A stretch of DNA of 64,000 nt from Halothece sp. PCC 7418 (GTDB lineage: Bacteria; Cyanobacteriota; Cyanobacteriia; Cyanobacteriales; Rubidibacteraceae): NCBI RefSeq assembly GCF_000317635.1, contig NC_019779.1, positions 2,170,001-2,234,000 of the forward strand, given 5' to 3'. Below, piece after piece: positions 1 to 64,000 of this stretch. The notes beneath the pieces were generated by a model, which saw only the letters and a program-made list of their open reading frames with translations, had not been told where the DNA came from and did not search any database. Each line of letters opens with the position of its first letter. Within the stretch, counting starts at the first letter, position 1. Made by a program: the position numbers and the translations under genes.

Positions 1-1
1 G

Positions 2-1492
2 TTACTGGAGACGGGTTTGCTGATTGTTATCGTTGCGGGAATAATTATTTCTATTCAGACACAGCAAGTGGTCTGGGGATTAATTCCGATCGCGCTGACG
101 ATCATTCTGAATCAAATCAATCAAAATCATCAGCAGCGATCGCAGCAACAGCAATTTCAAAAACTAGAAAGTCTAATTCAAAATTGTCAAGCAGAGGAAG
201 AAAATCAACAAATTAATCTTTGGAAGTTACAGAAGCAAATTGAAGAATGGCAAGACTTTTTAATTGATTTCCGAGAAACAAACGCGCAAAATACACAAAC
301 CCTTGAAGAAATTATTGCTGAATTAAGTCAAGTTCAACCCCTGCGAGAAAAGCAGAATAATCTTAACACTCAGATGCAAAAAATTGCTGTCACCCAAGAG
401 CAATTAATTACCGACTTTAATCATCTTTCCCAAGTCCAAGAAACCTTATCTCAAAGCGTGACCGAGTTGAGTAATCAAGTCCATCAGGATTCAAGAGATG
501 ATGCTTGGGAGTATTCCCTCCAGCAAACAAACGAAAGATTGAGTTATCTTCATCAACTGCAAAATAAACAACATCAAAATGATCAAGAGGTTGCAATAGA
601 ATTAAAAGAAAGTTTAGCCACTGTTAAGGAAGAAGTATCACAACTGCGAGAAGAATTAAATCAAAAAACTGAAGTCGCAACCCGTCAATCTTCAAATGAA
701 GACGTTCGACAGTTACAAAATCAGATTGAAGAAATGACCGAGACTTTCAACTTGCTCAATCAACGTCAAAGGGAAGAAAATGACTATTATCAAAAAGCCA
801 TAGAACAATTCCGAGAAGATCTAGAAAGTCTCCGCGAACAAATTAACTGGGATTCGCAAACTGAGTTAGATACTATTCATCAATTAGTCCAAGAAAATCA
901 GCAGCAACAAACACAACTCACTAACGAAATTTCTCAACTGAAAACTGACTATCAGACCTTAGCGCAACAACTTCAAGAAAATACATCTGAGCGAAGGAAT
1001 AACACTTCCATTGATCAGGAAATTGAACGATTACAGTCTTATTTAAAACAAGTGACTCAATTATTAGACTCGGTGGTTAAACGTCAAGCTGAAGAAAAGA
1101 AATCTTTTCAAACTAAAATAGAACAACTTCATCACACCCTAGAATCAGTAATTTCGGAAAACCAGTCTCCCGTTAATTTAAAAGAAGTCGAAACAATCAA
1201 GCAATCCTTAGAACAAACTCGCCAAAAACAAGGGGATTTAGACAGACAAATTTCTCAGATTAAACAACACTTTACTACTCTTCAAAACCGATCCTTTTCG
1301 CAAGATGGAGAAAGTATCACTTCTTCTATTATAGAAGCAAAAATTAACCATTTTCATGATTACCTAAAACAACTCACTGACCTTTTAGACTCTCTCGCCC
1401 AGCGTCAAACTGAAGAAAATCAAGCTCTAAAAGCAAGATTAAGTCATCTACAATCTCAATTAACTGCAGTGGAAACCCGAGAAGATTTGTAG
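2..1492 (+). CDS. Membrane-anchored long coiled-coil protein, 5' end outside window
   Basis: The reading frame is open to the left edge, so the true start is probably upstream; the first in-window start is a TTG at 17. From that TTG there are 491 residues. Residues 1-32 form a hydrophobic hairpin (two short membrane segments). The rest is glutamine- and glutamate-rich coiled coil. Three diverged internal repeats with the pattern LLxS..RQxEEN followed by a heptad stretch lie near residues 236-275, 336-378 and 442-485. I recognise no enzymatic domain. A 244-residue protein at 2941-3675 has the same hairpin plus coiled-coil plan, so both may be envelope or scaffold proteins. Function unknown. 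Confidence 0.75.
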   Translation, partial: LLETGLLIVIVAGIIISIQTQQVVWGLIPIALTIILNQINQNHQQRSQQQQFQKLESLIQNCQAEEENQQINLWKLQKQIEEWQDFLIDFRETNAQNTQTLEEIIAELSQVQPLREKQNNLNTQMQKIAVTQEQLITDFNHLSQVQETLSQSVTELSNQVHQDSRDDAWEYSLQQTNERLSYLHQLQNKQHQNDQEVAIELKESLATVKEEVSQLREELNQKTEVATRQSSNEDVRQLQNQIEEMTETFNLLNQRQREENDYYQKAIEQFREDLESLREQINWDSQTELDTIHQLVQENQQQQTQLTNEISQLKTDYQTLAQQLQENTSERRNNTSIDQEIERLQSYLKQVTQLLDSVVKRQAEEKKSFQTKIEQLHHTLESVISENQSPVNLKEVETIKQSLEQTRQKQGDLDRQISQIKQHFTTLQNRSFSQDGESITSSIIEAKINHFHDYLKQLTDLLDSLAQRQTEENQALKARLSHLQSQLTAVETREDL

Positions 1493-1630
1493 TCAAGTCT
1501 TATCTAGGGCTTGCTGAAAAAGTCCATTGGTTGGTTTAGTAAGGCAAGAGGCAAGTTGCCTTATTCTAAGATTTTTCTATCATAGCTACTGTCGAAGAAC
1601 CATTAACTTTTTACATAAGAATTAGATCTG

Positions 1631-1788
1631 CTATAGCGTTTCCTAGTTGGTTGAGGTACGTAATGCGAGTCGGTGGATGTTCATGGTTCATGGTTCGTGG
1701 TTCATTGATTAACAACCAACAAATAACAAAGAACAAAGAACGAAGAACGAAGAACAAAAAACAAAGAACAAAGAACCAAAATTTAGAA
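1631..1788. repeat. Dispersed intergenic repeat, copy A (about 158 bp)
   Basis: A block beginning CTATAGCGTTTCCTAG and ending in AAAATTTAGAA recurs at 22279-22420 in the same orientation with over 85 percent visual identity. The core holds tandem heptamers (ATGGTTC, then AAAGAAC/GAAGAAC variants). The copies differ mainly in heptamer number. A 73-codon minus-strand ORF inside it is only the translation of the repeat. The rest of the 336 bp gap shows no gene. Confidence 0.8.
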
Positions 1789-1828
1789 TGTACCTCATGA
1801 GATTGGGAAGTGCTATATATAATGTGTA

Positions 1829-2944
1829 TCAATTAGAAACGACTCTTTGCCATAACCGTTGAATCTCAGCTAAGTCTTGGGCGTTGGGTGTGGATAAAAC
1901 TTGATTTTGAGGATTGACTGCTGCACCTGGAATATTGTTTCCCCAAGGGCTATTTGTCACTCCACTGAGATCCATTCCAGAAATTGCAGGGCGAAAGCCA
2001 TATTGAATAAAAATGGCTTGTTGTTCGGGTTTTCTGAGAAAATCAATAAACGTTTTTGCTGCATCTGCGGTTCTGCGATCAACATTGCGACGAACGATTC
2101 CCGCAGTGGAAACAGTTTCAATGGTCGGATCGAGATAATAAATCTGGTAAGTTTGATTGCGGGTGGTTTGGGCTTGTTCCCACCGATGTAACGCAATACT
2201 CTCGTAAACGGTGGCGACATCTGCATCATTGGGTCCTCTAGCGATAAATTCTTGTAGCAGAATATCTGTTGAACGAGGCGGTAAATAAACAGACCGTTTC
2301 ACTAATGCAAATAAGGATTCTGTCTCTGATTGTCGTAATGCTTGGGATAGAGACTCCCCCGTTTGAGACTGCGCCCATAAACTCAGGGTCAGTTGACCAC
2401 TGTTAGACCGTGTGGGATTGGTCATAATAAAATCAAAACTTCCCCATGGGGGTGATCCGCCGATCGCGCCCCAATTCCGTTGCTGCATCGCATTTTCTAA
2501 GCGATCCCAATCAAATCGCCCCGAGGGAAATAAAATCTGTCCGCGATCTTTCCAAGCAACCCCCACCAGCATGGTTTTCGCGATCGCGCTGGGGGTTTCA
2601 TAAAAGGCTTCCCCGTCTCCCGACCAACGTTGTTCTAATTGGTCTAGAATCTTACCATTGGCGGGAATCAACACCGTTGGGTCAAACTCATTTTTCTGGT
2701 CAATGTAGTTGTTGACCATATCTTGCGATCCCTGAAACTTTAATTCTAGATTAATTTGGGGATGGGCTTGTTCAAATTGGCTTTCTAGGGCTTCTAGAGG
2801 GTCTTGTAATTCTGTTCCACTGACGACAACGACCGTTTTCTTCACACCTGGTAAGGGAATATAGCTGATTCCCAGAGAAGCCAGAATAATCGCGATCGAA
2901 ATCCAAGTATTCTTTTGTTGTTGATTGGCGCGAGTCGAAGTCAT
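1829..2944 (-). CDS. Substrate-binding-like (SBP_bac_11 type) membrane-anchored protein
   Basis: 371 residues. A single hydrophobic segment at about residues 13-30 serves as signal or anchor; no lipobox is visible. The remainder reads as a periplasmic binding-protein fold of the PstS/ModA-like class: VVVSGTELQDPLEALESQFE at the start of the mature domain, then a PTRSNSG ligand-loop-like motif near residue 178. The same PTRSNSG motif and overall layout occur in the VWA protein at 4691-6403, so they are paralogous. The start ATG overlaps the upstream gene's stop (ATGA at 2941-2944), which implies translational coupling in a two-gene operon. No transporter permease is adjacent, so uptake is not implied. 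The ligand is unknown. Confidence 0.75.
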   Translation of the reverse strand: MTSTRANQQQKNTWISIAIILASLGISYIPLPGVKKTVVVVSGTELQDPLEALESQFEQAHPQINLELKFQGSQDMVNNYIDQKNEFDPTVLIPANGKILDQLEQRWSGDGEAFYETPSAIAKTMLVGVAWKDRGQILFPSGRFDWDRLENAMQQRNWGAIGGSPPWGSFDFIMTNPTRSNSGQLTLSLWAQSQTGESLSQALRQSETESLFALVKRSVYLPPRSTDILLQEFIARGPNDADVATVYESIALHRWEQAQTTRNQTYQIYYLDPTIETVSTAGIVRRNVDRRTADAAKTFIDFLRKPEQQAIFIQYGFRPAISGMDLSGVTNSPWGNNIPGAAVNPQNQVLSTPNAQDLAEIQRLWQRVVSN

Positions 2945-3675
2945 GATCCTTGATGAGTTAAGATATCCACGTTTTCTTGTAAACTACTCAGTTCTTCACT
3001 TAAATTTTGCAGTTCCGTCACTTGTTCGACATCCGCTAAATCCGCACGGCGTAACTTATTTTGTAGCTGTTGCAATACTCCTGCTAAGTTTTGGATCGAA
3101 GTGTTGAGGGAAATCACTTGTGCTTGTCGTGCGTCTTCTCCTTGTTGGGCTAAGCGAATATTGCGCTGGAGGCTTTCTTGCAAAGATTGTAACTGCTGAC
3201 GGGATGCACCTGAACTTTGAGATAATTTGCTTTGAAGATCGGCGAGTTGATTTTCTAATTCCGAGATGGATAATAAAGAATCAGACCCTTGAAATTTACG
3301 GGCGAGGGTTTCAATCTGGGTGGGTAGTTCTTTCGCGCGATCGCAGGCGTATTGGACTTGGGTTAAAAGGTCTAACTGTAGTGATGTATCGGACAAAGCG
3401 CGATCGGCTTCTTCTCTTAAGACTTCTGCTTTTTCTGCGACTGCTTGTGCTGTGTTTTGTACCGCTTCTAACTCTTTGGCGAGTGCGGGGTTTTCAATCA
3501 TTAACGGTTCTGGGAGTTGTGACTTACGCACAGAAGCCCCTCCCAGCGCGATCGCGCCAGAAACGGGGATCATCAGATAGCTGGGTAAACCCACTAACCG
3601 CACACCAACCATTAACACTACTCCCCCAATCAACACCGCGATCGGGTAATGGAGAGGATTCACAAGCCATTTCAT
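2941..3675 (-). CDS. Small membrane-hairpin coiled-coil protein
   Basis: 244 residues. Residues 12-48 are two adjacent hydrophobic segments (PIAVLIGGVVLMVGVRLVGL, then a second Ala/Gly-rich segment). Residues 60-244 are predicted coiled coil with many Gln, Glu and Leu heptads. It is the first gene of an operon with the binding-protein-like gene downstream, overlapping it by 4 bp. The architecture resembles the protein at the left edge of the window. No catalytic motif is visible. It may organise or anchor its partner at the membrane, but that is inference from layout only. Confidence 0.7.
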   Translation of the reverse strand: MKWLVNPLHYPIAVLIGGVVLMVGVRLVGLPSYLMIPVSGAIALGGASVRKSQLPEPLMIENPALAKELEAVQNTAQAVAEKAEVLREEADRALSDTSLQLDLLTQVQYACDRAKELPTQIETLARKFQGSDSLLSISELENQLADLQSKLSQSSGASRQQLQSLQESLQRNIRLAQQGEDARQAQVISLNTSIQNLAGVLQQLQNKLRRADLADVEQVTELQNLSEELSSLQENVDILTHQGS

Positions 3676-4114
3676 CTAAAAACCTCCCAGTGAGGATTAA
3701 GCGGAACTTTCATTAATGATTTTACTCGAAAAAGAAAACGTTTTGCGCTTGAATTTTGTGATTTAACTAGAAGTCTCTCTTTGAGTTAAAGAATCTCCCA
3801 TTTTGATCCGATCACTGATATAACTCATTGTGATCTTTCTAGATCGAAAAAAGAAAAATGTTATACACTTAATTCAGGACAGATATGTGATACAAGAGAG
3901 CTTGATCCCTTCTCAAAGACTTCCGAATTTGTGAAGCTAATCAAATGATAAATAACTCAACAATTACTTAAGTGATTACTCGCGAAATATATCAAAAATA
4001 TCATGAAAAATACATAAGTTTTCTCAAAAAATATTACTAATATCAAGTTCTCTTGAGAAACCATCAGGAATATTATCTAAACTTAAAAGTACAGATAATA
4101 TTTGCTGGTTAATT
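3676..4114. other. AT-rich intergenic region between divergent genes
   Basis: About 440 bp between divergent genes. It is AT-rich, with no ORF that resembles a gene and no tRNA-like fold. It must hold the promoters of both flanking genes. A TTGAGA followed by AT-rich hexamers near 4053-4080 could be a sigma-70-type promoter for the plus-strand gene, but it is not distinctive. Confidence 0.4.
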
Positions 4115-4639
4115 ATGGATACTTCTCTCCTTGCATTTAAAGAAATCCCCATCCTAATTATCGGTTATGGCAGCCTTGAACAGGGAGACGCTTATGCCGG
4201 TTCTTTAGTTGCACAAATTATTCAAAAGTTAAACTTAGAGGATGTTGAGGCTCTAAATGTGGAAAGGCTAACCCCTAGCCTAGCCCCCATCATCTTAAAA
4301 GCCAGAACTGTCATTTTTATCGGTTCTTATTATGTCTGTGAACACATGAACCCAGAAATTATTATTAAACATTTTCTACACCGCAATTTAGAAGTCGATT
4401 TTGATACAGGTTACGATTGCTCTCCCCAAAACTTATTAGCATTTATCGAAGCAGTTTATGATCGAGTTCCAGAGGCTTACTGGATTTTAATTCCAGCGAT
4501 TACTTATCGACTCAATGATCATCTTTCTACGACAACGCAAACGGCGATAGACAAGACCTTAAAATATTTAACCATGGGCTCTCATTTTGATCTCTTCTTG
4601 AAAACAAAATCTCTGAAAGAAAGTGCATTAAACGCTTAA
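4115..4639 (+). CDS. Hydrogenase maturation protease-like protein, probably non-catalytic
   Basis: 174 residues, close to the usual size of HyaD/HybD/HoxW peptidases. The N-terminus has the family's beta strand and glycine motif as IIGYGSLEQGDAYAG. In active members this reads GxGN..xxDD/E..G, and the second acid binds nickel; here it is Ala. The position of the second ligand (Asp in the LLDA strand) reads IFIGSYY, and the normal SPH histidine is Q (SPQNLLAFIE). All three metal ligands therefore look lost. No hydrogenase genes are nearby. It is most likely a family member adapted to a non-proteolytic role. Confident on fold, not on function. Confidence 0.65.
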   Translation: MDTSLLAFKEIPILIIGYGSLEQGDAYAGSLVAQIIQKLNLEDVEALNVERLTPSLAPIILKARTVIFIGSYYVCEHMNPEIIIKHFLHRNLEVDFDTGYDCSPQNLLAFIEAVYDRVPEAYWILIPAITYRLNDHLSTTTQTAIDKTLKYLTMGSHFDLFLKTKSLKESALNA

Positions 4640-4690
4640 CTGATTACTTTTGTTGGTTGATCATTCTACCGAGAACAAAGAACAAAATTA

Positions 4691-6403
4691 TTAAAACTCT
4701 AGCTGTAAATCAGACATCAACTGAGAAAGAGTTTGCGGGTTTCCTTTGCGATAATAACCGCCGTTTAGTTCTGCCATTTTTTGTAAAACATCAGGATTAA
4801 ATTCTCCCTCTTTTCCATAGCCAACAGTAAAGAAAGCAATGCGACGATCCGAAGAAAAACTATTTTTTTCCAATTGTTGCGTTAAACGTTGAAAAGAAAC
4901 TTCTGAGCCTGAATCTTCCCCATCCGTCAAAATTAATACAGCATTAATGGCATCTTCTTGGTAATTATTTTGCAACCAATTTCGGGCTTGCAACGTCGCA
5001 TCATATAACCGCGTTCCGCCATCAGCACGGAGATTTGTAATAAACTGCATTCCCCGTTGTTGTCCTTGAGGAGTTCCATCCACTTCCACAGGGGATTGAA
5101 TGCGATTGTCAAAATCAATTAAAGCAATTTTTTCTTTTGGACCCAGACTTTCAATATAAGTCCGTAAGGTGCTTTGGACAGCTGGTAGTTTCGATCCCGC
5201 CATTGATCCTGAAGAATCGACAACAACCACCACCTGTGAGGGCTTTTTCGCATAATCTCGCCAAGATTTAAGCATTGCTTCCACTACTTCGGGAGAGGGC
5301 GGACGTAAGGAATTGTAAGTTGCATTGGGATTAACGCCATATTGCTGAGAAAACTTGTCTCCTAAAGGAATACCGGGTACGCCTGGACGTAACCCCAGAT
5401 CCGTTGCAATGGCTTGAATCTCCTCAGACCGTAGAAACTCAATCACTTGTTGGGCTGCTGCTTGTTCTTGTTCATTGACCCAGGGGGCTTGGGGAACAAT
5501 AGCCCGTAAGTTGGAGGTAAAGGTGTCTTGGGGATAAACGGCTTCGTAGCGAGTATTATTATTAGAGTTGCTGTTGGCTTCAATCACTAGAGACTCATAG
5601 ACAGACGCGATCGATGCCCAAAAAACGCCGTTTTCGACCATATCTTGGGCTAAACTGCCAGTAGAAGTCCCATAACGGGCAATTTTGCTTTCAATTTCTC
5701 GCACTTGATCCTGATAAGTCTGGACATCAGCAACAGTCATTTGTTCTGGGGCTTTCCCAGAAACACTGGCAAATTCCGCAACTAAGGTTTGTAAACCGGA
5801 ATTAGACCGTGTAGGTGCGGTGTGAACAAAGTTAATGGGTAAAGCGGGACTATTATTTCCCAGTTGTTGATGATTATCCACTTGAACTAGCGTTTTGAAC
5901 AAGTCTTCTTGTTGACGTAAGTCTGTGGCTAATTCGGCTGTGGTCATAAACACCATCGGGCTATTCGCCAGTAATGGCGCATCGGGAATGTTGGGGATAT
6001 AGTTTTGTCCTGGAAAAATTTGTTCCACGCGATAGCGTAACTGGGCGTGATAAATTTCCCCATCAACAGAAATTAAGGTGGGAAATTGGGGATCTGAGGA
6101 GTCAATATTACCGTTTTTCAGTTGTTCCGTTAACGAGACCACTTCCGAGACAACATCCCCACTTCCTTTGGTCTCGCAAGTGAGATAAAACTGTTCTCCT
6201 GTTTCTAGTTTTGGGTTTTGTTGATTCAGGCGTTGGGCTGCGCGATCGCAGAACGTTTCTAAATTACTTCCAGCGAGAAATTTAACTTCAAATCCTTGTT
6301 GGTTACCATTGCTGCTTGTGTCATTCACCAACTGACAACTGGTAAGGAAAAAGGAACTGCCAATTGCCATGAGAACACTCACTTTCCAAGAAAAATTACC
6401 CAT
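4691..6403 (-). CDS. Lipoprotein with substrate-binding domain fused to VWA domain
   Basis: About 570 residues from the ATG at 6403. I prefer this start over the longer frame from 6496 because it gives a clean lipoprotein signal: positive N-terminus, hydrophobic core, lipobox LTSC. The N-terminal half is an SBP_bac_11-like domain with PTRSNSG, paralogous to the protein at 1829-2944. The C-terminal about 190 residues are a von Willebrand A domain with a complete MIDAS: VVVVDSSGSMAG (DxSxS), a Thr in GGTRLYD and Asp in LILTDGED. It should sit on the outer face of the plasma membrane and bind protein partners through Mg2+. Substrate-binding plus VWA fusions are known as a family, but without a defined role that I can name. 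Confidence 0.8.
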   Translation of the reverse strand: MGNFSWKVSVLMAIGSSFFLTSCQLVNDTSSNGNQQGFEVKFLAGSNLETFCDRAAQRLNQQNPKLETGEQFYLTCETKGSGDVVSEVVSLTEQLKNGNIDSSDPQFPTLISVDGEIYHAQLRYRVEQIFPGQNYIPNIPDAPLLANSPMVFMTTAELATDLRQQEDLFKTLVQVDNHQQLGNNSPALPINFVHTAPTRSNSGLQTLVAEFASVSGKAPEQMTVADVQTYQDQVREIESKIARYGTSTGSLAQDMVENGVFWASIASVYESLVIEANSNSNNNTRYEAVYPQDTFTSNLRAIVPQAPWVNEQEQAAAQQVIEFLRSEEIQAIATDLGLRPGVPGIPLGDKFSQQYGVNPNATYNSLRPPSPEVVEAMLKSWRDYAKKPSQVVVVVDSSGSMAGSKLPAVQSTLRTYIESLGPKEKIALIDFDNRIQSPVEVDGTPQGQQRGMQFITNLRADGGTRLYDATLQARNWLQNNYQEDAINAVLILTDGEDSGSEVSFQRLTQQLEKNSFSSDRRIAFFTVGYGKEGEFNPDVLQKMAELNGGYYRKGNPQTLSQLMSDLQLEF

Positions 6404-6573
6404 AATGTTAAGCCCGTGGCTAAAAAATGAAACCACACCCATAATATCGCTATTTCTTGGGATTGTAGCTTCCAAAAACTCCCGATTACAAAGCAAACAT
6501 CTTAAAAAATAAGAGGATAGAATGATTCAGAAACAGCATTTTTCTAATCAATTCCAATCAATCAAAAATAATC

Positions 6574-8154
6574 ATGATTTATCCTTTTTCTTCTCGGATG
6601 GGACGACGGAATTTTTTATTGACCGTGAGCACAATCATTAGTTTGACCCTCGCCAAACAAGCCTCTCGCCGTGCGCTTGCCCATCCTAAATTTTCCGATT
6701 ATCCCTTTTCGTTAGGCGTTGCTTCTGGGGATCCCACCTCCGATAGTGTTGTTTTATGGACTCGTTTAATTTCTGATTCTGTAACTGAGACAATGCCCAT
6801 TGCTGATGATCTGATTGTCTCATGGCAAATCGCAGCTGATCCCAAAATGCGTAATCTTGTATCTAGTGGAACAACCATTGCTTCCCCAGAATTAGCTCAT
6901 TCTGTCCATGTAGTTGTTGAGGGCTTAAGCAGCGATCGCGCGTATTGGTATCAGTTTAAGGTCGGAAACGAACTGAGTCCCATTGGGCGCACCCGCACCC
7001 TTCCAGACCCCACAGTTTCTCCCTATGCTCTCAAATTTGCCTTTGTCTCCTGCCAAAATTATGAGCAGGGCTATTTTAATCCCTATCGTCATCTCGCAGA
7101 CGAAGATCTCGATTTTGTGATTCATTTGGGAGATTATATTTATGAATATGCAGCGAATACCTCTCGCGGATTTCCTCGCCAACATCCAGCAGTCGAATGT
7201 AGTGATTTAGCCACTTACCGACAGCGATACAGTTTATACAAGCGCGATCGCGATCTGCAAGCAGCCCACGCAGCTTTCCCCTTTATTTGTACTTGGGACG
7301 ATCATGAGGTAGAAAACGATTATGCCAATACTGAATCGGAAAACTTTGAGGCAAAACAGACGTTTTTACAGCGACGCATGGCTGCGTATCAAGCCTACTA
7401 TGAACATTTGCCTTTACGTCCTTTTTCCCGTCCACAGGGGGCTTCCATGCAACTCTATCGGCGTTTTCAATTCGGGAACTTAGCGCAATTTTATCTGCTG
7501 GATGGGAGACAATATCGCTCAGATCAGGCTGGTGATGATAATGGGGAAGGGGGCGGACAAGTGATCGATAGGAATTGTCCAGAACTAAATAATCCCAATC
7601 GCAGTCTTTTAGGAAAGGAGCAAGAACAATGGTTGTTTCAAGCGCTGAAAACCTCAGAAACTCATTGGAATGTCATCGCCCAACCCTACCTAGTTTCCCA
7701 GTTGAAACAGCCCTCTGCTGAAGCGGTAAGAGTTTGGACGGATGGTTGGGATGGCTATCCCGTTAGCCGTCAACGTCTGCTTGAGTTTCTCCATTGGGAA
7801 AAAATTGCTAATCCCATTTTTATTGGGGGAGATATTCATTCGTTTTGGGTGAGCGATCTCAAGCGCGATTTTGACAATCCTGAATCAGAAATTGTCGCCT
7901 CAGAATTTGTTACCAGTTCCATTAGTTCCTTGGGTGTCCCTTATGAGCAATTCTTAAGCTATTTATCCGTTAATCCTCACATCAAATTTTTTGAGAGTCG
8001 TCAACGGGGATACGTTAAATGTACCTGCAACCAACAACAATGGACCAGTGAACTCAAATGTGTGGATACGGTAGAAACTCCTCAATCTCAAATCAATACC
8101 CTTGCCAGTTACTGGGTTGAAAATGGCAAGAAGGGAACACAGTTAAGTCCATAG
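6574..8154 (+). CDS. phoD: PhoD-like alkaline phosphatase/phosphodiesterase
   Basis: 526 residues. A Tat signal (GRRNFLLTVS) at residues 10-19 precedes a hydrophobic stretch, so export is in folded form. The PhoD family motifs appear in order: PFSLGVASGDPTSDSVVLWT, FVSCQNYEQGYFNPYRHLAD, HLGDYIYEY, WDDHEVENDY and FIGGDIHSFW. These supply the Fe/Ca ligands in characterised PhoD enzymes, which hydrolyse phosphate mono- and diesters in the periplasm. It is transcribed alone. The neighbouring calcineurin-like enzyme at 8262-9392 is convergent with it. No Pho box was recognised. Orthology to a particular PhoD subgroup is not established. Confidence 0.85.
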   Translation: MIYPFSSRMGRRNFLLTVSTIISLTLAKQASRRALAHPKFSDYPFSLGVASGDPTSDSVVLWTRLISDSVTETMPIADDLIVSWQIAADPKMRNLVSSGTTIASPELAHSVHVVVEGLSSDRAYWYQFKVGNELSPIGRTRTLPDPTVSPYALKFAFVSCQNYEQGYFNPYRHLADEDLDFVIHLGDYIYEYAANTSRGFPRQHPAVECSDLATYRQRYSLYKRDRDLQAAHAAFPFICTWDDHEVENDYANTESENFEAKQTFLQRRMAAYQAYYEHLPLRPFSRPQGASMQLYRRFQFGNLAQFYLLDGRQYRSDQAGDDNGEGGGQVIDRNCPELNNPNRSLLGKEQEQWLFQALKTSETHWNVIAQPYLVSQLKQPSAEAVRVWTDGWDGYPVSRQRLLEFLHWEKIANPIFIGGDIHSFWVSDLKRDFDNPESEIVASEFVTSSISSLGVPYEQFLSYLSVNPHIKFFESRQRGYVKCTCNQQQWTSELKCVDTVETPQSQINTLASYWVENGKKGTQLSP

Positions 8155-8261
8155 GTTTGGTTAAATATCAATCTTGCTAAAACACTGGCAACTAAGACAA
8201 CACTGGGAATCGCAGCTAGTCACTGTTCGAGAAATCGCCTTAAAAATCTTTCACTCCAAAA

Positions 8262-9392
8262 CTAGGGCGTACAAAGTTCTGCACCCAGTCGTTGTTCACA
8301 AAATGCTCTTTCTGAGGGGGTTAAGTCCTCTCCTTCAATATCTCTCCGTAAAACAATGCCATTATGACCCGCTAAAAACCGAGGGAGTTGATCATATTCA
8401 ATCAACTCTAAGGTTGCCATATCATACGTGGCGTAAGTTGTTTTTTCTGGGGAATCAAAATCAATATCGAGAACCGTGATTGTTTTTTTCGGTGCTAAAT
8501 CGCTATCAATGAGCGGACGGGGGCCACCGCCCAAAATCCCCGTATGTAACAGTTGTAAGTCTCCCCGATGTCCAGGATAATAAGCGTGCTGATGACCGCT
8601 GATATAAGTGTGAACGTCATATTTTTCCAGCATTGCTCTGAGTGCGTCGGCATGGTCCATCACTTCCCCAGGCTGGTTGCGTCCCACAGCGACTGCATAT
8701 AAGGGTAAATGTCCCAATAAAATGCGTAGTTTCGCTTGTTGGGCTTCTGGACTGGCTAACGCCTTTTCCACCCAAGCCAACTTTTCTGGGGGAATATAAC
8801 TGGAAGACCCATCCCAGGCAAGGAAAAAGATATCTTGATGTTGAAAGGTGTAGTAGAAGGGAAAATCAGCGCGATCAATGAATTCTAAGTTAGGATCATG
8901 TTCAGGATGATGCCAATAGTCTTTGGCTAACTCACGCTCTTGTTGAAAAAGAAATCTACCATTGACATTTCTCGCACTAGAAGCATCATGATTGCCAATG
9001 GTAAAGCCATAGGGCAGGTTGGCTTCTCGTAACGGACGCGCCAGATGATCATCAAAGGCTTGCCACATCGCTTGAATTTGAGATTTGCTTAAAGCGGGAT
9101 TTTGACCCGCCACCATATCTCCACTGCAAATTACCAGATCTGGCTGCCAATCAGGAATCAGTTCCATTGCTTGATCCACGGCGGGTGGGTAATCCGTTGC
9201 GCCATAAGCCCCATTAAGGTCACTAATAACAACCAGTCGCACATCATGACGAGGGGGATTGTAGAGGTTTTCTTCGGTAATCGGTTGAGAAGGCTCTAGT
9301 TGTTCAGCAGTGGCGAGGTTAACGCTATAACTGTAAACAAGACATAAGCAAAATGTCGCGATCGCGCAAGCCAAAAATCGTTTAGGAGACAC
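8262..9392 (-). CDS. Secreted calcineurin-like metallophosphoesterase
   Basis: 376 residues with an N-terminal signal peptide (KRFLACAIATFCLCLVYSYS). The five metallophosphoesterase blocks are visible: VVISDLNGAYG (usual DxH replaced by DLN), ICSGDMVAG, GNHDASSA, LLGHLPLYA and SGHQHAYYPGH. The first block carries Asn where most members have His, as in some purple-acid-phosphatase-like relatives. The protein is probably periplasmic and hydrolyses a phosphoester; the substrate is unknown. It converges on the PhoD gene, so the two phosphatases share a 107 bp intergenic region. Confidence 0.8.
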   Translation of the reverse strand: MSPKRFLACAIATFCLCLVYSYSVNLATAEQLEPSQPITEENLYNPPRHDVRLVVISDLNGAYGATDYPPAVDQAMELIPDWQPDLVICSGDMVAGQNPALSKSQIQAMWQAFDDHLARPLREANLPYGFTIGNHDASSARNVNGRFLFQQERELAKDYWHHPEHDPNLEFIDRADFPFYYTFQHQDIFFLAWDGSSSYIPPEKLAWVEKALASPEAQQAKLRILLGHLPLYAVAVGRNQPGEVMDHADALRAMLEKYDVHTYISGHQHAYYPGHRGDLQLLHTGILGGGPRPLIDSDLAPKKTITVLDIDFDSPEKTTYATYDMATLELIEYDQLPRFLAGHNGIVLRRDIEGEDLTPSERAFCEQRLGAELCTP

Positions 9393-9527
9393 GGTTCAAC
9401 AATCGGGTTAAGAATACAGCTTTACTATCCCATAAGCATTTCTAATCCACAAGGTCATCAGAATTTTTGTTTGTTGCAATCCATAATAAAGCTGTTTTAT
9501 TCTACTAATGAATTTTTGATCAAGACG

Positions 9528-10562
9528 ATGCAATCACACTTACTCACAACCTCTGTTACAGTGAAGCCCAATCAAAATGATAATCATGGTGCTAGCGGAA
9601 ATCCCCTGAGTGTCGCACCAATGATGGATCGGACAGATCGCCATTTTCGCTATTTAATGCGTCAAATTACGCGCAAAACCTTGCTTTATACCGAAATGGT
9701 CACGATTCCAGCGATTCTCAACGGCGATCGCGCAAAATTATTAGGCTTTTCTCCCGAAGAACATCCCTTAGCGTTACAACTTGGCGGAGATGACCCAGAA
9801 AAAGCAGCAGAATGCGCTCGGATGGCAGCAGATTACGGTTACGATGAAATTAATCTAAATGTCGGTTGTCCCAGCGATCGCGTGAAAAGTGGCAATTTTG
9901 GGGCGTGTTTGATGGCGCAACCGGAAACCGTCGCCACAGTTGTGGAAGCGATGCAAAATGCGGTTGAGATTCCAGTTACAGTAAAACATCGCATTGGTAT
10001 TGATGAGCGCGATCGCTATGAAGACATGAGTGAGTTTGTGAGGGTGGTTTCTGAGGCGGGCTGTCAACGATTTACCGTTCATGCGCGAAAAGCCTGGTTA
10101 CAAGGGTTAAGTCCGAAAGAAAATCGCAATGTTCCCCCTTTACGTTATGAGGATGTTTATCGTCTTAAACAAGAGTTTCCACAGCTTTTTATTGAAATTA
10201 ATGGTGGGATTAAAACCCTTCCTGAAATTAAAGAACATTTGAATCATCTGGATGCAGTGATGATCGGTCGGGCTGCCTATGATAATCCTTATTTATTCGC
10301 AACCGTGGATCAAGAAATTTATGGACAAGATGATCCACCTCCGACGATGAAGGAAGTTGTAGAAGCGATGCTTCCTTACCTTGATTATTGGGTCAATCGG
10401 GGTCTAAAACTTAATAGTATGACTCGTCATTTAATTCATATCTTTAATGGACAACCGGGTGCAAAAGCATGGCGGAGATCTTTAACGGAAAAAGGATGTG
10501 AAGAGAATGCGGGTGCAGAAGTTGTGGAAGAAGCATTAAAATTAGTCCAACATGGGGTCTAA
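9528..10562 (+). CDS. dusA: tRNA-dihydrouridine synthase A
   Basis: 344 residues from the ATG at 9528; a TTG at 9471 would add 19 residues unlike the family. It reduces uridine to dihydrouridine in the tRNA D-loop using FMN and NADPH. Signatures: LSVAPMMDRTDRHFR at the N-terminus, the catalytic loop INLNVGCPSDRVKSGNFGAC, VTVKHRIGID, FTVHARKAWLQGLSPKENR and MIGRAAYDNPY. The GNFGACLM and LQGLSPKENR blocks are DusA-specific rather than DusB/C. Its 3' end overlaps the convergent comEC gene by 21 bp. Confidence 0.93.
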   Translation: MQSHLLTTSVTVKPNQNDNHGASGNPLSVAPMMDRTDRHFRYLMRQITRKTLLYTEMVTIPAILNGDRAKLLGFSPEEHPLALQLGGDDPEKAAECARMAADYGYDEINLNVGCPSDRVKSGNFGACLMAQPETVATVVEAMQNAVEIPVTVKHRIGIDERDRYEDMSEFVRVVSEAGCQRFTVHARKAWLQGLSPKENRNVPPLRYEDVYRLKQEFPQLFIEINGGIKTLPEIKEHLNHLDAVMIGRAAYDNPYLFATVDQEIYGQDDPPPTMKEVVEAMLPYLDYWVNRGLKLNSMTRHLIHIFNGQPGAKAWRRSLTEKGCEENAGAEVVEEALKLVQHGV

Positions 10563-12737
10563 ACCTCTGCGAGGTGTCCATTGGATTGCCCCATTTTTTC
10601 CAGTAAAGTAGAAATCAATTCCTTCTTTTGTTATCTCTTGTTTTAAGTCATCAGGGATTTGATTGGCGATCGCGATCGCGCTTTTTAGATTTAATTGTTG
10701 AAACCAGCTTCGGTTAATCTCGTTACCTTCCCATAGTAAAACATCTGTTTTCCGAATCTCAGAACTGACTGTAGGAAGTCGATTTTCTGGACGTTGTAAA
10801 AATCCCCATTGTTGTTCCCCGAATATCAGGGTGAGTAACCCAGGATTGGGTTGTTTAATATTGAGACGCTGCTGATCCACTAAAGTATTATTAACACCGA
10901 TTCCTTGCTTCAAGGTTGTTTTTAAGTCTGAGATGTTTTGAATTTCATTTTCGAGAATACGTGAATAAAATAGACGGTTGAGAGTAACAAGATTGTTGAG
11001 AGCACTCCATTGATTGTTAGGACTGAGTGCGATCGCGCTGTTAATGGTTTGAATCCCTTGTTCTTGTAAAAAGGGAAGTAAAGTATAGCGAATGGTGTTT
11101 TCATTACCACAGTTAATTAAACTAACATGACCCCGATTTTGAATTAAGATCACTGCGGGTTCATCAGTGGAAAAAATAGTAATTTGCTGTAACGCTAATT
11201 TTTGATAAGTAATGGGAAGAATAATCAGCGCGATCGCGCCAATAGTGACCAGTTTCCACAGTGGTTTCCCTTGAGGAAATTGCCACACAAAAATCATTAA
11301 ACCATAAACAGCAATTAACTGCCATAAATCAATTTTTCCAAATAATAAGTAACTGCCAGGGAGTTGATTAAACCAAGAGACTAAACCAATTAAAATGTGA
11401 GTAAAAGGAGAAAGTAACAGCGCGATCGCGCTTCCTAGACTGGGCATGATTAAACCCATAAAGCCACTCAGCATTCCACCTATAATAACTAAAATAGCAA
11501 AGGGAGTCGCAATAACATTGAGCAAAATACTATAAGTAGCAACCGTTCCAAAATTAAATAACTGTAAAGGAAAAATCCAAGGAAAGATAGCAATGGGAAC
11601 TGCAATTAAAGAGGCAAGCGTTGGCGGTAAAAAATCCCACTTTTCTAGTAAAGGAGGAAGGGTGACAATTAATCCAAATGTGGCGAGAAAGCTAAATTGA
11701 AAGCCCAAATCTTGAATCCATAAAGGATTAATTAATAATAAAATAGTTGCAATCACTAGCAGCGATCGCGTTGCATTAACTTTCCGTTCGGTGAGTAGTC
11801 CTAATAATCCTGCTACTCCCATTAAACTCGCTCTTAAAATAGAAGGTTGTAATCCCGTTAACCCCACATAAAGGATTAATATCGCTAACCCAATTCCAAA
11901 GCGTAGTGAAACTTTTAAATGGCGAGTAATTCCTAAAACAACACCCAGTAATAGGGAAACATGAAAGCCCGAAGCTGCTAAAAAATGCGCGAGTCCTGCT
12001 TTTAGAAATTGATCTTGAAGATGGTAGGGTAAATTAACGGCTTTGCGTCCTAAAACCATAGAACTAACCAGTTCTCCTTGAGGACTTCCTAAAGCATCCA
12101 GATGAACCTGAATTATCCGTTCTCGCAATTGCCAAAATCCCCAATTCTGATTTTCAATAACAGTGACTTCTCGCCCACTAATTCCAGCAAAAGCCCCATT
12201 TTTTTGGAGATAGTTCTTAAAATCAAACTGTCCAGGATTATCAGGTGGAGAGGGTTGATAAAGATAGCCTGTAACCTCAATGGTAGCAGTGGGATTTAAT
12301 TGAGTTTCCAACTGAGCGGGAACAGTGGTGTAAAGTTTTCCCTGGTATTTTCTCCTGTCATCTTTCACTCCTTTCACTGATAGCCAAAACCTTAATTTTC
12401 CACTCTGATTGAAAGTAGGAGCATCTAAAATTTTTCCAGTAACAGTAACAACTGTGCCATTTTTGTCAGGAGGAATAATCTGACTAATCTCGTTTTCTGC
12501 TGTTGTTGGGAAACGTAAATGAAAGGATAAAAAGGCAAGGAGAGTAATAAAAATAATGCCCCATGCTGAGCGCAATTTGAAACCCCACCAATGATAAATC
12601 GGAGCAACTCTTAACAGAATCACCCCTCCCAGAATTAGAGTTAATGTAATCGTTAGCCAATATTGCTCGAATCCTGAAGCAATTAAAAGACCAACAATAT
12701 AAGTACAACAAAAAAGCGGAACATCTTTGGCAGACAT
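10542..12737 (-). CDS. comEC: ComEC/Rec2 competence DNA channel
   Basis: 731 residues from the ATG at 12737; the longer frame to 12995 only overlaps the next gene. The order is: N-terminal membrane segments, a DUF4131 OB-like domain, a multi-span Competence domain (FLAASGFHVSLLLGVVLGIT is the family signature), and a C-terminal domain in the metallo-beta-lactamase position. In the C-terminal domain the usual DVGQGD and HxHxDH metal motifs are not seen (IQNRGHVSLINCG and ALSPNNQWSAL instead), so it looks degenerate. ComEC passes single-stranded DNA through the inner membrane during transformation. It starts 17 bp after the stop of the CrtISO-like gene, so co-transcription is likely. Confidence 0.88.
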   Translation of the reverse strand: MSAKDVPLFCCTYIVGLLIASGFEQYWLTITLTLILGGVILLRVAPIYHWWGFKLRSAWGIIFITLLAFLSFHLRFPTTAENEISQIIPPDKNGTVVTVTGKILDAPTFNQSGKLRFWLSVKGVKDDRRKYQGKLYTTVPAQLETQLNPTATIEVTGYLYQPSPPDNPGQFDFKNYLQKNGAFAGISGREVTVIENQNWGFWQLRERIIQVHLDALGSPQGELVSSMVLGRKAVNLPYHLQDQFLKAGLAHFLAASGFHVSLLLGVVLGITRHLKVSLRFGIGLAILILYVGLTGLQPSILRASLMGVAGLLGLLTERKVNATRSLLVIATILLLINPLWIQDLGFQFSFLATFGLIVTLPPLLEKWDFLPPTLASLIAVPIAIFPWIFPLQLFNFGTVATYSILLNVIATPFAILVIIGGMLSGFMGLIMPSLGSAIALLLSPFTHILIGLVSWFNQLPGSYLLFGKIDLWQLIAVYGLMIFVWQFPQGKPLWKLVTIGAIALIILPITYQKLALQQITIFSTDEPAVILIQNRGHVSLINCGNENTIRYTLLPFLQEQGIQTINSAIALSPNNQWSALNNLVTLNRLFYSRILENEIQNISDLKTTLKQGIGVNNTLVDQQRLNIKQPNPGLLTLIFGEQQWGFLQRPENRLPTVSSEIRKTDVLLWEGNEINRSWFQQLNLKSAIAIANQIPDDLKQEITKEGIDFYFTGKNGAIQWTPRRGLDPMLD

Positions 12738-12753
12738 CGGTCTAGAGAGGGGA

Positions 12754-14268
12754 TTAACTGACGGTTTTCCACAAACTATGGGTTTGTTCGGGTGAAACGA
12801 AGCGATTAGCACATAGAATACCAGAAGCAGCGACTGCAGGAACACCAATTCCAGGAAGGGTACTATCACCGACGCGGTAAAGTCCAGAAATCGGGGTTTG
12901 ATCGCTGGGAAACAGCCCCTCTTTGGCAGAAATCGCAGGACCATACGTGCCTTGATATCGTCGTAGATAATGAGCGTGAGTGAGGGGAGAACCAATTAAT
13001 TCTAAAGTCACGCGATCGCGCACATCGGGGATAATTTTCTCTAGAGCCTGATACAAAGATTCTGCTTTGGCGCGTTTCTGTTGGGGATAGTGATCATCCC
13101 GTTGCCAGCCGTGATAGGGTTCGAGAGTATAAGCATGAATCAAATGTTGTCCAGAAGGAGCAAGATTCGCATCCCATACTGTCGGAATGGAAATCATACA
13201 AGTATTACCAGGCGTTGTAATCTCTTGGTTACTATCATGAACAACCACATGATGACCGTTGAGAGGGTCTAAGCCTTCAGCATTAATTCCGAGATGGAGG
13301 TGCATAAAACTCTCCACCGCAGGAGTAGTCAGACTCTTTTCCCGAAAAGACGGGGGTAAGTCTTGGGGAGATAATAGCTTGCTATAGGTATCCCAAAGCG
13401 TCGCATTTGAGATGACAATCGGCGCAGAAAGCGTTTCACCATTTTTAAGACGGATGCCCTGGGTTTTGCCGTTACTGACTAAAATCTTGTCCACATGGGC
13501 ATTCAGGCGGAGTTCTCCCCCCCAGCGCTTGAAGCCTTGCACTAATGCTTCCACAATCGCGCCACTTCCCCCAACAGGATATTCAACTCCCACGCGCGAT
13601 CGTTCTCCTAACATAAACGCCACTTCGGGCGCGATCGTTCCTTCTGCTTTTAAGCCAGACAGGAGGAAACATTCTAAATCAATCAAACGCTTCACCCAAG
13701 GATCTGTTACTGTTTTCTGGGCAATATCCCCCACTGAGGAAGCAACCAGTGGTAAGTTGGGGAGGAATTTGAGTAAACTCGGTAAGTATTTCGGGAATAA
13801 TACCTGTAAGATTTTCCAATCGGGACGTAACTCAATGGTGGGGATATCTTTTAAGCCTGCATACAGTCCTAACATTTCCTGAACAAAGGCTTGATATTCT
13901 TTTGCCCCTTGTGCGGTAACTTTTGCAATTTCTGCACAATATTGATCGTTATCTTGGTAAGCAGCAAACGTTCCTTCTGGAAAATGAAACTCACCAAGCG
14001 GATCATAGGGGACCGTTTCAATTGACTCTCCCAGAAGGCTTAAAACCTGTTGCAAGGGGTTCAAACTGTCTTTGTCTGTTCCAATTCCTGCATAGAAAGA
14101 GGGGCCAGAATCAAAGGTAAAGCCTTTGCGGGTAAAACTGTGGGCTGCACCCCCAGGAATGCCATGACTTTCACAGATGAGGACATTGTAACCATAACGA
14201 GCGAGTAAACTCCCCGCAGTCAATCCCCCAATTCCACTACCGATAATGATGATATCTTGAGGCCTCAT
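12754..14268 (-). CDS. CrtISO/phytoene-desaturase-family FAD oxidoreductase
   Basis: 504 residues from the ATG at 14268. A GTG at 14304 would add 12 residues that merely translate a heptamer repeat, so I reject it. The N-terminal Rossmann motif is IIIGSGIGGLTAGSLLARYG, followed by GGAAHSFTRKGFTFDSGPSF; the C-terminal FAD motif is GLYRVGDSTLPGIGVPAVAAS. Length and motifs fit carotenoid isomerase (CrtH/CrtISO) and related desaturase-like proteins, which act on polyene hydrocarbons at the membrane. I cannot tell CrtH itself from its paralogs without a tree. It lies between an MFS transporter and comEC on the same strand. Confidence 0.75.
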   Translation of the reverse strand: MRPQDIIIIGSGIGGLTAGSLLARYGYNVLICESHGIPGGAAHSFTRKGFTFDSGPSFYAGIGTDKDSLNPLQQVLSLLGESIETVPYDPLGEFHFPEGTFAAYQDNDQYCAEIAKVTAQGAKEYQAFVQEMLGLYAGLKDIPTIELRPDWKILQVLFPKYLPSLLKFLPNLPLVASSVGDIAQKTVTDPWVKRLIDLECFLLSGLKAEGTIAPEVAFMLGERSRVGVEYPVGGSGAIVEALVQGFKRWGGELRLNAHVDKILVSNGKTQGIRLKNGETLSAPIVISNATLWDTYSKLLSPQDLPPSFREKSLTTPAVESFMHLHLGINAEGLDPLNGHHVVVHDSNQEITTPGNTCMISIPTVWDANLAPSGQHLIHAYTLEPYHGWQRDDHYPQQKRAKAESLYQALEKIIPDVRDRVTLELIGSPLTHAHYLRRYQGTYGPAISAKEGLFPSDQTPISGLYRVGDSTLPGIGVPAVAASGILCANRFVSPEQTHSLWKTVS

Positions 14269-14308
14269 TTGTCCTTTGTTATTTGTTATTTGTTCACTGG
14301 TCACTGAC
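14269..14308. repeat. Heptamer tandem repeat (STRR)
   Basis: Degenerate heptamers (TTTGTTA twice, then CACTGGT-type units) fill the spacer between the MFS gene stop and the CrtISO-like start, and create a false GTG start at 14304. Confidence 0.7.
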
Positions 14309-15913
14309 TTATTGCTCCCGTTTTTCCGCTAACTCCATGCAAATCTGCTGATGCACTTCCCGCGTTAAAGGATAAAAATAGGCAAGAATCAGTCCCCCAA
14401 TGAGACTGACCATGGGTAACGGCGCGATCGCGATGCGAATCGCAAATAAAGCACTGTCTGGCTGTTGAGGAGGAGGTTGACCCGGTACCGATTCAATAAA
14501 CCCCGCCCATTCTAAACTTTGACCCACCAGAAACAAGCCTAATGCTAACCCCATTTTTTGTAATAACACCATAAACCCATAAAAAATCCCTTCCCGCCGT
14601 TGTCCCGTTTTCAGTTCATCCAGTTCAATCACATCAGGAACCATTGACCACGGAATCAAATACGCCACAGACACGCCAAATCCAGCTAAAATCGCCAAAC
14701 CATACATTAATCCCACTTGTCCTGGTTGTAAGAAAAATAAACCAATTTGGGCGATTAACCAGAGTCCAGTGCCTAAAGCATACACCACTTTTTTCTCCAC
14801 CTGTTTACTGACCGCCCCCCAGACAAATAACATCACCAAAGCGGTTCCTTGTACCGCTAACGCCGTTTGGGGGAAAGCACTTTCCGGTAAACCCATCCAA
14901 CTAACCACAAAGTAAGGCAAAATCGAAGCAGTGAGTTGAACCCCTAACCAAGAAAACAGATAAATCCCAATGACAAACAAAAACGGACGATTGTTAAAAA
15001 CGATTTTTAACTGTTGCGAAAAGGGGAGACTCATGTTCTGTTGTTTCGGTAAAGGCGTACTGGGAACAGGCGGTTGATTCCGTTGTACAAAGAGAGTCGT
15101 GGCAAATGTTCCGATTAAAATTGTGAGTAAAGCCCCAACGACTGCCAATAAAAGATTATTATTTTGAACAAATTGGAAAATGCCATAAATCGCGCAAATT
15201 AAGCTAATACCGAATAAAACAAAGGATAGAGGCTGTTTCCGTGCTGAAGCAATCAGGGGTTTACGATCGCGCTCTTGTAGGCTTAAACTGCACCAAAAAA
15301 TGGGAATGGTGGAGATGATCGCCATGATCAAACCTAGAATAAAATACTGTTTCTGCTGTTGATCGGGGTAAGCATCAATAATGAGTCCCGCAAGAATTAA
15401 AGACAGAATACTTCCCCCTAAAGAAAAGGCAAAGCGAAAACTATTCAGGCTAGTGCGTTCGTTATAATCTTGGGTGAGTTCGGGGGTCAGAGCGGTATAA
15501 GGTAAGTTAACGGCAGTGAAGGCAATATTAAATAAAATCCCGATCAGCACATAATAGGCAAACAGTGACCAGTCATTAATGGTGTCATTCGTGCTAAATG
15601 TCGGGACAATCCATTGCAGAATAAAGAGTAAGCAAAAGGGAATTGCTCCAAAAAACATCCAAGGCAGTCGTCTTCCCCAAGGGCTATCCGCGCGATCGCT
15701 CCACATTCCAATAATTGGATCATTAATGGCATCGGCAATTTTACCAATCATTAAAATACTTCCAGCTAACCCCGGTGGCAGTCCAGCGACTTGTGTAAAG
15801 AAATACAGCAGAAAAAACACTAAAACATTTGCTGTAATCGCTGGACCGAGATCTCCCGCCCCATAAGTAAGTTTTGTAATAAAGGTTAATTTTTCAGAAG
15901 ACTTAGCAACCAT
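14309..15913 (-). CDS. MFS transporter, GPH sugar/cation symporter family (MelB-like)
   Basis: 534 residues from the ATG at 15913 (a TTG at 15919 would add two). About twelve membrane spans. The GPH/MelB hallmarks are clear: KLTYGAGDLGPAITANVLVF at the N-terminus, KIADAINDPIIGMWSDRADS with the Na+-site Asp residues, and PWGRRLPWMFFGAIPF. C-terminal half: AYLIPWSMVPDVIELDELKT, a typical GPH loop. The family moves sugars or related solutes with Na+ or H+; the substrate here is unknown. It is upstream of, and on the same strand as, the CrtISO-like gene. Confidence 0.85.
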   Translation of the reverse strand: MVAKSSEKLTFITKLTYGAGDLGPAITANVLVFFLLYFFTQVAGLPPGLAGSILMIGKIADAINDPIIGMWSDRADSPWGRRLPWMFFGAIPFCLLFILQWIVPTFSTNDTINDWSLFAYYVLIGILFNIAFTAVNLPYTALTPELTQDYNERTSLNSFRFAFSLGGSILSLILAGLIIDAYPDQQQKQYFILGLIMAIISTIPIFWCSLSLQERDRKPLIASARKQPLSFVLFGISLICAIYGIFQFVQNNNLLLAVVGALLTILIGTFATTLFVQRNQPPVPSTPLPKQQNMSLPFSQQLKIVFNNRPFLFVIGIYLFSWLGVQLTASILPYFVVSWMGLPESAFPQTALAVQGTALVMLFVWGAVSKQVEKKVVYALGTGLWLIAQIGLFFLQPGQVGLMYGLAILAGFGVSVAYLIPWSMVPDVIELDELKTGQRREGIFYGFMVLLQKMGLALGLFLVGQSLEWAGFIESVPGQPPPQQPDSALFAIRIAIAPLPMVSLIGGLILAYFYPLTREVHQQICMELAEKREQ

Positions 15914-16081
15914 AAGCAAATGTTCTGTAAAAGAATTTTTGAAACTGTATTGAAATCAATTTAGAATAGACTTAGGTGAGATAAAACGGACTTAAGTAAG
16001 ATCAAGATCATTTTAAAAAAGTAATTGTCTCCCGTTTTCCAAAGTTAGACTTTATCATCAGTAAAATTCCTGAAGTGAGTA

Positions 16082-17368
16082 ATGAGCGATTATCAAACCT
16101 TAAATCACCGTTACCTGTTCACTAAACTCAGCAAATATGCTCGAAATGGCTTTACAGGACGGTTAAGTATTAAAGTTGAGTATAAGCCTTCTTGGCGCAT
16201 CTATTTCAGTGCAGGGTCTATCATTTGGGCAAGTGGAGGCATCCATCCCGTTCGGCGGTGGCTGAGACAACTCAAAGGATGTCACTGCCAAATGACTGTT
16301 CCTCTAGGCATGACAGAGCAAGAATTATTATCCGCGCCTTATGAGTGTTGGGATTATTTAGCTCTCTCATTACTGATGCAAGAAAACTATATTAATTCTG
16401 ATCAAGTTAAATCGATTGTTGAAGGAGCAATTTCGGAAGTTTTATTTGATATTGTCCAAGGATTGGCGCAGATTTCCAAAGAAGATATGAATCAGGTGAA
16501 AATGCTGCGTAAACCAGAGGTTCATCCTTGCAATCAAGAGCTCCTACTCCCTGCGTGGATGTGGCGCACAGAATCGGCTAAACAACGGGTTTTAAATACT
16601 TGGGAAACGTGGTTAAATGCAGGCTTAACTTATTTTTCTCCTGATGCAGGGATAATAGCAAATCAAGAAGAATTAGAGACTCAGGAGTTACACTCTCTCG
16701 CTCAATACTTTCTCAATATTGAAAGGGAAGAAAAAACCTTACGGGATCTCGCAATGGATAATCAGACGACAGTTTTAAGTATTTTACAAACCATGAAAAA
16801 ATACTTAGATCAACATCTGATTCAATTTAACTCAGTCCCCGATTTATGGAAAACCACTTCTCAGAAATCTCAAAATCATGTTGGCTCTCATTTAGGACAC
16901 AACACCATCCTACCCAATCATAAAACTGATGCAGGAATTGATGATGAACTGACCCAAGCCAAACCCACTCATCATCCGTCTTTACGGACTCCCATGTCAG
17001 GATGGCTTAAACATTCCAGAGGAAATACCATCTCGGGAGGTTATCCTTCGGAAGAAGGGGTGAAGGTCAACGTGATGGAAACTTTGGTGGCGCAAGAGGT
17101 CGAGCAACAATTAAAAGCCCTCCCCCGAGCAAGTGCTGAGTGTATTACCAAGCTCGATGTCATTACTTATGCCTTAAATCGACTTCCTCCTTTGTATGCA
17201 GCCAGTAAAGAAGGCATTGCTCATCAAAAAGAAGAAGCCAAACAAAAGCATCAACAGGCGATTAAGTCAGCCGTAAAACGCGCGATTACCGCAGTACAGC
17301 GCGATCCGATACGGAGGGGGACTCGCATTCAATCCCCCAATGATGTTTCCGCAGAACACCCCCATTAA
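16082..17368 (+). CDS. PATAN (PatA N-terminal/DUF4388-like) protein fused to ComFB domain
   Basis: 428 residues. Residues about 5-250 resemble the N-terminal PATAN region of PatA-type response regulators: a small beta domain with GFTGRLSIKVEYKPSWRIYF and AGSIIWASGG, then a helical part. There is no receiver domain. After a low-complexity linker, residues 328-412 match the ComFB family: VNVMETLVAQEVEQQLKALP, then DVITYALNRLPPLYAASKEG. Cyanobacterial ComFB proteins have been reported as c-di-GMP receptors controlling motility or competence. This fusion would join a PATAN interaction module to a second-messenger sensor. It stops 3 bp before the convergent ispG stop. The domain calls are mine from motif memory. 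Confidence 0.7.
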   Translation: MSDYQTLNHRYLFTKLSKYARNGFTGRLSIKVEYKPSWRIYFSAGSIIWASGGIHPVRRWLRQLKGCHCQMTVPLGMTEQELLSAPYECWDYLALSLLMQENYINSDQVKSIVEGAISEVLFDIVQGLAQISKEDMNQVKMLRKPEVHPCNQELLLPAWMWRTESAKQRVLNTWETWLNAGLTYFSPDAGIIANQEELETQELHSLAQYFLNIEREEKTLRDLAMDNQTTVLSILQTMKKYLDQHLIQFNSVPDLWKTTSQKSQNHVGSHLGHNTILPNHKTDAGIDDELTQAKPTHHPSLRTPMSGWLKHSRGNTISGGYPSEEGVKVNVMETLVAQEVEQQLKALPRASAECITKLDVITYALNRLPPLYAASKEGIAHQKEEAKQKHQQAIKSAVKRAITAVQRDPIRRGTRIQSPNDVSAEHPH

Positions 17369-17371
17369 AAC

Positions 17372-18583
17372 TTATTCTGGGTCAACCCAACGTCCATCCT
17401 CTTTAATCAGATTGATTAACTCTTCAACGCCCTTTTCTTCAGGAACACGCTTGATTTCTTCTCGTCCTCGATAGAGTGCAATGTAACCCGCTTGTTTGCC
17501 AACATAACCATAGTCAGCATCTGCCATTTCCCCAGGACCGTTAACAATACAGCCCATAACAGCAATATCTAAGCCTGTGAGATGATTGGTTGCAGCACGG
17601 ACTTTTTCTAACACTTCTTCGAGATTAAATAGGGTGCGACCGCAGGAAGGACAAGCCACATACTCCACCATGGTTTTGCGGAGTCCTAACGATTGTAAAA
17701 TGCTGTAACAGACAGGAATTTCTTTTTCTGGCGGTTCAGTGAGAGACACCCGAATGGTATCGCCAATTCCTTCCGCCAATAACGTCCCAATTCCTGCGGT
17801 GGATTTGATCCGTCCGTATTCTCCGTCTCCCGCTTCTGTCACCCCCAAATGCAAGGGATAATCCATTCCTAACTCATCCATCCGTTTGACCATTAAACGA
17901 TAAGCAGCCAACATTACAGGAACGCGGGAGGCTTTGAGGGAAATAATGAGGTTATGAAAATTGAGAGACTCACAAATTTTGATAAATTCAAGTGCGGACT
18001 CAACCATTCCTTCTGGGGTATCGCCATAGGTAAAAAGCATCCGTTCCGCGAGAGAACCATGGTTAACCCCAATCCGCATCGCTTTTCCTTGATCGCGCAA
18101 GGAAATCACGAGAGGTTCTAACGTTTCGCGTATTTTTTCGCCAATTTCGTCAAATTCGGCTTGACTGTATTCAGTGCGGTCAGTTTTAGGCTTTTCAAAA
18201 ACATATAGCCCTGGATTGATTCGCACTTTATCCACGTGCTTAGCCACTTCGAGGGCAATTTTCATCCCATTATGGTGAACATCAGCCACTAAAGGCACGG
18301 GTTGATAAGTTTCTTGGAGACGAGTTTTGATATCTGCCAGCGCCCTAGCATGAGCCATACTAGGAACGGTAACACGAACAATTTCACAGCCAATTTCATG
18401 AAGCCGACGAATCCCATTCACTGACCCTTCAATATCGAGGGTGTCTTCGTTGATCATCGATTGAACAACGACAGGGTGTCCGCCACCAATGGTGACATCT
18501 CCCACAGGGACGGGGCGAGTTTTACGGCGATGAATTGTTGTATCAAAAGCTGGGGTGGTTTGAGGGTTAGATAGGGTTTGCAT
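17372..18583 (-). CDS. ispG: (E)-4-hydroxy-3-methylbut-2-enyl-diphosphate synthase
   Basis: 403 residues, full length. It converts methylerythritol cyclodiphosphate to HMBPP in the MEP isoprenoid pathway, using a [4Fe-4S] cluster. Motifs: [19 protein letters not shown] at the N-terminus, [15 protein letters not shown], the cluster cysteines in [11 protein letters not shown] and GCIVNGPGE near the C-terminus. The plastid-type insertion is absent. It is downstream of the BioD/DRTGG gene (32 bp), so the two may be one transcript. It supplies precursors for the carotenoids and phytol used by other genes here. Confidence 0.95.
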
Positions 18584-18615
18584 AGGTCTGGGTTATTATG
18601 GTTTCAAGATCAAGA

Positions 18616-19701
18616 TTAAACCAACTGAACACCAAGTTGATTAATGAGACGATCAACATCAAAATGTTGACTCATTAAGTCTTGGATAAATCGGACTTTG
18701 ATCGGTTCTTGAATCCGAACTTGTTTAAATGTTCGTTCTGCAACTTCTACTGTTGTTAGGGTATCAAACTCAACAGCAAGAATGGGAATTTCTAGGGTTT
18801 CAGCACGGGAGAGGATAAAGTCTTGCGGTGGCACATGACCCGTTAAAATTAAACAGTGTGCCGAGGTTTCGAGGGCAGCTAATTGTAAGTCGCTGCGATC
18901 GCCGCCCGTAACAACAGCCAAGTTTTTCCCTTTACGAAAATACTTCAACGCAGAGTTAACATTCATCGCGCCAATGGTTAATCGTTCCACCATTAAGTCC
19001 AGCCGATCGCGCCGACAAAGCACTTCTGCTGACAACTGTTTTGTCAGTTCTCTAACGCTGACACTATGGAGTAAATCACTTTGAGGCAACATTCCAAACA
19101 CAGAAACGCCTTGCTTTTCCAAAAAGGGTTTCACTTCATCACGAATCTCGGATTCTGCTTCTGGGGGAATATCATTAATAACCACCCCTAATAACTGATT
19201 CCCGAGTTGTTTCTGTGCAGCCAAGACTTGATCCAACACCCGTAAGGAATGGTAGCGAACCACCAGTAAAATCGGTGCGTTTAAGGTTTCCGACATCTGC
19301 TGCGTAGAAAGAGTAAATAAACTCCCTTCCGCCAAGGTGGCGGGGGCTTCAATCAAGCATAATTCGCGATCGAAACTGTGAATGTAGTCTTTTAGGGCTT
19401 GAGAATAATCTCCGATTTGATGCGTTTTTGTTGTCTGGGCGATCACAGATGGGGATAAGTTAATGAGGGGAGTTCCCACCTGTTCCTGCGATAACTCTAA
19501 TGCTTTGGCGATGAACTGCACGTCATCCTCGACGGTTTCTGTTTCTTCTTGGTGCAAATAACTTCCTACAGGCTTGCTATAACTAAGAGTCAACCCTTGA
19601 TTCCGCAATTGGTGGGCAAGTCCGAGAATCGTTGCTGACTTCCCACTGTACGCTTCTACTGAAGCAATGATCAGAGACTTGGCAGTTTTCGCCACACCCA
19701 C
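18616..19701 (-). CDS. BioD-like/DRTGG protein (phosphotransacetylase N-terminal type)
   Basis: 361 residues. The N-terminal about 200 residues form a dethiobiotin-synthetase-like P-loop domain (IIASVEAYSGKSATILGLAH, where a standard Walker A would be GxxxxGKS/T). It is followed by a DRTGG domain (about residues 215-320; VVTGGDRSDLQLAALE). This two-domain unit makes up the regulatory N-terminus of long phosphate acetyltransferases; the PTA catalytic domain is absent here. Stand-alone versions are common in cyanobacteria, with unassigned function. It probably precedes ispG in one transcription unit. Confidence 0.8.
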   Translation of the reverse strand: MGVAKTAKSLIIASVEAYSGKSATILGLAHQLRNQGLTLSYSKPVGSYLHQEETETVEDDVQFIAKALELSQEQVGTPLINLSPSVIAQTTKTHQIGDYSQALKDYIHSFDRELCLIEAPATLAEGSLFTLSTQQMSETLNAPILLVVRYHSLRVLDQVLAAQKQLGNQLLGVVINDIPPEAESEIRDEVKPFLEKQGVSVFGMLPQSDLLHSVSVRELTKQLSAEVLCRRDRLDLMVERLTIGAMNVNSALKYFRKGKNLAVVTGGDRSDLQLAALETSAHCLILTGHVPPQDFILSRAETLEIPILAVEFDTLTTVEVAERTFKQVRIQEPIKVRFIQDLMSQHFDVDRLINQLGVQLV

Positions 19702-19878
19702 TACTCCTTGTCACTAATTATAATTTTAAGTCTAGAGATGTTCTCAATGAACATCCTCCTGATTAAAAAGATCCTTTTCAATGTGATTCTAACAAACCGA
19801 CTCCCCCCACTGCTGCCAAATCGGAGTTGATTGATTTAGAATTTGAGATTAGTCATGTTTCGATCCCAATTGCAGCAG

Positions 19879-21981
19879 TTAACTTAGATCTATGTTCAAG
19901 CCTTCCAAACTCTCAGCATTTTGGTCCAGAGTGAGGGGTTGAGTTGCCCCATCAAGGAACTCTCCATCATCAAAACTCTGACCGCCAAAGGTGATTTGAC
20001 CTCCAGCTACAGCCACTTCTGTGCTACCGTCCTCAAAATTAACAGGGCTCGTCCTCTGAATGGAAGCTAACAGTTCAGCAGTAAGGTTACCCTCACGATC
20101 AAAAATCTCTAACGTTGAGCCATCTCGTTGGTAATCGAATTCACTACTGGTTCCACTAAGATTCACAGTTGCTCCAGAATCTAGGTTATGAGCGCCAGCA
20201 CCAATAGCTATATCAAAAGTGCGAGTGCGGTCTTGAGCTCCGGCAAAATCTATGAAGAATCCCGTGCTAACTGGCACAACATTCGGTGAATTTTCTTGAA
20301 GAATTGTCGTTGTATTGGGTGTTATTTCGCCACTGTCATTTAATCCACCCTTATCATCATTCAAAATTTCACCAGTGGCGGTGGCTACCTCAATGGTTGC
20401 CTTGTCCGAGGGGTTGCTAAGGGTGACATTGAAAAGATCTCGATTTTGGAAGTTCTCACTCTCGATTTCAGGGGTTGTGTCTCCTGCGACTTGAATCGTT
20501 ATGGTTTTGTTGTTTTCTTGAGGAGCAAAGGTCACGCTTCCACTGGGAAACTCGTTTCCTGCAAAGTCATCAGGGTTTACGCCCATTTGACCATCAACGA
20601 CATCTGGCAAAATCGGAGGTTCAACAGCAAACTCAACCTTGGTCTCACTGCTGGTGTTTCCAGAGCGGGTGACCTCAAAGGTAAACGCGGTAAAATCACT
20701 ATTCCCTTCTTGTTTAATCGCATCTAGGGGCGCGATCGCGAGAAAAGTTTCTTCACTAGCAACAATTTCAAAATTATCCGCAGTTAGGGGAGTATCTTGT
20801 GGTGTGGACTCATGAAAGACTTCAATCGTGTTGCCAGGACTTAAGGTGAACTGAGAAACATTAGTAAAAGGCTTCGATAGAGTGGCGAAGACTTCATCGG
20901 CTGTTGCAAAACCTAAACTAGAAGAGATTTGGATAATTTCCGTTGCCACATCGAAATCATTGATTCTATCTTCACCATTATTTTCACCAAAGGCAAAGGT
21001 ATCAATTCCTTCCTCACCAAACAGACTATCATTTCCCGATCCACCATTTAAGACATCATTGCCTAAATTTCCTTGTAGTTGATCATCCCCTCCCAACCCG
21101 TTTAAAGTATCGCTGACGATCGTGCCAAAAATGGTTTCTCCAGTTTCAGTGGCAATTGCGGGAGATTCACCTTGCGGGTTAAAGCCCTCAATCTCGTAAC
21201 CAATATCTGATAAGAGAGCTAAATCAATTTGTGAAGGTAAATTCCGAGTAAAAGGCGCAATAGGATCCATTAACACTTCATTATTGAAAAAGCCTTCTTG
21301 AACATGACTAAGATCCGTTGTCAGTGGAATGGGGCTGCCATTGTTCACACTGAGGCTGTTTACACCGTCAAACAGACTACCTGCACCAATTTCCTCAAAA
21401 ATGGGAGCGGTTCCAATTCCTAAAACGTGCCCGATTTCGTGCAACGCGACGGTGATGAAATCGATACTGCCATTGGGAATGTCATCAGAGGTTTCGGGAG
21501 TGCTATCAAAAAACCACTCGACATCGCTGCCATCGTTAAAAGTGGGAGAGGGCTCAAAAGACATTTCTCCAGCCCAAGGCTCAAAATTGGTGACAGGTCC
21601 AGTGCCACGAAAGTTGTTTGTAATACGCGCCCTAAAAATATCACCACTAGCATCACCCCCTGTGAATCCACCCCGCGCAATGGCTGACCCTGACATTCCG
21701 AAGGGAGGGGATTGAGCACCAACAAAAATCAGCAAATCGTCAATGGGGTCTTGTAATTTAATGAGAGGGGAGTCAGACCCATTTTCAGGGTTGGTGATGG
21801 TAAATTCAATTCCTGCGGGAACGTCAGGAAAATCATCTTCAATGAAAGATTCCCAAATATCTCCTGCAGACTCCAGCGCGTCACGCCGAACTGGATCATC
21901 AAAAAAACCATTAGTGTCGAATCGGAAATCAAATTCGATGTTGAACGAGGAGTTGGAAGACATCTCAGTAATTACTGGCAA
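19879..21981 (-). CDS. Secreted RTX metalloprotease with Calx-beta domain
   Basis: 700 residues, acidic, no N-terminal signal peptide. Zinc site: VALHEIGHVLGIG at residues 179-190 gives HExxHxxG. The usual third ligand position (191) is Thr, so H226 in DLSHVQEG is the likely third ligand, with a Met-turn in VLMDP at 238. This is a leishmanolysin-like arrangement within matrixin-type proteases. Residues 296-327 are RTX nonapeptides (GGDDQLQGNLGNDVLNGGSG), about 415-545 a Calx-beta domain ending LNDD, and the C-terminus another beta domain. The RTX and C-terminal layout suggests type I secretion and Ca2+-dependent folding outside the cell. An internal ATG at 21963 is an alternative start. Confidence 0.8.
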   Translation of the reverse strand: MPVITEMSSNSSFNIEFDFRFDTNGFFDDPVRRDALESAGDIWESFIEDDFPDVPAGIEFTITNPENGSDSPLIKLQDPIDDLLIFVGAQSPPFGMSGSAIARGGFTGGDASGDIFRARITNNFRGTGPVTNFEPWAGEMSFEPSPTFNDGSDVEWFFDSTPETSDDIPNGSIDFITVALHEIGHVLGIGTAPIFEEIGAGSLFDGVNSLSVNNGSPIPLTTDLSHVQEGFFNNEVLMDPIAPFTRNLPSQIDLALLSDIGYEIEGFNPQGESPAIATETGETIFGTIVSDTLNGLGGDDQLQGNLGNDVLNGGSGNDSLFGEEGIDTFAFGENNGEDRINDFDVATEIIQISSSLGFATADEVFATLSKPFTNVSQFTLSPGNTIEVFHESTPQDTPLTADNFEIVASEETFLAIAPLDAIKQEGNSDFTAFTFEVTRSGNTSSETKVEFAVEPPILPDVVDGQMGVNPDDFAGNEFPSGSVTFAPQENNKTITIQVAGDTTPEIESENFQNRDLFNVTLSNPSDKATIEVATATGEILNDDKGGLNDSGEITPNTTTILQENSPNVVPVSTGFFIDFAGAQDRTRTFDIAIGAGAHNLDSGATVNLSGTSSEFDYQRDGSTLEIFDREGNLTAELLASIQRTSPVNFEDGSTEVAVAGGQITFGGQSFDDGEFLDGATQPLTLDQNAESLEGLNIDLS

Positions 21982-22278
21982 TGAACAATCGCTTGAAGCT
22001 CACCCTTTTCAGGAGAACTAAAGCAACCCAATTGTAACTCTCTTCTATCACCGTTGAAGCGTTAAAAATTTGCCGATTTGATCTGAGAATCAACCTGCTA
22101 TAGCAAGCCTGATCGTTGCTCCCAACCCCCAGATCTATGATGATATAGTGCTACTTGAAAAGGGAAAAGGGAATCCAGGAGTGGGTTTCTAGATTTTTAT
22201 CTGTCCTCCCCCGACTCAGTAATGCTATGTATAGCGCTACAAAATCAGGTTAGGACATTCCAAAATGTTGAAATTCAC
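21982..22278. other. Intergenic region with no gene found
   Basis: Part of the 471 bp gap between the metalloprotease and hemE. It contains short near-repeats of TATAGTGCTAC/TATAGCGCTAC at about 22145 and 22232, but no ORF or RNA gene that I can support. Confidence 0.35.
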
Positions 22279-22420
22279 CTATACCGTTTCCTAGTTGGTT
22301 GAGGTAGAAAGCGAGTCGGTGGATGTTCATGGTTCATGGTTCATGGTTCGTGGTTCATTGATTAAAAACCAACAAATAACAAAGAACGAAGAACAAAGAA
22401 CAAAGAACCAAAATTTAGAA
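22279..22420. repeat. Dispersed intergenic repeat, copy B (about 142 bp)
   Basis: The same sequence as 1631-1788 with fewer AAAGAAC-type heptamers and one extra ATGGTTC unit. It lies 32 bp beyond the hemE stop. Confidence 0.8.
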
Positions 22421-22452
22421 GTGAGGTTTAACTGGAGCTCCGACGGCGCATT

Positions 22453-23499
22453 TTAAACGGTGGCTTGTTTGGCGACTTCAAAGAAATGTCTCACATTATC
22501 TTCGGGTGTTCCGGGTAAAACCCCATGACCTAAATTAAGGATATGTCCGCGATTCTCTCCTTTGCGAATTGTTTCTAAAACGCGATCGCGAATCAAATCT
22601 TGTGACCCAAATAAAACACCTGGATCAATATTGCCTTGAACTTTGGTCTCTTGTCCAATCCGTTGTCTGGCTTCAGCCAAATCAACCGTCCAGTCTAGGC
22701 TAATGATATCAAAGCCCGTTTTTGCCATCCGTTCTAAAACACCAGCACTTCCGCTAATATAGAGAATTAAAGGCGTATCGGGATGGGTTTGTTTAACCGC
22801 TTCTACCACTTGTTTTTGATAAGGTAGGGCAAAGATTTCGTAATCTTGAGGAGAGAGTTGACCCGCCCAAGAATCAAACATTTGGACGACTTGTGCGCCA
22901 CAGTCAATTTGATAACGGACATAACGCGCGATCGAGTCCGCAACTTTGCTTAAGAATTGATGCAATAATTGCGGTTCTTTGAATGCCATCCCTTTAATGT
23001 TGGCATAATTTTTTGATGTTCTCCCTTCAATCGCATACGCGCCTAATGTCCAGGGTGCGCCGACAAAGCCTAAAACTGTGGATTGATTCCCTACTTCTTC
23101 TCGTAATGACTTGAGAATGGTTTTAATAAACGGAAGCGATTCTTCTGGATCTAGGGGACGCATTTGATCCACTTGTTCTTGCGTCCGAATCGGGGGATCA
23201 ATCACGGGACCTTTGCTTTCTACAATATCAAAGTCAATGCCCATTCCAGGTAATGGGGTGAGAATATCAGAAAAGAGAATCACACCATCGGGTTGAAACG
23301 CGCGCCAAGGTTGTAGGGAGATTTCAATGGCGAGGTCTGGATTTTCCGAACGTTCGCGGAAACTGGGGTATTTTTCTCTTAAATCACGGTATTCTTTCAT
23401 GTATCGTCCCGCTTGACGCATCATCCACACGGGTGGACGTGATACACTTTCTCCACGGGCAACTTTTAATAAAGAAGGAAGTTCACTCTGACTTACCAT
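22453..23499 (-). CDS. hemE: Uroporphyrinogen decarboxylase
   Basis: 348 residues, full length. It removes the four acetate carboxyls of uroporphyrinogen III to give coproporphyrinogen III, the common precursor of heme, chlorophyll and bilins. Signatures: [17 protein letters not shown] near the N-terminus, [33 protein letters not shown] and [15 protein letters not shown] at the C-terminus. It is monocistronic as far as can be seen and feeds the pigment pathways represented by chlH and apcABC. Confidence 0.96.
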
Positions 23500-23598
23500 A
23501 GATGATATTATCTGAAATTTTTTAACGCATCCGTTAGCTTATCATTTTGTTTTTGGGATTGGTGAGAACGTCCTGAAAAATGCAAAAATCTGATATGT

Positions 23599-23668
23599 TA
23601 TTAGTTATTGGTTATTAGTTATTCGTTCATTGTTCTTTGTTGACTGGTAACTGGTCACTGGTCACTGT
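23599..23668. repeat. Heptamer tandem repeats (STRR)
   Basis: TTAGTTATTGGTTATTAGTT followed by ACTGGTA/ACTGGTC-type heptamers, in the spacer upstream of the cpcF-like gene. Confidence 0.7.
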
Positions 23669-23697
23669 ATTTTTATTGAACCTTGTCAGAATCTTTA

Positions 23698-24288
23698 ATG
23701 CAAGCGGTTGAAAAAGCCAGTTCCTCGGAAGAGTTGGTGAAAGCAGTATGGGCGTTGAGTCGCAGTCAATCAGAAGCTGCGATTCCTATGCTGATTAAAG
23801 TGTTAGGATTTAATAATCCTGGGGCTGCGATCGCGGCGGTGGAAGGATTAGTCCAGTTAGGGGATGTTGCGGTTCCCACCCTCATTCGCGACCTTGATGG
23901 TTATGATTATGGGGCGAGGGCATGGGCAATTCGAGCGTTATCGCGGATTGCAAACCCAGAAGCGTTAGAAATTTTATTGGATGCAGCCACCAGCGATTTT
24001 TCCCTCAGTGTGCGTCGGGGGGCTGCAAAAGGGTTAGGAGAGTTACGCTGGGATGTCTTGCCTTCAGATGCCAGAGAGACGGCGCAGAGAAAGGTTTTGG
24101 AGACCCTGAAGACTGTTGCAACGGATGAGGAATGGATTGTTCGCTATGCTGCGATTGTGGGGTTAGAGTCGCTGGCGAAACAGGTGTTTACAGCAGAGAT
24201 TCAGGACTATTTAAAGCAACGACAGGAAGCAGAATTAGATTTAACCGCGCGATCGCGCACTGAATTGGCTTTGCAAAAACTGAAATAA
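23698..24288 (+). CDS. cpcF: CpcF-like phycobilin lyase subunit (HEAT-repeat)
   Basis: 196 residues from the ATG at 23698 (a TTG at 23683 adds five). It is built of HEAT/PBS-lyase repeats: GFNNPGAAIAAVEGLVQLGD, DYGARAWAIRALSRIANPEA, then SLSVRRGAAKGLGELRW. These match the CpcF subunit of the CpcE/CpcF lyase, which attaches phycocyanobilin to the phycocyanin alpha chain. CpcE and the cpc operon are not in this window, so a paralogous lyase or an NblB-like role cannot be excluded. Confidence 0.7.
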   Translation: MQAVEKASSSEELVKAVWALSRSQSEAAIPMLIKVLGFNNPGAAIAAVEGLVQLGDVAVPTLIRDLDGYDYGARAWAIRALSRIANPEALEILLDAATSDFSLSVRRGAAKGLGELRWDVLPSDARETAQRKVLETLKTVATDEEWIVRYAAIVGLESLAKQVFTAEIQDYLKQRQEAELDLTARSRTELALQKLK

Positions 24289-24343
24289 ATGGCTCGCCAC
24301 AAACTTTTGTTCTATCATACCTTGACTCAGCAACGCCTCGAAC

Positions 24344-25015
24344 TTAATTCTCGATCAGAAATTGTCCATCTTCTCCTAAAGCTGGATAAGGCTTTCCCGC
24401 TTCATCATACATCGCTGCTAAATCAGGATAAGCCCACTGGAATAAAATGCGATCATAGGTTTCTGGATCAAAAGAGGGTTGATTATACTGTCCCGCAGCC
24501 AGTCGCTGTCGTTGTGCTTCAAATAGAATCACTGCTGCTGCAACAGAAACATTTAAAGACTGTACCATTCCGAACATGGGAATATAAATCGCTTGATCCA
24601 CCAGTGAGATGGCTTCTTCACTAACGCCCCACTTTTCCGCACCGAGAAGAATGCAAGTGGGTTGAGTGTAGTCGGGTTGGCGATAATCAACTGCATTCTC
24701 TGTCAGATGGGCTGCGTAGATGGTATGGTTTTGGTTTTTGAGATGACCAATGGCTGTTTTTAAGTCGGGATGGGTGTGAATATCCACCCATTTCTGACTT
24801 CCTTTTGCGGTTTCACTAAAAGCGGGAACATCTCCTTCTGTATAAACGCCATGAGCAGAAAAGACCCCAACCGCATCACAAGTGCGAATAATTGCCGAAA
24901 AGTTGTGGGGTTTATGGACATCCTCCAACAAGACCGTTAAATCTGTCTGTCGTCGGTTCAAAACTTCGCGGAGTCGGTGATAACGTCGAGGAAGCACTGG
25001 TTTCATTTCACCCAT
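24344..25015 (-). CDS. trmH: tRNA (guanosine(18)-2'-O)-methyltransferase, SpoU family
   Basis: 223 residues from the ATG at 25015 (25006 is also possible; the TTG at 25030 is unlikely). The order matches TrmH: RRYHRLREVLNRRQTDLTVL, then VHKPHNFSAIIRTCDAVGVF (motif 1 with the catalytic Arg), LLGAEKWGVSEEA (motif 2) and IPMFGMVQSLNVSVAAAVIL (motif 3 with the SAM knot). It methylates the ribose of G18 in tRNA. It is divergent from nnr with start codons only 14 bp apart, so the two promoters must overlap each other's 5' regions. Confidence 0.92.
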   Translation of the reverse strand: MGEMKPVLPRRYHRLREVLNRRQTDLTVLLEDVHKPHNFSAIIRTCDAVGVFSAHGVYTEGDVPAFSETAKGSQKWVDIHTHPDLKTAIGHLKNQNHTIYAAHLTENAVDYRQPDYTQPTCILLGAEKWGVSEEAISLVDQAIYIPMFGMVQSLNVSVAAAVILFEAQRQRLAAGQYNQPSFDPETYDRILFQWAYPDLAAMYDEAGKPYPALGEDGQFLIEN

Positions 25016-25029
25016 AACGGGAGTTAACA

Positions 25030-26589
25030 ATGAGTCATCAAATCTCTACAGATCCTATTGAACACTTTGTGGTCACTGCAACGCAAATGGCAGCGATCGA
25101 GCAACGGATTTTTGCTGCGGGAATGCCAGTGGCTGCACTGATGGAAAAAGCAGCAGGGCTGGTCACACAGCGCGTTATCGAATTATATCCCCCATCCGAG
25201 ATTACTAAAGTGGGCATCTTGGTCGGACCGGGGCATAATGGTGGCGATGCAACGGTAGTGGGGCGAGAGTTACATTGCCAAGGATATCAGGTTTGTCTGT
25301 ATCGCCCGTTACAGAAGGCAAAAGAATTAACCCAAGCCCATCTCAATTATGTACAAAGTTTGGGCATTCCCATGGTTGAGGATGTAAAAGGTTTAGCCAA
25401 CTGTGATTTGATTGTTGACGGTTTATTTGGCTTTGGGATGACTCGCCCTTTAGAAGGAAACTTAGCGGATGCTGTAGAAACGATTAATCAATGGTCTATA
25501 CCAGTGGTAAGCATTGATATCCCCTCTGGACTGCATACGGATACAGGAGAGGTTTTAGGGACAGCGATTGAGGCAAATTATAGCTTTTGTTTGGGGTTAT
25601 GGAAACGGGCGTTTTTCCAAGATTCTGCTTTAGCTTATTTAGGAAAGACAGAAAGAATTGATTTTGGTGTCTCTTTGGCTGATGTACAAGCTGTGGTGTC
25701 TGAGGATGCAGTTGTGAAGCAGATGACTGTTGATTTCGCGCGATCGCTGCTTCCGCTTCCTCGTCCGCTTGTCACTCATAAGTATAAACAAGGACATTTG
25801 CTGATCATTGCGGGATCGCGCCAATATGCAGGCGGAGTGATTTTAACGGGTTTAGGCGCACGGGCGAGTGGGGTGGGAATGGTCAGTATTGCAGCACCCG
25901 CTTCCTTAAAACCGATGCTGGTAACTCATCTTCCTGAAGCATTAATTATTGATTGTCCTGAAACCGAAAATGGGGCAATTGCTGAACTTCCTGAAATTGC
26001 GCGACAGTGGAACAAGTATAGCGCGATCGCGCTAGGTCCTGGATTAACCTTAGAAGCGAAAGCCCTTATCCCCCCCATTTTAGAAGCAACAAGCCCTTTA
26101 ATCCTTGATGCCGATGGACTCAACGCCCTCGCTCAATTAGACCTCAAAACGGCTCTAAAACCCCGTTCAGAGACAACAATCCTCACCCCTCACCCTGGGG
26201 AGTTTCGACGACTGTTTCCAGACTTGACAGCCAATTCTTACCATCCCATAGAAACTGTTCCCACAGCAGCCCAAGAAACCAGCGCGGTTATTCTTTTAAA
26301 AGGGGCAAGAACTGTTATTGCCAGTCCTGATGAAACTTGGGTGATTCCTGAAAGTACCCCAGCCCTAGCCAGAGGGGGAAGTGGCGATGTCCTCACTGGA
26401 TTATTAGGGGGATTAATCGCACAAAATCCTAACCAGCAACCCATCTCTCCCGCGCAACTAACGACCACAGCAGCCGTTTGGCACGCCCAAGCTGGTATCA
26501 AAGCCAGTCTGGATCATAGCGATCTTGGTGTTGATGCCTTTACCCTTACCCAATATTTAACCCAGTTCCCTGCTAGCAGTGACCAGTGA
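25030..26589 (+). CDS. nnr: Bifunctional NAD(P)H-hydrate epimerase/dehydratase
   Basis: 519 residues. The N-terminal about 220 residues are the YjeF epimerase domain (VGPGHNGGDATVVGRELHCQ; IDIPSGLHTDTGE). The C-terminal domain is the ADP-dependent NAD(P)HX dehydratase (GSRQYAGGVILTGLGARASG; LTPHPGEFRRL; ARGGSGDVLTGLLGG). Together they repair hydrated NAD(P)H. The last three codons and the stop (S-D-Q-stop) lie inside a heptamer repeat (GTGACCA units), so the C-terminus has been reshaped by repeat expansion. Confidence 0.94.
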   Translation: MSHQISTDPIEHFVVTATQMAAIEQRIFAAGMPVAALMEKAAGLVTQRVIELYPPSEITKVGILVGPGHNGGDATVVGRELHCQGYQVCLYRPLQKAKELTQAHLNYVQSLGIPMVEDVKGLANCDLIVDGLFGFGMTRPLEGNLADAVETINQWSIPVVSIDIPSGLHTDTGEVLGTAIEANYSFCLGLWKRAFFQDSALAYLGKTERIDFGVSLADVQAVVSEDAVVKQMTVDFARSLLPLPRPLVTHKYKQGHLLIIAGSRQYAGGVILTGLGARASGVGMVSIAAPASLKPMLVTHLPEALIIDCPETENGAIAELPEIARQWNKYSAIALGPGLTLEAKALIPPILEATSPLILDADGLNALAQLDLKTALKPRSETTILTPHPGEFRRLFPDLTANSYHPIETVPTAAQETSAVILLKGARTVIASPDETWVIPESTPALARGGSGDVLTGLLGGLIAQNPNQQPISPAQLTTTAAVWHAQAGIKASLDHSDLGVDAFTLTQYLTQFPASSDQ

Positions 26590-26625
26590 CCAGTGACTAA
26601 TGACTAATGACCAATGACTAATGAC
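26577..26625. repeat. Heptamer tandem repeats overlapping the nnr stop
   Basis: Units of AGTGACC, ACTAATG and ACCAATG run from the last codons of nnr into the spacer before clpR. Confidence 0.75.
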
Positions 26626-26688
26626 AAGTAAGTTAAGATAGGTTTACAGAATGTAAGAGAAAAAGCCCTTCTGGATTAAGAAGAAAAC

Positions 26689-27375
26689 ATGAACTCACCG
26701 ATTGAAGCTGTGCAAGCCCCTTATTATGGAGGCGGAAACACTCGCACCCCTCCACCTGATTTACCCTCTCTTTTATTAAAAGAACGCATTGTTTATTTAG
26801 GTTTACCTCTGGTCTCCCCTGATGAGTATAAAGAACAACTGGGGATTGACGTGACAGAATTGATTATCGCGCAGTTGCTGTACTTGCAATTTGAAGATCG
26901 GGAAAAACCGATTTATATGTACATCAACTCCACTGGAACCTCTTGGTATGGTGGAGAATCCATTGGTTTTGAAACCGAAGCCTTTGCTATTTGCGACACC
27001 ATCAATTACATCGCACCGCCAGTCAATACCATCTGTATTGGTCAAGCAATGGGAACCGCAGCGATGATTCTTTCTTCGGGAACGAAAGGCTATCGCGCTA
27101 GCCTTCCCCACGCTACGATTATTCTTAATCAACCGCGTCAGGGCGCACAGGGACAAGCCACGGATATTCAAATTCGGGCAAAAGAAGTTTTAGCGAATAA
27201 ACAAGCGATGTTGGAGATCTTGTCGAAAAATACAGGTCAACCTGCGGAAAAAATTGCCAAAGACTCCGACCGAATGTTCTATCTCAGTCCACAAGAAGCC
27301 AAAGAATATGGACTGATTGATCGCGTTCTCGAAAGCACGAAAGAACTACCTTCTACAGCAGGAGTTCTCAGTTAA
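26689..27375 (+). CDS. clpR: ClpR, catalytically inactive Clp protease subunit
   Basis: 228 residues with ClpP fold motifs. The catalytic Ser of GxAASMG is Gly122 (IGQAMGTAAMILSSG), and the catalytic His of MIHQP is Asn147 (IILNQP). The Asp region (DSDRMFYLS) is kept. An insertion, STGTSWYGGESIGFETEAFA, sits at the handle region. In cyanobacteria and plastids ClpR forms mixed rings with ClpP3 and is essential as a structural subunit. It is the first gene of a two-gene operon with clpP3, 81 bp downstream. Confidence 0.93.
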   Translation: MNSPIEAVQAPYYGGGNTRTPPPDLPSLLLKERIVYLGLPLVSPDEYKEQLGIDVTELIIAQLLYLQFEDREKPIYMYINSTGTSWYGGESIGFETEAFAICDTINYIAPPVNTICIGQAMGTAAMILSSGTKGYRASLPHATIILNQPRQGAQGQATDIQIRAKEVLANKQAMLEILSKNTGQPAEKIAKDSDRMFYLSPQEAKEYGLIDRVLESTKELPSTAGVLS

Positions 27376-27456
27376 TATTAACTGAGTCCCTCCCTCAGGA
27401 ATCATTGACTCTAACCATCCCTATCCGTAACGAATTAAGAACAAAGGACAAAGTTT

Positions 27457-28059
27457 ATGCCCATTGGTGTACCTAGAGTTCCCTATCAGATGCCCGGTCA
27501 ACCCTACAGTGATTGGGTGAATATTTATGATCGTCTCTATCGGGAACGCATTATTTTCCTCGGTCGCGGAATCAACGATAGTTTAGCGAACCAAGTAATC
27601 GCGGTCATGCTTTACCTCGATTCTGAAGACCCCAGCAAACCGATTTATCTTTACATTAATTCCCCTGGTGGTTCTGTGAGTGCAGGCATGGCAATTTATG
27701 ACACCATGCAGCATATTAAATCAGAAGTCGTCACCATTTGTGTCGGAATTGCAGCGTCGATGGGGGCGTTTCTCTTATCTGCTGGGACAAAAGGCAAACG
27801 TCTTGCACTTCCTCACTCTCGGATTATGATTCACCAACCGATGGGAGGCACACAAGGAAGACGACAAGCCACGGATATTGAAATTGAAGCGAGAGAAATT
27901 CTTCGTATTCGTGAACAACTTGACAAAATCATGGCAGAGAATACGGGTCAAACCATCGAGAGAATCAAAAAAGATACAGATCGTGATTACTTTATGTCTG
28001 CTGAAGAAGCCAAGGAATATGGCATCATCGATCGCGTGATTGAGGACAAAAGCGTCTAA
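27457..28059 (+). CDS. clpP: ATP-dependent Clp protease proteolytic subunit ClpP3
   Basis: 200 residues with the full triad: Ser in [16 protein letters not shown], His in [10 protein letters not shown], Asp in [11 protein letters not shown]. It has no cleavable propeptide beyond a short proline-rich start. Pairing with the upstream clpR identifies it as the ClpP3 type, which forms the ClpP3/R core that works with ClpC. The gene ends 25 bp before a strong hairpin shared with the convergent frp gene. Confidence 0.93.
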
Positions 28060-28083
28060 AACGACTCTGATGTCGATTGGTCA

Positions 28084-28113
28084 GTAGAGGGTAGCCTCAG
28101 GGTTACCTTCTAC
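28084..28113. terminator. Hairpin between convergent clpP and frp
   Basis: A 13-bp stem with two G-U pairs (arms 28084-28096 and 28101-28113, loop TCAG) spans the frp stop codon. There is no U-tract on either strand, so it may act as a bidirectional transcript end or stability element. Confidence 0.5.
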
Positions 28114-28436
28114 ATCCGTCCTAAAGCCTTTAACTTCGAGATTTTATCACTGCTTAAACCATCGAGTTCTTCTAAACTCAGCCATCCTTCTTTCACCAGT
28201 TGGGAAAAAACAAAGATTAACACTGACTCGCGATCGTCATATTTACCATCAAGTTCATGTCGCTTGGAACTGAGAAAATCATGTAAACGCCACATATCAT
28301 CGAGACTTGTGATTGAGGCACTGGCAGAACGCACAGTTTCGATCAGAGTTTCTATTTCGCGCGATCGCGCTTTTTCTAAAGCAACCTGAGCAATTTCTTT
28401 TTCTACACTAGACCACTGATTTTCCGTCGTTGACAT
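28110..28436 (-). CDS. frp: Fluorescence recovery protein
   Basis: 108 residues, the family's size. FRP binds the C-terminal domain of red, active orange carotenoid protein and speeds its return to the orange state, ending phycobilisome quenching. The signature block is present: DDMWRLHDFLSSKRHELDGK, then YDDRESVLIFVFSQLVKEG. In cyanobacteria frp usually lies directly downstream of ocp on the same strand. Here the order and strand are kept, but a tnpB element separates the two, so frp may depend on its own or an element-derived promoter. Confidence 0.93.
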   Translation of the reverse strand: MSTTENQWSSVEKEIAQVALEKARSREIETLIETVRSASASITSLDDMWRLHDFLSSKRHELDGKYDDRESVLIFVFSQLVKEGWLSLEELDGLSSDKISKLKALGRM

Positions 28437-28544
28437 GATCCCATCTAAAGTTTAAGTGAATCTATAGCTTATCAAACCGATCTGAAACTGTCTATGGTTT
28501 CAATTAGAATCCCAAATGAATCAATCGAAAAAAAGGAGCATTCT

Positions 28545-29801
28545 TCACTGAAAAAAAGCTCCCGGTGAACTACCCCAACCTGCGTTCATCGAGGTTGGGG
28601 CTTCGATACTCGTAGGGGAATGCCCAAACTTAACCTTACGACCAAGTTTAGGACTTCTATCCCCTCCTACCGCAGCCGTCCCCGTTCCAGAGACGGAAAG
28701 CATTCTGATTCCTTCTGCTCTAATGTTCTTAGATGCGTTCTCATCACGGTCATGGTGAGTTCCGCATTTAGGACAAGTCCATTCCCTTACTTCTAGGTCT
28801 AGACTTTCTAACTCATAATGGCAGTTTGAGCAGAGTTTGGAACTGGGAAACCATCTGTCAATCTCGACTAGAACTCCTCCTTTTTCTTTGAGCTTATAGT
28901 CTAAGAAGTTAACAAACATTCCCCAACTCACATCAGAAATTGCTTTTGCTAGTTTGTGGTTACGAACCATACCCTTGATGTTCAAATCTTCCACTACGAT
29001 TACCTGATTGTTATCCACAATTTTTCGGGATACCTTATGCAGATAGTCTTGGCGGGTATTGCTAACTCGTTCGTGTACCTTAGCGACTAGCTTTCTCGCT
29101 TTATTTCTTGATTGAGAACCCTTTTGCTTACGGGCTAACTTTTTTTGTTTACGCTTGAGATTTTTCTCATGTTTAGATAGATTTTTAGGGTTAGGAAACT
29201 TAGAGCATTTCTCGCCATCGTGAACAATGGCAAACTCTTTAATTCCTAAGTCAATTCCCGCTACCTTACCTTCTGTAACTGGGGTTGGCTTCTCCTGTTG
29301 AGTCTCAAACAACAAGGAAGCATAATACTTTCCAGTTGGTGTCCGACTAATAGTAACTGTCTTTAACTTCCCATCTTCAAATAGTCGATGAATCTTTGCT
29401 TTGACGAGTCCTTCCATCTTAGGAAGTCTCAGAGCTTTATTATCGACTATTTTGACGTGCTGAGGGAATTGGCAAGACTGTCTTTGATCAAAACTTTTGA
29501 ATCTCGGGTATCTTGCACGCCCTTCAAAAAAGTTCTTGTAAGCCTTGGTAAGGTTCAAGGTGGTAGCCTGCAAAACTTGAGCAGGACACTCTTTCAAGAA
29601 GGCAGTCTCTTCTTGACGTTTTAACGGAGGAAGATAAGCATTGAGAGCCGTTCGTCCCAAGCCTTTCCCTGTATCTTTATAATGCTGTTTGCATAAGGCT
29701 AGTGCATAATTCCACCAATATCTAGCACATCCCATCACTTGATTGAGTTGGGACTGCTGAGAAGGTGTTGGATATAGTCTAACCTTAATTGCTCGTAGCA
29801 T
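28545..29801 (-). CDS. tnpB: TnpB RNA-guided nuclease of an IS1341-like element
   Basis: 418 residues from the ATG at 29801 (MLRAIKVRLYP, the standard TnpB start); the frame to 29858 adds an unlikely leader. The RuvC-like acids are intact: D in AGIDLGIKEFAI, E in VIVVEDLNIKGM and D in HHDRDENASKN. The zinc ribbon is complete (CSNCH ... CPKCG). The C-terminal tail after KNIRAEG is low-complexity and overlaps the 3' hairpin, where the guide (omega) RNA of such elements is normally made. It is therefore probably an active nuclease, not a decayed copy. Mobilisation would need TnpA from elsewhere. Confidence 0.92.
   Translation of the reverse strand: MLRAIKVRLYPTPSQQSQLNQVMGCARYWWNYALALCKQHYKDTGKGLGRTALNAYLPPLKRQEETAFLKECPAQVLQATTLNLTKAYKNFFEGRARYPRFKSFDQRQSCQFPQHVKIVDNKALRLPKMEGLVKAKIHRLFEDGKLKTVTISRTPTGKYYASLLFETQQEKPTPVTEGKVAGIDLGIKEFAIVHDGEKCSKFPNPKNLSKHEKNLKRKQKKLARKQKGSQSRNKARKLVAKVHERVSNTRQDYLHKVSRKIVDNNQVIVVEDLNIKGMVRNHKLAKAISDVSWGMFVNFLDYKLKEKGGVLVEIDRWFPSSKLCSNCHYELESLDLEVREWTCPKCGTHHDRDENASKNIRAEGIRMLSVSGTGTAAVGGDRSPKLGRKVKFGHSPTSIEAPTSMNAGWGSSPGAFFQ
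28573..28600 (-). ncRNA. Candidate omega-RNA/right-end hairpin of the tnpB element
   Basis: A perfect 9-bp stem (CCCCAACCT / AGGTTGGGG, 10-nt loop) inside the end of tnpB, followed on the minus strand by TAGTTCACCGGGAGC. The position matches the 3' end of TnpB guide RNAs. This is inferred from location; the RNA itself is not shown. Confidence 0.45.
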
Positions 29802-29899
29802 AGCGGTAAATATAACGTAATCTATAATTATGATAAAGCAACAACCGAAGTTTGTCAATCCCTAATACTAGTTGATCGGACTTCGTTCTAAGTTCGCGC

Positions 29900-29997
29900 T
29901 TCACGCCCACCTACTTCGTTGAGGTGGGGGAATTCCCGCTTACGTCGTTCACCCCCACCTACTTCGTTGAGGTGGGGGAATTCCCGCTTACGTCGTT
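29900..29997. repeat. Two tandem 48-bp hairpin units flanking tnpB
   Basis: Two near-identical 48-bp units (29900-29949 and 29948-29997). Each has an imperfect palindrome CCCACCT-acttcgttg-AGGTGGG followed by GGAATTCCCGCTTACGTCGTT. They lie just downstream of the ocp stop and upstream of tnpB, so they are either the element's end structure or an ocp 3' hairpin duplicated on insertion. Confidence 0.8.
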
Positions 29998-30028
29998 AAA
30001 ATCAAATTGCTGCAATTAATCATTTGCT

Positions 30029-30988
30029 TTAACGAGCAAAGTTCATCAATTCCTTGGGAGAAGCGAGTAAATCGATCGCGACAAAGAAAATTTTATCGTT
30101 AGGATCAAGTAAGAAACGCCAAGCAATATTCATCCCCACTTTTGCCCCAAACCAAGGACTCTGCACCTTACCTGTGACTTTAATTTGAGTATAATTATCC
30201 TCTGCTGGTTCGGCTACACCTTTTTCGGGTAAGAGTTTCAGATTTTGACATTCTTGTTTAAAGAAGCGCAAAATCGAATCTTTGCCAATAATCGGACGCT
30301 GAAAAGGCGGTTGGAGTGCGCCATCAGGAAGGAACAACTCAATTAACGCATCAAAGTTATTGGCATTCATATTGTTCATATAAGCCAACACCGTAGGATT
30401 CGTAACCCCTTCAATGGTCACTTGCTCTTGTTTAGAGAGTTCTTTCGGAGGCTCAACGGCTTCGCTTACAGGCGTATAACTTCCCATTTTATTGGGATCA
30501 AACCCCATGTTGACCACACAATTCCGCAAGACTGTAATTTGCTGACCTGATTCTAAACTGCGAATGGCTTGTAAGACTGCGGATGCGTTAGCTGAAAGTT
30601 GATAGCCTTTAGGAATGGGAGCAACCACTCCTTCTTCCATCCATTGCCCCAGTTTATACCAGAAACCGAGTTTAATATTGGGCGACCAAGTGGCATAAGT
30701 CCGACAAACTTCTGTATCGGCTCGATTCGCTAAGTCGCACATGACTTGCGATTGCTCTTGGAAGCTCATTTGTCGAATCTGGTTGAGCGTTCGTTCTGCA
30801 AACTGCATACTAGCAGCACCAGGCGCTGCAATGGTAATGGTTTTACCCATTTCCAGATAAGCAAACCAAATTAAGGCTAACTGATCTTCTGCACTCAACT
30901 GCTCAAATCTTGCGATGGTTGCCGGAACCGCATCAGCAGCCAAGGTATTCGGGAAAATATTACGGGCTGAATCGATGGTAAATGGCAT
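30029..30988 (-). CDS. ocp: Orange carotenoid protein
   Basis: 319 residues, full length. The helical N-terminal domain (1-165) binds the keto-carotenoid and, in the red form, the phycobilisome core; the C-terminal NTF2-like domain (about 195-315) holds the switch. Y203 (LAYMNNMNANNFD) and W290 (MNIAWRF), which hydrogen-bond the carotenoid keto group, are present. So is R155 (VLRNC), which is needed for phycobilisome binding. Strong blue light activates it to dissipate energy from allophycocyanin, whose genes lie 5 kb away. frp lies downstream beyond the tnpB insertion. A short inverted repeat lies in its leader. Confidence 0.97.
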   Translation of the reverse strand: MPFTIDSARNIFPNTLAADAVPATIARFEQLSAEDQLALIWFAYLEMGKTITIAAPGAASMQFAERTLNQIRQMSFQEQSQVMCDLANRADTEVCRTYATWSPNIKLGFWYKLGQWMEEGVVAPIPKGYQLSANASAVLQAIRSLESGQQITVLRNCVVNMGFDPNKMGSYTPVSEAVEPPKELSKQEQVTIEGVTNPTVLAYMNNMNANNFDALIELFLPDGALQPPFQRPIIGKDSILRFFKQECQNLKLLPEKGVAEPAEDNYTQIKVTGKVQSPWFGAKVGMNIAWRFLLDPNDKIFFVAIDLLASPKELMNFAR

Positions 30989-31020
30989 GACTAAAACCCT
31001 TTCATCTAATGTTTTGGTAC

Positions 31021-31041
31021 TTCCCTACTTAAGCGAGGGAA
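31021..31041 (-). promoter_or_regulatory. Inverted repeat in the ocp leader
   Basis: TTCCCT-9 nt-AGGGAA, ending 33 bp upstream of the ocp start codon. It could be an operator or a leader hairpin; function unproven. Confidence 0.3.
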
Positions 31042-31157
31042 TGTAGCTGATAATACCAGTTCTCTCAAGTCACGCCTGTTGCTTGCCTTACCTTCCTCAT
31101 ACTTCTTTACACAATTCTCTTGTTTCTCATTAAATCTTTAACAAATAGCAGTTGATT

Positions 31158-31376
31158 TTAAAGAAGAGTAAAGGAATCAACCTCCAAAATTTCGCCAATC
31201 ATCGCGATACTCATTACATCATCCCGAATTCTTCCAGTTACTTCTGCTCGGTGTTGGGGTTGACGGAGATCAACGGGAGGGTTTCTTAATTCATAAGTTT
31301 TTCCGTCATCGGTAACTAAAGCCCACGCCCCAATTCCGACCTCTTTTTTTTCAATTCTTCCCGTGACTGTTATCAT
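31158..31376 (-). CDS. Small conserved-looking protein of unknown function
   Basis: 72 residues from the ATG at 31376 (MITVTGRIEKKEVGIGAWAL...). An ATG at 31421 would give 87 residues, but its first 15 codons translate a terminator hairpin, so I prefer the shorter form. The sequence is beta-rich with VTGRI repeated (residues 3-7 and about 45-49), suggestive of a small OB-like or SH3-like barrel. It has no membrane segment. No Shine-Dalgarno sequence precedes the ATG. It probably receives only read-through transcripts from the small gene upstream. Confidence 0.6.
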   Translation of the reverse strand: MITVTGRIEKKEVGIGAWALVTDDGKTYELRNPPVDLRQPQHRAEVTGRIRDDVMSIAMIGEILEVDSFTLL

Positions 31377-31409
31377 AAAAAATAAAATAAAGCCCGCTTC
31401 TGCAGGCTT
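31375..31409 (-). terminator. Rho-independent terminator
   Basis: On the minus strand, an 8-bp stem AAGCCTGC / GCGGGCTT with loop AGAA (31390-31409) is followed by TATTTTATTTTTT. It ends the small gene at 31446-31598 and abuts the start codon of the next gene. Confidence 0.8.
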
Positions 31410-31445
31410 GTTACTGCTCATAAAAGAAAGAATAGTCCCCCTAAA

Positions 31446-31598
31446 CTACCACTCTAGTTCGACATCATTGGACATAGGATCGCCAGAGTAGGGTTGCACT
31501 CCAACATCGGGATAAGCGTCATCGCTCGGGGAGAAAATGCGAGCAATTGCTTCGGCGAAAAAGGAGTTAATATTGTCCATAACTTTCATAATTCCCAT
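31446..31598 (-). CDS. Very small conserved-looking acidic protein
   Basis: 50 residues from the ATG at 31598, or 44 from the ATG at 31580. The upstream start has AGGGTGAAG at a workable distance. The sequence includes FFAEAIARIFSPSDDAYPDV followed by GVQPYSGDP. I recall short cyanobacterial proteins with an FSPSDD..YP..GVQPY pattern but cannot name one. It is followed by a strong rho-independent terminator, which supports its being a real transcription unit. Function unknown. Confidence 0.6.
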   Translation of the reverse strand: MGIMKVMDNINSFFAEAIARIFSPSDDAYPDVGVQPYSGDPMSNDVELEW

Positions 31599-31891
31599 AG
31601 TCTTCACCCTGAATTCGTCAAGTATTTATGCTCAGAAAAAAGGCGAAATCTCCACAGCAAATGTGGATCAACTGAATCAAACTTCCTTGCTTTTTCCCTT
31701 ACTTTTAGTATATTTCTCATTGCCTCTGATTGTGAGAAATATTAAGTGAGTCTAAACATTTTTTTGTATATGTTTGCAATCCAGCAAAACTTCTTATTTT
31801 GTGAGAAAAATACTTAATTTTGGTTCTTGGGAGACAAGAATTCTCCGTTTCGATTTAAGATGGAGGAGGCGGATTGTTAAGGAGAAAGAAA

Positions 31892-32272
31892 ATGGCAACC
31901 AGTCGCCGTGTGGCAAGGGTCGCCTCCCTCATTCAGCAGGAAGTGAGCCAAATGCTGATTAATGGTATAAAAGACGATCGCGTGGGTGCTGGGATGGTCA
32001 GCGTGACTGCGGTGGATGTTTCTAACGATCTCCAACACGCCAAAATCTTTGTCAGTATCTATGGAACGGAAGAAGCGAAAACGGAAACGATGGCGGGGTT
32101 AAAGTCTTCTACAGCTTTTGTCCGTCGTGAGTTAGGAAAACGGATTCGCTTACGGAGAACACCAGAAGTGGTGTTTCATGAAGATATGTCGTTAGAACTT
32201 GGCGATCGCACTTTGTCTTTAATTAACCAACTCAGTGCGAAACGTGGGGAAGAGGAGGACGAGGAAAGTTAA
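31892..32272 (+). CDS. rbfA: 30S ribosome-binding factor A
   Basis: 126 residues from the ATG at 31892, which has a good Shine-Dalgarno (AAGGAG, 7 nt upstream); the TTG at 31874 is rejected. The KH-like fold of RbfA is seen in [38 protein letters not shown] and [19 protein letters not shown]. It assists 16S rRNA 5' end maturation and cold adaptation. Its stop overlaps the nagZ start (TAATG), giving translational coupling. Confidence 0.94.
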
Positions 32273-33870
32273 TGTTTGCTCTTCCAGACGAGACAGAACT
32301 TTCCCTTGCTGAACAAATTGCCCAGATGATCGTCGTTCGCGCATCTGGGTATAGTTTTGATCATCAAATTCGTTTCCCGCAGTGGGAACCTTCTAACCAA
32401 GAGTTAGAACACTGGATTCGGGACTTAAAAGTCGGTGGGGTGATTTTACTGGGGGGAAGCGCGATCGAAATTGCACAACGGACTCATCAATTGCAAACTT
32501 GGTCAGAAATTCCCCTCTTGATGGCTGCTGATATTGAAGAAGGAGTGGGACAACGCTTTTCTGGCGCAACTTGGTTTCCGCCTCCGATGGCGTTGGGAGA
32601 AATTGCAAAAACCGATCTCTCTTTAGGGAAAGAGTATGCTCGGAAAATGGGGGAAGTAACCGCACAGGAAGCCTTAGCCCTTGGTCTAAATTGGGTGTTA
32701 GCCCCTGTGGTCGATGTGAACAATAATCCTGATAATCCTGTGATTAATGTGCGTTCGTTTGGGGAAAGCCCAGAGATGGTTCAGGAATTAACTCAAGGGT
32801 TTATTGCTGGCGCACAGACTTATCCCGTGTTAACCACAGCAAAACATTTTCCAGGACATGGAGATACCGCAACCGATTCCCATTTCAAGTTACCCGTGAT
32901 TGAGGTGGGAACAGACCGTTTAGAAGCAATCGAACTTCCTCCCTTTATCAGTGCGATTTCTCAAGGGGTGGATGCGGTGATGAGTGCTCATTTATTGGTT
33001 CGGTGTTGGGATGACACGCTTCCCGCTACCCTTTCTTCTACAATTCTCACGCAACAGTTACGGCTGAATTTAGGGTTTGAGGGCTTAATTGTTACGGATG
33101 CGCTGATTATGGGGGCGTTAAGTGAAATTGCTTCCCCCGAGGAAATTCCGATTCTTGCTATTGAGGCGGGTGCTGATATTATCTTAATGCCTGAAAATCC
33201 AGATCGCGCGATCGCTGCAATATTAGAAGCAGTCAACAATGGTCGTTTGTCTCCACAACGGATTAGTGCTTCTGTCGCCCGTATTGGGAAAGCAAAAGCA
33301 AAAATTAGCCATACCGAGAGAAAAGACATCCGCAGCGAGTTAGCCACACCGATTGCGTTAGAAACCACGCAAAATATTCTCAGGGCTTCTTTACGAACAC
33401 GGGGAGATTTACCGATCGCGCTTCCCCAAACCCCATCTCAAAATTTAGTGATTGTCGATGATTTACTCAGTTGTGATTTCTTAGACCGCACTCATCGCGC
33501 GATCGCGCTTCCGCAACAACTGGGCTATGAGTTACAACTCTTAGGACAAGCGCAAGTCTTCCCCGAACCGCCGAAAAATGCCCCGCAAACTCTGATCCAA
33601 CTGTTTACGCGAGGAAACCCCTTCCGAGGTGAATCAGGGCTAAATGAGGAAACAAAAGCCTTTCTGCAAGCCTTAATCAATCAGGGCGGTGTGCAAGGGG
33701 TGATCGTTTATGGCAGTCCTTATGTTTTAACGTGGTTAGAGGTTACTCTTCCAGAAACTATTCCTTATGTTTTCAGCTACGGACAAATGAGCGACAGTAG
33801 CGCGATCGCGCTTCAAAAGTTATTAGGGGATTTAGCGTTTTCTAAAACACAAGACCAATCTTTTCTTTAA
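32272..33870 (+). CDS. nagZ: Glycoside hydrolase family 3, NagZ-like beta-N-acetylhexosaminidase
   Basis: 532 residues. The GH3 TIM-barrel domain (about 1-350) has the NagZ general acid/base loop KHFPGHGDTATDSH and the nucleophile Asp in LIVTDALIMGAL. A further about 180-residue C-terminal domain exceeds the single-domain enzymes of proteobacteria and resembles the longer Gram-positive/cyanobacterial forms. No signal peptide is visible, so it is probably cytosolic and removes GlcNAc from recycled muropeptides. It is coupled to rbfA by a one-base overlap. Confidence 0.88.
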   Translation: MFALPDETELSLAEQIAQMIVVRASGYSFDHQIRFPQWEPSNQELEHWIRDLKVGGVILLGGSAIEIAQRTHQLQTWSEIPLLMAADIEEGVGQRFSGATWFPPPMALGEIAKTDLSLGKEYARKMGEVTAQEALALGLNWVLAPVVDVNNNPDNPVINVRSFGESPEMVQELTQGFIAGAQTYPVLTTAKHFPGHGDTATDSHFKLPVIEVGTDRLEAIELPPFISAISQGVDAVMSAHLLVRCWDDTLPATLSSTILTQQLRLNLGFEGLIVTDALIMGALSEIASPEEIPILAIEAGADIILMPENPDRAIAAILEAVNNGRLSPQRISASVARIGKAKAKISHTERKDIRSELATPIALETTQNILRASLRTRGDLPIALPQTPSQNLVIVDDLLSCDFLDRTHRAIALPQQLGYELQLLGQAQVFPEPPKNAPQTLIQLFTRGNPFRGESGLNEETKAFLQALINQGGVQGVIVYGSPYVLTWLEVTLPETIPYVFSYGQMSDSSAIALQKLLGDLAFSKTQDQSFL

Positions 33871-33898
33871 TTAGTCACTGGTCACTGATCACTGGTCA
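33871..33898. repeat. Heptamer repeats shared by two convergent gene ends
   Basis: GTCACTG/ATCACTG-type units lie between nagZ and the SSF-like gene; the TGA stop of the latter is part of the array. Confidence 0.65.
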
Positions 33899-35206
33899 TC
33901 CCATAGACTTTTTCGGAGCGAATAAAGCGGGTAAACTTTCTACCACTCGGCTACTGACCAAGCCTAAACTGCTAAAACCTAAGCCCATGGAGGAAATCGT
34001 CAGTTCAGGGGTATAAAGCCAAATCGCATCGGGCGCAAATAAACTGATGCCTAGAGTCACAATTGCTGCTACACCGCCAATCCCGAGGGCAAACCGAACG
34101 CTGGTTTGAGAAAAGACCATGATGCGCGATCGTTCTAATAAATAAGCAATAAAGGGAATCCAAACCACTGATAAATAAGTCGCATAGAAACAGACAATCA
34201 ACCCAACAATTTCTCCCCCTCTCAGAGCGATTCCAAGGGCGCATAACGCATTCAGACCAGCAAAAGCAATTTCATTTCGTTTTCGATTCTCTAAGTTCGT
34301 AATATCTAAACTCGCCTTCGTTTGAATACGGAGAATATTACTCCCTAAACCAAAAGCAGGGAACGCCAGAGAGGCAATAAAGATCATCCCTAAAGGTTGA
34401 GCCGTTCCTCCTCCCAACCAACCGAGAATATAGGGAATCACAGATTTTCCTGTAACTTCTGCGGGGATAATATTCGCTTCTTGGGCTGCTAAAACAATCG
34501 CCCCTGGGAGAAACGCTAAAGCAGCTAACACAAGTCCGCCAAGAATACAGCCCCAACAAGCAACACGCAGCGATCGCGCTCTCACTACAAACTGTTGACA
34601 TTTCATATCAATCAACACCAACAACACCGTTGAAAGCATTACACCGATTGTTTTAGGAGAAGCGGTTTCACTGACACGGGGCCAAAAATCTAGCACCATC
34701 TGACCGTAAATTGCGCCGTTATGCAATTGCCAGAGCGCACTTCCTAACACCAGTAAATTAAACAGGAGAAAGCCCCGAAACAGCCAACTTGCTCGTTCCA
34801 CAGGAAGCAAAGAGATGACAAAGAATAATCCCGTTACAGCAATCATCGTCGGTAACGTTGGAAAGCCCACAATCGTTAAAATCGCTGCGACGGAGATAAT
34901 CTGCACCGCTTCAATGCCAATCAAGGAAGTCCAAGACATGACACCAATACCAACTTTTAGCGGTTGACCATAACGCTCACCGAGAATTGTCCAAATCGGA
35001 TCAATATGACTCCAGTAAAAGGGAGCGAGTAACGCCAGCGCGATCGTTCCCAGCGCGATCGCGCTGGCGTATAAACTCCCTGTTACTCCCTCTGTAAAAG
35101 ACTGTTCTGCTGTTCCTAACACAAACCCTAATCCGTAGTGGGCTGAAACCATTAAGGTGGCTAGAGAAACAATTCCCAAATTCCGCGTTTTGCTCGCCGT
35201 TGTCAT
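33896..35206 (-). CDS. Sodium:solute symporter-like membrane protein
   Basis: 436 residues, about 11-12 hydrophobic spans. The N-terminus (SAHYGLGFVLGTAEQSFTEG) resembles the first helix and glycine-rich unwound loop of SSF transporters. The middle has GVMSWTSLIGIEAVQIISVA. It is shorter than the usual 480-550 residues, and no substrate-defining motif is recognised. It is transcribed alone and convergent with nagZ. An 18-bp perfect palindrome built on HIP1 (CCAGCGCGATCGCGCTGG) lies in its 5' third. The family call is tentative; the transporter call is firm. Confidence 0.55.
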   Translation of the reverse strand: MTTASKTRNLGIVSLATLMVSAHYGLGFVLGTAEQSFTEGVTGSLYASAIALGTIALALLAPFYWSHIDPIWTILGERYGQPLKVGIGVMSWTSLIGIEAVQIISVAAILTIVGFPTLPTMIAVTGLFFVISLLPVERASWLFRGFLLFNLLVLGSALWQLHNGAIYGQMVLDFWPRVSETASPKTIGVMLSTVLLVLIDMKCQQFVVRARSLRVACWGCILGGLVLAALAFLPGAIVLAAQEANIIPAEVTGKSVIPYILGWLGGGTAQPLGMIFIASLAFPAFGLGSNILRIQTKASLDITNLENRKRNEIAFAGLNALCALGIALRGGEIVGLIVCFYATYLSVVWIPFIAYLLERSRIMVFSQTSVRFALGIGGVAAIVTLGISLFAPDAIWLYTPELTISSMGLGFSSLGLVSSRVVESLPALFAPKKSMG

Positions 35207-35337
35207 TTTAGCTTTTGTGAGCGATGATTTTGTAGCTTACAATCGCTTATCTTATCAAGACTAGGGAACTTTCTGACCTCTGATTTCTTAAGGAATTGGG
35301 AAAATTTCAGCGCGATCTAATATGAAATACAAAAAAG

Positions 35338-35431
35338 TCTGCGACATACCTACTGCCCTTTCTAAGGAGGGAGAAGCTCTACGGCTTGGCTTTCAGCCTA
35401 CTTTGTGTAGCACTAGTTTATCGAAAGGGTA
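35338..35431. other. Structured intergenic segment of unknown role
   Basis: About 95 bp bounded by the inverted pair CCCTTTC (about 35357) and GAAAGGG (about 35423), with an inner GGCT...AGCC pair and CTAC/GTAG pairing. It lies between the apcC terminator and the SSF-like gene's promoter. It could be a small RNA or a decayed mobile hairpin; no ORF. Confidence 0.3.
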
Positions 35432-35437
35432 TAACTT

Positions 35438-35469
35438 TAAAAAAATCGAGACGTTCCCAAGAACGCCTC
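35438..35469 (-). terminator. Rho-independent terminator of the apc operon
   Basis: On the minus strand: 9-bp stem GAGGCGTTC / GAACGTCTC with loop TTGG (35448-35469), then a seven-T run. It lies 24 bp beyond the apcC stop. Confidence 0.9.
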
Positions 35470-35492
35470 AACGATTGAATTATCATCCAAAC

Positions 35493-35696
35493 TTAGCTTA
35501 AACCTGTATTAGTACCAGGCTTACCAGTAGCAAGTTGAACTTTAACAATTTTTCCGCCCATTTTCATAATGCGCTGTTGTTCAGTAAACCAGTTGTCGTA
35601 GGGAACAAGTTTGGTAAAGTAAGTATTTTGTAATTCTCTTTGAGTACGAATTCGAGTTTGACTCGGGACACAAGCGGTCACTTTAAACATTCTCAT
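35493..35696 (-). CDS. apcC: Allophycocyanin-associated core linker LC7.8
   Basis: 67 residues, the typical size. Sequence RMFKVTACVPSQTRIRTQRE followed by LQNTYFTKLVPYDNWFTEQQ is the CpcD-like linker fold of ApcC, which caps the ends of allophycocyanin core cylinders. It is the last gene of apcABC, separated from apcB by a 200 bp spacer with an 8-bp inverted pair, and closed by a strong terminator. Confidence 0.97.
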   Translation of the reverse strand: MRMFKVTACVPSQTRIRTQRELQNTYFTKLVPYDNWFTEQQRIMKMGGKIVKVQLATGKPGTNTGLS

Positions 35697-35751
35697 GGGT
35701 TATAAACTCCTGCTGCAAGATCTAAAAATTATGATTCCTTTAAACACACTT

Positions 35752-35857
35752 AGTTCGGGAGTAAGCCAGTCAATACTAGATCATTAAAACCTATCCCCTT
35801 TTTTGCTGGTTAGATAAGTCTTGAACCCCCTAGCACTCACTCGCCACTACCCGAACT
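35752..35857 (-). promoter_or_regulatory. Inverted repeat in the apcB-apcC spacer
   Basis: AGTTCGGG (35752-35759) and CCCGAACT (35850-35857) are perfect complements enclosing about 90 nt. They may form a long-range RNA stem affecting the ratio of apcAB to apcC transcripts, as intercistronic structures do in other phycobilisome operons. Unproven here. Confidence 0.35.
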
Positions 35858-35896
35858 GAAGTTATCATGGGTTTACCGTCTCAGGCGATTTTCGAG

Positions 35897-36382
35897 TTAG
35901 CTTAAGCCAGAGCAGATGTAGTCGAAGTAAACGCCCATTTCTTTACCTGCATCAGGACCGACGAGACCCGCCGTTACTTCTTTCATTGCTTGGATTGCTT
36001 GAACTGTCGCGTTAATGGGAACACCTAAAGAATTATAGGTTTCTTTTAAGCCATTGAGAACACGCTCATCGAGGATAGAAGGATCACCAGCAAGCATTGC
36101 ATAGGTGGAGTAGCGGAGATAGTAGTCTAAGTCGCGGATGCAAGCAGCATAACGACGAGTAGTGTACATATTACCGCCAGGACGAGTAATGTCAGAATAC
36201 AGTAAGGACTTTGCTACTGCTTCCTTAACAATGTTTGCTGCGTTGGCGCTGATGACATTAGCAGCACGAACACGGAGTTGACCAGTTTGGAAATAGCCTT
36301 TGAGCTTTTCCATTGCTGCATCATCAAGGTATTTTCCTTGTACGTCAGCAGAGTTAATAACGGAGGTAATTGCGTCTTGCAT
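35897..36382 (-). CDS. apcB: Allophycocyanin beta subunit
   Basis: 161 residues. The bilin-binding C81 is in [16 protein letters not shown], and N71, the methylated Asn, is in [10 protein letters not shown]. It pairs with ApcA to form the (alpha-beta)3 discs of the phycobilisome core, which pass energy to the terminal emitters and are the quenching site for orange carotenoid protein. It is 78 bp downstream of apcA in the same operon. Confidence 0.98.
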
Positions 36383-36460
36383 CGTTATTTTCCTTTCCTA
36401 AGTTCAGTTTATCGAGTGAGTCTAATTAATAAGTCAAGTGTGAGCCGTTCTTGAGAACGC

Positions 36461-36946
36461 TTACTGCATCGCGCCGATCACGTAGTCGAAGTAAGATCCA
36501 GCTTCTGCTGCATCTTCAGCAGACATCATGGAGCAAGCAACATCTTTCATGCAGCGTACACTCTCAGCAACTGCGTTGATGGGAGTACCGAGAGAATTAT
36601 ACATTTCACGAACGCCGACTAAACCGATTTCTTCGATGGGAGTAACATCGCCAGCAACAACGCCGTAGGTGACGAGACGGAGATAGTAGTCCATGTCACG
36701 TAAGCAAGTTGCAGTCATTTCTTCGCCATAAGCGTTTCCGCCAGGAGAAACAACATCAGGGCGTTTTTGGAAGAGTTGGTCCCCTGCTTGTTTCACGATA
36801 CGCTCACGTGCGCCAGTGAGGGTTTGAGCGATACGAAGACGTTGTTCACCACCTTCAACGAAGGCTTTAATACGGTCTAATTCGCCAGGGCTGAGGTAAC
36901 GGGCTTCAGCATCAGCGTTCACGATGGATTTCGTGACGATACTCAT
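36461..36946 (-). CDS. apcA: Allophycocyanin alpha subunit
   Basis: 161 residues. The phycocyanobilin attachment site is C81 in [16 protein letters not shown]. The N-terminus [20 protein letters not shown] is the ApcA signature. A GGAGG Shine-Dalgarno lies 11 nt upstream of the start. It is the first gene of the apcABC operon; no apcE (core-membrane linker) precedes it in this window, unlike genomes where apcE heads the operon. Confidence 0.98.
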
Positions 36947-37016
36947 GTTTTAGAATCCTCCAACGGATAAGTTTTATATCGAATTTTGGTTTAGGCTGGT
37001 TTTTCCAGTTCCCATA

Positions 37017-37033
37017 CTGATATAGAGTATCAG
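37017..37033 (-). promoter_or_regulatory. Inverted repeat upstream of apcA
   Basis: CTGATA-5 nt-TATCAG, centred about 79 bp upstream of the apcA start, overlapping AT-rich sequence suitable for a -10 region. Possible operator or promoter element; not assigned. Confidence 0.3.
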
Positions 37034-37159
37034 CAAACGGGATGACTTAGTTATCTTAACAACCTTCTCCGATTTATTTTGCGATACTTCTCTCACTTTT
37101 TATTGCAGTTTTTTATATTTCGTAATATTTCTCCTCATTTAGGGATGAAATCGGGTCGT

Positions 37160-37960
37160 TTATCGATCACACAGCGTTTTTGGATTAGACAAAGGAATAC
37201 ATAAAGGCGTTCCCACCACGGGATCAGGTACAATTCGTGAAGCCACACCAAATACCGTTTTGACCATTCCTTCAGTGATTACTTGTTCGGGTGTTCCCTG
37301 AGTGTAAATCTGACCCTCTTGAACAACCACCAAATGATCGGCATAACGGGCAGCTTGATTGAGATCATGAAGGACCATCACAATCGTCCGACTCTGAGTG
37401 ATATTCAGTTCTGCTAATAAATCTAAAATCTCCAATTGGTGGGCTAAATCCAGAAAAGTTGTCGGTTCATCTAACAGCAGAATTTCTGTATTTTGCGCCA
37501 AAGCCATGGCAACCCAAGCCCGTTGTCGTTGCCCTCCAGAAAGATGATCTAAGGGACGTTCCGCAAGTTCCGTCATTCCAGATAATTCTAAAGCCCAAGT
37601 GACCATTGTCTCATCTTCTTTGGACCACTGCTGTAGCCAGTTTTGGTGAGGATATCGTCCTTGGGCAACTAAATCTCTCACGGTTAACCCTTCTGGCGCG
37701 ATCGCGCTTTGAGGTAAAATTCCTAACCGCTTGGCTACTGCTTTCGTGGAACGTTGAAAAATATCTGCACCATCGAGATAAACCACCCCCCCTTTCGGTT
37801 TCAGTAATCGCGCCAGTCCTCGCAAGAGCGTTGATTTTCCACAGCCATTGGGACCGACTAAAATCGTTATTTTTTCTGCGGGAACCCCGAAGTTGAGATC
37901 ATGAATAATCGGGGTTTGGTGGTAGCTTAAGGTCAAGTTTTGCGTTTCCAGTCGGTTCAT
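37160..37960 (-). CDS. FecE-type ABC transporter ATP-binding protein
   Basis: 266 residues. Walker [12 protein letters not shown], signature [15 protein letters not shown], Walker [17 protein letters not shown] and switch His in [14 protein letters not shown] are all intact. It is the last gene of a three-gene operon with two FecCD-type permeases, as in ferric siderophore, ferric dicitrate or vitamin B12 importers. The periplasmic binding protein is not encoded in the window. The substrate is most likely a ferric chelate. Confidence 0.92.
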
Positions 37961-37975
37961 AAAAGTTTTTGGTTA

Positions 37976-39013
37976 TTACCGTTTGCGAATGAGTAGATAA
38001 ATAAAAAAAGGTGCTCCCACAGCAGCAGTAATCAGACCACAAGGCAGTTCGGTTGGCGCTAAAAGCATCCGTCCCAATAAATCAGCAATGACAACGAGCA
38101 GTCCACCGATCATTCCTGCTGTGGGCAGTTGTCCAGCATAAGTTCCTCCGACTAACTGACGAGACAAGTGCGGTGCCATTAAGCCCACAAAACCAATTGA
38201 CCCCGCTGTAGCAACTGATGCACTGGCAAGGGCAACACTGGTGAGGAGTAAGATTCCCCGCTGCCATTCAATAGCATTACCTAATCCTCGCGCGGTTTCA
38301 TCCCCAAGACTAAGCACATTCAAATTTCTCGCCATCCCTAAAGCAAGCAAACCAAAGATGACCAACCAAGGTAAAAAGGTCAAGAGTTGTTCCCAACTGC
38401 GTCCATAAACGCTGCCTGTTAACCAAACCAAGGCTTGAGAAACGGTGTTGATATTACCAAACGTAATCATGAGATTGGTGAGTGCAGAGGCAATCAGATT
38501 GAGTCCGATGCCCACAAGAATTAATCGGATCGGAGAACTACCCCCTTGCCAAGCCAGAAGATAAATCAGGACAGCAACCATTAACCCGCCGAGAAAGGCA
38601 ACAACGGGTAAAAGGGCAATGGAAACTGTTGGCAATAAGACTAATAATGTGACAGCAGCGAGAGAAGCCCCTGCATTAACGCCAATGATATCGGGTGCAG
38701 CCAGAGGGTTACGAGTAATCCCTTGGGTAATAGTTCCCGCGATCGCGAGTCCGACTCCGACACCAAACGCAACGAGGGTACGGGGTAAGCGCAAGGTGCG
38801 GATAATAAATCCATAATCGCTGTTCTCACTTTGCCCTAGAATCGTTTTTACTGTTGCGAGGGGAGGAACTGGATATTCCCCATAACTCACACTGATGATC
38901 ATGACCAGTAAGGTGGCAACTGCCAAGATGAGCAAAATGATTGGCACACGCCGATGAATGCGAAAAGACAGAGGAATTTTTTGCAGACGGATGACCAACC
39001 AAGGAGATTTCAT
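37976..39013 (-). CDS. FecCD-family iron-chelate ABC transporter permease
   Basis: 345 residues, about nine to ten spans. Family motifs: RLPRTLVAFGVGVGLAIAGT, GITRNPLAAPDIIGVNAGAS, SIGFVGLMAPHLSRQLVGGT and a C-terminal ELPCGLITAAVGAPFFIYLL. It lies 3 bp after the first permease and 15 bp before the ATPase gene. The two permeases probably form a heterodimeric channel. Confidence 0.92.
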   Translation of the reverse strand: MKSPWLVIRLQKIPLSFRIHRRVPIILLILAVATLLVMIISVSYGEYPVPPLATVKTILGQSENSDYGFIIRTLRLPRTLVAFGVGVGLAIAGTITQGITRNPLAAPDIIGVNAGASLAAVTLLVLLPTVSIALLPVVAFLGGLMVAVLIYLLAWQGGSSPIRLILVGIGLNLIASALTNLMITFGNINTVSQALVWLTGSVYGRSWEQLLTFLPWLVIFGLLALGMARNLNVLSLGDETARGLGNAIEWQRGILLLTSVALASASVATAGSIGFVGLMAPHLSRQLVGGTYAGQLPTAGMIGGLLVVIADLLGRMLLAPTELPCGLITAAVGAPFFIYLLIRKR

Positions 39014-39016
39014 GAG

Positions 39017-40081
39017 TTATGATTTTTGTTTCATTTGCGATTGCACCAGATGAATGAAAAAGGGCGCACCGATTAGAGGCATGACTAACCCCACTGGAAT
39101 CTCTTGGGGTTGAAATAAGAGACGACCCGATAAATCAGCGCAGAGAAGTAAAATAGAGCCGAAAATTGCAGCATAGGGCAACAGCCAGCGATAATCGACT
39201 CCAATCAGGACGCGAGTGATATGAGGGATAACCAAACCAATAAAGCCAATCGGACCCGCGATCGCGACACTAGAGCCAGCTAATAACACCACACTCACCG
39301 CAGCGAGGATCTTAACCAATACCGTTTGTTGTCCTAACCCCTTTGCCACCTCTTCACCAAGAGAAAGCATCGTTAATTGTCTGCCCAAAGCGAAAGCCAG
39401 TAGCAAGCCCACACTCAAGTAGGGGAGAACTTGCCAAAAGACTTCTAGATCGCGTCCTGCAAGCGAACCAGCAAGCCAAAACCGAATTTGATCTAAGGTT
39501 TGCTGAGAGACAATTAAAATTCCACTGGTGAGAGAACTTAAAAAGGCGGTGAGGGCAGCCCCAGCAACCGTTAAGTTAATAGCGGTTAAGCCTCCCGATC
39601 CAAGCGATCCCAAAACATAAACAGTGACTGCAGTTGCTGCTGCGCCCAGAAACGCAAACCAAACATATAGGCTGAGGTCTCCCCCTTGAAACAGAAAGGT
39701 GACAACAACAACGGCGAAAGACGCACCTGCATTAACGCCTAAAATGCTAGGAGAGGCTAAGGGATTGCGAGTAATTCCCTGCATGATTGCACCAGAAACG
39801 GCAAGGGCAGCACCGACAAAAGCAGCAATCAGCGATCGCGGGAAGCGAACGGTGCGAATAATCAGATGTTCCGTTGAATCCTCATTCGCAAAAAAGGCGC
39901 GAGTGACTTCTTCTAAGGGAATGTTCGCAGCGCCGAAAGCTAAATTACTAATAAAAATTAGCAGCAAAACCAACAGCGCGATCGCTACACCAATTGGCGA
40001 GAGCAATGGTAAAGAGAAAATTTTTGTATCGGCAGGCTGACGGTTAAGCAAGTTTCTTGATAATCGTTGGAGAGAAGACAA
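39017..40081 (-). CDS. FecCD-family iron-chelate ABC transporter permease
   Basis: 354 residues. Motifs parallel the second permease: RFPRSLIAAFVGAALAVSGA, GITRNPLASPSILGVNAGAS, GPIGFIGLVIPHITRVLIGV and EIPVGLVMPLIGAPFFIHLV. It is the first gene of the operon; its promoter must lie in the 66 bp before the divergent DUF4351 array, where a 12-bp palindrome is found. Confidence 0.92.
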   Translation of the reverse strand: MSSLQRLSRNLLNRQPADTKIFSLPLLSPIGVAIALLVLLLIFISNLAFGAANIPLEEVTRAFFANEDSTEHLIIRTVRFPRSLIAAFVGAALAVSGAIMQGITRNPLASPSILGVNAGASFAVVVVTFLFQGGDLSLYVWFAFLGAAATAVTVYVLGSLGSGGLTAINLTVAGAALTAFLSSLTSGILIVSQQTLDQIRFWLAGSLAGRDLEVFWQVLPYLSVGLLLAFALGRQLTMLSLGEEVAKGLGQQTVLVKILAAVSVVLLAGSSVAIAGPIGFIGLVIPHITRVLIGVDYRWLLPYAAIFGSILLLCADLSGRLLFQPQEIPVGLVMPLIGAPFFIHLVQSQMKQKS

Positions 40082-40110
40082 TCACCCTATATCCTAAGTT
40101 TATTAGTAAT

Positions 40111-40122
40111 TACTTGCAAGTA
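40111..40122. promoter_or_regulatory. 12-bp perfect palindrome between divergent operons
   Basis: TACTTGCAAGTA, 30 bp upstream of the Fec-type operon start and 25 bp upstream of the DUF4351 array. It could be a repressor operator. It does not match the classical Fur box well. Confidence 0.4.
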
Positions 40123-40147
40123 TTTCTCTTAATCCTTCCCAGAATCA

Positions 40148-40981
40148 ATGTCCTACGATAATCTGTGTAAACTCTTATCCGAAAAATATCCCGCCAATTT
40201 CGCCAGTTGGGTACTCAATACACCACAAACGGATGTGGAAGTGCTCAAAACCGAACTCAGCATTGAACCCATCCGTGCTGATTCCGTGACTTTCTTACAA
40301 CTACAGGGACGAATTCTCCATTTAGAGTTTCAAACCCAATGGCGATCGAATCCACCAATTCCTCTACGAATGTTAGATTATTGGGTGCGTCTCCATCGTT
40401 TATACCGCTTACCGATTACCCAAGTGGTGGTTTTGTTACTCCCCCCTCCTGAGACTGAGGTGATTGAAACCCGTTTTACCCTCGAAAATACTGAGCATCA
40501 ATATCAAGTGATTCGGTTGTGGGAAGAAAATCCAGAGTTATTTCTCCATGATCCCGCATTGTTACCCTTAGCCCCATTAACGGCGACTAATGAACCACAA
40601 ACCCTATTGCAACAAGTAGTGGAACAAGTGAATGAACTGGAAGAAGAGAAGAGGACAGAAATTTCAGCTTACGCGCAAATTGTCGCTGGGTTAAAATATG
40701 AGAAAGATTTGGTGAAACGATTATTCAGGGAGGGGATGATGCGAGAGTCAGTCATTTATCAAGATATTATCCAAGAAGGAAGACAAGAAGGAAGACAAGA
40801 AGGAGAACGATCGCTGATCCTCCGCCTTTTAACCCGACGAGTGGGCGAGTTACCACAACAGTGGCGCGATCGCGTGAATCGTCTTTCTCTAGAACAATTA
40901 GAAAACCTCGGAGAAGCGTTACTTGATTTTCAGGGAATTGGAGATTTAGAAACTTGGTGGGATACATCCGAGGAAAACTAA
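40148..40981 (+). CDS. DUF4351/Rpn-like PD-(D/E)XK protein, array copy 1
   Basis: 277 residues. The N-terminal about 150 residues look like the Rpn/transposase_31-type nuclease-like domain common in cyanobacteria, with D45 (RADSV) and an E60-x-Q62 motif (LHLEFQTQW) in the place of (D/E)xK. A charged helical linker follows, with EGRQEG repeated. The C-terminal about 60 residues (LILRLLTRRVGELPQQWRDR, then LSLEQLENLGEALLDFQGI) form the DUF4351 domain. Relatives are recombination-promoting nucleases or their domesticated paralogs; no activity is proven. No Shine-Dalgarno is seen. Confidence 0.85.
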   Translation: MSYDNLCKLLSEKYPANFASWVLNTPQTDVEVLKTELSIEPIRADSVTFLQLQGRILHLEFQTQWRSNPPIPLRMLDYWVRLHRLYRLPITQVVVLLLPPPETEVIETRFTLENTEHQYQVIRLWEENPELFLHDPALLPLAPLTATNEPQTLLQQVVEQVNELEEEKRTEISAYAQIVAGLKYEKDLVKRLFREGMMRESVIYQDIIQEGRQEGRQEGERSLILRLLTRRVGELPQQWRDRVNRLSLEQLENLGEALLDFQGIGDLETWWDTSEEN

Positions 40982-41032
40982 AGCAGAAATAGGGATAATA
41001 GTAAAATTCAAGTCCATTTTCCCTTTCTCTAA

Positions 41033-41863
41033 ATGTCCTTCGATAATCTGTGTAAACTCTTATCCGAAAAATATCCCGCCAATTTCGCCAGTTGGGTACT
41101 CAATACACCACAAACGGATGTGGAAGTTCTCAAAACCGAACTCAGCATTGAACCCATCCGTGCTGATTCCGTGACTTTCTTACAACTACAGGGACGAATT
41201 CTCCATTTAGAGTTTCAAACCCAATGGCGATCAAATCCACCGCTTCCTCTACGAATGTTAGATTATTGGGTGCGTCTCTATCGTTTGTATCGCTTACCGA
41301 TTACCCAAGTGGTGGTTTTATTACTCCCCCCTCCTGAGACTGAGGTGATTGAAACCCGTTTTACCCTCGAAAACACTGAGCATCAATATCAAGTGATTCG
41401 GTTATGGGAAGAAAATCCAGAGTTATTTCTCCATGATCCCGCATTGTTACCTTTAGCCCCATTAACGGCGACTAATGAACCACAAACCCTATTGCAACAA
41501 GTAGTGGAACAAGTGAATGAACTGGAAGCAGAGAAGAGGACAGAAATTTCAGCTTACGCGCAAATTGTCGCTGGGCTAAAATATGAGAAAGATTTGGTGA
41601 AACGATTATTCAGGGAGGGGATCATGCGAGAGTCAGTAATCTATCAGGACATTCTCAGAGAAGGAGAAGAAAAAGGAGAACAGAGAGAACGATCGCTGAT
41701 CCTGCGTCAACTAACGCGACGGGTGGGCGAGTTACCGCAACAGTGGCGCGATCGCGTTAACAGTCTTTCTCTAGAACAATTAGAAAATCTGGGAGAAGCC
41801 TTACTTGATTTTCAGGGAATTGGAGATTTAGAAACTTGGTGGGATACATCCGAGGAAAACTAA
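41033..41863 (+). CDS. DUF4351/Rpn-like protein, array copy 2
   Basis: 276 residues, nearly identical to copy 1 except for the linker, which reads REGEEKGEQRERS in place of the EGRQEG repeats, and a few substitutions (I to L in SNPPLPLR, H to Y in VRLYRLYR). The same nuclease-like residues are kept. Confidence 0.85.
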   Translation: MSFDNLCKLLSEKYPANFASWVLNTPQTDVEVLKTELSIEPIRADSVTFLQLQGRILHLEFQTQWRSNPPLPLRMLDYWVRLYRLYRLPITQVVVLLLPPPETEVIETRFTLENTEHQYQVIRLWEENPELFLHDPALLPLAPLTATNEPQTLLQQVVEQVNELEAEKRTEISAYAQIVAGLKYEKDLVKRLFREGIMRESVIYQDILREGEEKGEQRERSLILRQLTRRVGELPQQWRDRVNSLSLEQLENLGEALLDFQGIGDLETWWDTSEEN

Positions 41864-41914
41864 AGCAGAAATAGGGATAATAGTAAAATTCAAGTCCATT
41901 TTCCCTTTCTCTAA

Positions 41915-42736
41915 ATGTCCTTCGATAATCTCTGTAAACTCCTATCAGAAAAATATCCCGCCAATTTCGCCAGTTGGGTACTCAATACACCACAAACGGA
42001 TGTGGAAGTTCTCAAAACCGAACTCAGCATTGAACCCATCCGTGCTGATTCCGTGACTTTCTTACAACTACAGGGACGAATTCTCCATTTAGAGTTTCAA
42101 ACCCAATGGCGATCAAATCCACCGCTTCCTCTACGAATGTTAGATTATTGGGTGCGTCTCCATCGTTTATACCGCTTACCGATTACCCAAGTGGTGGTTT
42201 TGTTACTCCCCCCTCCTGAGACTGAGGTGATTGAAACCCGTTTTACTTTAGAAAACACTGACCATCAATATCAAGTGATTCGGTTATGGGAAGAAAATCC
42301 AGAGTTATTTCTCCATGATCCCGCATTGTTACCTTTAGCCCCATTAACGGCGACTAATGAACCACAAACCCTATTGCAACAAGTAGTGGAACAAGTGAAT
42401 GAACTGGAAGCAGAGAAGAGGGCGGAAATTTCAGCTTACGCGCAAATTGTCGCTGGGCTAAAATATGAGAAAGATTTGGTGAAACGATTATTCAGGGAGG
42501 GGATGATGCGAGAGTCAGTAATTTATCAAGATATTATCAGAGAAGGAGAGGAAAAAGAAGGACGATCGCTGATCCTCCGTCTTTTAACCCGACGGGTGGG
42601 AGAGTTACCGCAACTGTGGCGCGATCGCGTGAATCGTCTTTCTCTAGAACAATTAGAAAACCTCGGAGAAGCGTTACTTGATTTTCAGGGAATTGGAGAT
42701 TTAGAAACTTGGTGGGATACATCCGAGGAAAACTAA
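41915..42736 (+). CDS. DUF4351/Rpn-like protein, array copy 3
   Basis: 273 residues. The linker is the shortest (REGEEKEGRS). It has ENTDHQYQ for ENTEHQYQ, and PQLWRD for PQQWRD. The downstream spacer to copy 4 differs from the others (TAAGGTAAAAAGGG), so this junction is independent or has been converted. Confidence 0.85.
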   Translation: MSFDNLCKLLSEKYPANFASWVLNTPQTDVEVLKTELSIEPIRADSVTFLQLQGRILHLEFQTQWRSNPPLPLRMLDYWVRLHRLYRLPITQVVVLLLPPPETEVIETRFTLENTDHQYQVIRLWEENPELFLHDPALLPLAPLTATNEPQTLLQQVVEQVNELEAEKRAEISAYAQIVAGLKYEKDLVKRLFREGMMRESVIYQDIIREGEEKEGRSLILRLLTRRVGELPQLWRDRVNRLSLEQLENLGEALLDFQGIGDLETWWDTSEEN

Positions 42737-42785
42737 GGTAAAAAGGGATAATACTAAAATTCGACTCCATTTCCCTTTTTTCTAG

Positions 42786-43620
42786 ATGTCCTTCGATAAT
42801 CTCTGTAAACTCCTATCAGAAAAATATCCCGCCAATTTCGCCAGTTGGGTACTCAATACACCACAAACGGATGTGGAAGTTCTCAAAACCGAACTCAGCA
42901 TTGAACCCATCCGTGCTGATTCCGTGACTTTCTTACAACTACAGGGACGAATTCTCCATTTAGAGTTTCAAACCCAATGGCGATCGAATCCACCAATTCC
43001 TCTACGAATGTTGGATTATTGGGTGCGTCTCTATCGTTTGTATCGCTTACCGATTACCCAAGTGGTGGTTTTATTACTCCCCCCTCCTGAGACTGAGGTG
43101 ATTGAAACCCGTTTTACCCTCGAAAATACTGAGCATCAATATCAAGTGATTCGGTTGTGGGAAGAAAATCCAGAGTTATTTCTCCATGATCCCGCATTGT
43201 TACCCTTAGCCCCATTAACGGCGACTAATGAACCACAAACCCCTATTGCAACAAGTAGTGGAACAAGTGAATGAACTGGAAGAAGAGAAGAGGACAGAAA
43301 TTTCAGCTTACGCGCAAATTGTCGCTGGGTTAAAATATGAGAAAGATTTGGTGAAACGATTATTCAGGGAGGGGATGATGCGAGAGTCAGTCATTTATCA
43401 AGATATTATCCAAGAAGGAAGACAAGAAGGAAGACAAGAAGGAGAACGATCGCTGATCCTCCGCCTTTTAACCCGACGAGTGGGCGAGTTACCACAACAG
43501 TGGCGCGATCGCGTTAACAGTCTTTCTCTGGAACAACTAGAAAACCTCGGAGAAGCGTTACTGGATTTTCAGGGAATTGGAGATTTAGAAACCTGGTGGA
43601 ATACATCCGAGGAAAACTAA
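42786..43620 (+). pseudogene. DUF4351/Rpn-like gene, array copy 4, frameshifted
   Basis: Same gene as its neighbours, but a run of four C at 43240-43243 (three in other copies) shifts the frame after NEPQTP. The first frame stops at 43274 after 162 residues; the remainder is open from 43228 to 43620 (130 codons) with an intact linker and DUF4351 domain. A one-base deletion would restore the protein, so it may be a recent loss, a slippage-switchable gene or a sequencing error. Confidence 0.9.
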
Positions 43621-43671
43621 AGCAGAAATAGGGATAATAGTAAAATTCAAGTCCATTTTCCCTTTCTCTAA

Positions 43672-44517
43672 ATGTCCTTCGATGATCTGTGTAAACTCTT
43701 ATCCGAAAAATATCCCGCCAATTTCGCCAGTTGGGTACTCAATACACCACAAACGGATGTGGAAGTTCTCAAAACCGAACTCAGCATTGAACCCATCCGT
43801 GCTGATTCCGTGACTTTCTTACAACTACAGGGACGAATTCTCCATTTAGAGTTTCAAACCCAATGGCGATCGAATCCACCAATTCCTCTACGAATGTTGG
43901 ATTATTGGGTGCGTCTCTATCGTTTGTATCGCTTACCGATTACCCAAGTGGTGGTTTTATTACTCCCCCCTCCTGAGACTGAGGTGATTGAAACCCGTTT
44001 TACCCTCGAAAACACTGAGCATCAATATCAAGTGATTCGGTTATGGGAAGAAAATCCAGAGTTATTTCTCCATGATCCCGCATTGTTACCTTTAGCCCCA
44101 TTAACGGCGACTAATGAACCACAAACCCTATTGCAACAAGTAGTGGAACAAGTGAATGAACTGGAAGCAGAGAAGAGGACAGAAATTTCAGCTTACGCGC
44201 AAATTGTCGCTGGGTTAAAATATGAGAAAGATTTAGTGAAACGATTATTCAGGGAGGGGATGATGCGAGAGTCAGTAATTTATCAAGATATTATCCAAGA
44301 AGGAAGAGAAGAAGGAAGACAAGAAGGAGAACGATCGCTGATCCTCCGTCAACTAACGCGACGGGTGGGCGAGTTACCACAACAGTGGCGCGATCGCGTT
44401 AACAGTCTTTCTCTGGAACAACTAGAAAACCTCGGAGAAGCGTTACTTGATTTTCAGGGAATTGGAGATTTAGAAACTTGGTGGGATACATCCAACGACT
44501 ATTCAACGAGGGGATGA
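43672..44517 (+). CDS. DUF4351/Rpn-like protein, array copy 5 with altered C-terminus
   Basis: 281 residues, full nuclease-like and DUF4351 domains (linker EGREEGRQEGERS). The normal ending DTSEEN is replaced by DTSNDYSTRG. This is because the gene end has recombined with an internal segment (AACGA.TATTCA..GAGGGGATGATG) of another copy, which begins the sixth fragment. Confidence 0.85.
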   Translation: MSFDDLCKLLSEKYPANFASWVLNTPQTDVEVLKTELSIEPIRADSVTFLQLQGRILHLEFQTQWRSNPPIPLRMLDYWVRLYRLYRLPITQVVVLLLPPPETEVIETRFTLENTEHQYQVIRLWEENPELFLHDPALLPLAPLTATNEPQTLLQQVVEQVNELEAEKRTEISAYAQIVAGLKYEKDLVKRLFREGMMRESVIYQDIIQEGREEGRQEGERSLILRQLTRRVGELPQQWRDRVNSLSLEQLENLGEALLDFQGIGDLETWWDTSNDYSTRG

Positions 44518-44747
44518 TGCGAGAGTCAGTAATCTATCAGGACATTCTCAGAGAAGGAGAAGAAAAAGGAGAACGATCGCTGATCCTCCGTCAACTAACG
44601 CGACGGGTGGGCGAGTTACCGCAACAGTGGCGCGATCGCGTTAACAGTCTTTCTCTGGAACAATTAGAAAACCTGGGAGAAGCGTTACTGGATTTTCAGG
44701 GAATTGGAGATTTAGAAACCTGGTGGGATACATCCGAGGAAAACTGA
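44478..44747 (+). pseudogene. DUF4351 C-terminal fragment, array copy 6
   Basis: Homology to the array starts at about 44491 (QRLFNEGMMRES) and covers the linker and the whole DUF4351 domain to DTSEEN. The nuclease-like N-terminal domain is missing. An ATG at 44478 in this frame gives 89 residues, so a stand-alone DUF4351 peptide could be made, overlapping the end of copy 5 by 40 bp. Confidence 0.85.
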
Positions 44748-44756
44748 ACAGTTATC

Positions 44757-44781
44757 GTAGGGTGGGCAATGCCCACCCTAC
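44757..44781. repeat. Perfect 12-bp inverted repeat (dispersed cyanobacterial palindrome)
   Basis: GTAGGGTGGGCA-A-TGCCCACCCTAC. I recall this motif as widely scattered in cyanobacterial intergenic DNA. It closes the array on the right and may serve as a transcript end. Confidence 0.75.
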
Positions 44782-44794
44782 TACAATGTAGTAT

Positions 44795-44826
44795 TAATAA
44801 ATAACAAAAGCGAGCAAGTCGCTCGC
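44795..44826 (-). terminator. Rho-independent terminator of the hcp cluster
   Basis: On the minus strand: 6-bp stem GCGAGC / GCTCGC with loop GACTT (44810-44826), then TTTTGTTATT. It lies 26 bp past the stop of the last gene. Confidence 0.75.
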
Positions 44827-44851
44827 CTAAAATAAAAGAATTAGCAGAACT

Positions 44852-45346
44852 TTATTCTGATTTTGCTCGTAACTGTTCCCGTGCATCTGCTGCTAAAACT
44901 AAACACAATAAAGCAACTGCACTTTGCCATTGTTGACGGATTTGTTGATCTTCAACCTGATTAAATAAGCTGACAAGGCGTGGAATCGCTTGTTCTAAAG
45001 CAACTGGCGGAACGGGACGATGTAATTCCACTAAATGCTCAATACTTTCTTCGTTTTTAAGAAAATTTGCCACCCAAGTTGTTGTATGATTTGGATTATC
45101 AGGAACTCGCTTAATTTTTAATTCTTGTTTGAGCCAAACGTAAAAAGCAGGAAGTTGATTTTCTAAAACTGATTTGGCAGTGGGTAAAGTTTCTCGTAAA
45201 AGATCAAGGTTGAGTATTCCTAATTCTGATTGAAATGCCTCTTGTTTCGGTAATTCCGTTGCATTTAAGGTGAGCAAGGTTTCTACTGTGGATTCTGAAA
45301 GATTGAGATGTTGCGTAAAACTATCGACAGTTGCTGTTTGATTCAT
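44852..45346 (-). CDS. Hypothetical protein, last gene of the hcp cluster
   Basis: 164 residues, mostly helical, soluble. No signal peptide, cysteine cluster or recognised domain. It follows hcp by about 100 bp, a gap that contains a leftover cupin tail, and precedes a terminator, so it is probably co-transcribed with the methyltransferase-cupin-hcp genes. By context it may be linked to nitrosative or redox stress; no function is assigned. Confidence 0.7.
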   Translation of the reverse strand: MNQTATVDSFTQHLNLSESTVETLLTLNATELPKQEAFQSELGILNLDLLRETLPTAKSVLENQLPAFYVWLKQELKIKRVPDNPNHTTTWVANFLKNEESIEHLVELHRPVPPVALEQAIPRLVSLFNQVEDQQIRQQWQSAVALLCLVLAADAREQLRAKSE

Positions 45347-45353
45347 TGCTAAA

Positions 45354-45443
45354 TTATTCTCCTCTGGTTTCTACTGCGGATAAAATCAGCCAAAAGGCTA
45401 AATTGGTCGTTGCTTCGAGAGCGTGGGGGGCGTGCGCTGGCAT
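45354..45443 (-). pseudogene. Duplicated 3' fragment of the cupin gene
   Basis: 29 codons beginning MPAHAPHALEATTNLAFWLI, then LSAVETRGE, matching the end of the cupin gene at 47110-47472 (MPAHAPHALEATTNLAFWLI, LSAVETQGKSIEN). DNA identity is about 85-90 percent by eye. The first ATG lies directly after the hcp stop. It shows that a cupin tail exists on both sides of hcp. Confidence 0.85.
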
Positions 45444-45444
45444 A

Positions 45445-47097
45445 TTAATGAGATAAACAAGCAGCTAAATCTTCTTCAGGAGTTTTAATTGCCTGTAAGC
45501 CATAATTATCAGATAAAAGTTTCAAAACATTTGGGGAAATAAACGCAGGGAGAGTCGGACCTAAGCGAATATTTTGAATGCCCAGATGAAGCAGAGTTAA
45601 CAGTACAGCAACCGCTTTTTGTTCGTACCACGATAAAATCATCGAGAGCGGAAGATCATTAACATCCATTTCAAAAGCATCAGCAAGAGCAAGAGCAATT
45701 TGAATCGCCGAATAAGCATCATTGCACTGTCCAACATCCATCAGGCGCGGTAAGCCTGAAATTTCTCCCAAATTTTGATCAAAGAAACGAAACTTTCCAC
45801 AAGCGAGGGTCAAAACAACACAATCTTCTGGAACTTTTTCCACAAATTCAGTGTAGTAAGTTCGCCCTGGTTTAGCACCATCGCATCCGCCAACTAAGAA
45901 AAAGTGTCGAATTTTCCCCTCTTTGACCGCGTTAATCACTGTGTCAGCAACACTCAAAACTGCATTATGTCCAAAGCCAACTTTTACGGTTTTTGGCACT
46001 CCTGTTTCTGTAAAGCCAGGTAAAGACAATGCTTTTTCAATCACTGGTGAGAAGTCTGGAAAGCCATCTTCACCTTCTTGTAAGTGATTCAGATGAGGAT
46101 ACCCCACTGGACCAAGACTGAAGAGTTTATCGGTATAGTGATCGTGAGGAGGCATTAAACAATTGGTGGTGACAATAATGGCACCAGGAAATTTAGCAAA
46201 ATCTTTCGTCTGGTTTTGCCACGCCGTACCATAATGTCCGTAAAGGTGCGGATAGGTCTCTTTTAGTTTCGGATAGCCATGAGCCGGTAACAGTTCTCCA
46301 TGAGTATAAACGGTAATTCCTGTTCCTGCTGTTTTCTTGAGAATTTCCGGTAACTGTCGAATGTCATGACCCGAGACTAAGATTGCTTTACCCAGTTTAG
46401 GATTGAGAGGAACGGTGGTTGGTACAGGATGACCATAAGTTTGAGTATGTCCAGTATCAAGAAGTTCCATTGCCCGTAGGTTTTGTTTTCCTACCTCTAG
46501 GGCTAAGTTGACCCACTGTTCTAAGTTTAAGGTTGTATCAGACAATGCAGCGAGAGCCTGATGGGTAAAGCGATAGACTTCCTCATCATCTTGACCTAAC
46601 TCATGAGCATGAAATGTATAAGACGCAACGCCTTTAATGCCATAAAGGACGGTGAGTTTGAGAGAAAAGATATCAACGGCATCTTTCCCCACTTGGCTAA
46701 TAAATTTTAAGGCAACCTCTGCTCCTTGTTCAACGAGGCTTTCTTGAAAATCGGGTTCAAAGTTAGTAATCGAAGACCAGTTGATAGAAGGGTTGATTGC
46801 TTCAACTTGAGTTTTCAGGGTTTCACGGTGCGCGATCGCGCGGGTGATATAATTCTCAAATCGGCTCGGATTAAAATTGACGTTGGTCATGGTGGCAAAC
46901 AAGGCTTCACAGGTAAAAACGTCGGTGCGGTAAGTCTCAATTCCTTTTGCTTTTGCCTCAAGGGTGACGGTTGCTAACCCTTGCAGACAATGAATTAATA
47001 AATCTTGGATCGCGTTCACTTCTGGGCTTTTCCCACAAGCTCCAAATTGATGACATCCGTCGCCACTGGCTGTTTGTTCACACTGTTCGCAAAACAT
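45445..47097 (-). CDS. hcp: Hybrid-cluster protein (hydroxylamine reductase/NO-stress)
   Basis: 550 residues, full length. The N-terminus MFCEQCEQTASGDGCHQFGA carries the cysteines for the FeS cluster. Later motifs include HDIRQLPEIL, ITVYTHGELLPAHGYP, TTNCLMPP, FLVGGCDGAKPGRTYY and VGQCNDAYSAIQIALALAD, which bind the hybrid Fe-S-O cluster. Hcp reduces NO to N2O or hydroxylamine to ammonia and is involved in protein S-nitrosylation in E. coli. The partner reductase hcr is absent. It is preceded by cupin and methyltransferase genes and faces a Crp/Fnr regulator. Confidence 0.95.
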   Translation of the reverse strand: MFCEQCEQTASGDGCHQFGACGKSPEVNAIQDLLIHCLQGLATVTLEAKAKGIETYRTDVFTCEALFATMTNVNFNPSRFENYITRAIAHRETLKTQVEAINPSINWSSITNFEPDFQESLVEQGAEVALKFISQVGKDAVDIFSLKLTVLYGIKGVASYTFHAHELGQDDEEVYRFTHQALAALSDTTLNLEQWVNLALEVGKQNLRAMELLDTGHTQTYGHPVPTTVPLNPKLGKAILVSGHDIRQLPEILKKTAGTGITVYTHGELLPAHGYPKLKETYPHLYGHYGTAWQNQTKDFAKFPGAIIVTTNCLMPPHDHYTDKLFSLGPVGYPHLNHLQEGEDGFPDFSPVIEKALSLPGFTETGVPKTVKVGFGHNAVLSVADTVINAVKEGKIRHFFLVGGCDGAKPGRTYYTEFVEKVPEDCVVLTLACGKFRFFDQNLGEISGLPRLMDVGQCNDAYSAIQIALALADAFEMDVNDLPLSMILSWYEQKAVAVLLTLLHLGIQNIRLGPTLPAFISPNVLKLLSDNYGLQAIKTPEEDLAACLSH

Positions 47098-47109
47098 GAG
47101 TTATTCTCC

Positions 47110-47472
47110 TTAATTTTCAATTGATTTTCCTTGGGTTTCGACTGCGGATAAGATTAGCCAGAAGGCCAAATTGGTCGTTGCTTCGAGAGCGTGGGGCGCG
47201 TGTGCTGGCATATATACCACTACACCTTGAGTCAATTTGATAACTTCACCGTTTAAGGTCAATTTTCCTTCCCCTTCCATCACCATCACCGTGGCGTTTT
47301 TAGAAGAAGTATGTTCTTCTAACGTTGTCCCTGCTGCGAGGCAAAACAGATTTTGTTGACTGTGGGCATCTTTGACAAAAACTTTGCTCAAAATTCCTGT
47401 TTCTGGATATTCAATGAGATTTTTAAGCGTATTGTGATAGCTGGTGTCAGCATTGGTAATCGTTGCAGCCAT
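47110..47472 (-). CDS. Small cupin-domain protein
   Basis: 120 residues, one cupin barrel: LAAGTTLEEHTSSKNATVMV (motif 1 with the first His kept) and VVYMPAHAPHALEATTNLAF (motif 2 with His). It resembles cupins found beside hcp and other redox genes; the ligand is unknown. It lies 12 bp upstream of hcp and 6 bp downstream of the methyltransferase gene. Its 3' end has been copied to the far side of hcp. Confidence 0.85.
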   Translation of the reverse strand: MAATITNADTSYHNTLKNLIEYPETGILSKVFVKDAHSQQNLFCLAAGTTLEEHTSSKNATVMVMEGEGKLTLNGEVIKLTQGVVVYMPAHAPHALEATTNLAFWLILSAVETQGKSIEN

Positions 47473-47478
47473 GATTGA

Positions 47479-48261
47479 TTACTCCTTAGTTGCCGAAAAA
47501 GCAATGTAACCGAGTTGGTTACGGTATTGATTAAAGGTGTTTCTCATTTGGAAAACGCGCTCTCTGATTTCCGCTTGGGTGAGTACATTCCAAGCAATTT
47601 TCAGCGCAGGAAATAACCCTTCATCTTCAATCACTCGTTTCGGGTTGAGTAAGCCCATTTCTCCAGTTTTGGCTTGTTTGATGCTTAATCCCGCTTCTGT
47701 ACAAGCTTGTTCCCATTCCGTTTCCGATAAAGGCTGAGCATTCACCCGAATCACTTGCGAAAGGGCGCGGTCAATCTCGTCTCGATTTCCACCCGCAATC
47801 ATTTCATGAGAGAGGAAGATTCCTCCTGGTTTCAGCACCTTCTCAATCCCTGCTAAAATTTTCGCTTTCCCGTTCGCTGACTGCATAGTTAAAATGGCTT
47901 CAGCAAAGACATAATCAAAGGTTTCAGTGATTTCTGCGAGGTTAAAAATATTGCCCTCACGAACTTCCACTTGTCCTTCTAATCCCGCTTGACGGATATT
48001 TTCTTGGGCGATGCGGACACTTTCAGGATTTCGTTCAATCCCAACGACTTGTACGCCGTAACGTTTCGCCAGCCAAATGGCACTTTTACCAAAACTGGCA
48101 GCTAATTCCAAAACGGTTTCTTGTGGTTGAAAATCAGCCCACTCTAGCAGTTGGCTAGTTGCTTCTAACCCACCAGGGCGCAACACGGTTTTACCCGCTT
48201 TGGCAAGCACTTGATGTCCAGGGGCAGTTTTAAAATTGAGAGTTGATGCTGTGGTACTCAT
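47479..48261 (-). CDS. SAM-dependent methyltransferase
   Basis: 260 residues from the ATG at 48261. The longer frame to 48414 would overlap the divergent regulator and is unlikely. Class I fold: motif I VLELAASFGKSAIWLAKRYG, GIERNPESVRIAQENIRQAG (acid loop), FDYVFAEAILT (motif II region), LKPGGIFLSHEMI (motif III). The closest recall is small-molecule methyltransferases of the Methyltransf_11/25 type. It is first in the hcp cluster, so a role in metabolising a stress product is plausible but not shown. Confidence 0.8.
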   Translation of the reverse strand: MSTTASTLNFKTAPGHQVLAKAGKTVLRPGGLEATSQLLEWADFQPQETVLELAASFGKSAIWLAKRYGVQVVGIERNPESVRIAQENIRQAGLEGQVEVREGNIFNLAEITETFDYVFAEAILTMQSANGKAKILAGIEKVLKPGGIFLSHEMIAGGNRDEIDRALSQVIRVNAQPLSETEWEQACTEAGLSIKQAKTGEMGLLNPKRVIEDEGLFPALKIAWNVLTQAEIRERVFQMRNTFNQYRNQLGYIAFSATKE

Positions 48262-48343
48262 GATTTGATTCCTCATCGAGAGGGTAATCCCTGTCTGGGA
48301 AATTGCTATAGTTTTAAGATGACAAAATTTTTCAGCTATTTCT

Positions 48344-48357
48344 CTGAGGTAGCTCAG
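48344..48357. promoter_or_regulatory. Inverted repeat in the divergent promoter region
   Basis: CTGAG-GTAG-CTCAG, ending 10 bp before the regulator's start codon. Possible operator or leader hairpin. The spacer (48262-48367) also has TGACAAAATTTTTCA, weakly like a Crp/Fnr half-site pair but with wrong spacing. Confidence 0.3.
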
Positions 48358-48367
48358 TTTCGCCTTT

Positions 48368-49066
48368 ATGTTGGCAACGATTGAACAACTGCAACAGCTT
48401 TGGATACTCCGCACCCTCTCTGAGGAAAACTTGTCGCAACTGCAACCTCATGCCGAAATTCGGACGTTTCAGAAAGAAGAAATGGTCATGATTGAGGAAG
48501 ATGAGTTACCAGCCTGTTTATTTGCCTTAGTCGAGGGAAAGTTGCAAATTCAAAAAACCGCCACAACGGGAAAAGAAACGGTTGTGAGGATGATTCACGC
48601 GGGAGAAATGTTTGCAGCCCCTGCGATGTTTGGCAATCAGATTGCACCCGCTACTGTCGTCTGTCAGGAAAAATCTGTAGTGGTGATGATCGATAAAAAT
48701 GCAATCATTGATGCGATTCAGGAAACCCCAGAAATCGCGCTGCAAATTCTCGCCACCTTTAACCAGCGACTACAGCATTTACATGAAACGGTACATGGTT
48801 TAATTTCGGAACGCGCAACGGTACGGTTAGCCCGTTTAATTCTCTATCAAGCAAAAGAATATGGCACAAGACAGGAAAAAGAAGGTGAGATTTTAAATGT
48901 GAAACTTCCTTATTATCAAATGGCGCGAATGGTCGGGATTACTTATGAAGAATGTACCCGTTTATTAAAGAAAATGGAAACGGCTGTCAGTTATCGCCGT
49001 GGGGGAACAATTCTGATTCATGATTGGGAGTTAATGGCTGCTTTTACCCATGCAGAAGAAGAGTAA
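48368..49066 (+). CDS. Crp/Fnr-family transcriptional regulator, HcpR-like by context
   Basis: 232 residues. Residues about 20-125 are the cyclic-nucleotide-like sensory barrel (MVMIEEDELPACLFALVEGK). A dimer helix follows, then a C-terminal winged helix with recognition region MARMVGITYEECTRLLKKME. No N-terminal cysteine cluster is present, so it is not an FNR-type FeS sensor; the barrel does not keep an obvious cAMP pocket Arg. It diverges from the methyltransferase-cupin-hcp genes with a 106 bp spacer. In other bacteria HcpR regulators of the same family control hcp; assignment here rests on synteny. Confidence 0.88.
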   Translation: MLATIEQLQQLWILRTLSEENLSQLQPHAEIRTFQKEEMVMIEEDELPACLFALVEGKLQIQKTATTGKETVVRMIHAGEMFAAPAMFGNQIAPATVVCQEKSVVVMIDKNAIIDAIQETPEIALQILATFNQRLQHLHETVHGLISERATVRLARLILYQAKEYGTRQEKEGEILNVKLPYYQMARMVGITYEECTRLLKKMETAVSYRRGGTILIHDWELMAAFTHAEEE

Positions 49067-49273
49067 AGATAGCGAATAGCGAACTAATGCTTTGTCTCTA
49101 CCTAAAAATTGATCCCAAATCCCTAGTTGCTTAATTATCCTATATAAAATAACAAGCAGTGGTAGCACTAAAATAAGTAAATTTTCTAGGCTTACTAGAT
49201 TTACAATAGTTTCACTGATAGAGCAACTTAATTGTGTGAGAAAATGATCAATCTGATCTTCAATAGTAATCAT
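49031..49273 (-). CDS. Possible small membrane protein
   Basis: 80 residues with one strong hydrophobic segment (LENLLILVLPLLVILYRIIK). It overlaps the 3' end of the regulator by 36 bp on the opposite strand and has no visible Shine-Dalgarno. It fills a gap of about 500 bp. It may be real or spurious; I see no other gene in 49274-49567. Confidence 0.3.
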   Translation of the reverse strand: MITIEDQIDHFLTQLSCSISETIVNLVSLENLLILVLPLLVILYRIIKQLGIWDQFLGRDKALVRYSLSLLFFCMGKSSH

Positions 49274-49567
49274 AAGGTGTACAAATCGTTAACCATTAAA
49301 TCTAGCATCAAAATCCATATTACCAAACTTAATTTCGCGCGATCGCGCTGTTCAAAATTTATCAATCGCTTTTCAGGCGTTGCTGAATCAAGGTCTAAAA
49401 ATAAAAACTGAATCATTTTAATTATGTATCGTTCAATCGTTGCGCGATCGCGAACAAATACAAATCATACCCAGAATTGAAAAAAAAACCATTAGTAATT
49501 GAGCGAACATTCTCTGGCATGATAGATGCTATAACTTGTTATTTGTTAGAGGACGGGAGTTACAGCA

Positions 49568-51415
49568 ATGATCAAAACCAGTTATCACTTTGAGCAGCCC
49601 ATCTTACCAGCAGAATCTGCATTAAATACAAGTCTTCTCATTCGATTTCGTCCCGACTTACCCGAATCTCCCCGACGGAATCTGAATCTTTCTCTAGTGA
49701 TTGATCGCTCAGGTTCAATGGCTGGCTCTCCCTTGTATCATGCCTTAAAAGCAGCAGAAGCGGTGGTGGATCAACTGACTCCAGATGATATTCTCTCAGT
49801 CGTCGTTTATGACGATCGCGTTGATACGATTATCCCTCCGCAAAAAGTAACCGACAAAACAGCGCTCAAAAAAGCCATTACTCAGGTGAGGGCTGGGGGA
49901 ATTACAAATTTATCTGGAGGATGGTTGCAAGGTTGTGACTATGTAAAACAGGGACTTGATCCGCAAAAAATTAATCGGGTGCTTTTGTTAACCGATGGTC
50001 TCGCTAATATGGGCATCATTGACCCCACTGTTCTCACGAATACGGCACAACAAAAAGCAGAGGAAGGAATCGTTACAACGACCTTAGGATTTGCCCAAGG
50101 GTTCAATGAAGATCTATTGATTGGCATGGCAAGGGCTACCAGTGGGAACTTCTATTTTATTCAAAGTGTTGATGAAGCAGAAGAAGTTTTTAGTATTGAG
50201 TTAGATACGTTACGGGCGGTTGTTGGTCAAAACTTAGTTGCAACCCTAGAGTTGGCGGATGGTGTGCAATTACTGGAGACGCTGAGTTTGGCGCAAGTCA
50301 CCGCAACCGATCAAGATCAAACGGAAATTGCACTGGGAGAACTCTATGAGGGAGAAGATAAGCTACTGGGGTTACAGTTAGCCCTACCCGCAGCGAAAGG
50401 GGGAGAGTTACCAGTCATGAAACTCCACTACCGCGCTGATGTCGTGGAAAATAATGCCATTCAATCAGTTTCAGGAAGCACAGATATTGTTGCGTCAGTG
50501 GGAACAGTGGAAGAAGCAGCCCAAAGTGCTTCTAGTGAGATTATCTTAGAATTAAGTCGGCTCAGTATTGCGAAAGCGAAAGAAGTTGCCCTTGATCTCG
50601 CCGAACGCGGTCAACATGAACAAGGGGAACAAATGTTACGGGGAACGATCAAAACCCTTCAGGATAAGGGATTAAATGAGAATTTTGAAATTGCTGAAGA
50701 AATCGAGCAACTGGAGTATTTCGCCAGCCGTATTGCGAACAAACAGCTAGGGAATGCTGGACGAAAAGAATTACGCGATCAAAGTTACCAGACAATGGTT
50801 CGTAACCGTAGCGATTTAGCTGCGCGTGGGGTTGCTCCTGGGGAAGAAGTGAGTGAGCTTGCGGTGGCTTCTGACGTGGGTTCTGGCGTTGAACTGCACT
50901 GTGTTCGGGAAAAAGGTAAGCTGCGGATTAAAGTGTCGTCAGACGGATATGATCAGACTAAAAATGTGCAGTTTCCGAGAGCAATTCGTGCTGAGGGGGC
51001 GCGATATGTGGTAGAAGGTTTAGAATTATCCAAAGATGGCAGTTTTTACCGAGTACAAGGCGAAATTTCTCGATTAAGCAAGCCTGGAGAACCTGATCCC
51101 TTTTCAAGACCGACTCGCACCCAACCAGTCAGTTCGAGAAAACCCGCTAAAGGTCCCGCCAGTATTAACGATCTGCCGACGACAGACACAGTTGGGGAAG
51201 GAATTTTGGTGCAATGTGTCAAAGACGGTAAAAAACTCCGCGCCCGCGTGGTTTCTGATGGCTACGAACCCGATTGGAATATGCGGTTTCCCCGTTCGAT
51301 TCGAGAAGAGGGAATGCTGTATGTGGTGGATGAAGTCAAGACTGCCCCTGATGGGAAATCTTACATTGCTTGCGGTGAGATTAAACGCTTTGTGCAACCC
51401 ACTGTTGCTAGTTAA
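49568..51415 (+). CDS. VWA-domain protein with duplicated C-terminal beta domain
   Basis: 615 residues. No signal peptide, so probably cytosolic. Residues about 35-215 are a von Willebrand A domain with MIDAS residues SLVIDRSGSMAGSP, GGITNLSGG and LLLTDGLANMG. A middle helical region follows. Two copies of an about 63-residue domain lie near 440-503 and 548-611, each with C-V-x-(E/D)-G-K-L-R and SDGY..x.N..FPR.IR.EG..YVV. I do not recognise the repeated domain. A GGGAG Shine-Dalgarno precedes the ATG. Its stop overlaps that of the convergent gene by 4 bp. Confidence 0.85.
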   Translation: MIKTSYHFEQPILPAESALNTSLLIRFRPDLPESPRRNLNLSLVIDRSGSMAGSPLYHALKAAEAVVDQLTPDDILSVVVYDDRVDTIIPPQKVTDKTALKKAITQVRAGGITNLSGGWLQGCDYVKQGLDPQKINRVLLLTDGLANMGIIDPTVLTNTAQQKAEEGIVTTTLGFAQGFNEDLLIGMARATSGNFYFIQSVDEAEEVFSIELDTLRAVVGQNLVATLELADGVQLLETLSLAQVTATDQDQTEIALGELYEGEDKLLGLQLALPAAKGGELPVMKLHYRADVVENNAIQSVSGSTDIVASVGTVEEAAQSASSEIILELSRLSIAKAKEVALDLAERGQHEQGEQMLRGTIKTLQDKGLNENFEIAEEIEQLEYFASRIANKQLGNAGRKELRDQSYQTMVRNRSDLAARGVAPGEEVSELAVASDVGSGVELHCVREKGKLRIKVSSDGYDQTKNVQFPRAIRAEGARYVVEGLELSKDGSFYRVQGEISRLSKPGEPDPFSRPTRTQPVSSRKPAKGPASINDLPTTDTVGEGILVQCVKDGKKLRARVVSDGYEPDWNMRFPRSIREEGMLYVVDEVKTAPDGKSYIACGEIKRFVQPTVAS

Positions 51416-52110
51416 GTTTCGATCGCGGGATGATAAAGATCGGGATTGTTAAACCCTGCCACCCAAGCTGCTGCTTGATGACAAGTTTCCATATCGGGGG
51501 GAACGCGCAAGAGGTGAAGCTGTCTGGTAGAAGGACAAATCACTTTTAACACCATCAATGGTTCGTCGTCTTCAAAGGGAACTGCAATCAGTTGACGTTC
51601 CCCTCCTACATCCTGATCGCGATCGCGAATAATTCCCCCCACTTGCTGTAAAAACTTTTCATATCCCAACCGTTCAATTAACACCCGCCGTAACTCAACA
51701 TTGTCGGTATTAAGAATTTCTTGACCTGTGATGGAATCAGGATTAACCAGTGCGCGATCGCTGATGGGAACGCCTCGCCAGCGTAAAATAAAGCCATGAC
51801 CTGCTTCTAAATGAGTCAAACCACTCCCAGCCACTTCAATCCAATAAGTAACGTGCAACCCCTCGGGAAGCCGAGAGAGATTCACGCAATCGCTCAGATC
51901 AAGACTTTCACAACTCAGGTTATTCGGTAAATCATAAAGATGGGATGCACCACTTAAATCTAAATGTCCTAAAATACGCATTCCGTCAAACCCTTGATGG
52001 TTCAGAATCCGTTTTCGGGCTTGTTCTGGGGTTAGCGGTTCTTTGGGTTGGGGAGGATGTGGTTGTCGTCGCTGCTTGGGAATCCGTCCGCCTGAGATCA
52101 TTTTTAACAT
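51412..52110 (-). CDS. Leucine-rich/DUF6745-like protein of unknown function
   Basis: 232 residues. An N-terminal proline-rich basic stretch is followed by short leucine-rich repeats (LGHLDLSGASHLYDLPNNLS, then LDLSDCVNLSRLPEGLHV). A conserved-looking block follows (FILRWRGVPISDRALVNPDS, then LIERLGYEKFLQQVGG). The C-terminal beta region contains LMVLKVICPSTRQLHLLRVP. The middle part resembles what I recall of DUF6745 proteins, whose role is undefined. Its ATG shares one base with the stop of the upstream gene (TAATG), so the two are coupled. Confidence 0.65.
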   Translation of the reverse strand: MLKMISGGRIPKQRRQPHPPQPKEPLTPEQARKRILNHQGFDGMRILGHLDLSGASHLYDLPNNLSCESLDLSDCVNLSRLPEGLHVTYWIEVAGSGLTHLEAGHGFILRWRGVPISDRALVNPDSITGQEILNTDNVELRRVLIERLGYEKFLQQVGGIIRDRDQDVGGERQLIAVPFEDDEPLMVLKVICPSTRQLHLLRVPPDMETCHQAAAWVAGFNNPDLYHPAIET

Positions 52111-52448
52111 TAATCTTCTACCTCCACATAAGCCTCAGGACGATATTCGCGCTGTCGCCAAACTTGATAAATGCCTTCTGTAAGCGCGATCGCGCTGTGT
52201 TCTTCATGAATGAGTGTTGCAGGGGCTGTCACTTCCAAAAATAGCTGATTGCCTTGTTGCCAAAGTTGAGCGCGATCGGTTTCTTGAATGCGGTGAGAGT
52301 GACCCGTTATTTCTCCTAGTGCAAGTGTGACTCCAGAATGTTTTTGCCAGCCAGTGGGTAAGTGAGTAATCTTTTTCAGGAGAACATCACCCTGTCGGTA
52401 AAGAACGCCATTAGCGGGACTAGGAGAGCGTTTCGGAGGGATAAACAT
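52110..52448 (-). CDS. Conserved-looking beta-rich protein coupled to the LRR gene
   Basis: 112 residues. The motif set LYRQGDVLLKKITHLPTGWQ, LALGEITGHSHRI and HEEHSAIALTEGIYQVWRQR suggests an all-beta fold with several His that could bind metal (GHSH, HEEHS). I recall similar small proteins adjacent to DUF6745 genes in varied bacteria, but no function. It is first in a two-gene operon. Confidence 0.65.
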   Translation of the reverse strand: MFIPPKRSPSPANGVLYRQGDVLLKKITHLPTGWQKHSGVTLALGEITGHSHRIQETDRAQLWQQGNQLFLEVTAPATLIHEEHSAIALTEGIYQVWRQREYRPEAYVEVED

Positions 52449-52567
52449 ATCCAGAACAGTGTGTAGATTTTTTCTTCAATTCTAAATGAATATTTTAATC
52501 AAGGTGAAAACGGATCTATTTAAAAGGTTATTCTGTATAGGTTTTGATCGGTCTTGTCCTTCGCGCT

Positions 52568-53212
52568 CTATTTTTGAAACTGTTGCATCAACCAAGCGCT
52601 GACTTTCCCATGATTCATTAAGCGAGTGCGTTGAAAGGCTTGTTCTAATAAACTAATCTCTAACCCCGATAAAACTTGCGATTCTCGAATGCGATAACTC
52701 CCTTTATTTCTAATCGCAAAAGCGAGGATTTCTACATTTTGCACATCAATAATCCAGTATTCACTTACACCTAAATCTTCATAGAGTAACCGTTTATTTC
52801 CTTTATCATCTAATAAAGATGTATTTGCTACTTCAATTACTAAAGTCGGGGGGGGATATTGTTCAAGATCAACAATTCCCGTTCCCCAAGGAATCGTTTC
52901 TGCTGTTTCTCCAATATAGAAAGAAACATCAGGTTGTGCTTCTCTTACTCCCGTTTTGCGATAGGTGCAATTATCTTTTCCGTTTAAGTCAATATTATTA
53001 ATTGCAGCAAATAAATTCACCGCATAAATGACAATATTGTGGTCGCTAGCGTGGTCATTTCCAACAGGTGACATTTCAATCCTCATCTGATGGTTGTAGT
53101 AATAGCTTTTTCCCTTTTCATCAGTCAGATAGTCTAGAGTCTGCAAATAATTATTCCAACTGCTGGTTATCCAAGTGTCTGCGGGAATTTTTTTCGGACT
53201 GCAACGGCTCAT
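52568..53212 (-). CDS. Uma2-family (DUF820) restriction-endonuclease-like protein
   Basis: 214 residues. The PD-(D/E)XK core is seen: QPDVSFYIGE with the Asp, LVIEVANTSLLDDKGNKRLL with E-x-A (in place of E-x-K) and a downstream K, then YEDLGVSEYWIIDVQ. Uma2 genes are highly multiplied in cyanobacteria and remain without proven function. It is monocistronic. Confidence 0.85.
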   Translation of the reverse strand: MSRCSPKKIPADTWITSSWNNYLQTLDYLTDEKGKSYYYNHQMRIEMSPVGNDHASDHNIVIYAVNLFAAINNIDLNGKDNCTYRKTGVREAQPDVSFYIGETAETIPWGTGIVDLEQYPPPTLVIEVANTSLLDDKGNKRLLYEDLGVSEYWIIDVQNVEILAFAIRNKGSYRIRESQVLSGLEISLLEQAFQRTRLMNHGKVSAWLMQQFQK

Positions 53213-53329
53213 TCTTTGACCTCCTAGAGCGCGATTGAGGCTAAAATCATGGTAGCAAAAGCGATTTTATCTAAAACCGCAAGAAGACTCCCAATATAAT
53301 CTTTGATTTATCTCAGTGCGACGAGAAGA

Positions 53330-53357
53330 CCCCCGCTAAACTTCGTTATAGCGGGGG
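53330..53357 (-). terminator. Strong hairpin downstream of feoB
   Basis: 9-bp stem CCCCCGCTA / TAGCGGGGG (53330-53338, 53349-53357). The minus-strand loop contains AACGAAGT, the same loop as the hairpins beside tnpB at 29900-29997. There is no U-tract. It may end the feo transcript or be a remnant of an IS200/IS605-type end. Confidence 0.5.
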
Positions 53358-53396
53358 AGGATGTCACGCTGGCTTGTGGAAAGTTCAATCGGGTTT

Positions 53397-55733
53397 TCAT
53401 TGAGATGAGTATTGTTGTCGGGGCTGACCTCCAATGCGACGATCGCGGGCAATTCTGAGCCAGAAAATGGTAACTGCCATGATTGCGATCCCGCCAACAA
53501 TCCAAACCGTAGAAAAACCAGGATGTTGGGAAAATGTTGCGATTTGATAGAACATGGTCGCCACCCAATAACCTAAGCCCGTTGTCCAACCCGCAGCTAA
53601 AAGTGTCCAACCTAAGTTGGTTTCACGGTAGATTGCGCCCGTTGCAGCCACACAAGGAAAATACATCAGAACAAATAACAAATAAGCAAAAGCAGCAGCA
53701 CTGGTGCTAAATCGTTGTGACATCTGCCCAAATGTCCCCAAAGCGATCCCTTGTTCGGCTGCAGCAGCGCTTGGCTCTTGGACTTCACCGACACTTAAAC
53801 CGAGGGGATCAAGCATTTGATTGCCCAAATCAGCTAAATTAGCGGGAATACTGGCAAAAGCAGCACCAATTCCGCCCCAGAAACTAAACGGCTCTGCTTC
53901 TGCTCCTGATACTTCTGCTTCTTGTTTAGCTAACTCCCCATAAAGGGAATCGAGAGAACCCACCATGGCTTCTTTCGCAAACACTCCTGTGAAAATGCCA
54001 ACCGTTGCGGGCCAATTTTCTTGGGTCACGCCCATTGGCGAAAAAATGGGAGTCACCGCTTGACTGGTTGCAGAGAGGATAGAATCGCCTGTATCTTGTT
54101 TTCCGAAAGAACCATCCGTACCAATCGCATTTAACAAACTCAAAACCATCACCATCACGACAATCACTTTCCCTGCTCTGAGTAAAAAGGCTTTTAGTCT
54201 GTCCCAAGCGCGGATCATAACTCCTTTAGGCTTCGGAATGTGATAAGGGGGTAATTCCATAACAAAGGGCGCTGCTTCCCCTTGCATGATCGTATTTTTC
54301 ATGACTAGCCCAGTAAAGATCGCTGCTGCAATCCCAATGAGATAAAGACCAAACACTAAGTTTTGTCCGTTACGGGGGAAAAACGCAGCAGCAAATAGGG
54401 CATAAACAGGTAATCTTGCGCCACAAGACATAAACGGGTTCATCATAATCGTCATCAATCGATCGCGCTTATTTTCCAAAGTTCGGGTTGCCATAATCGC
54501 AGGAACATTACAACCAAATCCCACTAGCATCGGCACAAACGCTTTCCCAGGCAAACCAATCAAACGCATCACCTTATCCATGACAAACGCTGCTCTTGCC
54601 ATGTAGCCAGAGTCTTCCAGAATGGACAAAATCACGAAGAGTAAGGCAATTTGGGGAATAAAGGTCGCCACAGTTTGCACCCCTCCCCCAAAGGAAGTGA
54701 CTAAGCCAGTCAGCACCCCAGGTGCGCCTACAGACTCTAACCAAGTTTGGGGCCCATCCACTAAAATTGTTCCCACGGAAATATCAAAGAAATCAATAAA
54801 CGTTCCCCCAACATTAATGGCAATGAAAAACATCAAATACATCACCAATAAAAACAGGGGAATCCCAATCCAACGGTTAAGAACAAATTGATCAATTTGA
54901 TCAGATTTAGTCTGGGTGATCTGTCTTTTCTGTTTAACGGAAGTTTGGATTAAACTGCGAATAAAGCCATAGCGACTGTCCGCAACCAGAATATCAACAT
55001 CTTCGTGCAACAGTTGGTGAATCTTCCGTCGATTGGTAAAAACGGCTCGATGTAAGTCTTGACCTTTGAGTTCAGGGGCAATGCGGTCTTCACATTGTAA
55101 AAAGTTTAGCGCAATCCACCGTGTTGAAATTTTACGAGGATTTCCCTGGGCAGTAACAAAGGTTTCCACTTCAGTCAGCGCATCTTCGATGACAGCAGGA
55201 TAAGCCACCACAGAGGGCAGATTCCCAGGATTGTTGATTAATTCATTGATTCGGCTTTTGAGAAGACCAATCCCTTCTCCTAAAAAAGCGCTGATGGGAA
55301 TGACAAAACACCCCAATTTTTGCGCCAGAACATCCGTATCAATATCTAATTCGCGATCGCGCGCCACATCCATCATATTCAGCGCAGTCACCATCGGAAC
55401 CCGCATCTCCATGATCTGTGTCGTGAGATAAAGATTGCGTTCTAAGTTAGACGCATCAACAATATTAATAACGAGATCTGCTTCTCCAGAGATGAGATAA
55501 TCTCGCGCGATGATTTCATCAAGCCCAGAACTTTCATCTTCTCCATCGAGAGCATATACCCCAGGCAGGTCAATCACAGCGACTTCTGTGCCATCATATT
55601 GATATTTCCCTTCTTTGCGGTCAACGGTAACACCTGGCCAGTTACCCGTCCGTTGGTTCGTACCTGTGAGATCATTAAAAAGCGTGGTTTTGCCAGAATT
55701 CGGATTACCAATTAAAGCGATTGTTTTTGTCAT
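53397..55733 (-). CDS. feoB: Ferrous iron transporter FeoB
   Basis: 778 residues from the ATG at 55733. The frame runs to 55811, but those extra 26 residues (KNQEPRT repeated) are translated heptamer repeat. The N-terminal G domain has G1 GNPNSGKTTLFN, G3 DLPGVYAL and G4 NMMD. The membrane region carries two Gate domains (FGCNVPAIMATRTLENKRDR; FPCVAATGAIYRE). It imports Fe2+ across the plasma membrane in a GTP-dependent way. feoA lies 104 bp upstream, separated by heptamer repeats. Confidence 0.95.
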   Translation of the reverse strand: MTKTIALIGNPNSGKTTLFNDLTGTNQRTGNWPGVTVDRKEGKYQYDGTEVAVIDLPGVYALDGEDESSGLDEIIARDYLISGEADLVINIVDASNLERNLYLTTQIMEMRVPMVTALNMMDVARDRELDIDTDVLAQKLGCFVIPISAFLGEGIGLLKSRINELINNPGNLPSVVAYPAVIEDALTEVETFVTAQGNPRKISTRWIALNFLQCEDRIAPELKGQDLHRAVFTNRRKIHQLLHEDVDILVADSRYGFIRSLIQTSVKQKRQITQTKSDQIDQFVLNRWIGIPLFLLVMYLMFFIAINVGGTFIDFFDISVGTILVDGPQTWLESVGAPGVLTGLVTSFGGGVQTVATFIPQIALLFVILSILEDSGYMARAAFVMDKVMRLIGLPGKAFVPMLVGFGCNVPAIMATRTLENKRDRLMTIMMNPFMSCGARLPVYALFAAAFFPRNGQNLVFGLYLIGIAAAIFTGLVMKNTIMQGEAAPFVMELPPYHIPKPKGVMIRAWDRLKAFLLRAGKVIVVMVMVLSLLNAIGTDGSFGKQDTGDSILSATSQAVTPIFSPMGVTQENWPATVGIFTGVFAKEAMVGSLDSLYGELAKQEAEVSGAEAEPFSFWGGIGAAFASIPANLADLGNQMLDPLGLSVGEVQEPSAAAAEQGIALGTFGQMSQRFSTSAAAFAYLLFVLMYFPCVAATGAIYRETNLGWTLLAAGWTTGLGYWVATMFYQIATFSQHPGFSTVWIVGGIAIMAVTIFWLRIARDRRIGGQPRQQYSSQ

Positions 55734-55734
55734 C

Positions 55735-55792
55735 GTTCTTGGTTCTTGGTTCTTGGTTCTTGGTTCTTGGTTCTTGGTTCGTTGTTCTTTGG
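55735..55792. repeat. GTTCTTG heptamer array between feoA and feoB
   Basis: At least six tandem units of GTTCTTG with a degenerate end, starting one base upstream of the feoB ATG. They place the feoB ribosome-binding region inside the repeat. Confidence 0.9.
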
Positions 55793-55836
55793 GAGTTCCA
55801 GTCATTAACAATGAACCAGTAACAAATTATTAATTG

Positions 55837-56412
55837 TTAATTGTTTATGGATTCAACAATTAATGCAGCTGCCTCATCCTTACGCAAACTTAATTTAAAG
55901 CCCCGCACTAAAATCTCTACAGGATCGCCTAAAGGCGCAACCCGAGTGACAGTAAACTCTGTACCTGGGGTTAATCCCATTGCTAATAATTTGCTTTTGT
56001 AGGCTTGCTTGGTTCTATCACCTGTTGCTGCATAGCTGGTGACCTTCCCATGGTGATCAACTGCTAAATCCTTGAGGGTTGTTTTTTGCGTTTCCATATC
56101 ATCGATCGCGGTCACTTCTACGAGATAATCAAACGGTTGATCGGAGACAAGAATCTGTTTTGCCATCCCGCTATCAATCCCAATGCGACTTTCCCCAACA
56201 CCCACGACAATATTTCCCGTGAGATTCTGAAGGATTTTAACGCCCATTCCTGGTGCTAAGCCGATTCCAGCGAGTCGATTAATGCTCTCTCTGTCTTCAT
56301 AACCCGCAACCCAGAGTTTTTCCCCCACAGGTGCTTTCGCGAGTGTCATGATAGAACGTTTCGGACGGTGGTTTTGATCGCCGTCATGATCATTTTGTGG
56401 TTTATCAGACAT
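55837..56412 (-). CDS. feoA: FeoA protein with two tandem FeoA domains
   Basis: 191 residues. An N-terminal His/Asp-rich tail (KPQNDHDGDQNHRPK) is followed by two FeoA SH3-like domains. The first is about residues 23-100 (RESINRLAGIGLAPGMGVKI), the second about 112-188 (SKLLAMGLTPGTEFTVTRVA; EILVRGFKLSLRKDEAAAL). FeoA is a cytosolic partner of FeoB. Most bacteria have a single-domain FeoA of about 75-85 residues, so this is a fused double form. It is first in the feoAB operon. Confidence 0.9.
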   Translation of the reverse strand: MSDKPQNDHDGDQNHRPKRSIMTLAKAPVGEKLWVAGYEDRESINRLAGIGLAPGMGVKILQNLTGNIVVGVGESRIGIDSGMAKQILVSDQPFDYLVEVTAIDDMETQKTTLKDLAVDHHGKVTSYAATGDRTKQAYKSKLLAMGLTPGTEFTVTRVAPLGDPVEILVRGFKLSLRKDEAAALIVESINN

Positions 56413-57056
56413 GATTTTTCTTCTGGTGTGTCTTCAAGATGTTTACGTTTCATGAGGAGAGTCTTTTGGCTCAAACTCCCTTAATTATTGACAACTATTT
56501 TTAGTTGTTGGCTTAAATTTAGTGATAACATAGTCAATTTTGCTCCTCAGGATAAGTTAAGGAACATTTAATTTTTAGTCTGAACAGAAGCTCAAAAACG
56601 CCTTTTTCAGAGCAATTAATCCCCTCTATATCCCCTAATTAAGGGAAATTGGGCGGATCTAGCCCCTGAAACAGGGAACAGGCGATTGCCTCAGTGATCG
56701 CGCTACACTTGAGCAACTCAATAATTGAATTGCAATTAAATTTAAAAATTATTCTCAATTATTTATTGACTTTGAAATCTAGTTCCCGTCTAAGATTAGC
56801 CGATCGCGCTGGATGTCGTGGGCTCACTCTGAAATTGAATCACTAATGTAAAAAGATGTAAGACACACCAATCATCTTTCCCCTATACTATAACCAAGTT
56901 AATGAGAAAGATTACTAAAAAAAGGGCAAGGAACTGATCGCTATTCCCTTTAGTGTCCCGTACAGCAACTGTCTCGAAGGATTGGGTTAGAAGAGCCTCC
57001 CTCGCGCTCAAAATTCCAAATTCCCTGCCCTCAATCCCAATTATTGAAGAAGCACC
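56413..57056. other. Long AT-rich region upstream of feoA and the chemoreceptor
   Basis: About 640 bp with no convincing gene; an 82-codon minus-strand frame at 56883-57131 lacks family resemblance. The segment at 56742-56766 (minus strand AATTGAGAATAATTTTTAAA) is weakly like a Fur site and could serve feoAB, though it is about 330 bp from the start. Confidence 0.3.
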
Positions 57057-57160
57057 ATGATCAATTCCAAAAGTGTGAGTTACTTTCCGTCTTCCCAGAT
57101 GACAACAGGAAGAAATGAGAAAAATTATCAAGACCCACCCTCTGAAGAAAAAAAGGGCTG
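57057..57160 (+). other. Out-of-frame N-terminal leader of the chemoreceptor gene
   Basis: From the ATG at 57057 a 35-codon frame (MINSKSVSYFPSSQMTTGRN ... PSEEKKG) stops at TGA 57159-57161. One added A in the seven-A run at 57148-57154 would continue it as GLSLRKRLLLGIV into the receptor. This is the natural positively charged lead-in to its first membrane helix. Confidence 0.6.
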
Positions 57161-57175
57161 AGCTTACGGAAACGA

Positions 57176-59002
57176 TTGCTATTAGGGATCGTTCCCACGG
57201 TTTTAACGCCCCTGATGGTTGCAGGAGTAGCAGGTTGGTCAGTGGTTCACACCAACATCAAAAATCAGTATGAGAATCGTCTGCAAGAACAATCTCTCTT
57301 AGCAAGTCAGGTGTCTCAGGAAACCTTGTCAAACTTGTTGCAAACTAACCAACAGATTGTCAATCAGACATTTTTAGAAACAACCAAAGTACAGGTGTTA
57401 GATACATCCACTAAGCAAGTCCTCACCACCATCACCGCAGAAGGATCGGTAACCGAGGAAAACACGCAAGGGGGAGAAACAGTAGAAACGATCGCGCGAT
57501 CGTTGATTGAAGCATTAAACTCCGCATCCGACCCAGTCCCTGACCCCTCTCATCTCGCAAATCCCTACAATTTACAGCAAACCAACTTGCAATTCTACAA
57601 TCAAGACAGTGGTCAAAGACTAATTTTTAACTTTCTCCATCAAGGACGAAAGTATTATCTCACCACCATTCCCCAAACAGACTGGGTCGCCATTTCTTCT
57701 GTGGAGAATCGGGTTTTGCAAGGAGCAGGAAATGAATTAATTTATATGTTTGTTTTGGTCGGGGGTGTGTTAGGTGTAGTAGCAGTAGGCATTGTGGTCA
57801 TTTTAGCTCGCCAACTGTCTTCTCCATTGATTAATGTTTCTCAATCAGTGCAACAAGTCGCAGCAGGAAACCTCGCCGTGAGAGCGCAACTGCAAGGAGG
57901 GGTGGAAACTCGCACTTTAGCAACCAGTTTTAATAATTTGGTGGAGCGAGTACAAGCCTTATTAAAACAACAAGAAGCCACCAGTGAACAACAGCGTCAG
58001 CAACGGGAAAAGTTAGAGGAAGAAGTTTCCCAATTGATGAATGATCTCGAAGGAGCAGCAGAGGGGGATTTGACCGTAAGATCAAGGTTGTTAGAGGGAG
58101 ATGTGGGAATTGTTGCTGATTTGTTTAATATGGTGGTCGAAAATTTGCAAGACACAGCGCGACAGGTGAAACAAGCAGCAAGTGGGGTCACTGATGCGTT
58201 GGGAGACAATGATGTTGAAATTCGTAAGTTGGCTCAAAGCGCGATCGCGCAAGCAGAGGAAATTCAAGCCACACTCAATTCCGTAGAAGAAATGACTCGT
58301 TCCATTAAGGAGGTAGCGCAAAACGCTCAACAAGCAGCTAATCTTGCCGATCAGGCGTTTTCAACGGCTCAGGAAGGGAACGAAGCCATGGCAGAAACTG
58401 TGGAGAGTATTCAACAATTGCGCTCGACTGTGGGAGAAACTGCCCAAAAAATGCAGGAAATGGGAAAATCCGCCCAGCAAATTACAGAAGTGGTTTCTAT
58501 CATTGACCAAATTTCTCTAAAAACCACTTTATTGGCGATGAATGCCAGTTTAGAAGCTCATCAAGCGGGAGAATTCGGAAAAGGCTTTACCGCAGTTGCT
58601 GAACAAATTGAATCTCTCTCCGAACAATCCGCATCCGCAGCCCAAGAAATTGCACAGATTGTCAAGAAAATCCAAGTCCAAACCAGCGAGTCGATCGAGG
58701 CGATGGAATTAGGACACCGTGAGGTTTTAGCCAGCACTCAATCCGTAGAAAAGACAAAAGAGCGATTGTCTGATGTGGTGGAACGTTCCGAAACCATTAA
58801 CCAGATTATGCAGTCGATTTCTCATTCTACTGTATCACAAGCAGAGACTTCCCAAGCCGTTTCTCGACTCATGGAACAATCCGCGCGATCGTCCCAAGAT
58901 CAATCTCAAACTTCAACAGCAGTCGCCCAAGCGATTCAAGAAACCGTACAGGTGGCGAAAACATTAGAAGCATCTGTTGAAAACTTCAAAGTTGAGAAGT
59001 AA
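57176..59002 (+). CDS. Methyl-accepting chemotaxis protein (PilJ-like)
   Basis: 608 residues from a TTG at 57176, with no ATG in this frame near the start. Membrane helix 1 is residues 2-23 and helix 2 residues 188-211, with a periplasmic sensor region between them. HAMP occupies about 212-265, then a long coiled-coil signalling domain whose tip reads SLKTTLLAMNASLEAHQAGE, then FGKGFTAVAEQIESLSEQSA. It should signal to CheA/PilL in a type IV pilus phototaxis or chemotaxis pathway. A PATAN-REC response regulator follows. The N-terminus seems truncated by a frameshift in an upstream A7 tract. Confidence 0.88.
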   Translation: MLLGIVPTVLTPLMVAGVAGWSVVHTNIKNQYENRLQEQSLLASQVSQETLSNLLQTNQQIVNQTFLETTKVQVLDTSTKQVLTTITAEGSVTEENTQGGETVETIARSLIEALNSASDPVPDPSHLANPYNLQQTNLQFYNQDSGQRLIFNFLHQGRKYYLTTIPQTDWVAISSVENRVLQGAGNELIYMFVLVGGVLGVVAVGIVVILARQLSSPLINVSQSVQQVAAGNLAVRAQLQGGVETRTLATSFNNLVERVQALLKQQEATSEQQRQQREKLEEEVSQLMNDLEGAAEGDLTVRSRLLEGDVGIVADLFNMVVENLQDTARQVKQAASGVTDALGDNDVEIRKLAQSAIAQAEEIQATLNSVEEMTRSIKEVAQNAQQAANLADQAFSTAQEGNEAMAETVESIQQLRSTVGETAQKMQEMGKSAQQITEVVSIIDQISLKTTLLAMNASLEAHQAGEFGKGFTAVAEQIESLSEQSASAAQEIAQIVKKIQVQTSESIEAMELGHREVLASTQSVEKTKERLSDVVERSETINQIMQSISHSTVSQAETSQAVSRLMEQSARSSQDQSQTSTAVAQAIQETVQVAKTLEASVENFKVEK

Positions 59003-59072
59003 TCATTAGTCATTGGTCATTGGTCATTAGTCATTGGTCATTAGTCATTGGTCATTGGTCATTGGTCATTGG
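59003..59072. repeat. TCATTGG/TCATTAG heptamer array
   Basis: About ten tandem heptamers start immediately after the chemoreceptor stop codon and fill most of the spacer before the response regulator. Confidence 0.95.
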
Positions 59073-59119
59073 GAAAACTGATCTCTTTAGTTGTCACATA
59101 AGACAAAGGAAAAACAATA

Positions 59120-60313
59120 ATGAGCATTTCTAATCAACCGAAGCAACTCGATTCCTCGAAGAGACAAATCCTTAATAATCCCTTTCAGTTATTGGCTAGC
59201 TTATCTCAGCTTCAGCATTCTGGAAAATTAACCGTTTTTACCGAAGAAGTTAGCTGGGAAATTTATGTTGCTAATCGTCAACTGCAAGCTGCTTTTATCT
59301 CAGTTCAATCCTTAGAAAGTCTCTATTATCATCTCCAAGCTCTCAATTATAAAACTGTTGTGTCAGCAGTTAAAACAGCTATTAAATCTTCTCCTCAGAA
59401 TCATTCTTTCAATCATTTATCGATTAAAAAGACCTTGGATTGGCTCAAACAACAAAACCTTTTAAATAGTGAGCAAATTTCACAGGTGACACAGCAGATC
59501 AGTCTTGAAGCAATCGAACCTTTCTTCTGGCTGGATCATGGAACCTGTCAATGGCAAGAAATGTCATCAACTCCTATAACGACACCGATTGCTGATCCTC
59601 CTCAATTAATTGATTTAGTTAAACAGGGGCGCGATCGGATACAATCTTGGCAAGAACTCCTCGATCAAATTCAGTCTCCTTATCAGCGTCCTTATTTATT
59701 TAATCATAGTTTTGTTGAAAATTCTTCCGAGAGGTTTTTAGCAAAACTCTCTCGACTAATGCGCGGTTTTAGTATTCATCAAATCGCCCTGCTGATTCAA
59801 CAAGATGAAATTCATTTAGCGAAAAAACTTTATCCCTATCTGCAAAGTAAAGACTTGATTTTAAGAGAAGCAAACTCTCCTTGGAAGCAACTTCCTAGTT
59901 TACCCCAAAAATCGCAAAATCACCAGAATCCAGAAGGAAAGAAAAAGCAAAAACGCTCTTTAATTGCCTGCGTTGATGATAGCCCGACAATTTTAAGAGA
60001 AGTCCAGCGCTTTTTGGGAAAAGAGGAATATGAAATCATTAAAATTGAGAATCCCGTAGAAGCTGCTTCTACACTCTTTCGCGTGAAACCCAATCTGATT
60101 TTAATGGACATTTCCATGCCAGAAATTAATGGTTATCAACTCTGTGGCTTGTTGAAAAATAGTAAGGCTCTTTCACAAGTGCCTATTATAATGGTGACAA
60201 GTCGAACAGGAATGATTGATAAAGTCAGAGCAAAAGCGTCTGGGGCGACTGATTATTTAACAAAGCCTTTCACTCAAGATAGTCTGTTAGAAATAGTGAG
60301 AAAATATCTCTAG
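59120..60313 (+). CDS. PatA/PilG-type response regulator (PATAN domain plus receiver)
   Basis: 397 residues. Residues about 10-250 form the PATAN region (LSQLQHSGKLTVFTEEVSWE, then IYVANRQLQAAFI), homologous in layout to that of the protein at 16082-17368. The C-terminal receiver domain (about 280-397) has the acidic pair in ACVDDSPTILRE, phospho-acceptor D330 in LILMDISMP, T in IIMVTSRTG and K in YLTKPF. It has the PixG/PilG/TaxP1 arrangement, which works with PilJ-like receptors to control pili. It has a separate Shine-Dalgarno (AAGGA) and follows the receptor after a heptamer array. Confidence 0.9.
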   Translation: MSISNQPKQLDSSKRQILNNPFQLLASLSQLQHSGKLTVFTEEVSWEIYVANRQLQAAFISVQSLESLYYHLQALNYKTVVSAVKTAIKSSPQNHSFNHLSIKKTLDWLKQQNLLNSEQISQVTQQISLEAIEPFFWLDHGTCQWQEMSSTPITTPIADPPQLIDLVKQGRDRIQSWQELLDQIQSPYQRPYLFNHSFVENSSERFLAKLSRLMRGFSIHQIALLIQQDEIHLAKKLYPYLQSKDLILREANSPWKQLPSLPQKSQNHQNPEGKKKQKRSLIACVDDSPTILREVQRFLGKEEYEIIKIENPVEAASTLFRVKPNLILMDISMPEINGYQLCGLLKNSKALSQVPIIMVTSRTGMIDKVRAKASGATDYLTKPFTQDSLLEIVRKYL

Positions 60314-60666
60314 ACGATCTAGTGTTCTAACTGATGTGCCACAACCTAACGAAGACTGCTTAGTCTTGTAATCATCTTGAAATCGAAGCCTTTCTGACTG
60401 ATTCACGGTAAAGAGAACGAATCCTACCCAACGTTAGCACTACTCATTTGGGTTAGGATAGATTGAAATCAAAAAAACAAGTCATGGCTTACCTTATCCC
60501 TTGCCCCAGCCCGTAGCGCTATTATATTGATATTTTTGCCTACAAGCCAGAGGTCGATTTTCCCACAAATGAATGTAGAGACGTTCCATGGAACATCTCT
60601 ACAGACGGTATCGGTTTGACGACAATAGGATTGGTCTAGGCAATTCAATCCAATGAATCGCGCCGT
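60314..60666. other. Intergenic region between convergent regulator and chlH
   Basis: About 350 bp without a gene. It holds one palindrome (60574-60603) and no recognisable terminator with a U-tract. Confidence 0.4.
60574..60603. repeat. 30-bp dispersed palindrome
   Basis: Arms TGTAGAGACGTTCCA and TGGAACATCTCTACA pair at 14 of 15 positions. I recall near-identical GTAGAGACGTTCCATGGAAC elements as common in cyanobacterial intergenic DNA. It may act as the 3' end for chlH and the convergent regulator. Confidence 0.75.
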
Positions 60667-63600
60667 TTAGTCAATCCCTTCGATGCGGTCTTCTGCCTCT
60701 TGATACAATTCACGCAGGCGATCGAGGTTTTCTTCGCTGGTTTCCCAATACCCGCGTCCGTTGGCTTCTAACAGGGTGGTCACCATGCGTCGGAAGGAAT
60801 TAGGATTCAAGTTTAACAAGCGTTCCTGCATTTCCTTATCTTTAATGAAGGTTTCATTGGTGTCTTCATACACCCAGTTATCAACCGCACCAGCGGTGGC
60901 ACTCCAGCCCATGGTATTCACCAAACGCTTGGATAATTCGCGCACGCCTTCATAACCATGACTCAGCATTCCTTCATACCATTTCGGGTTTAGCATTTTC
61001 GTCCGCGCATCTAGACGCACTGTTTCGGAGAGGCTGCGGACTTGGGCATTTGCCGTGGTGGTATCCGCGATGTAAGCTGCGGGTTGTTTGCCATCTTCCC
61101 GAAGACTGCTAACCACTTTGGTGGGGTCAGAGTCGAAGTAGTGGGAAACGTCGCTGAGACTAATTTCGGAAGAGTCTAAGTTTTGATAAGTGACATCAGC
61201 GGTTTTCAGTGCCGATTCAAAAATCTTGCGGTTTTCACTCATAATCCCTGGGTTATCCGCGTCAAAGGCAAAGGATTTCCGATTGAGATACATATCCCGT
61301 AACTCAGATTCGTCTTCCCAAGAACTGTTTTCTACCGCTAAGTTGACGTTAGACGCATAGGATCCAGAGGCATTGGAGAAGATGCGAGTAGCAGCTTGAC
61401 GGAGGTTAACGCCGTTTTCTTCCGCTTGCTGCATGGCGTGTTTGCGGACAAAGTTCATTTCTGGGGGTTCATCCGCTTCCGCTGCCATTTTTACCCCTTG
61501 GTCTAACAATGCCATTTGATTAATGAACAGGTCACGGAAGACACCAGAACAGTTTACTACCACGTCAATGCGGGGACGACCCAATTCTTCTAAGGGAATC
61601 AGTTCCAGTTTGTTAATGCGTCCGAGAGAGTCGGGAACGGGCTTCACCCCGATGAGGCAGAGAATTTGCGCGAGAGATTCGCCGTAGGTTTTGATGTTAT
61701 CGGTTCCCCAAAGCACAGAGGCAATGGTTTCCGGGAGTTCACCGCCATTTTCCGCACGGTGACGGTCTAAGAGACGATCCACAACCACTTTCGCAGATTG
61801 AACCGCTGCTGCGGTGGGAATGGACTGGGGATCAAGGGCGTGGATATTTTTCCCTGTCGGTAGGACATTGGGATTGCGAATGGGGTCACCACCGGGTCCA
61901 GGCATGATATATTCCCCTTCTAAACCGCGCAAGAGTCCACCGAGTTCGTTATCGGCAACCACTTGTTCTAAGCAGAATTCGAGATATTCAAACAAGGGCT
62001 TCATTTTCTCGCGATCCACCTTGGTATAGTCGAGATCGTGCAGGGCTTGTACCCAAGGTTCTTTTTTGCCCATGTTGAAGAAGTTCAGTTTAGAAACTTG
62101 CGAGACTCGTCCGTTAGCATCGGCTTGGGCGTGAACGAGGGCAGCAACAGCATCTTGAACCGCGCTGTTGATTTCTTGCAACAGTTGGACATCGGCTAAA
62201 ACGCCTTTGTCGTTATTGCGGTAAACTTCATCGAGATCCCGTCCGATACTTTCGGCGATGGTGCGGGGTAAGCCTTGAATTTCTTCTTCTTCGCGATCGA
62301 GCGAGGCAATATTAACTAAGGTAGCAATCGCTTCTTCCGCGCTTGGGGGTTGTCCAATGACGTGCAAGCCACAAGGCAACAGACGAGAAGAAATTTCCAT
62401 CAGTTGCTTATACAGCAAGCCCACCAGCGTATCCCGTTCTTCGGGACTCATCTCACTAGCATCTTTTTCAGGGATATCGACATCTTTATCCAGATTGACA
62501 ATCCGCGCTTGATCCATAATCGTATTCACAATTTGGATCGCGCGACCGTTATCTTTCAGGTTTTGATACGACCCGATCAAGTCTTGCAGTTCTTGTAAGC
62601 CTTTGTAGAGTCCTGCATTTTCGGCAGGTGGCGTGAGGTAAGAAATGGTTTCGGCGTAACTGCGGCGTTTCGCGATCGTTGCTTCACTGGGGTTATTGGC
62701 TGCGTAGTAGTAGAGGTTCGGAATGCTGCCAATGAGACTGTCGGGATAGCAATCTCCAGACATTCCCATTTGCTTACCAGGCATAAACTCCAGAGAACCG
62801 TGAGTTCCGAAGTGTAACACGGCATCGGCACCCCAAACTTTTTCTAAGTAGGTGTAGTAGGCAGCAAAGCCGTGGTGAGGAGAAGCAGAACGGGAGAAGA
62901 GAAGCCGCATCGGGTCGCCTTCATAGCCAAAGGTGGGTTGTACACCAATGAAGACGTTTCCGAAGTGTTTCCCGTAAATGAGGAGATTCTCACCGTCACT
63001 GTTGAGTTCTCCTGGTGGCGGACCCCAGTTTTCATGGAGATTTTCGGAGTAGGGGGTGAGTCGTTCGTATTCGGGAACGGACATCCGATAAGCAATGTTT
63101 AACTCAGGGCTGGCGTATTGCGCTTGGGCATCGTGCAATACCAGTTCCATGAGTTCTTTCGGAGACTCAGGTAATTCTCCCACGTCGTAGCCGTTGTTAC
63201 GAAGTCCTTGTAAAACTTCATAGATACTGCCGAAGACATCGAGATAGGCTGCTGTTCCCACGTTTCCTTTGTCAGGAGGGAAGCTGAAGACGGTGATGGC
63301 AACTTTTTTATCGAGTTTGGGTTTACGGCGCAATTTTGCCCATTTCATGGCGCGTTGGGCAATCATTTCCACCCGATCTTGCAGCGCGATCGCGCGACCG
63401 GTTGCGCCATCACGTCCAGAGAGAATAATCGGTTCAATTCCGCCATCGAGTTCAGGAATGGCAATTTGCAACGCCACCTGCACAGGATGCAACCCTAGCT
63501 CACTTTCTTCCCATTCTTCTGTGGTTTGGAAAACGAGGGGTAAAGCGACCATATAAGGGCGATTAATCCGTTTGAGAGATTCAATGGCTTTGGGATGGTC

Positions 63601-64000
63601 TTGACGGGCAGGACCGCCAACCAGGGCAAATCCGGTTAAGGAAACTACAGCATCCACAATCGGTAATGCTTCGACCCCTTTCGCTGCTGTATCCCAGAAA
63701 AATTCATCAACGGGTTTCGAGAAATCGAGTCCACCCGCAAAAATCGGAATCACTCTTGCGCCCATGGCTTCCAATTCAGAAACCACAGCCACATAATGGG
63801 CATCATCACTGGTAATCAAGTGCGTGCGCTGGAGAACTAACCCAATGCAAGGGGTTAACGGATCTTTGAGGTCATCTTTGATATCGGTTCGGCTGTTGTA
63901 CCAACTGAGATACTCTTTGACATCCTCAAACATCTTCGGTGCAAGGGGATGCCAAATTCCCATATCAGGGTAAACAACGGGTTCTGAATATTTAACTTCT
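60667..64000 (-). CDS. chlH: Magnesium chelatase subunit H, 5' end outside window
   Basis: 1,111 residues are in the window of about 1,330 in the full protein. The frame continues past the right edge ([12 protein letters not shown] precedes [20 protein letters not shown]), so the ATG at 63963 is internal. ChlH binds protoporphyrin IX and, with ChlI and ChlD, inserts Mg2+, the first committed step to chlorophyll. Family blocks: [60 protein letters not shown] and [16 protein letters not shown]. The C-terminus (EDRIEGID) is complete. CobN is excluded by the ChlH-specific N-terminal and C-terminal regions. Confidence 0.96.

Follow-up and report, generated by a model that had tools for sequence, protein, structure and literature searches.

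Why should a cyanobacterial chromosome carry one nuclease-like gene five times over in direct repeat, followed by a further copy of its tail? Such an array adjoins phycobilisome genes in the 64,000-nt stretch of Halothece sp. PCC 7418 DNA analysed here (the window, to whose positions coordinates refer unless a locus is named). The reading that we favour, with a probability of about 0.7, is that it consists of Rpn-type toxin-antitoxin units, each with an internal antitoxin, plus a spare antitoxin (RpnS), and that it most likely serves in phage defence.

Five direct-repeat units of 0.87-0.89 kb each span positions 40148-44517 of the forward strand, starting at 40148, 41033, 41915, 42786 and 43672 (spacing 885, 882, 871 and 886 nt), and a C-terminal fragment extends to 44747. 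Over the first 300 nt, units 2-5 are 96-97% identical to unit 1. Open reading frames with a DUF4351 match make up the full-length Rpn-like genes of unit 1 (RpnL, 40148-40981, 277 aa), unit 2 (41033-41863, 276 aa) and unit 3 (41915-42736, 273 aa), and a full-length gene is also found in unit 5 (43672-44517, 281 aa, with its TGA stop at 44515-44517). Unit 4 is divided, by a 1-nt frameshift relative to its sister units, into ORFs at 42786-43274 (162 aa, with a shortened nuclease part) and 43228-43620, leaving four rather than five intact full-length genes. Spacers of about 50 nt precede units 2-5, as represented by that between units 1 and 2 (40982-41032), and the homology of unit 1 to the other units begins at its ATG, upstream of which no Shine-Dalgarno (SD) sequence is visible. 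The preliminary description of five near-identical tandem units with a C-terminal fragment is correct as to the repeat, but it passed over the frameshift in unit 4, the 76 sites at which the alignment of units 1-5 varies and, above all, the internal start described below. Since the units differ at so many aligned sites, an array of such sequence divergence is not to be taken for an assembler's duplicate; the genome itself is one contig of 4,179,170 bases. Elsewhere in the same genome (G000:C1, 3971791-3973428, reverse strand; L009 and L010) lies a second adjacent pair of DUF4351-like paralogues, with 29% identity to unit 1.

The tail of the proteins is DUF4351 (PF14261, 6.1e-24), which bears out the earlier assignment, and this family is matched by the tails of units 1-3 and 5, by the C-terminal ORF of unit 4 and by the terminal fragment (6e-21 to 4e-25); the Pfam family spans the tail only and carries no assigned function. 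The likeness of the remainder to Rpn nucleases, also proposed earlier, holds for the relatives, 15 of 18 diverse ones matching TIGR01784 (best 2.9e-46), but the window copies score under the curated cut-off of 52.1 bits (38.4 for unit 1, 37.3 for unit 5), and unit 3 gave no match to this model at E <= 1. On account of these scores, set beside the matches of the relatives, we file the window proteins as a divergent cyanobacterial branch of Rpn nucleases outside TIGR01784 membership, a placement supported by sequence comparison, in which they would be Rpn-like in working. In plasmid relatives the annotation uses either name, DUF4351 or Rpn.

The catalytic residues D63, E82, Q84 and R94 of Escherichia coli RpnA align with D45, E60, Q62 and R74 of the window proteins. 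Among the relatives with a residue at the position, these are conserved in 101/101 (D45), 101/101 (E60), 92/102 (Q62, replaced by E in nine and K in one) and 101/103 (R74). D4 is likewise conserved (99/99); MAFFT places it at RpnA D22, with the motif I residue D11 of RpnA in a gap. The preliminary description had taken E-x-Q as a hint of a non-nuclease, mistakenly, as E-x-Q is the normal motif of the Rpn family. An E-x-Q motif III and a motif IV arginine are also described for the YhgA-like/Transposase_31 family (PF04754, COG5464; PMC1913061); the window proteins share both, but PF04754 is matched by only one of the 18 relatives, at a mere 0.0089. Neither a search of the nuclease-part profile against E. 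coli RpnA (no hit) nor hhalign (no significant match) linked the two directly. An AlphaFold2 model from six sequences only, of low confidence (pLDDT 47.2, pTM 0.32), has the order helix-helix-strand-strand-strand-helix, which is no more than suggestive of a PD-(D/E)XK fold. In 20 relatives, the same nuclease part with the same internal start is joined to an RpnA-type tail.

What such an internal start may mean is indicated by work on E. coli (Zhong et al. 2023, preprint, PMC10327210), the text of which reports that rpn genes yield a toxic full-length protein, RpnL, and an internally started tail, RpnS, that blocks it. Every one of the five window units has a GGGAGGGG tract and, at codon 198, an ATG with an SD energy of -11.1, just ahead of the DUF4351 tail. 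The predicted intragenic RpnS proteins are encoded at 40739-40981 (unit 1, 80 aa), 41624-41863 (unit 2, 79 aa; of two usual ATGs only the second is present), 42506-42736 (unit 3, 76 aa), 43378-43620 (unit 4, 80 aa, in a frame intact 3' of the frameshift) and 44263-44517 (unit 5, 84 aa), all on the forward strand. Modelled alone, RpnS consists of helices (mean pLDDT 76).

The internal position is methionine in 102 and leucine in 3 of 105 aligned relatives. In 67 non-redundant genes the mean SD energy at this start is -7.96, against -3.51 under synonymous recoding; none of 500 recoding simulations reached the observed mean, and 65 of the 67 genes lie below their own null median. Other internal methionines of the 102 Met-bearing genes (n = 306) average -0.74. 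Codon choice follows the same pattern, Arg-Glu taking the form xxG-GAG at 34 of 50 occurrences at the site vs. 10 of 160 elsewhere (Fisher 2.6e-18, counted over all 105 genes, related ones included). As a positive control, M244, the proven internal start of E. coli RpnA, came out strongest of 14 methionines (-8.3). By these statistics on the sequence, the internal start is under selection across the relatives; the SD is absent from one relative family (L027/L151) despite the presence of tail genes. The RpnL start has a mean SD energy of only -0.89 in 32 genes and reaches -6 or lower in three of them, whereas the internal start does so in 54 of 67 genes, and a weak RpnL start would favour an excess of antitoxin.

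The terminal fragment starts at the internal start of the units and forms a spare, or orphan, RpnS gene (44517-44747, forward strand, 76 aa) whose ATG overlaps the TGA of unit 5 as TGATG. Given this overlap of start and stop, the orphan is probably translationally coupled to the last toxin. A three-unit array in another genome of the same genus (G003) ends in the same junction, as TAATG after a perfect AGGAGG; the SD energy there is -11.4, and that of the window orphan, -6.6, is weaker than at the in-gene sites. The recent amplification proposed in the preliminary description is at best partly right, as another species has this terminal fragment too, with exactly the same junction. The two orphans differ from each other at 11 of 44 synonymous and 3 of 142 nonsynonymous sites (p 9e-6), and recopying from sister units by gene conversion could add to this low nonsynonymous change. 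The helix of the orphan falls four residues short of the one in the preceding toxin, in the window and in G003 alike; in the window, unit 3 shares the helix length of the orphan. According to the text of PMC10327210, four-residue repeats lying 8-20 residues into RpnS influence pairing, which in E. coli was lost when a single repeat was added, so that the orphan may fail to neutralise unit 5. Directly 3' of the orphan, at 44755-44790, lies a GTAGGGTGGGCAATGCCCACCCTAC-like palindrome, a candidate repeat element or terminator.

The window and G003 arrays have different neighbours and occupy unrelated genomic places. Their nuclease parts differ by a dS of 0.16-0.26 (12 pairs of intact units), vs. 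1.53, 1.52 and 0.84 in a comparison set that consists of three other genes from these two genomes. Because array dS is thus about 0.2 where the comparison genes give 0.84-1.53, the simplest reading to which these values point is that the array was horizontally transferred. Relatives are present in 52 of 60 related genomes and in 54 plasmid records, of which 50, under ten organism names, are all cyanobacterial. The end of a Group II intron (RF00029, 71.5 bits; L044, 9139-9215, forward strand) lies about 140 nt upstream of the G003 array and is a possible clue to its arrival. In the window a prismane-family protein (PF03063, 45445-47097, reverse strand) has a dS of 0.15 to its relative in genome G005, to which two neighbours give 0.59 and 1.23; no match to it was found in genomes G001 or G003, and by these sequence comparisons it looks like a recent transfer. 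PADLOC-DB holds no model for the window array proteins. In a PADLOC scan of ten neighbours, three had hits, two of them apparently through shared domains (methyltransferase, Crp-type regulator), and the protein at 52568-53212 (reverse strand) matches the candidate defence models PDC-S17 (9.6e-17) and PDC-S03.

The part of the units that varies most is a helix whose repeats start 11 residues past the internal methionine. Measured from there to RSLIL, it is 12, 11, 8, 12 and 12 residues long in the five successive units and 8 residues long in the orphan, the helix of unit 2 breaking a multiple-of-four pattern; among the relatives, non-zero length differences are multiples of four in 84 of 140 pairs, which are not independent. 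Among units 1-5 the mean pairwise difference amounts to 0.08-0.145 over unit positions 586-765 and does not exceed 0.058 in the other 45-nt windows; between the intact window units, the nuclease part has a dS of 0.04-0.11 and the tail one of 0.11-0.40. Exchange between units is suggested by a PHI test (units 1-5, 10 of 1000 permutations). It is conceivable that the array is an antitoxin-diversifying device, in which exchange would keep the nuclease uniform and the helix diverse, one locus would offer several specificities and the coupled spare would buffer mismatches; we regard this as a tentative idea with the odds against it. It rests on one array, since in the three-unit G003 array (L044) diversity peaks at 811-855 (0.190) and not at the helix, nuclease dS is about equal to tail dS, and PHI on all eight units of both arrays gave no exchange signal. 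Several standalone RpnS-like genes, with differing repeat numbers, lie beside full-length Rpn genes in two relatives (L150, G050:C120, 3944-7391, reverse strand; L151, G011:C25, 3669-4707), those of L151 without a Shine-Dalgarno sequence. If the array were a diversifying device, such multi-antitoxin clusters would represent a second version of that strategy.

According to the toxin-antitoxin reading, each intact unit would encode a full-length DNase toxin of PD-(D/E)XK type, RpnL (D45, E60-x-Q62, R74), and an internal ribosome site with the ATG at codon 198 would yield RpnS, made up of the variable repeat helix and the DUF4351 domain. RpnS would pair with its counterpart at the C-terminus of RpnL, keeping RpnL inactive until released, and the spare RpnS, its start lying over the stop of the last toxin, would probably be made by translational coupling; by analogy, the role would most likely be phage defence. 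The units, the internal-start selection, the variable helix, the orphan in two species and the low divergence pointing to transfer were computed here; DNA cleavage, toxicity, neutralisation and defence are what we infer by carrying over published E. coli work.

Selection on the internal start is compatible with any separate product, including a co-subunit: RpnS might assemble or activate the nuclease, the array and its spare copy setting the subunit ratio. Zhong et al. (PMC10327210) cite such a helping partner, Cas11d, made inside cas10d, but report that RpnS blocks RpnL in the relatives they tested; in unit 4, moreover, the toxin frame is broken and the RpnS frame intact, a single and weak case against a co-subunit, to which we give little credence. 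The repeats might instead be a neutral or selfish by-product, an ordinary Rpn gene duplicated in tandem by unequal recombination and not yet collapsed, with the fragment as debris and the repeat changes as slippage. Published rpn arrays are indeed ascribed to tandem direct duplication (PMC10327210), and the mosaic signal of the PHI test in units 1-5, the multiple-of-four length changes (as expected from slippage, though drawn from non-independent pairs) and the position of the L044 diversity peak away from the helix all accord with such an origin. Against it, the orphan retains its frame, its start overlap and a low nonsynonymous change in two species (this last a possible product of gene conversion too), and similar standalone tails occur at 5 of 29 best-hit loci; a mere by-product seems improbable to us.

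The suggestion in the preliminary description that the protein may drive its own amplification would make it a transposase-like or mobilising enzyme; it draws on the frequent annotation of relatives as putative transposases, and overexpressed E. coli Rpn proteins are reported to raise RecA-independent recombination (PMC5350276). Against it, a search for inverted repeat pairs of at least 40 nt in 38000-47000 returned none, and autonomous transposition is without evidence according to the text of Zhong et al. (PMC10327210), so that we consider this explanation scarcely credible.

The toxin-antitoxin reading would extend the gene-within-gene idea to cyanobacterial DUF4351 nucleases, whose internal ribosome site shows a statistical signal of selection, and the array and orphan antitoxins offer natural variants for asking whether repeat number decides the fit of antitoxin to toxin. 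A literature search, to which most subscription papers were out of reach, found no title on cyanobacterial Rpn arrays among those listed, and in the literature searched we did not find the internal-start selection in cyanobacterial DUF4351 nucleases, the shared coupled end orphan or the multi-antitoxin clusters described. The array is not a new class, because each component, namely Rpn toxin-antitoxin pairs, downstream rpnS genes and tandem rpn arrays, is already in print. The gene-within-gene system has been demonstrated for E. coli genes and for one Clostridioides difficile gene expressed in E. coli (PMC10327210). With the E. coli RpnL/RpnS system, as described in the main text of that preprint, the window array shares a nuclease with a C-terminal tail, an internal start with an SD, nearby four-residue repeats, standalone downstream rpnS genes and tandem duplication; it differs in its cyanobacterial host, in a DUF4351 tail in place of the RpnA-type tail, and in its five units closed by an orphan whose ATG overlaps the stop codon of unit 5.
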